Assembly (NCBI GenBank): GCA_031265105.1
Contig: JAISDC010000238.1
Location: 1 to 35,748, forward strand
Source: Verrucomicrobiales bacterium
GTDB lineage: Bacteria > Verrucomicrobiota > Verrucomicrobiia > Methylacidiphilales > JAAUTS01
DNA: 35,748 bases
Reading direction: 5' to 3'
Shown here: one piece after another, positions 1-35,748 of the stretch
Layout of the letters: the number at the start of each line of letters is the position of its first letter
Numbering within the stretch: the stretch's first letter is position 1
Position numbers and translations under genes: made by a program
Notes under the pieces: generated by a model
Databases searched by the model: none
Seen by the model: the letters and a program-made list of their open reading frames with translations, nothing else
Told to the model about the DNA's origin: nothing

Positions 1-1
1 T

Positions 2-595
2 GAACTCAACTCCTACTACGGCGGCCTTTACGCCACGTGGTTACACTCCAGCGGCTTCTATATAGATGCCACCTTCAAGGCTGCCAGTGTCGATAACGAC
101 CTAAAAGCCCCCTACGGCACCAATCAACTCACCGCCAACTACAGCGACGTGAACCTCGGTGGCAGCATCGAAATCGGTAATAAGTTCACCTTCAGCGATG
201 CTTGGTTTATTGAGCCACAACTCCAAGTGAACTACCTCCACATCCTCGCCGAGGATTACACCGCCGGCCACATGAACCTCAAAGCCCAAGACCTCGACGC
301 CCTGCAATTCCGCATCGGCAGCCTCTTCGGCAGAACCATCAACCTCACCAACGGCGGCGCGTTACAACCCTACGTGAAAATCAGCGGCGTCGAAACCATC
401 AGCAGCGGCGGCACCATCAGAAACGGCTATCAATCCACCCGCGCCAACACTGACGGCGCCAGAGCCGAGTTAGGCGGCGGCCTCATCTGGCAACTCGACA
501 CCAACAACCAACTCCATCTCGACTACGAGGCGAGCTTCGGCGACAAGTACGACAAACCCTGGGGCCTAACAGCGGGCTACCGCCACCAGTTCTAA
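2..595 (+). CDS. Autotransporter C-terminal beta-barrel domain (5' truncated by window edge)
   Basis: Frame open from base 2 (ELNSYYGGLYATWLHSSGFYIDATFKAAS...), alternating amphipathic strands, ends GLTAGYRHQF* with terminal aromatic F. Confidence 0.85.
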   Translation, partial: ELNSYYGGLYATWLHSSGFYIDATFKAASVDNDLKAPYGTNQLTANYSDVNLGGSIEIGNKFTFSDAWFIEPQLQVNYLHILAEDYTAGHMNLKAQDLDALQFRIGSLFGRTINLTNGGALQPYVKISGVETISSGGTIRNGYQSTRANTDGARAELGGGLIWQLDTNNQLHLDYEASFGDKYDKPWGLTAGYRHQF

Positions 596-599
596 AAGC

Positions 600-671
600 A
601 CATTCAACGCAGAGACGCGGAGAGTTAATTCAATTTAAAAAACTCCGCGTCTCCGCGCCTCCGCGGTTAAT
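600..671. repeat. Intergenic inverted repeat (GCAGAGACGCGGAG word family), possible terminator
   Basis: ttcaacgcagagacgcggagagttaatt...aaaactccgcgtctccgcgcctccgcgg forms a stem between convergent genes. Confidence 0.7.
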
Positions 672-677
672 CATACT

Positions 678-3600
678 TCAAGGGGAAAACTGCCGGTTTT
701 CAACGATGCGCCAGCGGTAGAAGGTATCCAGCGCGGGCATCGCCAACGGGTCTGCCGCGTAATCGGGAATGGCGGTGGCGTTCGGGTCGATGAAGCGTTC
801 GATGGTGGTGGAACCCCGATATTCAGCGGTAATCGTGGCGCGGTTCTCATCCCACTGGCCGGCCGGCGCCGGTGCCGCCTTCAACCGCTGGACGCGAAAA
901 TGCACCGTGTAGGTGTTGGATTTGGTTGTCAGGCGCGGAATCATCGTGGTATAGGGGCGCTCCCGCATGTTATCACCGGTCAGACGATGGTTCGCCCAGA
1001 AGGCCGGCATCGTGTCAACGGATTGGCCCTGCGGCACCAGCCATAGGTCGCATAACTCGGTGGGTGACAGGAACAGGCGGCCGGTGTTCTCAGCGGCCGC
1101 GAAGCGGGTGTCAAATTGCGTCAGGGTTTCCTCCGCGTCAATCGCCAGCCGGTAGGAGGCGCTGACGGTGGTCTGGCATTTGTAGATGCTGCCCGCGTTG
1201 GTTGGCACGGCCGCGATTTTTTCGGTGTTCAGCAGCGCCAGCAAGCCGGTTTTGCGCGTGAGGTACGCAAACGGCTCGATGGCGTAGTTCATGTTGATTT
1301 TGCCCGCGGTGGCGAAGGGCTCGCTGATGGCGTAGGGTTGCACGGTCGGCATCCAGAACAAGTCCATGAGCAAATGATCCGGCGCCAGGGCGCTGTTCGT
1401 GTCGGGATGATCGGGTTGTTTGCGGAAGAGCAGCGTGCGCCAGGCATGGTCAGCGGGATTGGCAATGCCGGACTGGTATCTTTGCACGTGCGTCGGCAGG
1501 GAACCGAACATGCCCGGCCCGGCGATGATGCGGTTGGGGCTGAAGAAGCTTTCGGAATTAACCTCATTCTTGCGGTCCACGCTGTAATAGGGAATGTCCG
1601 CACTGTCAGCGCCCGACCAGACGTGGATGTCGCCCTCGTCCGGTTTGTTGATAAAGGGGCCGTCCGGCAGATCGCTCATGGGGTTGTCGAAGTCGCCGTT
1701 TTGCGTGACAGTCGCCACGATGGCGGCATTGTCATTGCGAAAATCCGGCCGGAAGCGGTCAATGCCGCCATAGACATAACCAATCGCGCCGGTGGTCACG
1801 AAATGCCGCCGCCATTTCCCGCCGCCCGCCACATGGTCAGCGGCTTGCGCGCCCGAACTCAACGTGTGCATCAGCGCGTTGGCCGCGCCGCCGGCGTTCC
1901 AGTCGCCCAGCGGGGTGAAGACTTGCGCGGGCACTTCCTTCAGGGCGGCAACCAGGCGATAATCGCCGTGCGACGGCACCATCGAGCGGACCACATCCGT
2001 GTAATCCGGGTTGTTGCCACCCCCGCCCCGGATTAATGAGCCGGACAAAACGTCCTCGTTTTTTACTAAAGCGACCAGCCCCGCAGGCGAAATCCCCCAG
2101 CTATTCGGGGACGTGGTGACGCCGTATAACCGGCCGCCGGAGGCATCCCCCGGCATGGGTGACCGCTGGCTGAATGCCCACCAATGCGAGGCTTTATTGG
2201 CCCCGGCCCCGCTGTCGTCGGTGACCACGAGGTTGGGAATGGGCAGGGCGCTGGCGGCGGGCGGCGTGATATGAATCGTCTGCAATGTTTGCCACGCCGA
2301 GCCATCGGCCGAGCTTTCAAAGGTCACCGTCAACGGGCCGGCCCCAAAGGCCATGGTGGCGGCGGTCGTGGCGCTGACGGTCACCGGCAGGCTGATGAAC
2401 GGATAGACGCTGGTGGGGCGTCTGTTGTCATCTCCGTCCCAGGCCAGCGGCGAGCGGCGCGGGTAATATTCCTGGCCCATAAAAGCCCGATAGTCAAACG
2501 GCCCGCCGTTGGACCGAAAATGAATCCCGCCGCGATTGAAGCCGGTATTATCCAGCGCCGTCAGGGAAGCGAGGTCCTGGGCAAACAGGGGCTGACCGTC
2601 AAGGGTCAGGCTCGCCAGTCCACTGATGTTGACGCGAAAATTTTTGGGTTGGATGGGGACATACCCCACTGAGGGTGAAAACATTTCGAAATGAATCGCC
2701 ATTTGCACCCGCCGTTCCATTCGAGCGGGATCCAGTTTTTGCTCCAGGGTCCGGTTGCCCGCGGTTGGCGCGGCCGGGTCGAATTTGTTGCTGCCCTTCA
2801 GACCGTCAGCGTTCGGCACCTCCGCCGGGTCAACCGAATCGGCCGTGCAAATAAAGTGGAAGGCCAGCTCGGACAGCGTCACGGCGCGCCCGAAGCCGCG
2901 CCGCCCGGATATTTCCAAAGGCACCACGTAGCCGTAACCGGCAATGTCAAAATTGTCAGTGGTGAAGGAATGGCCCGGCGCCAATCGGGAGTCATACAGG
3001 TTGGTGGAGCGAATGTAATCCCAAATCTCCAGCAGAATCTGCTCGGTGTCGTCTTGAAATTTCGCGCTAAGGCTGACGCCAAAACCGGGAATATCGCGCG
3101 CCGCCAAATCCCGGAGATAGGAGTATATTTCCATGTTACGCTCAATCGTCGCGTCCTCCGTCGGACTGAGGTTGTTCTGGCGCTGAAAGTAGTACGGTCG
3201 CGCGGAAACCGTGGAGCAGAAGGCAATGGTCTGGTCGAAAGGAGTGCGGCCGGCAGGATTGACGGCAAGCGGCCAACAGGCGATCCGGGGCAGATTGAAT
3301 AAATTCAACTCAGGGGCGCGGCTGGTCGTCGTGAGAAAAAATTTGAGCTTTTGCAACCGGTCGCGATCCATGCCGCTGGCGGTCATCCGCTCCGTTTGGT
3401 CGGAAATGAACGAGCACTCGTCAATGCTGGCCAGGAGCGGCTTGTTGGCGACTTGTCCGTTCGCGAGCGCCGCCGTCATTTTGTAGGTTTCCTTGGCGCC
3501 TTGCTCGGAACCGCCCCACTGATAGCGCGGCGTAAGCTCCGCGAGGATTTGCTCATCGGTGAGATCCGGAAATACGGTTTTTAAATCCGTCATCGCGGGA

Positions 3601-4574
3601 TGCCCCGGATAGCGCTGGAATTCCCCGTTCAACGGCTGGCGCGTGGCGAAATTGCGCTCCTCCGGGGTGTCGAAATGCGGGGTGTCCCAGTAAGATCCGG
3701 CCCCGGCGGTATTGAGATTGATCTTGCAAGTGTCATCGTCAGTCCAAAACGCGATGCGCCCGATGACCGGATTGGCTTGGTTCGCCCCGCTGATGGTGAT
3801 GGTGGTTCCTGAAACAGCGGGTGCCACGATTTGTCCTCCCTGCAAAATATAGAGCCATCTCACCGGCATGGGCGCCGGCTGACTGACGGTCGCGCCCGGC
3901 GCGTCAGCAATGGCGATGCCCGCGATCCGTTTTGCGGGATTTTCATCCAGGGCCGCGGAAGGGTCGAAAATGGGAAAGGTGGTCGTGGTCGCCGCTCCTC
4001 TGACCACCGTCACCGGGGAATTCAGATCCGTCCAGACCGCGCGGGCATCCGCCCAGTCCGGCGGCGGCTCATCCTCAGCGGCGATGGCCGACGGATCCGT
4101 CACCGTCAGCGTCGCCGCGGAATAAAGTTTGTAGGCCGTATCAAACGCGCCGGAGCGGGAGTATGTGCGAATCATCCCCGGCTGCGACACCCAGGCGACT
4201 TCATTGCCCCTGGTGGTGGCGTGGTTAATCTGGGTTTCCACCAGGTTGACGGCGTTGTCCGCCAGCTGACGGGTCTCGGCATTGGCGAGAAAGATGGCTG
4301 AGGAACTCAACTCGGTCCGCACCATGCTTAGAAAGGCGACCACCAGTCCGACGATCAACACGGTAACGCACAGAACGGTGACCAACGCCACCCCGGAGCG
4401 GTTCTTAGCTTCATTAACGCAAAGGGACAAAGAATTTTTTACAAGGAGAGCATGGAGGAATTGGAGGAGGGGCTGTTGATTGAAACTAACCTTTCTCCAA
4501 TAACTCCATGCTCTCTTTGTAAAAAAACCTTCGCGCCTTGGTCCCTTTGCGCCTTGGTGTCGGTTCGTTGTCAT
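678..4574 (-). CDS. Verru_Chthon cassette protein A-like (large prepilin-like/GspK-like protein)
   Basis: 1298 aa; SGVALVTVLCVTVLIVGLVVAFLSMVRTELSSSA pseudopilin-type helix; last gene of four overlapping ORFs; ATGA overlap with upstream gene. Confidence 0.8.
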   Translation of the reverse strand: MTTNRHQGAKGPRREGFFTKRAWSYWRKVSFNQQPLLQFLHALLVKNSLSLCVNEAKNRSGVALVTVLCVTVLIVGLVVAFLSMVRTELSSSAIFLANAETRQLADNAVNLVETQINHATTRGNEVAWVSQPGMIRTYSRSGAFDTAYKLYSAATLTVTDPSAIAAEDEPPPDWADARAVWTDLNSPVTVVRGAATTTTFPIFDPSAALDENPAKRIAGIAIADAPGATVSQPAPMPVRWLYILQGGQIVAPAVSGTTITISGANQANPVIGRIAFWTDDDTCKINLNTAGAGSYWDTPHFDTPEERNFATRQPLNGEFQRYPGHPAMTDLKTVFPDLTDEQILAELTPRYQWGGSEQGAKETYKMTAALANGQVANKPLLASIDECSFISDQTERMTASGMDRDRLQKLKFFLTTTSRAPELNLFNLPRIACWPLAVNPAGRTPFDQTIAFCSTVSARPYYFQRQNNLSPTEDATIERNMEIYSYLRDLAARDIPGFGVSLSAKFQDDTEQILLEIWDYIRSTNLYDSRLAPGHSFTTDNFDIAGYGYVVPLEISGRRGFGRAVTLSELAFHFICTADSVDPAEVPNADGLKGSNKFDPAAPTAGNRTLEQKLDPARMERRVQMAIHFEMFSPSVGYVPIQPKNFRVNISGLASLTLDGQPLFAQDLASLTALDNTGFNRGGIHFRSNGGPFDYRAFMGQEYYPRRSPLAWDGDDNRRPTSVYPFISLPVTVSATTAATMAFGAGPLTVTFESSADGSAWQTLQTIHITPPAASALPIPNLVVTDDSGAGANKASHWWAFSQRSPMPGDASGGRLYGVTTSPNSWGISPAGLVALVKNEDVLSGSLIRGGGGNNPDYTDVVRSMVPSHGDYRLVAALKEVPAQVFTPLGDWNAGGAANALMHTLSSGAQAADHVAGGGKWRRHFVTTGAIGYVYGGIDRFRPDFRNDNAAIVATVTQNGDFDNPMSDLPDGPFINKPDEGDIHVWSGADSADIPYYSVDRKNEVNSESFFSPNRIIAGPGMFGSLPTHVQRYQSGIANPADHAWRTLLFRKQPDHPDTNSALAPDHLLMDLFWMPTVQPYAISEPFATAGKINMNYAIEPFAYLTRKTGLLALLNTEKIAAVPTNAGSIYKCQTTVSASYRLAIDAEETLTQFDTRFAAAENTGRLFLSPTELCDLWLVPQGQSVDTMPAFWANHRLTGDNMRERPYTTMIPRLTTKSNTYTVHFRVQRLKAAPAPAGQWDENRATITAEYRGSTTIERFIDPNATAIPDYAADPLAMPALDTFYRWRIVENRQFSP
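4405..4560. mobile_element. CAAAGG-family MITE-like inverted-repeat element inserted in codon 5 region of cassette gene A
   Basis: 156 bp inverted repeat flanked by 6-bp direct repeat CGGTTC (4399-4404 and 4561-4566); relatives elsewhere in the window. Confidence 0.75.
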
Positions 4575-5206
4575 AGGCTGAAGATGCGAATTTCGCCGGT
4601 GGCCAGATTGACGTAAATTGACCGAAAATTACTGGGTGCTGTGGCAGCGGTGATTTTGCGGACGGGCACAATAGTGAAAAAAGCGTCCTGGGGGCTGTTC
4701 AAACCTTCCAAGGTGCCATCAGCCAGATAGGTGATGGCGATATAGGGGCAGTCCTTCCCCAGGACGGTCATGGTGCCATCTACCAGATTAGGAATATTTA
4801 ACAGGGGCGAGAGGGTGCTGGTTTCAGAGATTGCCGTGGAATCGGGCAACTGCGTTGGCCGGTTGAGCGGAATCATGGCGCCCGTGTCATCTTTGGCAAT
4901 CCACGGCTGGATAATCTGCAAAATGCGCGAGCCTTGCCGAGTGGAGGTCTTGATGAACCGAATTTCCACCCGGCGGTTTTTGGCCATGGCGTTTTCCCTG
5001 GCGAGAATCACGGCGTCGGCTACTTGCAAGCCGGCCCGTTCCATCGCCATCCGCTGCGTGCCGGAGGTAATCGCCGGCACGCCGATGGCCAGGAGGCTGA
5101 CCATGATGGCGACGACGACAATCAGCTCGACCAGCGTGAAAGCGGTGGCGCGTTGCTCGCCTGGCGGACATGAATTGCGCGGCGTGGCGGTCATTGTTTC
5201 GTCCAT
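4571..5206 (-). CDS. Verru_Chthon cassette protein D-like prepilin-type protein
   Basis: N-methylation motif region ATAFTLVELIVVVAIMVSLLAIGVPAI; overlaps neighbours. Confidence 0.85.
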   Translation of the reverse strand: MDETMTATPRNSCPPGEQRATAFTLVELIVVVAIMVSLLAIGVPAITSGTQRMAMERAGLQVADAVILARENAMAKNRRVEIRFIKTSTRQGSRILQIIQPWIAKDDTGAMIPLNRPTQLPDSTAISETSTLSPLLNIPNLVDGTMTVLGKDCPYIAITYLADGTLEGLNSPQDAFFTIVPVRKITAATAPSNFRSIYVNLATGEIRIFSL

Positions 5207-6213
5207 TTGGATTCCCGGAGCGGCACGGTGTTGGTAAATATCCGGTAGCTAATCCGCGCCGCGTTCAACCGCTCTTCCAACGTCGCGAGATCGGCGGCGT
5301 AGGCGGCAGGCTCCGCGCGTTCAAACAACTGCTTGAAGCAAGCGGTGACGATGCCGGGCGGCGCCGCGGCATCCGGCAGCCGATCCGCCGAGACTTTATC
5401 AATGGCGACCAGCGTGACCGCGACGAGCGGCGGCTGTTGATGCGCGGTAATCGGCGCCGCGGCGGAATTCGCGTCCTGGCGGGAATCGTAGGTATAGTCA
5501 TCTGTCAGACTCAGGCCGCCGGCCTCCTCCTCCATTGACAGCCGCGGCCAGAACAGCACAAAAATCACGTTCTCGGCAATCACCGTGGAATTGGCCGTCA
5601 AATCCCTTTTGAACCATTCGCTGTCGGTGGTGCCATACACCGCCAAATCTTCCGAAGGTTCCAAATACTGCATGAGTCGAAACCGGTTGCGATCCATCGC
5701 CGCCAAAAAAGGCGGCAGATTGGCATCCATGCCGTAGGTGACATAGTACCCCGTCGCGTTCAGCAAGCTGTCCATGCCCTCGTGGCCCGGCTGATTGGAT
5801 TTTCCCAGCCTGGCCTGGAAGAAGATGGCGTTGCCCTGGCCAAAATTATTATCCGGCGGCGGCTCGATCACGAAATGGAGATCGGACTTGCGAATGTAGA
5901 AAGTTGGGCTGGTCGGATTGTCATAGTCCCCATAGACATTGAGCGTGGCCTGGCTGAGGCGCCGGTTGATCAGGTCGAAAGCAAAACGCGCGGAGCGAAA
6001 GGAGTCGATTTTGTTTCTGGCATTTTGCCAAATTGAACTGGTCTGGCTGACGACCGTCAACAGCAGGGTCAACAGAATCAGGAAGACGCTCATGCTCACC
6101 AACAGTTCGATTAGCGTGAAGCCGGGGAAAACTCGTCGCACTCTCGGACCTGACCGGCCGAAAATCATGGTGGCATGAGGAAAAATGTACATTGCGGAAA
6201 TGGTTTGCGTCAC
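5191..6213 (-). CDS. Verru_Chthon cassette protein C-like prepilin-type protein
   Basis: FPGFTLIELLVSMSVFLILLTLLLTVVSQTSSIW; overlaps neighbours. Confidence 0.85.
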   Translation of the reverse strand: MTQTISAMYIFPHATMIFGRSGPRVRRVFPGFTLIELLVSMSVFLILLTLLLTVVSQTSSIWQNARNKIDSFRSARFAFDLINRRLSQATLNVYGDYDNPTSPTFYIRKSDLHFVIEPPPDNNFGQGNAIFFQARLGKSNQPGHEGMDSLLNATGYYVTYGMDANLPPFLAAMDRNRFRLMQYLEPSEDLAVYGTTDSEWFKRDLTANSTVIAENVIFVLFWPRLSMEEEAGGLSLTDDYTYDSRQDANSAAAPITAHQQPPLVAVTLVAIDKVSADRLPDAAAPPGIVTACFKQLFERAEPAAYAADLATLEERLNAARISYRIFTNTVPLRESKWTKQ

Positions 6214-6737
6214 GATTTCGGCACCATAATCGTGCTTCTCGAACTGGACACAGGCGAATTGGTGCCCGGAATGAGAACCGAGATGACAATTTCGAGGGTT
6301 TGCACGGAGGAAGCCGAAAGGTCGCTTGGCGCGCCGGGATAGGAAGTGGCAATCGGCAAGAGGGTCGCGCTAAAAAAAGCCTCGCCAACCGAGGACACCT
6401 CGCGGCCCGTCCGGTCAAAGAACAGGGGCGAACTATCGACAAAACCACTCAACTCATTGAACGGCGTGGTTTGCACCGTGGACGAAACCTTGTTCAGGAT
6501 CTGGGCGGTAATCACGCTGTCCGTCGCCGCTTTCGTCGCGTTCAGCCCGACTGACATCAAGGCCACCGAGGAAAGGACCGACACCGCGACAATGCCGATG
6601 ACCAACGAAACTTCAACCAGGGTAAACGCCGAAGTGGCAAATGAATGCCGGAGCAAAGCACGCAAAAACCGGGGGCAAGGGAAATTGCCAAAATACCCAG
6701 GAAAGAAATTCCCCGATGATAAATTTTCCGATGACAT
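6210..6737 (-). CDS. Verru_Chthon cassette protein B-like prepilin-type protein
   Basis: SAFTLVEVSLVIGIVAVSVLSSVALMSVGLNATKAATDS; first gene of cassette. Confidence 0.85.
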   Translation of the reverse strand: MSSENLSSGNFFPGYFGNFPCPRFLRALLRHSFATSAFTLVEVSLVIGIVAVSVLSSVALMSVGLNATKAATDSVITAQILNKVSSTVQTTPFNELSGFVDSSPLFFDRTGREVSSVGEAFFSATLLPIATSYPGAPSDLSASSVQTLEIVISVLIPGTNSPVSSSRSTIMVPKS

Positions 6738-6741
6738 ATCT

Positions 6742-6753
6742 GATAAATTAAAT
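6742..6753 (-). promoter_or_regulatory. TTTAATTTATCA motif upstream of cassette B
   Basis: Matches 11/12 of CTTAATTTATCA found upstream of D-lyxose isomerase and the GntR gene. Confidence 0.35.
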
Positions 6754-6915
6754 TGATTCGCTTGCTTGTAACAATTAATATCTGAATTGGCAAGCGGATA
6801 ATTGATTTCTCACCATTATCATAGGCATAAAAAATCGCGCTCTTATGCCCATTTTAAGGGTAATCACCCGCGATAGACATAATCATTTATTGACAAAATA
6901 GATTAATTTAGTATT

Positions 6916-6927
6916 CTTAATTTATCA
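6916..6927 (+). promoter_or_regulatory. CTTAATTTATCA motif, candidate operator
   Basis: Exact 12-mer shared with the GntR upstream region; 8 bp before ATG. Confidence 0.45.
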
Positions 6928-6935
6928 AAAATATT

Positions 6936-7670
6936 ATGAATAAACCAAACTCCTGCCTAACCCGCTCCCAAATCAACCGCTTGATTGACGATTCCCTAAC
7001 CATTCTGCGCCAAGCTGGATTTCACCTGCCACCCTTCGCCACCTGGACGTCAACACAATGGGAGAACGCCGGGCCGGAATGGAACTCGGCCCGACGGGCA
7101 CGGCTCGGCTGGGATGTGACGGACTTCGGCCTCGGTCGATTCCAGCACGTTGGCCGCGTGTTGTTCACCTTGCGCAACGGCAGCGCCAAATCCGGGGACA
7201 AACCCTATGCGGAAAAAATCATCGTGGGCCGTCACGGTCAGCGGGCGCCCGCGCATTATCACCAGTCCAAAACCGAGGACATCATCAATCGCGGCGGCGG
7301 CGAGGTGGTGCTCAAGCTGGATCCGCCGGTAGAAACACGCTACCAGTCGGCGGTGTTCCGCGACGGTTGCGCGCTGCCCGTGACGCCCGGCACACTCATT
7401 CGCCTGCAACCGGGCGAAAGCCTTTGTCTCCCGGCGGGTATCATCCATCAGTTCTGGGGCGAGGAAACGCTGCCGGGCAAGACGCCGCTCATCGGCGAGG
7501 TGTCCAGCTTTTGCGACGACGTAAATGATAATGTGTTCTTCGACGAAGTCGCCCGCTTCGTCACCATCAGCGAGGATGAACCCGCGCGTTACTGCCTGTG
7601 CAACGAGTTGCCGGACTACGCGCCAACCGAGCCAGCCCTCGTCCCGGCGGCACTGGAATTGCAATCATAA
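6936..7670 (+). CDS. D-lyxose ketol-isomerase family (cupin)
   Basis: AEKIIVGRHGQRAPAHYHQSKTEDIINRGGG and PGTLIRLQPGESLCLPAGIIHQFW cupin metal-site blocks. Confidence 0.85.
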   Translation: MNKPNSCLTRSQINRLIDDSLTILRQAGFHLPPFATWTSTQWENAGPEWNSARRARLGWDVTDFGLGRFQHVGRVLFTLRNGSAKSGDKPYAEKIIVGRHGQRAPAHYHQSKTEDIINRGGGEVVLKLDPPVETRYQSAVFRDGCALPVTPGTLIRLQPGESLCLPAGIIHQFWGEETLPGKTPLIGEVSSFCDDVNDNVFFDEVARFVTISEDEPARYCLCNELPDYAPTEPALVPAALELQS

Positions 7671-7677
7671 ATTTCAC

Positions 7678-7765
7678 CGCCGAGACGCGGAGTTTTTTAA
7701 TCCGCAGATTACGCAGATTAAAAAAACATACTTTGCGCCTTCGCGTCTTCGTGGCCGGAGTTTTA
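7678..7765. repeat. Composite of fragments from several intergenic repeat word families
   Basis: gccgagacgcggag + ccgcagattacgcagatta + actttgcgccttcgcgtcttcgtgg joined in one convergent intergenic spacer. Confidence 0.55.
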
Positions 7766-7781
7766 ACGATTCACCCCGAAA

Positions 7782-8456
7782 TCACAGAGCCTCCAGCCGG
7801 CGAAATACTTTTTCCAAGTGCTCGCCGCCGTAGCGGATGTGCTCGCGGGCCGCGAGGTCGGCGTGATCCGGGTCGCCGCTGAGGATGCTGCGCAGGAAAC
7901 TTTGATGCCAATCCGCCGGCACCGGAAACATCGAGGCGTTCACCGCGCTGTACAACATGATATGGCGGAACCACACGCGATCGAGTTCCTGCACAATCGC
8001 CTCCGAGCCGCATTCCATCGCCAGCGAGCGGTGAAAATCCGTATGGGCCTCCGTGATTTCCGCCTGATATTGCTCGTGCTTGACCGACATCATGGCGTCA
8101 ACGGCAGCGGCCTTTTTCATCAATTCCTCCGCCGGCAACTCCCCGGCGCGCTCCGCGCACAGACGGGCCACCTCCGACTCCAGAGCCTGACGCAACAGGA
8201 GTTCCCCTTTGATTTGCTTTTGGGTAAAGGCGGAAACCCGCGAGCCGTACATCGGCTCACTTTCCACCAAGCCGTCGTTCTCCAGCTTCCACAATGCTTC
8301 GGCCACCGCGATGGCGCTGGTGCCGTAACGCTGCCCCAGCGTCCGCCGCACCAGCCGGGTGCCGGGTTTCAAGCTGCCGCAAATAATCTCGTCGCGAATG
8401 GAACGATAGACTTTCCCGGATTGGGTTTGAAATTTGGCACCAGTTTCAGCGGACAT
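7782..8456 (-). CDS. GntR-family transcriptional regulator (FCD-type)
   Basis: SIRDEIICGSLKPGTRLVRRTLGQRYGTSAIAVAEALWKLENDGLVESEPMYGSRV winged helix plus helical C-terminal domain. Confidence 0.9.
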   Translation of the reverse strand: MSAETGAKFQTQSGKVYRSIRDEIICGSLKPGTRLVRRTLGQRYGTSAIAVAEALWKLENDGLVESEPMYGSRVSAFTQKQIKGELLLRQALESEVARLCAERAGELPAEELMKKAAAVDAMMSVKHEQYQAEITEAHTDFHRSLAMECGSEAIVQELDRVWFRHIMLYSAVNASMFPVPADWHQSFLRSILSGDPDHADLAAREHIRYGGEHLEKVFRRLEAL

Positions 8457-8466
8457 TTTTCAATTA

Positions 8467-8478
8467 TGATAAATTAAG
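8467..8478 (-). promoter_or_regulatory. CTTAATTTATCA motif, candidate autoregulatory operator
   Basis: Exact 12-mer, 10 bp before GntR start. Confidence 0.45.
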
Positions 8479-8569
8479 ATTATTAGGCAAGCCATGAGTT
8501 TCCGGCAAACCGGATAATTTCATCTTCTCTCCCAATTCCTGGCGCGTGTCAGGCAACTGTTAACACCTT

Positions 8570-8607
8570 CAACGCGGAGCCGCGGCAGCGCGGCTCCGCG
8601 GCTCCAG
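8570..8607. terminator. GC-rich hairpin 3' of the PEP-CTERM gene
   Basis: gagccgcggcagcgcggctccgcggctcc self-complementary, next to the stop at 8614. Confidence 0.5.
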
Positions 8608-8613
8608 GCCGGG

Positions 8614-9936
8614 TTACAATCGGACTTGGCGACGGCGATAGATTGTCAGGCCGATCACGCCCAGGCCCGCGCCCAACAAGAACCAGGTGGACGGTTCCGG
8701 CACGGCGCTGGCGTTGAAGGTCAATTGACTCCCTTCTACGCTGAAGCTGCCTTGCAGGTCGGCGGACAGGTTGGTGGCGCTGAATTGGTCTTCGCTGATG
8801 GTGCCGCCGGTGACGGTCGCGTCGCTCCAGTCGAGTACTTGATAATTCCCGGTCTCGGTCAGGTTGCTGAAGTCGATGATGATGCCGTCGCCGATGGTGA
8901 TGCTGTCGGTGACCAGCAGTCCGTTGGTGTAACCGAGGATGGCACCACTGTCCAAGGTCAGGTTGTCCAAGGTACCGCCGCCGTGGAAGAGGGCGCCGGC
9001 GCCGAGGGTCAGGTTGATTTCGCTGTCGGCAGTGCGGGTGACGTTGCCGACGAGTTTGGTGCCCGCGTCGCTGAGGGTGATGCCAATGACCGCGCCGGTG
9101 GTGCCGCTGACGTTGCCGGTGATGACCGTGCCGTTGCTGCCGCTGAGGGTGAGCGTGGCGGCTTGGATGACGCGGATGTTGCCGGTGATGGTGTTGTGAT
9201 TCAGGTTCACCGTGGCGGTGCCGTTGGATCGGAAATCAAGCGCGTTCGCACCGGCACCAGTGACGCTGATGTTAGCGTCGGTCAGCGTCAGGGTAGAGGT
9301 ATTTAGGCTAGTGGTGATATTGATACACACGCCATGGGCGTCAATTCCCGTCGTCTCAATGTTCACGTTGCTTACCGTGCCACTGCCGGCCTCGAGGAAA
9401 ACAATCCCCGGCGCGCTGCGGCCTTTGGTGCTGATGTTGGCGCCGGTCAGCGTCAGGGTGGTGGCGGCAGCTTCCACCCGCACACCGTAGCTGCCATATC
9501 CTTCTGACTTAATGGTCACGTTGTTCAAGGTGCCGCTGCTGGCGTTGATGAGGTAAACCCCATGCCCGAAGCTGCCGCTGGTGGTGATGCTGCCGCCGGT
9601 GAGGGACAGGCTGGCACCGTTGTCAATATAGGCGCCATTGCCGATAGCGGTGTCGAGGGGGGTGGCAGCACTGTTGGTGGCGCTGAGGGTGATGTTGGTG
9701 CCGGTGTAGGTGACGCCGCTGGTGGTGACGTTCAGGGCCGACCGGGTGATGGTGTCGCTGTCGTCGTAGGATTTTCCCGACTCGGCGGTGTCTTGGGTGA
9801 TGTCGATGCTGGCGGCAAAGACATTCAACGCGGAGGCGCAAAGTAGCAACGCGCAAATACACGCGCGTTCCAGTGACTTTAGCGGAGCGGAACAAAGGGC
9901 GCCGAGGAGTAGGATTGATTTTAGTTTGGTATTCAT
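8614..9936 (-). CDS. Secreted repeat-rich (beta-helix-like) PEP-CTERM protein
   Basis: MNTKLKSILLL...SALNVFAAS signal peptide; C-terminus VPEPSTWFLLGAGLGVIGLTIYRRRQVRL; start moved in from 9987. Confidence 0.85.
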   Translation of the reverse strand: MNTKLKSILLLGALCSAPLKSLERACICALLLCASALNVFAASIDITQDTAESGKSYDDSDTITRSALNVTTSGVTYTGTNITLSATNSAATPLDTAIGNGAYIDNGASLSLTGGSITTSGSFGHGVYLINASSGTLNNVTIKSEGYGSYGVRVEAAATTLTLTGANISTKGRSAPGIVFLEAGSGTVSNVNIETTGIDAHGVCINITTSLNTSTLTLTDANISVTGAGANALDFRSNGTATVNLNHNTITGNIRVIQAATLTLSGSNGTVITGNVSGTTGAVIGITLSDAGTKLVGNVTRTADSEINLTLGAGALFHGGGTLDNLTLDSGAILGYTNGLLVTDSITIGDGIIIDFSNLTETGNYQVLDWSDATVTGGTISEDQFSATNLSADLQGSFSVEGSQLTFNASAVPEPSTWFLLGAGLGVIGLTIYRRRQVRL

Positions 9937-9979
9937 GTTGGTGGGTTCTATTGGGTTATTTCTGTTTGGTTGGTTGAAT

Positions 9980-10055
9980 GGCCACAAAAAACACAGAAAG
10001 CACAGAAAACAGCAGGTTTAACAAAGTTTTGTGTGTTCTGTGTTTTTTTGTGGCC
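9980..10055. repeat. Inverted repeat, ACACAGAAAGCACAG word family
   Basis: ggccacaaaaaacacagaaagcacag...gtgtgttctgtgtttttttgtggcc. Confidence 0.8.
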
Positions 10056-10177
10056 AATTTTGCTTCGGTTGGTTTGGACGCAAAAAAGGTACGCACCTTT
10101 CGGGAAAAAGTACGGATGAATCCGGGAACCCACCCCGTCTCCCCACTCCGCGCCGCTGACGCTGGCGAGTGGTATCC

Positions 10178-10490
10178 TACCACATGGGGAATGAAACGGG
10201 TAGATTTTGGCCGCGAAATTAGAAAATCAGGGCAAACTTCACGCCGTGAGCGCGTGAGCGCGTGAGCGCGTGAGCGCGTGAGCGCGTGAGCGCGTGAGCG
10301 CGTGAGCGCGTGAGCGCGGTGTACTTACGTTATGACTTATCTTGCTCATCTTCAGCGGGTTAGCGGGAGTTTACTTTGGCTTAGGCTACTAGGCTTTCTC
10401 GGTAGGTAGTAGGTAGTAGTTAGCAGTAGTTTTTCCCGATAACGGGATGGGATGATATGGAATCTGTCTGCCTGGCGCAAGGTTTTTTTT
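10178..10490 (-). promoter_or_regulatory. Conserved upstream module, copy 1
   Basis: Collinear similarity to 32305-32519: GATATGGAATCTGTC, TAAGTCATAA-GTAAGTACACC, 8-bp VNTR, TCTAATTTC, exact CATTCCCCATGTGGTA. Confidence 0.65.
10246..10317. repeat. Perfect tandem repeat, 9 x GTGAGCGC
   Basis: Nine uninterrupted 8-bp units. Confidence 0.95.
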
Positions 10491-10500
10491 AATTTTTTTT

Positions 10501-10579
10501 AACCACGGATGGACACTGATGAACACGGATAAAAAAACAATAAAAACAATCCGTGTTCATCGGTGTCCATCCGTGGTTA
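10501..10579. repeat. Inverted repeat, GGATGGACACTGATGAACACGGAT family
   Basis: 30-bp arms with one mismatch: aaccacggatggacactgatgaacacggat...atccgtgttcatcggtgtccatccgtggtt. Confidence 0.9.
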
Positions 10580-10731
10580 AACATCGTCACTGCCGGCAGC
10601 GCGGCGCGCAAGTCCCTCAAGGCCGCGCGGGCAACCGGCGAGCGTTGCGCCTGCGCGCCGCCGATGCATTCACGGTCGGCAAAGCAGTCCCAGAGAATTT
10701 CACCGAACGTCAAAATCGCGGGCACGCTCAT

Positions 10732-11568
10732 TTATTTTTTAAGTTTGGCGAGCGTTTCGTCCTTGATGTTCCAATAATCCGCCCAGGCGGCGGTCACACT
10801 GTCAGCGCGCAACAGCACGGTCTCGTCGTCCTGCCAGCGCACCGTCGTATTTTGCCGCAAACAATCCCGGTACGGCCCGGCAAACAAGGAGACGGTCAGC
10901 TTGATATCCGCGCCGAACAGCAAGGGCCTGGCCGTCGTCCCGTCTTGCGCCACGCGACGGGCCGCGTCATGAATCTCCTGTCGCACGGCGGCGCCGTTAC
11001 GGCAGCGCCCGCACTGCAACCCCATCCCGTCCTTGACCACCACGGTCGCCACGCCGGGAATCAGCGCGCTGGCTTCCTCCGCTCCGTGACGGTCGCCGAT
11101 GTACAGCGTCAGCGGGACGCCCGCTTCCCCGGCAATCGCCGCCTCCACGCCGATTTCCCCGACCAGGGTTCCGTTGATATGAATCGCTCGGATGTCCGGT
11201 TCGTAAGTGTGCGACAAAATCCCGTCCCGCACGCCGGTCATCGCGTGATAACCTTGCAATACCAGCCCGCTGACCGTGGCGTCCAAGCCGCCCGGCCAGT
11301 CTTTTCGATAAGGCGGCTTGCCGCGAATGACGGACGCCTGGCGCGGCAGCAAGGCCGGATCAATATTCAGCCCGTAATAATGCTCGTCATAAATTTCCAC
11401 ACCGTCAGCGCCGCCGTCCGCCAAACCGGACACCAGCGCGGTAAGTTCCTCGTGTAACCAGCGGCGGGCGCCCTCGTAAGTCGCCGTGCCCGGAATTACT
11501 TCCGACCAACTGACGACTCCGTAAAGTCCCTCCATATCCGAACGCACCGCGAATTTTTTAACAGTCAT
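10732..11568 (-). CDS. M55 family peptidase (DppA-like D-aminopeptidase)
   Basis: MTVKKFAVRSDMEGLYGVVSWSEV...ADGVEIYDEHYYG...MTGVRDGILSHTY; start at 11568. Confidence 0.8.
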   Translation of the reverse strand: MTVKKFAVRSDMEGLYGVVSWSEVIPGTATYEGARRWLHEELTALVSGLADGGADGVEIYDEHYYGLNIDPALLPRQASVIRGKPPYRKDWPGGLDATVSGLVLQGYHAMTGVRDGILSHTYEPDIRAIHINGTLVGEIGVEAAIAGEAGVPLTLYIGDRHGAEEASALIPGVATVVVKDGMGLQCGRCRNGAAVRQEIHDAARRVAQDGTTARPLLFGADIKLTVSLFAGPYRDCLRQNTTVRWQDDETVLLRADSVTAAWADYWNIKDETLAKLKK

Positions 11569-11734
11569 GCCGGAATTATGATTTGCCTGATAAATCAAGC
11601 AAACTGTTTTTACGAACAATTTATCAATTCCCCTTGACGGCGCGGCGTCGGGGGTGTCCAGCGTTCTCCGTTTCACGCTATCACCGGAAAATTTTGCATT
11701 TTGCTTTTCCAGCCGCGCCCTTAACATCGGTCGC

Positions 11735-12859
11735 ATGGGATTGCGAACACGCCAACAATGGGAACAAAAAGAACGCGACTGGCTGGCGCCCTACGCCCAG
11801 TTCAGCGGCGACAGCCTGGGCCGGCAACACGCCGAACCGCCGCATCCGTTCCGCCCGGAATATCAGCGCGACCGCGACCGCATCATCCACAGCTCGGCCT
11901 TTCGCCGCCTCGAATACAAAACCCAGGTCGTGCTCAGCGGCACCGGCGACCACTTCCGCACCCGGCTCACCCACACCATTGAAGTCGCCGCCATCTCCCG
12001 CACCGCCGCGCGCGCCCTCGCGCTCAATGAGGATTTGGCCGAGGCCATCGCCCTCGCGCACGACTTGGGCCACTCGCCCTTCGGTCACGCCGGCGAATAC
12101 ACGCTAAACCAGCTCATGAAAGACCACGGCGGCTTCGAGCACAACCGCCAGAGCTTGCGCGTGGTGGACGAACTGGAGATGAAATACCCCGAATTCAACG
12201 GCCTCAACCTCTCCTGGGAAACCCGCGAAGGCATCTCCAAGCACGTCGCCATCGCGTCCACCAACTACGCGCAACCCAGCCTGGAGGCCCAAATCGCTGA
12301 CAGTGCCGATGAAATTGCCTACTCCTGCAACGACCTGGACGACGCGCTGGAGCACTGCCTCATCGCCCCCGAAGAATTGAAGGACATCGTCCTCTGGAAC
12401 ATGCTGGCGGAGCGCGTGAACCAGCAGTACTCCAAGCTGGAATTCACCCGCCGCCGCCGCTACCTCGTCCGCTGCCTGATCGACCACCTGGTTGAAGACC
12501 TGTGCCAGCAATCCGTCGCCAACCTCGAAGCGGCCGGCATCCGGACCGCCCGCGACGCGCGGCAGACGCCACAGCGACTGATTGGCTTCTCCCCGGTCAC
12601 CCGCGCCAACCTCCAGAACCTGCGCGATTTCCTGCAGGAACACTTTTATTATCACCCCAGCATCAGCCGCGTCAACCAGCGCACCAGCATGGCGCTGCAA
12701 CGCCTGTTCGAGTTTTACTGCCAGCATCAGCGTCTCATCGGCCACCAGGCGGCGCTGCGCATCAAAAAGGAAGGCCCGGCCCGCGCCGTCTGCGATTATC
12801 TCTCCGGCATGACCGACGGGTACGCGCTAAAGATGTATGACAAATACGTTGGGAATTGA
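11735..12859 (+). CDS. dgt: dNTP triphosphohydrolase (dGTPase family, HD domain)
   Basis: FRRLEYKTQVVLSGTGDHFRTRLTHTIEVAAISRT...LAHDLGHSPFGHAGE. Confidence 0.93.
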   Translation: MGLRTRQQWEQKERDWLAPYAQFSGDSLGRQHAEPPHPFRPEYQRDRDRIIHSSAFRRLEYKTQVVLSGTGDHFRTRLTHTIEVAAISRTAARALALNEDLAEAIALAHDLGHSPFGHAGEYTLNQLMKDHGGFEHNRQSLRVVDELEMKYPEFNGLNLSWETREGISKHVAIASTNYAQPSLEAQIADSADEIAYSCNDLDDALEHCLIAPEELKDIVLWNMLAERVNQQYSKLEFTRRRRYLVRCLIDHLVEDLCQQSVANLEAAGIRTARDARQTPQRLIGFSPVTRANLQNLRDFLQEHFYYHPSISRVNQRTSMALQRLFEFYCQHQRLIGHQAALRIKKEGPARAVCDYLSGMTDGYALKMYDKYVGN

Positions 12860-12886
12860 TGATTTAGCTTAATTCTTAAATCCCTC

Positions 12887-13450
12887 ATGTCTTTTCGCGT
12901 CATCACCGGCAGCGCCGGGGGCTTGCGGCTCAAAGTGCCGCCGCAATTCCATTCCCGCCCCACCCAGGACCGGGTCAAGCAGGCGATTTTTTCCAGCCTC
13001 GGCGCGCGCGTGCCGGGGGCGCGGGTGCTCGATTTGTATGCCGGCACCGGCGCGCTGGGCATCGAGGCGCTCAGCCGCGGCGCTGACGGTGCGACGTTTG
13101 TCGAAAGCAGGGCGCCGTATTGCGCTACCATCAGCGAGAATCTGGCTTACTGCAAGCTCACCGGCAACGTCGTCCGGCAGGACGCGGCCGCGTTCGTGCA
13201 AGCGTGCGCGACGCAATTCGACCTCATCTTCGCCGACCCGCCTTACGCGAAAGAGCGCCGCGACCTCGCCGGCGACGAGGTGGTCCGCGCCATCGCGCCG
13301 TTGCTGGCCGCTGACGGTGTGCTGGTCTGGGAGCACGACCGCCGGAACGAATGGCGCTCACTGGCAGCGGGGCTGACCTTGTTGAAAACCGCCACCTACG
13401 GGGAAACGGCGGTGAGTTATTTAGGATTGAAGATTTTTAATAAACCCTAA
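12887..13450 (+). CDS. rsmD: 16S rRNA (guanine966-N2)-methyltransferase
   Basis: ITGSAGGLRLKVPP...RPTQDRVKQAIFSSLG...VLDLYAGTGALGIEALSRGA...DLIFADPPY. Confidence 0.92.
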   Translation: MSFRVITGSAGGLRLKVPPQFHSRPTQDRVKQAIFSSLGARVPGARVLDLYAGTGALGIEALSRGADGATFVESRAPYCATISENLAYCKLTGNVVRQDAAAFVQACATQFDLIFADPPYAKERRDLAGDEVVRAIAPLLAADGVLVWEHDRRNEWRSLAAGLTLLKTATYGETAVSYLGLKIFNKP

Positions 13451-14711
13451 AGCCCGCATATTCCCGTAACAGCCGATTCGACAACAACACGCTGAGCTTC
13501 ACCTCATCGCCCACATACTCGGTGGCCAGAATCTTCGCGTGGCGGTGCAGGCGGGCGACGGCCGCTGACGCTGACTGCGGCAATAACAACTCGACCACCT
13601 GCGTGCGGTCGGCCACCAGCCCCGCCATGCGGTGCAGCAACTCGTCCATCCCCTCGCCCGTTTTCACCGAGACACACACCGCGTCGGGGAACCGCGCCAG
13701 CAGCGCCTTCCGCTGGGCGACATCGTGCAATCGGTCGATTTTGTTCAACACGGTAATCGTGCGCTTGCGGTCCGCGCCCAGTTCCTCCAGCACCGTCAGC
13801 GTCGTTTGATAACACTCCGCCACCTGCGGATGACTGCCATCCAGCAGGTGCAGCAAAAAATCCGCCAGCACGGATTCCTCCAGCGTGGCCTTGAACGCCT
13901 CCACCAGCCGGTGCGGCAGCTTGCGCACGAAACCGACGGTGTCGGTCAGCAGCAGCGGCTGGTTGTTCGGCAGCGCGACGCGGCGGGTGGTGGTGTCCAG
14001 CGTGGCGAACAACTTGTCTTCCACCAGCACGTCGGCGCCGGTCAGGCGCTTCAGCAGCGAGGATTTGCCCGCGTTGGTATAGCCGACGATGGCGGCGTTC
14101 GGCACCGGCACCCGCTGGCGCTCCTTGCGCTGCGTGGCGCGGCGCTGATGCACCTCAACCAACTCGCGCTTCACCCGGTCGAGCTGCGCGCGCATCAGCC
14201 GGCGGTCGATTTCCAACTGCGTTTCCCCCTCGCCCTTGCCGCCGATGCCGCCCGCCTGCTGGCCGAAGTGACTCCACGCGCGGGTCAGGCGCGGCAGGGA
14301 ATATTCGAGCCGCGCCGCCTGCACCTGCAATTTCGCCTCGCGCGTGCGCGCCCGCCGGCCGAAAATATCCAGAATGACCTCCTGGCGGTCAATCACCGTG
14401 ATGCCGGCCAGCGTCTCCCAGTTGCGCTGCTGCGCGGGCGACAGTTCATTGTCAAAAATAATCACCTCGGCCTGATTGTCAGCGGCCTGCCGGCAGATTT
14501 CCTCCGCCTTGCCGCTGCCGGCGAACAACCGCGCCTGCGGCCGGCGGACCAACACTGTCATTTGGCCGACCACGGGGATGCCGAGGGTGGCGGTGAGTTC
14601 GCCCAACTCCGCCAGCAAACTCTCGGTGCCCGCCCGCTCGGCGGGGTCCGTGTACATGGCCACCAGCAGCGCCCGCTCGACCATTTTGGGCCGTTCCTTG
14701 ATTTCAAACAT
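13437..14711 (-). CDS. hflX: GTPase HflX
   Basis: GKGEGETQLEIDRR, VGYTNAGKSSLLKRLTGADV, DTVGFVRKLPHRLVEAFKATLEE. Confidence 0.94.
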   Translation of the reverse strand: MFEIKERPKMVERALLVAMYTDPAERAGTESLLAELGELTATLGIPVVGQMTVLVRRPQARLFAGSGKAEEICRQAADNQAEVIIFDNELSPAQQRNWETLAGITVIDRQEVILDIFGRRARTREAKLQVQAARLEYSLPRLTRAWSHFGQQAGGIGGKGEGETQLEIDRRLMRAQLDRVKRELVEVHQRRATQRKERQRVPVPNAAIVGYTNAGKSSLLKRLTGADVLVEDKLFATLDTTTRRVALPNNQPLLLTDTVGFVRKLPHRLVEAFKATLEESVLADFLLHLLDGSHPQVAECYQTTLTVLEELGADRKRTITVLNKIDRLHDVAQRKALLARFPDAVCVSVKTGEGMDELLHRMAGLVADRTQVVELLLPQSASAAVARLHRHAKILATEYVGDEVKLSVLLSNRLLREYAGFRVY

Positions 14712-14729
14712 GCGGACAAGATACCGGCC

Positions 14730-14791
14730 GGAGGATAAAGGATAAAGGATAAAGGGGCCGGATTCGTCCTTTATCCCCCGGCCATTATCCG
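14730..14791. repeat. Short-word inverted repeat (GGATAAA units)
   Basis: ggataaaggataaaggataaaggggccggattcgtcctttatcccccggccattatcc. Confidence 0.6.
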
Positions 14792-14797
14792 TTACGC

Positions 14798-15274
14798 TTG
14801 CCCATGATGAAATGTCCGGCTGAAGGATTGCCGCTGTTGCTGGCCTTGGCGTTGCTGGCCGCCTGCCGCCAGGCCAACCCGCCGCAACCGCTCGAATCCG
14901 CCACGCTGACGGTCGAACGGTTCACTGTCAGCGCGGAAATCGCCGACACGCCGCCGACCATGACCCGCGGCCTGATGTTTCGCGATGCGCTGCCGCCCGA
15001 CCACGGCATGTTGTTTGTGTTCGAGCGGCCCCGGCGGGCCAGTTTCTGGATGCGCAACACCAGGATTCCCCTGTCCGTCGCCTACCTCGACGCGGACGGG
15101 CGCATTCTGGAAATTCACGATTTATTCCCCCACGACGAAACTCCCGTCCCGTCCTACAGCGACCAAGTGGCCTACGCGCTGGAAATGAACCGGGGCTGGT
15201 TTGCGCGCCACGGCATCACCCCCGGCATGACCGTCAGCGGCGGCCCCATTCCCGCCCCGACCGCGGAACCGTGA
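14798..15274 (+). CDS. DUF192 family protein, probable lipoprotein
   Basis: LLALALLAAC lipobox; TRGLMFRDALPPDHGMLFVFERPRRASFWMRNTRIPLSVAYLDADGRI. Confidence 0.88.
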   Translation: MPMMKCPAEGLPLLLALALLAACRQANPPQPLESATLTVERFTVSAEIADTPPTMTRGLMFRDALPPDHGMLFVFERPRRASFWMRNTRIPLSVAYLDADGRILEIHDLFPHDETPVPSYSDQVAYALEMNRGWFARHGITPGMTVSGGPIPAPTAEP

Positions 15275-15299
15275 AAACCCGGCGCCCGGCGCGCCGGCG

Positions 15300-15911
15300 T
15301 CAGGCGTCGGGCGTGGGGCGCGACGGCACCAACACCACCCGCATCCCCGCCGCTTTGGCGCCCTCGATGCCGGGGATGGCGTCCTCAAAGACCAAACAAT
15401 CGGCCGGCGCGACGCGCATTAATTGCGCCGCGCGCAGGAACATGTCGGGCGCCGGCTTGCCGTGCGCGACCAGGTCGGGGGTGACGATGCGGTCCTGGAA
15501 AATCTCCGCCAGGCCGATGAGTTGCAACGTGCGCCGCACGATGTGGGGGAAGCCGCCGGAGGCGACGCTGACCGGCCGGCCGGCGGCCGCGGCGCGCCGG
15601 GCGAAGTCGCACACCGGCCGGATGGGTTCGACGCGCGTCAACAGCCGCTCGAAGAGCGCTTCCTTGTGCGCGGCGAGTTCCTCGCAGGCGTAGTCCGTGC
15701 CGTATTCCCGGTTGAGTTGGGCGATGATGCCGGCGGCGGCCACCCCGCCCAGGCGGTAAAACCGGTCCTCGGTGAAATCGAACGGCGCCCGGTAATCCTT
15801 GAACGCCCGCGCCCAGGCGCGGTAATGCGCCGGCATGGTATCGGCCAGCGTGCCGTCGCAATCGAAGATGTAACCGGCGAAGTCGCCGGGCGGGATGGTT
15901 AGTTGCAGCAT
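15300..15911 (-). CDS. HAD-superfamily hydrolase (beta-phosphoglucomutase-like)
   Basis: YIFDCDGTLADTMPAHYRAWARAF...VASGGFPHIVRRTL...LVFEDAIPGIEGAKAAGM. Confidence 0.9.
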   Translation of the reverse strand: MLQLTIPPGDFAGYIFDCDGTLADTMPAHYRAWARAFKDYRAPFDFTEDRFYRLGGVAAAGIIAQLNREYGTDYACEELAAHKEALFERLLTRVEPIRPVCDFARRAAAAGRPVSVASGGFPHIVRRTLQLIGLAEIFQDRIVTPDLVAHGKPAPDMFLRAAQLMRVAPADCLVFEDAIPGIEGAKAAGMRVVLVPSRPTPDA

Positions 15912-15923
15912 GTGTTGATTACA

Positions 15924-16037
15924 AATGACCGGCGGGGAGATGGCGATAGTTTTTTAAGTTTATTTGCCTGGCCGCGTCGCGCGGCCCCGCGCCGCCCCAG
16001 CCAACTTAAAAAACTGTCGTCCCCCGCCCGCCGGTTA
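15924..16037. repeat. Long imperfect inverted repeat in the divergent HAD/murI spacer
   Basis: accggcggggagatggcgatAGTTTTTTAAGTT...AACTTAAAAAACTgtcgtcccccgcccgccggtt. Confidence 0.7.
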
Positions 16038-16053
16038 TATAATGACCGGTCAT
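16038..16053 (+). promoter_or_regulatory. TATAAT -10-like box and palindrome ATGACCGGTCAT overlapping the murI start
   Basis: TATAAT at 16038-16043; perfect 12-bp palindrome 16042-16053; ATG at 16052. Confidence 0.5.
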
Positions 16054-16849
16054 GGACAACCGACCCCTGGGCATCTTCGATTCCGGCATCGGCGGGCTGA
16101 CCGTCGCGCGCGCGCTGCGCGAGTTATTGCCGCGCGAACGGTTAATCTACCTCGGCGACACGGCGCGCGTGCCCTACGGCAACAAATCACCCGGCACGAT
16201 TATCCGTTACGCGCGGGAAATCGCCCGCTTTCTGCTCGCCCGGCAGGTGAAGGGCCTCATCGTCGCCTGCAACACCGCCTCGGCCTACGCGCTGCGGACA
16301 CTCCAGGCGGAACTGCCCGTCCCGGTGTTCGGCGTCATCGCGCCCGGCGTCAGCGCCGCGCTGGCGGCGACGCGCAACAACCGCATCGGCATCATCGGCA
16401 CCACCGGCACGATTAACAGCCGGGCCTACCAGCAAGCGCTGCGGGCGCGGCGGCCGGGCCTGGCGCTGACGGCGCGCGCCGCGCCGCTGCTGGTGCCGTT
16501 GATTGAGGAAGGGTGGCTGCGCCATCCCGCCACCCGCGCGGTGCTGGCGGAATACACCGGGCGCTTCCGCCAGGCGCGCGTGGACACGCTGGTGCTGGCG
16601 TGCACGCATTACCCCTTGCTGAAGGAGTTGTTAACCGAACTGTTGGGGGACGCGGTCACGCTGGTGGATTCGGCCGAAACCTGCGCCCGCCAGGTGCGCG
16701 ACGCGCTGACGCGGGCGGACCAACTCCGCGCGACCCCGCGCCGGGCGCCGCTGGAAGTGTGCCTGACCGACCAGTCCGCGCATTTCAAGGCGGTGGGGGA
16801 ACGGTTCCTGCGCGAGCAATTGCGGCAGGTAAAGGTGGTGGCATTTTAG
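16052..16849 (+). CDS. murI: Glutamate racemase
   Basis: PLGIFDSGIGGLTVARAL, LIVACNTASAYAL, VDTLVLACTHYPLL. Confidence 0.95.
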   Translation: MDNRPLGIFDSGIGGLTVARALRELLPRERLIYLGDTARVPYGNKSPGTIIRYAREIARFLLARQVKGLIVACNTASAYALRTLQAELPVPVFGVIAPGVSAALAATRNNRIGIIGTTGTINSRAYQQALRARRPGLALTARAAPLLVPLIEEGWLRHPATRAVLAEYTGRFRQARVDTLVLACTHYPLLKELLTELLGDAVTLVDSAETCARQVRDALTRADQLRATPRRAPLEVCLTDQSAHFKAVGERFLREQLRQVKVVAF

Positions 16850-16931
16850 CTTCATTAACGCAAAGGCGCGAAGGAACAAAGGCGCAAAGTTTTTTTTTAC
16901 AGGGAGAGCATGGAGAACGTGGAGGTTGTTA
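16849..16931. repeat. CAAAGG-family repeat, one arm only
   Basis: agcttcattaacgcaaaggcgcgaaggaacaaaggcgcaaag...ggagagcatggag. Confidence 0.75.
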
Positions 16932-16947
16932 AAAAAACTGCGCCAGC

Positions 16948-17022
16948 CCTGGGAGCGCCGTCGTCCCCGACGGCTGGTTCACCTGCCAGGGTTAGTCTGC
17001 CGGCAAGATGCCGGCGCTCCCA
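16948..17022. repeat. CTGGGAGCGCCGG...CCGGCGCTCCCAG inverted-repeat element
   Basis: Related copies at 18443-18517, 18537-18650 and 18690-18745. Confidence 0.8.
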
Positions 17023-17048
17023 GTGATGCCGGCGCTCAGTTTACTTAA

Positions 17049-17166
17049 AGCTACATTAACGCAAAGGAACAAAGGAACAAAGGCGCAAAGTTTCTTTTGA
17101 TTGGTTGCTAATAAACAAAAAATCCTTCGCGCCTTTGTCCCTTTGCGCCTTTGCGTTAATGAAGCT
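17049..17166. repeat. CAAAGG-family inverted repeat
   Basis: agctacattaacgcaaaggaac...gcctttgcgttaatgaagct. Confidence 0.85.
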
Positions 17167-17173
17167 GGCTGCT

Positions 17174-17929
17174 TCAAACACTCTCGACGGTCAGGTGTTC
17201 GGTGCGGCGTTCGGTGACGATTAGTTTCTCGCTGGGCGCGCCGTAGGGCTGGTCTTTGACCAGGCCGCGGACTTGATATTCGCGGGTCTCCGGTTGGTCG
17301 GCGAGCGCTTGCGGGTCCGCCCACGGGAAGTGGGAGGCGATGTAGTTCGCGACTTTGCCACCGTTGATGCGCCGGTCGATGCTGAACATGCTGAAGCCGC
17401 CTTTGTGCAGGCGCAGTTCCAAATGTTGACCGTCGGCGGTTTTGTCGGCGCGCAATTGGAAGTCGTGATTCACCAAGTTGTCGCCGGGGGTGAGCGGGAC
17501 GAGGCCGCAGATGACATTGAGGTCGGCGGTCCATTTGGGGTCGGCCTGCAAGGCGGGGATGAGGACTTTGGTCAGCCAGGGGAGCAAGCCTTCGAGATAA
17601 ATCGTGGCGGTGCCGGTGAGCAGCGCGGTGCCGGCGGCATCCAGCTTGGGCATGGTGAGGCGGTTGGTGTAATTGCCGCGCGGGTAGCCCTCCATGAACT
17701 CGCGATAGGCGGCGGTCATGGCGGCGGAGAGGCGGCGCACGTCGAGCAGGGCGTCGTTGATTTTGACCAACTGCTCGCGCCGGGCATTGGCCTGGTCGAA
17801 CAGCTCCTTGGGGACGCTGGTGAAGGTGGCTTGGTTGTTATATACGTACTCCAGCAGGTTCAACGCCCAATGGTAGCGGGCGTCGGCGGTGGTGGGGACG
17901 TATGATGCGAATTGGTGGTGGGTATTCAT
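17174..17929 (-). CDS. Uncharacterised 251-aa protein, helical N-terminus and Fn3-like C-terminus; paired with 21-bp array 1
   Basis: Ends REYQVRGLVKDQPYGAPSEKLIVTER (Fn3 F/G-strand-like); AAGGA upstream of ATG; array immediately 5'. Confidence 0.7.
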   Translation of the reverse strand: MNTHHQFASYVPTTADARYHWALNLLEYVYNNQATFTSVPKELFDQANARREQLVKINDALLDVRRLSAAMTAAYREFMEGYPRGNYTNRLTMPKLDAAGTALLTGTATIYLEGLLPWLTKVLIPALQADPKWTADLNVICGLVPLTPGDNLVNHDFQLRADKTADGQHLELRLHKGGFSMFSIDRRINGGKVANYIASHFPWADPQALADQPETREYQVRGLVKDQPYGAPSEKLIVTERRTEHLTVESV

Positions 17930-18017
17930 AATTTAATCCTTTCGAGTAATAGCGTAAAGGGAACTGGCCGGCGCGTCAAGTGCGCTGGCAAATAAAAGTG
18001 GTGAGTTTTCCAGGCCA

Positions 18018-18416
18018 AACGGCGCACGGGAAGGCAGCACCAGTGCGCGGGAGCTTGTTTTCAGTGCGCGGAATAGCGTTTTCAGTGAACTGAATGTCAT
18101 AACCAGTGAACTGAAAATCAGCACCAGTGCACTGCACGGCGTTTTCAGTGCACTGGTAAGCATAATCAGCGCACTGAAAATCATCACCAGTGCGCGGGAA
18201 ATGAATTTCAGTGCACCGGTAAGCGCCGGCAGTGCACTGGTAACGATTTTCCGTGAGCTTAAAACGCTATGCAGTGCGCTGATAATGAATTTCAGTGCAC
18301 TGAAAACGATATGCAGCGCACTGGTTATGATTTTTAGTTCACTGGTTATGATGTTCAGTTCACTGGCAGCGGTTTTCCGTGCGCCGAAAATGAGGCGCCG
18401 CGCACTGGTAACGCTG
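18018..18416. repeat. 21-bp tandem array 1, about 19 units with palindromic core TTCAGTGCACTGAA
   Basis: Units 18039-18059, 18060-18080, 18081-18101 ... 18396-18416 at exactly 21 bp, no indels; degenerate unit at 18018-18038. Confidence 0.95.
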
Positions 18417-18442
18417 GCTAACCGGTACGCGACAGCGAGGTA

Positions 18443-18517
18443 CTGGGAGCGCCGGCTTCCAGCCGGCTGGTTCACCGGTGAGGGTTAGTCTGCCGGCAAG
18501 GATGCCGGCGCTCCCAG
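18443..18517. repeat. CTGGGAGCGCCGGC inverted-repeat element
   Basis: ctgggagcgccggc...gccggcgctcccag. Confidence 0.8.
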
Positions 18518-18536
18518 TTTAGACCCCGGCGGCAGC

Positions 18537-18650
18537 CCTGGGAGCGCCGTCGTCCCCGACGGCCTGGCGCGGCGCGCCGTGTCGCTACGTAGTCGGCATG
18601 AGGTGGGTCGGGGTTTGGCAGGGGCCGTCGGGGACGACGGCGCTCCCAGG
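18537..18650. repeat. Perfect 28-bp inverted repeat of the same family
   Basis: 18537-18564 is the exact reverse complement of 18623-18650; CGCTCCCAGG tandemly duplicated at 18641-18660. Confidence 0.9.
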
Positions 18651-18764
18651 CGCTCCCAGGAATATGCTATCTACTACCTACTATCTACCAGCCGGCTGGT
18701 TCACCTGCCAAGGTTAGTCTGCCGGCAAGATGCCGGCGCTCCCAGTGCTGACGCGGTTAACCCC

Positions 18765-19973
18765 TCATTCCAAGCCAACCGTCGCCGGCGCCCCCGCCAC
18801 GCACAGGCTCTCGAAATGCAGCTCCTGCCCCTTCTCCAGTTGCGGGATAATTTCGACGGTGTGCTCCTGGTCGGCGGCCAGGCCCTCCGCCAGGTACTCG
18901 ACGTAACGCCAACTGCCGACTTTGTTCCCCGCGTCGTAAGTCTTCGGCGCCCCGCCGTCGATGACCACCTGGTACTTGCCGCTTTTGACGGTGGACTCGC
19001 CGTACAGGATGATGTTCTGCCCGCGCACTTTGAATTTCAACGCCGGCGGCTGATGCTCACCGTCAGCGTTGGTCGCGGCAGCCACCTCGTCCAGCCAGCG
19101 CGAGGGGGTGAAGTCGAAGCAAAAGCCGGTGCGGTCCGCCAAGTGCCGCGTCCAGCCCGCCGGCAGGCCGGGCAAGTCGAGCAAGCGCGCGCGGTTGACG
19201 GTCATATAAGTGTCCGCGTACAACATCGACGCCGGCAACTTGGCGACCGTCTTCGCGTCAATCGCCGCCAGCAGCGCGGCCCAGCCGGCCTCGGCATACA
19301 GCGCGTAGCCGCGGCTGCCGCAATGCGTCCCCTGGCCCGGCACGTCCCACAGCGTGTCGGGCGTCTCCTGCCCCGCCGCGACGCGCTGTTGCGCCAGCGC
19401 CACGGCGTCGCCGACCGGCAGGTTATACTCCGCGGCGATTTGCTTGTGCAGCGGATCGAGCGGGCGGACGCGCGTGTTGTTAGGCTCCACGTCCGGCTTG
19501 ACCGGGAAAATCATCACCACCACCGGCACGCCCCGCTGCACCAGGCGGCGGATGCCGGCCTCGTAAGACGCCATGCGCTGCGGGTCCGGCTCGCTGTAGC
19601 AGCCGTCGTTGACGGTGTATTCGTAAAACACCAAATCGGGCTGCCGCGCCAGCACATCGCGCTCCAGCCGGAACGCGCCGAGTTGCGAGCCGGTGCCGCC
19701 GATGGCCGCGTCCCAGAAGTCAAAGTACGCCGCGCGGTAATGCTTGCGCAGCCGCTCCGCGATTTTCGCGCGGTAACTGTCATGCGTCGGGTCCGTCGCC
19801 TGCGACCCCCAGGTGAGGCTGCCGCCGAAAAACACCACGTTTAATTCCCCGCCCGCCCTCGCCTTTTGGTCAAACGCCGCGAACGACGCGTCTGCCGCTG
19901 ACGCCGCCGCCAGCCCGCTGATACTCATTGTGATTGCCATAAAGCCTGCCTGCCATTGTTGTTTGGTGGTCAT
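18765..19973 (-). CDS. Secreted SGNH/GDSL-type hydrolase
   Basis: Signal-like MTTKQQWQAGFMAITMSISGLAAASAA; LNVVFFGGSLTWGSQA; VFYEYTVND; ORF extension to 20045 lies in a repeat. Confidence 0.82.
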   Translation of the reverse strand: MTTKQQWQAGFMAITMSISGLAAASAADASFAAFDQKARAGGELNVVFFGGSLTWGSQATDPTHDSYRAKIAERLRKHYRAAYFDFWDAAIGGTGSQLGAFRLERDVLARQPDLVFYEYTVNDGCYSEPDPQRMASYEAGIRRLVQRGVPVVVMIFPVKPDVEPNNTRVRPLDPLHKQIAAEYNLPVGDAVALAQQRVAAGQETPDTLWDVPGQGTHCGSRGYALYAEAGWAALLAAIDAKTVAKLPASMLYADTYMTVNRARLLDLPGLPAGWTRHLADRTGFCFDFTPSRWLDEVAAATNADGEHQPPALKFKVRGQNIILYGESTVKSGKYQVVIDGGAPKTYDAGNKVGSWRYVEYLAEGLAADQEHTVEIIPQLEKGQELHFESLCVAGAPATVGLE

Positions 19974-19979
19974 ATGATT

Positions 19980-20161
19980 AGCTACATTAACGCAAAGGCG
20001 CGGAGGAGCAAAGGCGCAAAGAAGTTTTTTTAACAGGGAGAACATGGAGGAATTGGAGGGGGCTGTTAATTGTAGCTAACCTTCCTCCAATAACTCCATG
20101 CTCTCTTTGTAAAAAAAATCTTCGCGTCTTTGCTCCTTTGCGCCTTTGCGTTAATGAAGCT
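19980..20161. repeat. CAAAGG-family inverted repeat (long form)
   Basis: agctacattaacgcaaaggcgcggaggagcaaagg...ggagaacatggaggaattggagg...cctccaataactccatgctctctttgt...cctttgcgttaatgaagct. Confidence 0.9.
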
Positions 20162-20171
20162 GTTTTGGAAT

Positions 20172-21572
20172 CTAGGGAATAATCTGGCGGCTGGCCCCGG
20201 CGAGCAACTCCAGCCAGCGCTCATAAGCCTGCCGGTTATAAGCTCGCAACAACGGGACGCTGCCAGCGGGCGCGGTGCCGTCGGGATTGAGGAAGGCCGG
20301 GCCGAGGTCGAGGTAGCGGATGGTTTCACCGTCAGCGAGCTTGGCGAGGAGTTCGTTGTATTCCCGGACGCGGGCGCGCGACGGGTCGGCCGGCGTCGCG
20401 CCCAGGGGGAGCGCGGCGAGGAGCAGGATTTTACTGTCGGGCGCCTTGGCGCGGATGGTGTTGACGATGGCCCGCTGGTAAGCGACCAGTTCGCTGACCG
20501 TGAGCTGATCCTCCTGCAACGCCTGTTGCGTCTGGAGCACAATCAGCCGGGGGTGAAGACCGTCGAGGGCGCCGTTCTCAACCTGCCAGTAAATGTTCGC
20601 CGGCCGGTTGCCGACGATGGCGAAATTCAGCGCGCCGCAGGGGGCGAAGTGTTGCTGGAACAATTCCGGCAGGCGGTCGAAGGCGACGAGGTCTTCATCG
20701 CCGAGCAACAGCAGCCGGCACCTTTCCCGGTACGCGGGCGGCGTGGCGCGGAGGCGCTGGTGGCGGGACAGCCAGTCGTTGCGCGCCGTCGCCGTGGCGG
20801 GCGCGAGGTCGGCCGGCACCGGCCCCGGCGCGGGCGGCGGCGGGACGCCGGGCACTGGCGCGAGGGTGAGCCACTCTTCGACGATGGGTTGGAGGTTGGC
20901 CTGCCAGATGGCGAAGCCGGCCGGTTCGTTGGGATGGACTTTGTCGGTGAAAATGGCGGGCGGCAACTTGCCGTCGGGGCCGAGGAACCGGTCGCCGAAG
21001 TCGATATACTTAACCATCTGGCCGTCGTCGAGTTTGGCGAGGAGGGCGTTGGTCTGGAGGATTTTCGGCGCCAGGGCGGGCTGATCCTCGCGCGGGAAAA
21101 TCCCCTGCACCAGGACGCGGGCGGCGGGGAGTTTTTCGCGCAGATACTTGACGATGGCCCAGACGCCGTAGGCCACGGCCTCGGGTTCGCTGTTGCCGAG
21201 GTTGTTGGTGCCGATGAGCAGGATGACCATCCTGGGATGCAGCGGGTCGAGCGCGCCGTGCTGGAGCCGCCAGAGCACGTGCTCGGTGCGGTCGGAGGAA
21301 ATGCCGAGGTTGATGGCGCCGATGGGCGCGTAGTAAGCGGCCCAGATTTGCTCGCCGGGCCGGCTGGTCCAGCGGGCGGTGATGGAGTCGCCGACGAAGA
21401 CGATTTGGATTTTATCGGCGCGCGCCTGGGCGTCCCGAACCATGCCGCCGTGGATGTCATCGACCCAGTGATTGGGCATGACCGGGACGAGGTCCGCGGC
21501 GCGGGCGGCCGCGCCAAAACCGATGACCGCGATGATTAACGAGGACAGACGACGGGTGTTGATGATTTGCAT
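20172..21572 (-). CDS. Two-domain SGNH hydrolase (PAF-acetylhydrolase-like), second domain degenerate
   Basis: Domain 1: IQIVFVGDSITARW, VILLIGTNNLGN, DKVHPNEPAG; domain 2: LLLLGDEDLVAF, LIVLQTQQALQ. Confidence 0.85.
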   Translation of the reverse strand: MQIINTRRLSSLIIAVIGFGAAARAADLVPVMPNHWVDDIHGGMVRDAQARADKIQIVFVGDSITARWTSRPGEQIWAAYYAPIGAINLGISSDRTEHVLWRLQHGALDPLHPRMVILLIGTNNLGNSEPEAVAYGVWAIVKYLREKLPAARVLVQGIFPREDQPALAPKILQTNALLAKLDDGQMVKYIDFGDRFLGPDGKLPPAIFTDKVHPNEPAGFAIWQANLQPIVEEWLTLAPVPGVPPPPAPGPVPADLAPATATARNDWLSRHQRLRATPPAYRERCRLLLLGDEDLVAFDRLPELFQQHFAPCGALNFAIVGNRPANIYWQVENGALDGLHPRLIVLQTQQALQEDQLTVSELVAYQRAIVNTIRAKAPDSKILLLAALPLGATPADPSRARVREYNELLAKLADGETIRYLDLGPAFLNPDGTAPAGSVPLLRAYNRQAYERWLELLAGASRQIIP

Positions 21573-21592
21573 AAGGGCGGTTTTTTTGGATT

Positions 21593-21712
21593 AGCTACAT
21601 TAACGCAAAGGCGCTAAGGAGCAAAGGCGCAAAGGTTTTTTTTGTTTTGGTTTTAAATTAACAAAAAATTCTTCGCGCCTTTGCTCCTTAGCACCTTTGC
21701 GTTAATGAAGCT
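21593..21712. repeat. CAAAGG-family inverted repeat
   Basis: agctacattaacgcaaaggcgctaaggagcaaagg...cctttgctccttagcacctttgcgttaatgaagct. Confidence 0.9.
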
Positions 21713-21714
21713 TG

Positions 21715-21782
21715 TAGCTAACCCAAAAAATCCTTCGCGCCTTTGCCCCTTTGCGCCTTTGCGTTAATGAAGCTCTGTAGCT
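21715..21782. repeat. Additional CAAAGG-family right arm adjacent to the preceding element
   Basis: tagctaacccaaaaaatccttcgcgcctttgcccctttgcgcctttgcgttaatgaagct. Confidence 0.8.
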
Positions 21783-23977
21783 AAAAAAACTTCCCGCCAC
21801 GCCGCGTCGCCGCTGACGGTGAGTTCACCATCAGCGCCCAATTCCACCAGCGCGACGGTGCCGCCGGTGAACTCCAGCGTCCGCCCGCCGACGGTGAGCA
21901 AGCCGTCCAGCGTCCGCTGCTCGCGCGCGACCGCCACCACGAATTGCCGGCTGCCCCGCTGATAGTGCCGCCACAAAATCGTGTCCGCACAACAACGCAC
22001 CGGCGACACCGTCAGCGGCGTCAGCAAGTCCAGCAACCGCTCGCGCGGGTCGAGGTCCGTGAGCCATTGCACATTGCCGCGCCGATTGCGGACGCGGTGC
22101 CGCTCGCCCTCGACGGATTGCGCCACCCGCTCACCGTCAGCGAGCGGATAAGTCACATCCAGCCGCTGCGCGCGATATTCCGGCAGCCGCGCGCCCGCCT
22201 CAATGCCCCGCAAATACTCGCCAATCGTGACCGGCGGCATCTCCAGCAACGCCGCGAACTCCGCCGCCAGCGGCTCCCCGTCCGTGTCAAACGCCGGCGG
22301 CGGGCCGGTGAAAATCACGTGGCCACCGTTATTGGCGAAGTTCCACACCGTCGTCCACGCCGCCCGCGGCAACGCCACCGCGTAAGGCAACACCAGCGCG
22401 CGATACGCGCCCAGCCTGGTGACCAATTGCCCGCCGCTGACCGAGGCGTCCGCCAGCAAGCGGCTGTCCACCCAGTCGAACGCCACATTGCGCTGCATGA
22501 ACAAGTGCGCCGTGTTCAGGCAAAACGCCTTGTGCGCGCCGGCGAGACAGTTGCGATTGACCGCGCACACCCCCTCCCAGCCGTGCCAAATGGCGAGGTC
22601 CGCCGACGGTGTCACCCGGCCCAGCCGCCGCGCCAGTTCCCGGTGCCGGCGCATGGCGCTGACGGTCTCCTCCCACGTGTAGTGCGCCGGGAACAGCGCG
22701 GTGTCGGCCGCCGCGCCGTACCAGATGTTGAACCAGGTGATGTCCATCAGCGTCATCAGCCGCGCGTTATAGGCGGTCAGCGAGTTGGTGGGCTTGGCGT
22801 GCCAGGTGTTGACCTCCGCCTCGCCGCTGGCCGTGAGCCGCGCCAGCGACGACGCCAGCGTGTAAGCGTAACTCACCGACGGCGGGTCCCACCAGCAACA
22901 GTCGGTGTAACCCGCGTCCATGTTGTCATTGAGCCGGAAATAATCCACCGCCCCGGCGCGATAATCCGTCTGCGACCCCTCGCCGTGCCAGGTGTGATGC
23001 GTGCCGAGCAACAGGTCGGCGCCCCACAACTCGCGCGCCTTTTGAAACAAGCGCCGCTGCGCCTCAAACAACCCCTCGTTCAAAGTTTCATAATAATGCA
23101 GCCGCACCGTCAGCGTCTCCGCGTCCACCCGCGGACTGTCGAGCAAATGCAGCTTCATCCCCAGCGCATAACCGTGCCGCCGCGCAAACGCCTGGGCGAA
23201 CGCCGCGCCGTAATAGTAACTCTGCCAGTCGCCGCCGAAGCCCGGCTCATCCCAGCCGACCCCGTCCAGCGGCACCTCGCGGTAACATTCCAGCAACTCA
23301 TCATAATAACGCCAGCAGTCCGGCGACCAAAAATCCACCGCGCGGTAATCGGAGAACCGCGCGTAAATCACCAGCCGCCGCCCGTCACCGTCAGCGGCGG
23401 CGACGCTGCCGGTGAGCCGCGCGTAGTGCCGCCCCAGGCGCGGCCGGCCCTCGGTATAATACTGCTCGCTGACCGTGAAGCCGGTGTCGTAACTTTCATC
23501 CTCATAACTGACCCGGCACTGCAAATCCGCCAACCGCCGCGCCTGGCGGTCGTCACCGTCAGCGACCAAAAACGCCGCCTCGACCCCAAGAAAATCCGCC
23601 TGCCCCGTGCTCACGTTCGGCACCGGAATCCGCGCCTCGAACCGCCCGTTCACCGTCAGCGCCTCCCCGCGTACCAGCCGGACATACATCGCGCCGGGGA
23701 ATTGCTCCCCCATATCGCGCCCCACCGGCAGCGGGTGCGGCTCGCAATCGAGCACGATTTTCATCCCGCGCGCGTGAGCCGCCGCCGCGAGCCGGCGCAC
23801 CGCGCTGACCGTGACCGGCGAGCGATGGGTGAAATTGGTATTGCGCAACATCACCCGGACAATGCCATAACCGGCATCGTGCAAATCCGCAATGGCAGCC
23901 TCCAGTTTGTCGGGAGAAAATAATAACGTCTCATTCAACCAGAGACCCATGCTTTGTTGTTTGTCACGTCCGGCCAT
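21764..23977 (-). CDS. Putative glycoside hydrolase (TIM-barrel-like)
   Basis: AARLHARGMKIVLDCEPH-type barrel strands, LDGVGWDEPGFGGDW, LVLPYAVALPRAAWTTVWNFANNGGHVIFTG domain; family not assigned. Confidence 0.55.
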   Translation of the reverse strand: MAGRDKQQSMGLWLNETLLFSPDKLEAAIADLHDAGYGIVRVMLRNTNFTHRSPVTVSAVRRLAAAAHARGMKIVLDCEPHPLPVGRDMGEQFPGAMYVRLVRGEALTVNGRFEARIPVPNVSTGQADFLGVEAAFLVADGDDRQARRLADLQCRVSYEDESYDTGFTVSEQYYTEGRPRLGRHYARLTGSVAAADGDGRRLVIYARFSDYRAVDFWSPDCWRYYDELLECYREVPLDGVGWDEPGFGGDWQSYYYGAAFAQAFARRHGYALGMKLHLLDSPRVDAETLTVRLHYYETLNEGLFEAQRRLFQKARELWGADLLLGTHHTWHGEGSQTDYRAGAVDYFRLNDNMDAGYTDCCWWDPPSVSYAYTLASSLARLTASGEAEVNTWHAKPTNSLTAYNARLMTLMDITWFNIWYGAAADTALFPAHYTWEETVSAMRRHRELARRLGRVTPSADLAIWHGWEGVCAVNRNCLAGAHKAFCLNTAHLFMQRNVAFDWVDSRLLADASVSGGQLVTRLGAYRALVLPYAVALPRAAWTTVWNFANNGGHVIFTGPPPAFDTDGEPLAAEFAALLEMPPVTIGEYLRGIEAGARLPEYRAQRLDVTYPLADGERVAQSVEGERHRVRNRRGNVQWLTDLDPRERLLDLLTPLTVSPVRCCADTILWRHYQRGSRQFVVAVAREQRTLDGLLTVGGRTLEFTGGTVALVELGADGELTVSGDAAWREVFLATELH

Positions 23978-24031
23978 AAAGGGCGCAATCTATGAAACCC
24001 GCCCCCGATTGCAAGTCATTATTGCAAATAA

Positions 24032-24170
24032 CTCAAAGCTCAAAACTCAAAGCGCAAAACCACAACTGATTAACGCAAAACTAGCTGACGCCTGGGACTA
24101 ACGCCGCAGGCGCGTTTTGCGTTTTGCCTTGTGGTTTTGAGTTATGAGTTTTGAGCTTTGAGTTCCCTAA
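24032..24170. repeat. CTCAAAACTCAAAGCTC-word inverted repeat
   Basis: aactcaaagctcaaaactcaaagcgcaaaaccacaa...ttgtggttttgagttatgagttttgagctttgagtt; related copy at 31170-31250. Confidence 0.85.
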
Positions 24171-25227
24171 CGCACCCCGCCACGCACTCGAAGTGCGCGG
24201 TTTGCGGGAACAAATCGACCGGCAGGAAATACTGCGGCACCCAGCGCGGCACCAGCGCCTTGAGGTCGCGCGCCAAGGTCGCGGGATTGCAGGAAACATA
24301 CACCATAGCGCGGGCCGGACAAGCGGCCAGCCAGTCCCGCATGGCAGCGCTCAACCCTTCCCTGGGAGGATCAAGCAGCAATACCGCCCGCGTCAGGTCA
24401 CCGTCAGCGGCCAGTTGCGGCAACACGGTCTCGCAATCGCCCGCGCGCAATTCCACGCTGGCCGGCAAGCTCCGGCGCGCCTCGGCCACCAGCCGCGCGT
24501 CCGCCTCAATCATGCTGACCCGCGTCCCGGTGACGGCCAGCGGCACGGTAAAAAAGCCCGCGCCGCCGTAACATTCGATTATCCAGGCCGGTTGCAAATC
24601 CAGGCAACAGGCCGCGACCGCGGCGCGAAACTCGGCCAGCAAAAATTTGTTCGCCTGATAAAAACCCGTCGCCGGCAAGGCGGCCTCCCGCAGCGAGTAA
24701 TGCGCCCGCCGTCCCGGATGCGCGCGCAAATACCGCAACTTGGCGTTCACCTCGTCCGAGGCCAGCGGACACTCCTGAATATCCAGCAGCCGGCCGTCCC
24801 CGGCACGAAACCCAATCACCCGGCCCTGTTGATGCACGCTGATGCGGTTGCGATAGCCGTAAGCGCGCGGCGCGGCCAGCCAGGGCCGCGTCTCCGTCAG
24901 CGCCAGGCCGCCGATGCGCGCCAGCACCTCCCGCAACTGCCCGGTCTTTACCGCCAGTTGGGTTGGATAATCCAGATGCTGATACTGGCAGCCGCCGCAC
25001 ACACCGAAATATTGGCACCGCGGCTGACAGCGACCCGCGCCGGCCTGCAACAACTCGGTGATGGCCGCCCGGACAAAGCGGCCGGAGTTTTTCACCACGC
25101 GCGCCCGCAACCGGTCGCCGCTGGCGGCAAACGGCACGAACACCACCTGCCCGTTGTGCCGCGCCACGCCGTCGCCGCCGAACGCCACGTCGGTAATCTC
25201 CAGCTCAATCAAATCGTCAATTTTCAT
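24142..25227 (-). CDS. RlmD/RlmCD/TrmA-family RNA (uracil-5-)methyltransferase with Fe-S cysteines
   Basis: TRAM-like N-terminus, CQPRCQYFGVCGGCQYQHLDY, LLLDPPREGL, VYVSCNPATLARDL. Confidence 0.9.
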   Translation of the reverse strand: MKIDDLIELEITDVAFGGDGVARHNGQVVFVPFAASGDRLRARVVKNSGRFVRAAITELLQAGAGRCQPRCQYFGVCGGCQYQHLDYPTQLAVKTGQLREVLARIGGLALTETRPWLAAPRAYGYRNRISVHQQGRVIGFRAGDGRLLDIQECPLASDEVNAKLRYLRAHPGRRAHYSLREAALPATGFYQANKFLLAEFRAAVAACCLDLQPAWIIECYGGAGFFTVPLAVTGTRVSMIEADARLVAEARRSLPASVELRAGDCETVLPQLAADGDLTRAVLLLDPPREGLSAAMRDWLAACPARAMVYVSCNPATLARDLKALVPRWVPQYFLPVDLFPQTAHFECVAGCVRELKAQNS

Positions 25228-25293
25228 CATCATCGCCACCAACAAAAAACCCGCCTCACAAGGAAGCGGGTTGTGCCTGACCGGAGGCCAAAA

Positions 25294-25653
25294 TCAATAC
25301 CAATTGTCGTACAAATCCGCCGGCGGATAGGCGTTCACGTTGCCGCTGTCATAAGCGGCGGACTTGATGCCGTCCACCCCGAACGGCGAGGTGACGATTT
25401 CCGCGACACCGACGCCAACATCCATGATCATGCGACCGGCGCCCTGCACCAATCCCTTGGTGGTGCCGACCGTCGGGCCTTCCGCCTGGGTCAGCATATA
25501 GGTGGAATCAAACAATTCCGCCGGCGCCAGAATCACGTTCGCCAAGCCTTGTCCCAGGCGGTCATAAAACGTGGGTTTCTTCGGCATGGTCAAATCAGCA
25601 TGCGCCATGGAAAATGTCATTACCAACGCCAGAGTTATCAATAATTGTTTCAT
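25294..25653 (-). CDS. Exosortase system-associated protein, TIGR04073-like
   Basis: MKQLLITLALVMTFSMAHA signal; LGQGLANVILAPAELFDSTYMLTQAEGPTVGTTKGLVQGAGRMIMDVGVGVAEIVTSPFG. Confidence 0.7.
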   Translation of the reverse strand: MKQLLITLALVMTFSMAHADLTMPKKPTFYDRLGQGLANVILAPAELFDSTYMLTQAEGPTVGTTKGLVQGAGRMIMDVGVGVAEIVTSPFGVDGIKSAAYDSGNVNAYPPADLYDNWY

Positions 25654-25791
25654 CTCGGCCTTTCTACGCATTTCCTATGAACAAGGCAAGCGAAAGTTCA
25701 AAATATTTTTGCGATTTTCAGGCGTGACCCGCCGCGGTAATCTTTTTTCAATCACCCCATGACCTCTTGGTAAAAAAACGAATCAGCGCCT

Positions 25792-26850
25792 ATGAATCAT
25801 CTAACCGTGACGCTGTTGGTGCTGGTGCCGGCGCTGCTGGTGGCGGTGTGGTTGCTCGACCGGCTCGGTCGGATGTTGCGCCGGCACACGCGCCGGCAGC
25901 GACGGCGTCAGCGGCGGCGGCAACTGTTGTTCATCCGCCAGCGGGCGCAATTGCGTGACTGGCTGACGGCGCGCTGGCAGGCCAGCGGCGGGCGGCCGTG
26001 CAACAGTTGGCTGTGCAAAAAAGTCTGGCAGGTGTGGCTGGTCTCACTGCTCGCGCATCTCGCGGCGCTGACGGTGCTGGGCCTGTCGCTGCGCTACGCG
26101 CCGCCGCCGCCGGGCAATTCGTTCGGCGCGGTGACGGAGCAGGCCGCCCCGCCGCTGCTGCTGGACGACGACGACGCGCCAGACGCGCCGGATGCCGCCG
26201 ACCGTGACATCGCGCCGGCAGCGCCTGACCGTCTGCCCGGCGACGCGCTGTCCTCGCTCAGTGTCAGCAACCACGCCGCCGCGCTGTTCACGCTGCCCGT
26301 CACCGCCAACGTCAGCGCCGGCGCCGGCCTGGCGGCGGTTTTTGGTCGCGACAGCGGCGGCCGGCCCGGCCCCAAGGGCCTGCAAATTCCCACCCTGAAT
26401 CTGGGCGGCATGGAAGTGCCGACCGACGTGGCGGTGGTCTGCGACCTCAGCGGCAGCATGGAGATTTATCTCAAGGCCATCACCGCGCAAATCCAGGAAC
26501 AGTTTCCCGGCCTGCCGGTGTTTTACGCGGAAAATTCGCGCGGCGAGTTCGGCAAAAAAACCAAGCCGGCCCCTTCGCAATGGCACCGCGAGTTGTCGAG
26601 TTACGAAAATTTATACACCGCCATCCGCGCCGCCACGCGCGGCTCCTCCCGCGTCGCCGGCGTGTATGTGATGAGCGACTTGCAGGATGGCGACGTGCCG
26701 GCGGACACTGAAAAATTGCTGGAGGAATTAACCCGCCGCCGCCTGAAACTTTATCTCTGCTACCCGGCGACACTGCCCTACAGCGGCTTCCAGCCGTTGC
26801 TCGACTACGCGCGCGCGACCGGCGGCGTGGAAAAATTCCGCCGCCGCTGA
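25792..26850 (+). CDS. Membrane-anchored von Willebrand factor A-like domain protein
   Basis: N-terminal TM helices; VAVVCDLSGSMEIYLKAI MIDAS-like motif; VYVMSDLQDGD. Confidence 0.75.
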   Translation: MNHLTVTLLVLVPALLVAVWLLDRLGRMLRRHTRRQRRRQRRRQLLFIRQRAQLRDWLTARWQASGGRPCNSWLCKKVWQVWLVSLLAHLAALTVLGLSLRYAPPPPGNSFGAVTEQAAPPLLLDDDDAPDAPDAADRDIAPAAPDRLPGDALSSLSVSNHAAALFTLPVTANVSAGAGLAAVFGRDSGGRPGPKGLQIPTLNLGGMEVPTDVAVVCDLSGSMEIYLKAITAQIQEQFPGLPVFYAENSRGEFGKKTKPAPSQWHRELSSYENLYTAIRAATRGSSRVAGVYVMSDLQDGDVPADTEKLLEELTRRRLKLYLCYPATLPYSGFQPLLDYARATGGVEKFRRR

Positions 26851-26877
26851 GCCACGCGCGTCACGGTCAGCGTGACC

Positions 26878-28698
26878 CTATTCGTAAAATTGCCGCATCT
26901 CCATCAGGGCTGATTTTAACACCTTCGGGGGCAGATTGGCCGCCGGCCTGGAATAAGCCAAATCCCAGCCCTGATTCAAGCCGTATTTATCCAGCACAAA
27001 CACTTCATCGCCAACCATGATGGCCGTCTTCGCATAGCTGGCCATGATGACATACGGACGTTCGCTTGGGTCAAACAAGTCCAGGCCGGTGCTGAAATCC
27101 GCCGCGGGATTACGGCAGCCCAGCGCTTGTTTCATCAAGGTCGGCGCCACATCAAGGTGCGTGGTCCGGTGCGCGTAACGGGCCGGTTGCCGGCCGGGCC
27201 AGAACACGAGCAACGGCGTCTGGGTCTCGTATTTGGAAAAATTGATATTGTGCCCCCAGCTATTGGTGCGCGAGTCGTTGATTTCCTGCGCGTGGTCGCC
27301 GCTGACGATGACAATCGTATTGTCCAACAACTGCCGCTGCTCCAGGGCGGCGAAGACTTGGTCCAGTTGCGCATCGAGATGCCAGGCGGAGTTTTTGTAC
27401 AGGTTGACAATCGGCCCCGGGTCGGTGTCGTTGGTCAGGGCGAAATAATTGATTACCTGCAAATCAGTGGGAAACGGCCGCTCCCCGCCCTCCGGCAGGG
27501 CATAGGAGTGTAGCGCGTCGTAAAACAAAAAGCCGAAAAACGGCGTGGCGCGGTTGCGCCCGGCCAGAAAATCCAGAAACCCGTTTTGCGCGTCCAGATC
27601 GCGCGCCACCGCGCTGTGCCCCCTGGATGTCAGGCGCAGATTGTTCACGCCGGCAAACACCGTGCGGTTGAACTCCGGCGAGGTCAGGTTGGACGAGGCG
27701 AAAATGGCCGCTTCATAACCGTGCCGGGCCATGGCGTCCATGAGCACCGGCTCCTGGTTGGCGGCCAAAAAGGAGTGCCAGTAAGTAGCGGGAATACCGT
27801 AAAAGAACGAAAACACCCCGCAGCGGGTGGCGTTGCCGCCGCTGTAATGCTGGTCGAACACGACCGCGTTCCTGGCGCGCCGGTACAAACGGGGCATGGT
27901 TTCCTCGTTAAAGGCATCCGGCCGCCAGGCGTCCAGCAGAATGATCAGGATGTTAGGCTTTGGCGGCGCGGCGTCATAGGTGAGCGGGGCCAGCGGGTAC
28001 TTCAATCGCCCGGAAACCTGCCGCCGCGCTGACTGCTCATTGCCCGTCACTCCCAGCTTCCGCAACAATTTACCGGCTGACAATACCTGCAAATAAGGAA
28101 TCGCCTCGGCGCGGGTCAGCACCGGCGCGTAGCCGTAATGTTTGGCGAAGATGAAAATCAGATTGTAAGCGGGCACGCACCCGACGGAAAAGGCGATGAA
28201 CAGCAACAGCGGCTTGCGGCGGCAGCGCGGCGCCAATTTCACGCAGGCGATTTCCAGCGCGACAATGGCCGCCGGCACGCCGACCAGCACCAGCCACATG
28301 GTGATGTTCAGCGGCACCAGTTCACTGCCTGCCGGCGACAGGAACAAACCCAGCAAGGCGGGGTTCAAATGCGTCCGGTAATAAACGAACACAAAGACAT
28401 CCAATGCCAGCGTCGTGAGCAACAGCGAACCCGCCGTTACCGCCACGACCTTGGCAATCCTCGCGCCGCACAGCCGGGCCAAGGCCAGCAACACAAACAG
28501 CAGCATGGCAATGAGGGCAAAATGTCCGCACGCGGCGGTGACGGAAAACAGCAGACCCCAGACATCGGCTTCAATGCCGCAAACCTTGAAACAGATGATC
28601 ATCGCCAATATGGCGGCCAGCGCGTTGCAACAGCAAAAGGCGGCGAGATTTTTACCAACAGTGGCAGGACTATGGGCGGTCATGCGATTCTTCACCAT
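26878..28698 (-). CDS. YejM/PbgA-like inner-membrane sulfatase-family protein
   Basis: Several N-terminal TM helices; PNILIILLDAWRPDAFNEETMPRLYRRA; IVIVSGDHAQEINDSRTNSWGHNINFSKYETQTPLLVFWPG. Confidence 0.85.
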   Translation of the reverse strand: MVKNRMTAHSPATVGKNLAAFCCCNALAAILAMIICFKVCGIEADVWGLLFSVTAACGHFALIAMLLFVLLALARLCGARIAKVVAVTAGSLLLTTLALDVFVFVYYRTHLNPALLGLFLSPAGSELVPLNITMWLVLVGVPAAIVALEIACVKLAPRCRRKPLLLFIAFSVGCVPAYNLIFIFAKHYGYAPVLTRAEAIPYLQVLSAGKLLRKLGVTGNEQSARRQVSGRLKYPLAPLTYDAAPPKPNILIILLDAWRPDAFNEETMPRLYRRARNAVVFDQHYSGGNATRCGVFSFFYGIPATYWHSFLAANQEPVLMDAMARHGYEAAIFASSNLTSPEFNRTVFAGVNNLRLTSRGHSAVARDLDAQNGFLDFLAGRNRATPFFGFLFYDALHSYALPEGGERPFPTDLQVINYFALTNDTDPGPIVNLYKNSAWHLDAQLDQVFAALEQRQLLDNTIVIVSGDHAQEINDSRTNSWGHNINFSKYETQTPLLVFWPGRQPARYAHRTTHLDVAPTLMKQALGCRNPAADFSTGLDLFDPSERPYVIMASYAKTAIMVGDEVFVLDKYGLNQGWDLAYSRPAANLPPKVLKSALMEMRQFYE

Positions 28699-28710
28699 GC
28701 CGGTTCCCGC

Positions 28711-29868
28711 TCATTTTCCATAACGGCTCAGCGCGATTCCCGTCAGGATGTCATTGGCAGCGTTCAACATGACATCATGCGGCGCCTGACGGTCAGTCAG
28801 GCTGTGGTCCAGCGGCAAGTCCAGTTCCTCGCGCTCCCGCAGCATTTCCCGGTCGGGCACCGGCACCGCGGCGACCTGCCGGATGCCGTACTGGTAAGCG
28901 CCATCATAACCGGCCCGGTCAGCGGCGGCGGTCACGCTCACCGCGAGGTCCGGCACCAGCGGCGTGCCTAGCAAATTGGTGCCGTCAAAGCCGCTGATGC
29001 GCGCGGTCGCCAGCCGGAGAAACCGCCCGCTCTTCAGCCGGGTTTCGGTGAACAACCCGCCCTCGCCCGCCGTGTCGGCGCCGACCAGCAGCGCCGCGCC
29101 TTTTTGCCGCAACACCAGCGCCAGCGCCTCCGCCGCGCCGCGGGTGCCGCGATTGACCAGCGCCAAGACGGGAAAATCCTGCTTCAAGCCCAACGGCTGC
29201 CGCTGCGACCGAAACATCTGCTGGGAAAAATTCAGCCCCTCGACGGTGAACAGCACATCCTGCGGCGGCACGAACAGCCCCGCCACCGCCGCCGCGCCGG
29301 CCAGGTCGTTGCCGGCGCGAAAGTTGCGCAAGTCAATAATCAACCCGCGCGGATTGCCCGCCAGCAGCGGCTCCCATTGCTTCAGCAACCGGTCCAGCTC
29401 GCGCGGGGAAAAATCCGCCGGCCGCCAGTAAATCACGTTTTGCGGCGTCAGCGTCTGCAAGATGGTTTTGTGTTTCGGGTCGGGCGTCAGCACCGCCGTC
29501 TCGCTGAGCATGGCCTTGTCGCCGAACTTGGGGAACAACTCTTCCAGCGTGGCCGGCGTCAGCGGCTGGCTGATCAACACCGGCGCGTCAATGAATTGCG
29601 TCCTGAGCAAATCAATGATTTCCGCCGCCTCCTCCGGGCGCGGCGTCAGCGCCTGCTCCGGCGCGGCGACCGGGGTTTGCGCATACGGGTCCGGCTCCAG
29701 CACGGCGCTGCCGGGCACCTTCGGCGGCAGCGGCGGGGGTTGGTTGGGCGCGGCGGCGATTGCGGCCGGCCTGAGCTGCGGCCGGGTCAGGATAAAGTAA
29801 CCGGTCACCACCGCCCCGGCGGCAAACGACACGCTGACTAGCAAAAATCCACGCAAGATGGCCCACAT
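28711..29868 (-). CDS. S41 family (C-terminal processing) peptidase-like secreted protein
   Basis: GLIIDLRNFRAGNDLAGAAAVAGLF...PVLALVNRGTRGAAEALALVLRQKGAALLVGADTAGEGG. Confidence 0.78.
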   Translation of the reverse strand: MWAILRGFLLVSVSFAAGAVVTGYFILTRPQLRPAAIAAAPNQPPPLPPKVPGSAVLEPDPYAQTPVAAPEQALTPRPEEAAEIIDLLRTQFIDAPVLISQPLTPATLEELFPKFGDKAMLSETAVLTPDPKHKTILQTLTPQNVIYWRPADFSPRELDRLLKQWEPLLAGNPRGLIIDLRNFRAGNDLAGAAAVAGLFVPPQDVLFTVEGLNFSQQMFRSQRQPLGLKQDFPVLALVNRGTRGAAEALALVLRQKGAALLVGADTAGEGGLFTETRLKSGRFLRLATARISGFDGTNLLGTPLVPDLAVSVTAAADRAGYDGAYQYGIRQVAAVPVPDREMLREREELDLPLDHSLTDRQAPHDVMLNAANDILTGIALSRYGK

Positions 29869-29890
29869 AACACTCGCCTTCGCCCCGAAC

Positions 29891-31168
29891 TTACGCGCCG
29901 CGCGCCGGCAAATCGAGCGCTTTTTTGCCGATGTCCAGACGATATTGCATGCCGTCAAAACGGATGTCCGCGGCGAGTTGGTAAGCCTGCCGCCGCGCCT
30001 CGCGCAAGTCAGGCCCGACGCCGGTCGCCGCCAGCACGCGACCGCCGCTGACGCTCACCGCCCCGTCAGCGCCGCGCGTCGTGCCCGCGTGGAACAGCAG
30101 CGGCGACGCGCCGGGCAAGCCGTGGATGACTTGCCCCGTGACCGGTTTTTCAGGATAGCCCGGCGCGGCCAGCACCACCGTCAGCGCGCTGCCTTGTTGC
30201 AACTCGAAGTGCAAGCGACCGACGCGCCGCTCCACCGTCGCCAGCAACAAATCCAGCAGCGGCGTCGCCAGCAGCGGCAGCAACACCTCGGTCTCCGGGT
30301 CGCCGAAACGGCAGTTGAATTCCAGCACCTTCGGCCCCTGCGGCGTCAGCATCAGCCCCGCGTACAACACGCCGCGATAGTCGATGCCGGCGTCGCGCAA
30401 CGCCTTGATAACCGGGCGGATGACGGTTTGCTCAATGGTCGCCAGCATGGCGTCGCTGACGATGGGCGCGGGGGCGTAGGCGCCCATGCCGCCGGTGTTC
30501 GGCCCCTCGTCGTTGTCGCGGATACGCTTGTGGTCCTGCGCGGTGGGCAGCAGCACGTAGTCCGCGCCGTCAGTGACCGCGTGAATGGACGCCTCCTGCC
30601 CTGGCAAAAATTCCTCAATCAGCACGCTGTCGCCCGCCGCGCCGAAGACTTTTTGCGCCATGATTTGCTCCAGCGCGGCGTCAGCCTCGGCGAGCGACTG
30701 CGCGATGATGACGCCCTTGCCCGCCGCCAGCCCGTCGGCCTTGATGACCAGCGGGTAAGGTTGCGCCGCGCAACAGGCGCGCGCCGCCGCGAGGTCGGTG
30801 AAGCGCCAACTGTCAGCGGTGGGAACGCCGGCTTTGCGTAACAGTTCCTTGGTGAAAATTTTGCTCGCCTCCAGTCGCGCGCCGGACTTGCCGGGGCCGA
30901 ACGCCGGCACGCCGACAGCCGCCAAGTCGTCCGCCAGGCCCGCGCACAGCGGCGCTTCCGGACCGATGACGACAAGGTCGGGCCGCTGACGCTGGCACCA
31001 CGCGACCAAGCCGGCGCGGTCGGTCACCGGCAGCGGCACATTTTCACCGAGCGCGGCCGTGCCCGCGTTGCCCGGCGCGAACCACAGTTGCTTGACGCGC
31101 CGGTCTTGTGACAAGGCCCAGCCGATGGCGTGTTCGCGGCCGCCACTGCCGACTATTAGGAGGGTCAT
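29891..31168 (-). CDS. purD: Phosphoribosylamine--glycine ligase
   Basis: MTLLIVGSGGREHAIGWAL, ASKIFTKELLRKAGVPTA, IKADGLAAGKGVIIA, VLEFNCRFGDPETEVLLPLL. Confidence 0.96.
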   Translation of the reverse strand: MTLLIVGSGGREHAIGWALSQDRRVKQLWFAPGNAGTAALGENVPLPVTDRAGLVAWCQRQRPDLVVIGPEAPLCAGLADDLAAVGVPAFGPGKSGARLEASKIFTKELLRKAGVPTADSWRFTDLAAARACCAAQPYPLVIKADGLAAGKGVIIAQSLAEADAALEQIMAQKVFGAAGDSVLIEEFLPGQEASIHAVTDGADYVLLPTAQDHKRIRDNDEGPNTGGMGAYAPAPIVSDAMLATIEQTVIRPVIKALRDAGIDYRGVLYAGLMLTPQGPKVLEFNCRFGDPETEVLLPLLATPLLDLLLATVERRVGRLHFELQQGSALTVVLAAPGYPEKPVTGQVIHGLPGASPLLFHAGTTRGADGAVSVSGGRVLAATGVGPDLREARRQAYQLAADIRFDGMQYRLDIGKKALDLPARGA

Positions 31169-31169
31169 C

Positions 31170-31250
31170 ATAAAACTCAAAGCTCAAAACTCATAACTCA
31201 AAACCACAACTCGTTAACTCATTAAGTTTTGAGTTATGAGATTTGAGTCC
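31170..31250. repeat. CTCAAAACTCAAAGCTC-word inverted repeat
   Basis: aactcaaagctcaaaactcataactcaaaaccacaactcgttaactcattaagttttgagttatgagatttgagt. Confidence 0.85.
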
Positions 31251-31251
31251 T

Positions 31252-32100
31252 TCATGGTGTCGGATAAATCAACAAGGTGGTTTCCTTGGGGAGGTTTTCA
31301 TGGGTGAAGACGTAGTTGCCGGACGTCAGCTTGACGCGCGGACACGACGCCGATTCCGGGGCGGATAAAAATTCGTCGAGCGTGCGCAACTGCGGGAACA
31401 CCGCCGCTGACGCTGACGTGCGGTAGAGGACGGGCACAACCCACTTGGGCCGCAGTTGCGTCACGATGCGCCACAAATCCGCCACGCTCAGCGCCGGGTC
31501 GCCCACCGGCAGGAAGACCACATCCGCGCGGCCGAGTTCCCGCGCCTGACGCGCGTCCGGCGGTCGCCCGATGGCGCCCAGCACGGCGAAGGTCACGCGG
31601 TCCAGCTCCAGCAAGTAAGCCGTGTTGCCGCGCGAACTGCGCGTGTCCGCGCCGTCGCGATACGTCGCCACGCCGCGAAACTGAATGCCGTTGGCATTGT
31701 TCACCCCCAGGCCAGTCAGGCTGCGGAATACTTGCGGCAGACCCGCGAACTCCTCGTTGGCGGACAAATCCACCGCTTCCGTGCCGATTAATATGATGTC
31801 CGCCGGCAAACCGGTCGGGAACGGATAGCCGATGCTCGGCTGCTGGGGAAACGGATTGCAGGCGATGCGCACGCCGCTGGAAGTGGTCAGGTAAAGAAAG
31901 CCGTGACCGTAGAAGCGGACCTCCGTGCCTGCCGCCGGTGCCTGGTCAACCGGCTGGTCGGCCACCGCCGCGGCAGTTCCGGACAGCTCGGCGGGCCGGG
32001 GTTGCACCGCGTTGGCATCGGATCGCATCAAGCTGGTTGTGGCCGCCAGCCCCGGCAGCGCCAGACCGCCGCAAGCCAGCAATAATAATAAACCTCGCAT
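31252..32100 (-). CDS. Secreted metallo-beta-lactamase-fold (UlaG-like) protein lacking the metal-binding motif
   Basis: VRFYGHGFLYLTTSSGVRIACNPF...ADIILIGTEAVDLSANEEF...ADVVFLPVGDPALSVADLWRIVTQLRPKWVVPVLY. Confidence 0.65.
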   Translation of the reverse strand: MRGLLLLLACGGLALPGLAATTSLMRSDANAVQPRPAELSGTAAAVADQPVDQAPAAGTEVRFYGHGFLYLTTSSGVRIACNPFPQQPSIGYPFPTGLPADIILIGTEAVDLSANEEFAGLPQVFRSLTGLGVNNANGIQFRGVATYRDGADTRSSRGNTAYLLELDRVTFAVLGAIGRPPDARQARELGRADVVFLPVGDPALSVADLWRIVTQLRPKWVVPVLYRTSASAAVFPQLRTLDEFLSAPESASCPRVKLTSGNYVFTHENLPKETTLLIYPTP

Positions 32101-32223
32101 GTGGCGCTAACTATGCCGCCTGAACCCCAAATGACAAACCTTGAATTTAAGATTTGAGATTTAACTTGAGGCGGCGTGTCACCATCCCCCTGCGATGACG
32201 AACATGATCCGTGCCAAAGAAAA

Positions 32224-32300
32224 TTTTCACCACGAAGACACCAAGGCCCCAAGGATTTTTAAAAACAAAACTTCGTGCCTTGGTGTCTTCGTGGTGAAAA
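32224..32300. repeat. Inverted repeat, CACCACGAAGACACCAAGGC family
   Basis: ttttcaccacgaagacaccaaggcc...cttcgtgccttggtgtcttcgtggtgaaaa. Confidence 0.9.
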
Positions 32301-32304
32301 AAAA

Positions 32305-32519
32305 ACAAAAAAACCCTTGCGCAAGACCGACAGATTCCATATCGTCCCCTCGTCAAATCGTCAAATTGCGTTAATAAAACTCGCTAAAGATGAGAACGAT
32401 AAGTCATAAAGTAAGTACACCGCGCTCACGCGCTCACGCGCTCATGCGCTCATTATGACTACTGCCCCGATACTCTAATTTCCCCGCCGAGTTTTGCCTT
32501 CTCCATTCCCCATGTGGTA
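32305..32519 (+). promoter_or_regulatory. Conserved upstream module, copy 2
   Basis: Same ordered boxes as 10490-10178 on the opposite strand. Confidence 0.65.
32422..32453. repeat. Tandem repeat, 4 x GCGCTCAY (reverse complement of GTGAGCGC family)
   Basis: gcgctcac gcgctcac gcgctcat gcgctcat. Confidence 0.9.
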
Positions 32520-32540
32520 AAACCTTGGCGACAGTCTCTA

Positions 32541-32771
32541 ACCTCTCCACGTCAGCGACCATTCTCACGGCAGGAGCAGTGCTTCCTACCTCGTGAGAGA
32601 CGTTTCGCACCCTGTGAAGTGCATTTCTCACCCCGAGAGATAGGCTTCTCTCCCCGTGAGATGCACGTCTCACCCCGAGAGATACGCTTCTCCCCTCGTG
32701 AGATTCCCGTCTCACGTCGAGAGATGCACGTCTCACAGCAAGAGATACGCCTCTCACCGCATGAGAACCCA
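32541..32771. repeat. 21-bp tandem array 2, about 11 units, core TCTCACCCCGAGAGA
   Basis: Units at 32562, 32583, 32604, 32625, 32646, 32667, 32688, 32709, 32730 and 32751, exactly 21 bp apart; degenerate unit at 32541. Confidence 0.93.
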
Positions 32772-32835
32772 CACCTTCGGCGGTCATCCCGCCACTCTTA
32801 ACCCTAAACCCAAACCATAAACCGAAAGTACCCAT

Positions 32836-33585
32836 ATGAATCGAACCGTAATCCATAACGTCAGCGTCAAAAAATACATCCACAAAACCTGGGACGGTAT
32901 TTATGACTTCTTCAACCAATACAGCGGCAACCTCGTCAATGTCCAAACCAAGACCGACCCCGGCCTCGCCGACGCCGACATTGCCAATGTTAAAGAAACC
33001 AACACCGCCTACGGCCAGTTAAACCAAGCCATCGTCGAGACCGAAAAACTCCTTACCGCCCTGCGCGCCTTGCGGGTACAACTCCTCACCCAGCAAAACC
33101 TCGATCCTGTCCACGTCCCCGTCATCCAATACCTCGTTGACCTATTAACTTCCATCGAAGGCAAACGCGGCGGCCTGCTCTGGCAAGAAGACCGCCTCAC
33201 CGACCGCATCTTCCGCAGCCCCAAGTGCACCCAGGAAGACTACAACCTGCTCGGCATCAACTACCAACCGACCCCAAAACCCGACCCCGCCAAATCCATC
33301 GGCCGCATCTACCCCACCTTCACCGGTGGCAGCGTAACAGTACATTGGACCCTCCCGCGCGGCCTCAGCGATTCCCGCGTCAGCCGCAGCATCAACCACG
33401 AAACTCCAGTGGTACTTTACCAAGGCAGCGAGAACCACCTCATCGACACCCACCCCGTCGCCCATCAAGCCCAAGTCTGGGCCTACACCCTCGAACCCCT
33501 CCTCCACGGCCAACTCTACGGCAAACCCATAACAGAAAAAATCATCGTCGGCACCGACATCGCCATCGAGGAAGAGAAAATCTAA
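32836..33585 (+). CDS. Uncharacterised 249-aa protein, helical N-terminus and Fn3-like C-terminus; paired with 21-bp array 2
   Basis: GGSVTVHWTLPRGLSDSRVSRSINHETPVVLYQG...VWAYTLEPLLHGQLYGKPITEKIIVGTD; array 64 bp 5'. Confidence 0.7.
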   Translation: MNRTVIHNVSVKKYIHKTWDGIYDFFNQYSGNLVNVQTKTDPGLADADIANVKETNTAYGQLNQAIVETEKLLTALRALRVQLLTQQNLDPVHVPVIQYLVDLLTSIEGKRGGLLWQEDRLTDRIFRSPKCTQEDYNLLGINYQPTPKPDPAKSIGRIYPTFTGGSVTVHWTLPRGLSDSRVSRSINHETPVVLYQGSENHLIDTHPVAHQAQVWAYTLEPLLHGQLYGKPITEKIIVGTDIAIEEEKI

Positions 33586-33587
33586 CC

Positions 33588-33766
33588 AGCCTCATTAACG
33601 CAAAGACGCCAAGGAACAAAGAACATGGCCACAAAAAAACACAGAACCCACAAAATTTCGTTAACCCCGTTTCTTTCTGTGCTTTTTGTGTTTTCTTGTG
33701 GCCATTAAACACGATTAAAAAAATCTTCGCGCCTTTGTCCCTTGGTTCCTTTGCGTTAATACAGCT
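33588..33766. repeat. CAAAGG-family inverted repeat containing a nested second-family inverted repeat
   Basis: Outer arms cattaacgcaaagacgccaaggaacaaag / cgcgcctttgtcccttggttcctttgcgttaat; inner hairpin 33625-33704 atggccacaaaaaaacacag...gtgttttcttgtggccat. Confidence 0.9.
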
Positions 33767-33806
33767 CAAAAAAACTAATCACAAACCAACAACAGAAAGA
33801 ACCAAC

Positions 33807-35748
33807 ATGAACCCCAAACTAAAACTATTAATCCTCAGCGCTCTCAGCGTCTCCGCGTTGAATGTGCTCGCGCAAAATCTCGTCGTCACCTCCGACACCA
33901 CCGTCAGCGGCACCCATTACGAGAACCCCGTCACTAGCTACGCCGCCCTCACCAACAGCAGCACCTGGACCTTTACCGGCAGCGACGTCACCCTGACCGG
34001 CACCGCCGCCAGCGGCAACGGACGCCTCGGCGTGAACTTCACCGGCGGCGGCAAACTCGACCTCACCGACAGCGCGATCAACGCCAACCTCTACGGCATC
34101 CAGCTCACCAACACCTCCGCCGCCACGTTGGCCAATGTGGTCATCAACAGCGGCAGTCTTAACAACGGGTACGGCGTCACCCTGACCACTTCCTCCACAC
34201 TGACCATGACCGGCGGCACCATCACCACCGGCACCACCAACGCCTACGGCATCAACGCGACCAATGCCAGCCGTGTCACCTTGCAGGACGGCACCGTGAT
34301 CCGCTCCTACTCCCACGGCATCAACCTCAGCGGCACCTCCGTGCTCGAACCCTACCACGCCGACATCATCACGCAAAACGGCTACGGCCTCTACCTCACC
34401 ACCTCCTCCACCGCCACCGTCATCGGCGGCACCATCACCACCGGCGCGGCAGGCGTGGGCGCCTCCAGCAGGAGCCAGGTGAATTTGCAGGATGTAACGA
34501 TTAAATCCTACGGCGTTGGGATCAATATCACCGGCACCTCCACCGCTACCTTGAACAATATCAGTGTCACTAGTCAAAATAATGGCATTTCAGCGACCGC
34601 GCTTAGCAAAGTTAGCGGCTCGAATTGGGCGATTGAACTTTCAGCCGATGGCACCAGAGGTGTCGCGGCTGGCGGCACCGCCACCATTATAGCCAGTGAT
34701 ATCCGCGTCACTAACAGCGGTTCGCGGGCTTATGGTATATTTGCCAACGGCGGCGGACGGTTTGACTTGACCAATGTGCAAGTGTCCATGTCCGGTTCAT
34801 TGGGGTCTGGTGTGGTGCTGGATGGATATGATACTTCCGGGACGATTAGCCATGGCACCGTCACCACTTCAGGGTTTATGGGGCATGGGGTTTACCTGAG
34901 CTATAACCATAGCACTGAGCTTTATTTGCTTGATGTGAACGTGGTGGCCACCGGTGAACGAGCGCATGGAATAAAAATGAACTCCACCACCAGTGCCTTT
35001 CATACGTTGGTAATAGACGGTGGTTCTATCACCTCACAGCAAGCCAACGCATTATCGGTGAATGACGACAGTGTGGATATTGGTGATGCGGAGGTTTTGG
35101 TCACGCGTAGCGGCACCTATGATGTTACCATCCGCGGTGGGGCAACCCTGAACGGGGCTGACGCGGCCATCGCGATCAACAAGGTCACCGGCACGGATAG
35201 CTCTGGCAATCTGGTGGAAGTGGTGGACAAGGAAACCTCGGTGGTGATCCGTGTCGAAGAGCAAGCCACGATTAATGGGAACCTTACCGTTGCCGGCGGC
35301 ACCAATACCAACGTGGATGTGTCATTGTCAGATTCCACGCTGACCGGCAACACCAATGCCAACGATGACAGCACGCTGAACTTCACCGGTAGCAATGGCA
35401 GCACCATCAGTGGCAATGTGACTGGTAACGGTAACGCCACCATAGATGTCACCATCAGCGATCCTGGCAGTAGCCTCACCGGCGACATCGCACAAAACGA
35501 CGATGCAACCGTGACCATCACCCTCGACAACCACTCCACTGGCACCGGCGGCTTCAACGGTGGCAACCTCATCACCGGCGGCGACAGCGCGTGGACTTTT
35601 GACAAGGACAGCCACGGCAACTACGGCGAGAATAATGGCACTTGGAACATCGGCGATTACGAAGTCATCTTCGACAACATGACCCACACCGGCACTGTCA
35701 ACATTAACGTGAATAGCGACACCGGCGCAGGCGGCTCCATCACCGTCA
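33807..35748 (+). CDS. Autotransporter-like surface protein passenger (3' truncated by window edge)
   Basis: MNPKLKLLILSALSVSALNVLAQN signal; GGTITTG / TLQDGTVIRSYSHGINLSGTS repeats; open to window end. Confidence 0.82.
   Translation, partial: MNPKLKLLILSALSVSALNVLAQNLVVTSDTTVSGTHYENPVTSYAALTNSSTWTFTGSDVTLTGTAASGNGRLGVNFTGGGKLDLTDSAINANLYGIQLTNTSAATLANVVINSGSLNNGYGVTLTTSSTLTMTGGTITTGTTNAYGINATNASRVTLQDGTVIRSYSHGINLSGTSVLEPYHADIITQNGYGLYLTTSSTATVIGGTITTGAAGVGASSRSQVNLQDVTIKSYGVGINITGTSTATLNNISVTSQNNGISATALSKVSGSNWAIELSADGTRGVAAGGTATIIASDIRVTNSGSRAYGIFANGGGRFDLTNVQVSMSGSLGSGVVLDGYDTSGTISHGTVTTSGFMGHGVYLSYNHSTELYLLDVNVVATGERAHGIKMNSTTSAFHTLVIDGGSITSQQANALSVNDDSVDIGDAEVLVTRSGTYDVTIRGGATLNGADAAIAINKVTGTDSSGNLVEVVDKETSVVIRVEEQATINGNLTVAGGTNTNVDVSLSDSTLTGNTNANDDSTLNFTGSNGSTISGNVTGNGNATIDVTISDPGSSLTGDIAQNDDATVTITLDNHSTGTGGFNGGNLITGGDSAWTFDKDSHGNYGENNGTWNIGDYEVIFDNMTHTGTVNINVNSDTGAGGSITV

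Follow-up and report, generated by a model that had tools for sequence, protein, structure and literature searches.

Iteron arrays and cooperative operator arrays consist of tandem sites about two helical turns apart (21–22 bp), and their word is private to the replicon or locus. The loci described here share the tandem 21–22-bp spacing and the private word with the iteron arrays of plasmid origins, but they are chromosomal and multicopy, and their sites are palindromic. Moreover, no Rep-type or other DNA-binding gene adjoins them, and nearly identical neighbour proteins have unrelated words. The search for a Rep initiator next to the array gave no Rep-family hit; the adjacent gene encodes a helical protein with a predicted fibronectin type III (Fn3) domain.

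Type III toxin–antitoxin systems (ToxIN, CptIN and TenpIN) also have a repeat array directly upstream of a gene, with repeats that vary from locus to locus. However, a ToxN-type protein and an RNA pairing signature are missing here, the arrays have many more and shorter units, and the protein does not track the word. Members of both gene families described below were searched for a ToxN, AbiQ or CptN toxin, and no significant match was found in Pfam, NCBIfam or PADLOC. The REP/BIME elements with their RAYT genes are alike in having palindromic repeats in regular groups outside genes. Here, in contrast, the words are locus-private and not dispersed (22 of 24 were not enriched outside arrays in 0.99 Mb), and the family gene is not a Y1 transposase; Y1_Tnp matches occur elsewhere in the genome, and none of them is the family gene. 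CRISPR loci likewise have regular palindromic repeats behind a leader, but the present arrays contain no spacers: their units abut at 21–22 bp with few variable centre and linker bases, and no family gene is of cas type.

Two loci and a decayed relative in the window

The window is the whole stretch of DNA analysed (35,748 nucleotides). Its locus 1 array, with the core TTCAGTGCACTGAA, lies on the minus strand (17976–18416) and comprises 19 clear units (18018–18416) and two degenerate ones at an exact 21-bp period. The first-pass annotation had described 19 units without indels at 18018–18416, a core that is a perfect palindrome in the best units, and 88 bp between the array and the start of a 251-aa gene. 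The array was reproduced exactly, although the phenomenon is larger than was claimed; a perfect TTCAGTGCACTGAA was present in the unit at 18291, and the gap between the clear array and the ATG was indeed 88 bp. As degenerate units run on towards the gene, the array caller counts 21 units (about 17976–18416), and with these the array ends 46 bp before the ATG. Each unit matched 11–18 of the 21 positions of the consensus TTCAGTGCACTGGAAATGATT. The self-identity of the array at lags 21, 42 and 63 was 0.62, 0.61 and 0.62 (≤0.325 in 1000 shuffles), and its dyad symmetry exceeded that of column-shuffled units (z=4.1). The 251-aa gene (17174–17929, minus strand) encodes a protein with a helical N-terminal part and a beta-sandwich C-terminal part, without a Pfam hit. 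Short dispersed repeats of the CGCAAAGGAACAAAGGCGCAAAG and GGGAGCGCCG...CGGCGCTCCCAG types were seen on either side of the locus (16980–17160 and 18440–18740).

Locus 2 lies on the plus strand. Its leader (32421–32541) consists of an octamer tract (CGCGCTCA)n and the stretch TTATGACTNCTGCCCCGA..TTTCATTCCCCAT, which is common to other loci of the family. It is followed by an array of 11 units of the word TCTCACNNNGTGAGA at an exact 21-bp period (32542–32772) and by a 249-aa gene (32836–33585) of the same family as the 251-aa gene, with a helical and an Fn3 domain. The recurrence of the array–gene pairing with a different word, which had been noticed before, is therefore real. In an alignment of 28 leaders, the octamer tract and the conserved stretch upstream of the array were common to many. 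We infer that this stretch may hold a promoter; a sigma-70 promoter search near locus 2 gave no match.

Downstream of locus 2, a gene for an exported repeat-rich protein (MNPKLKLLILSALSVSALNVLA...), of PEP-CTERM type by resemblance, runs off the contig (33807–35748, plus strand). Such genes with a PEP-CTERM-like start follow many of the family genes. This frequent position before PEP-CTERM-like surface proteins suggests, by inference only, a role in cell-surface control. A decayed related locus was found on the minus strand (10076–10318), with an octamer tract (10245–10318), a leader and an array remnant (GTACYTTTT word) but without a family gene. A PEP-CTERM-like gene lies directly after this remnant (8614–9987, minus strand).

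A gene family accompanied by arrays

One profile recovered both the 251-aa protein (E=1.6e-77) and the 249-aa protein (E=2.7e-117), both of which were profile members. Direct searches with each of the two gave overlapping sets of paralogues. Judged by sequence, the two genes are one family (family 1), a kinship that the first-pass annotation had not claimed. Direct and joint profile searches found 44 matches, as full or partial copies, in the 3.0-Mb assembly of the organism itself. With the joint profile, 34, 17, 6 and 3 matches were found in the four other genomes of the genus, and 55 more genomes from the family and order had none. Among 388 genomes of the phylum, family 1 was found in the organism's own genome only. 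A narrower profile, chosen because the 19 proteins together were too diverse for a pattern scan, was run on 85,462 genomes (one per species); it gave 12 loci, all in the Verrucomicrobiota assemblies JAISBF, JAISCS and JAISGL. On these searches, family 1 was found only in this genus of uncultured Verrucomicrobiota and in one named Opitutaceae assembly; beyond the phylum, only close relatives were covered. Three guessed query proteins for other phyla yielded no usable relative, and two loci matched in this way were not family members. Similar helical and Fn3 proteins may also occur in Bacteroidota and Spirochaetota.

No member of family 1 had a convincing match in Pfam, PHROGs, NCBIfam or PADLOC, and sequence matches to the PDB were weak only. 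The predicted model of the 249-aa protein (mean pLDDT 80.9) showed a helical domain followed by a beta-sandwich, for which the best domain-level structure matches were Fn3 domains (e.g. 6msv_C, TM 0.68 by target). The model of the 251-aa protein was weaker, with the same layout. Hence, the earlier label of an Fn3-like protein is supported by structure prediction at locus 2 and less firmly at locus 1. The proposed class of array-plus-effector loci stands as a class of arrays and genes of one family, while an effector function was not shown.

A 222-aa protein was found behind two sampled arrays; its 12 genomic matches make up family 2. Over the helical part, this family is remotely homologous to family 1 (hhalign probability 84, E 7e-6). 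Family 2 was found in the organism's own genome only among the 388 genomes of the phylum, and not in phages, plasmids or viral contigs. A literature search, which did not cover most subscription journals, returned no matching description.

For 53 family 1 loci from several congeneric assemblies, up to 620 bp of upstream sequence was analysed with the array caller. It returned an array at all 53 loci, with a median score of 102 and a score of at least 50 in 51 of them. Control upstream regions (n=240) had a median score of 24 and a 95th percentile of 44, and most high-scoring controls were family arrays or codon-repeat genes. The modal spacing was 21 bp in 49 arrays and 22 bp in the other four, which belong to more divergent congeners (L031, L035, L040 and L049). 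Among 636 unit spacings, 582 were 21 bp, 50 were 22 bp and 4 had other values. For family 2, 21-bp arrays were present in all nine copies with enough upstream sequence, and most were clearly palindromic. The first-pass annotation had held that 21-bp periodicity upstream of many homologues, with locus-specific words, would support its claim. This was borne out: arrays of 21 bp, sometimes 22 bp, lie immediately upstream of homologues generally, their words are locus-specific, and control regions score low.

An unbiased sample of the genome (100 stretches, 0.99 Mb with the window) contained 43 regions with 21 bp as the strongest period and none with 20, 22 or 23 bp; heptamer or coding repeats account for some of these regions. 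When the dyad test was applied and heptamer repeats were removed, 23 symmetric arrays were left. Of these, 12 are next to a family gene and 6 are cut off by the end of a contig or lie close to it; the remaining 5 lack an intact family gene, and one of the 5 (L117) retains a gene remnant. A dispersed satellite beside unrelated genes had been named as the outcome that would refute the claim; with 12 of 23 arrays adjoining a family gene and 5 without an intact one, this was met only weakly.

Several arrays were seen in other surroundings. At L117 (6250–6879), the array adjoins an open frame in which no more than the first 21–25 codons of the family remain, i.e. a decayed member. The CAGTGCACTG core of locus 1 recurs in an array at L163 (4653–4945), which has no family gene and lies between a gene for an Xre-type helix–turn–helix (HTH) protein and one for an exported repeat-rich protein. 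Dyad-symmetric 21-bp arrays without a family gene also lie upstream of an esterase-like gene (L133, 7390–7558) and of xseB/dxs (L139, 17151–17453).

Private words, symmetry and register

Almost every gene lineage has its own palindrome, and about 40 distinct words were found, for example TCTACCNNNGGTAGA, CTCTAAANNNTTTAGAG, ATCTGGCNGCCAGAT, GTAAAAGNCTTTTAC and TTTTGTCACGTGTAAAA. Between likely orthologues in G000 and JAISBF, the word was kept at 18–21 of 21 consensus positions. Paralogues with 92–96% identical proteins can bear unrelated words, with agreement at 10 of 21 positions both in the pair L010/L011 and in the pair L013/L014. The differences within each pair lie in the array (identity 0.27–0.33), the spacer and the first 30 nt of the gene, while the remaining gene is 0.92–0.95 and the leader 0.53–0.60 identical. 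The gene body or protein body can therefore neither read nor set the word. Outside arrays, the 22 words mentioned above were either absent from the 0.99-Mb sample or no commoner than expected, meaning that there is no wider regulon. Blocks of two to four repeat units (lags 42, 63 and 84) point to array turnover.

We compared the arrays of the organism's own genome with column shuffles: 20 of 21 were dyad-symmetric at p<0.05, the exception being L003. Both arms of the unit were conserved, and centre and linker varied. The relative entropy was 0.76 in the arms, 1.23 in the centre and 1.37 in the linker, and the entropy contrast of -0.56 fell to -0.01 after column shuffling. Conserved symmetric half-sites, a free centre and a fixed helical spacing, which together mark operators of dimeric proteins, were thus all present.

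Relative to the ATG, the dyad axes of family 1 arrays keep to a fixed 10.5-bp lattice (R=0.58, n=31, p about 3e-5). This p-value is optimistic because related loci are not independent. The register holds although the words and spacer sequences are unrelated. Either there is a constraint on phase, or the words changed in place and the register was inherited.

Possible explanations and their meaning

The best-supported mechanism, which we hold only tentatively, is a locus-private, cooperative multi-dimer DNA platform that controls the adjacent gene; its reader and function are unproven. On this view, the array would act as double-stranded DNA, a row of tandem sites with two-fold symmetry, one dyad per 21–22 bp (about two helical turns) and successive half-sites about 10.5 bp apart. 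A dimeric protein specific to the word of the locus would bind it cooperatively. Through the array, the neighbouring helical-Fn3 gene would be controlled in its expression, and at many loci the surface-protein gene that follows as well. What was observed are the arrays, the way they go with the family, the private words kept between species and the symmetric arms with free centre and linker; signs of RNA pairing or of a constraint on codons were not seen. The lattice of the dyad axes also counts in favour of the platform. Protein binding, the dimeric and locus-specific nature of the protein, regulation of the neighbouring gene and the promoter in the leader are inferred. Several points count against the platform. 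With about 40 distinct words, the same number of DNA-binding specificities would be required. No DNA-binding domain is recognisable in the neighbouring protein, nearly identical copies of which stand beside unrelated words, and no candidate reader was found by sequence. The near absence of the words outside arrays in the 0.99-Mb sample leaves no wider regulon. Moreover, the 10.5-bp register may be inherited and not selected, some arrays have no intact family gene, and the search near locus 2 gave no sigma-70 promoter. The HTH gene beside the L163 array was considered as a source of readers and rejected, as it has no expanded set of paralogues to supply them.

Three other mechanisms would place the function in the folded or translated array. 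In a structured leader RNA, which we consider improbable, a ladder of hairpins would regulate the downstream gene or be the RNA partner of its protein, as in type III toxin–antitoxin systems. The order of parts is alike (leader, repeat array, gene), each unit could fold into a hairpin, and the conserved leader makes a promoter upstream of the array possible. However, RNA stems tolerate G.U pairs, whereas over 58 arrays G.T mismatches (234) were about as frequent as A.C mismatches (222). Compensatory double changes were not in clear excess either (33 versus 23±4 and 23 versus 18.7±3.6 in the shuffle), and their Watson–Crick share was not above the shuffle. An early compensatory excess (100 versus 55) was within about 2.5 sd of the shuffle once related arrays and degenerate units were removed. 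Neither an Rfam match in the window nor a toxin family hit was obtained, and unrelated words stand beside nearly identical proteins. Slightly less probable still are extruded cruciforms or single-stranded hairpins recognised by their shape, so that any word works. One reader would then explain many words, and the mismatch types are symmetric, but the lack of clear compensation inside units applies here as well, and the arms are only 5–7 bp long. Least probable is a leader peptide or repeat protein, with 21 bp as a heptapeptide repeat. A sense frame was open in 37 of 40 independent 21-bp arrays (25.6±2.7 in dyad-preserving permutations), and the dyad axes of family 1 favour one codon phase. Yet open antisense frames were in similar excess in these 40 arrays (34 versus 22.4), stop trinucleotides were not depleted overall, and the open frame differs among loci without a common peptide. 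The equal variability of codon positions 1, 2 and 3 (1.01/0.99/1.00), the 22-bp arrays in congeners and the 1-bp shifts inside some arrays ruled against a heptapeptide-repeat coding sequence. The similar mismatch counts, the lack of clear compensation above the shuffle and the equal codon positions point to sites in double-stranded DNA more than to RNA hairpins or a peptide. Hence, of the three mechanisms offered at first, the DNA platform fits best, and the RNA leader and the leader peptide are disfavoured, though not excluded.

The main rival of the platform, unlikely in our judgement, is a self-perpetuating palindromic satellite carried along by duplication of the family. Unequal exchange would homogenise the units, and template switching between the arms (quasi-palindrome correction) would keep the symmetry, with little or no functional selection. 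The blocks of two to four units fit such turnover, as do mismatches without strand bias or clear compensation, words that are absent elsewhere, a register to the ATG that could be inherited, and the existence of orphan arrays. The satellite accounts less well for arrays that are retained at essentially every member, even though the members are deeply divergent and belong to two protein families, and for a period that stays at 21 or 22 bp, indels being few.

These paralogous loci are dispersed, each has a private palindromic array of strict spacing, and they fit none of the array-plus-gene systems tested. The arrays look like a new kind of DNA address system, whose reader has not been identified. 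It remains doubtful whether they amount to genus-wide 'addressed' loci, i.e. private multi-dyad addresses, tens per genome, that persist between species and change array-wide with spacing and register fixed. The reader would then have to be evolvable or sequence-agnostic, which sets it apart from known operators. For arrays that are read, it has to be explained how one cell tells tens of addresses apart, and how a whole array switches its word while keeping symmetry, spacing and register. Arrays that are not read would be a satellite of unusual order, on which ideas about the concerted evolution of palindromes can be tested.
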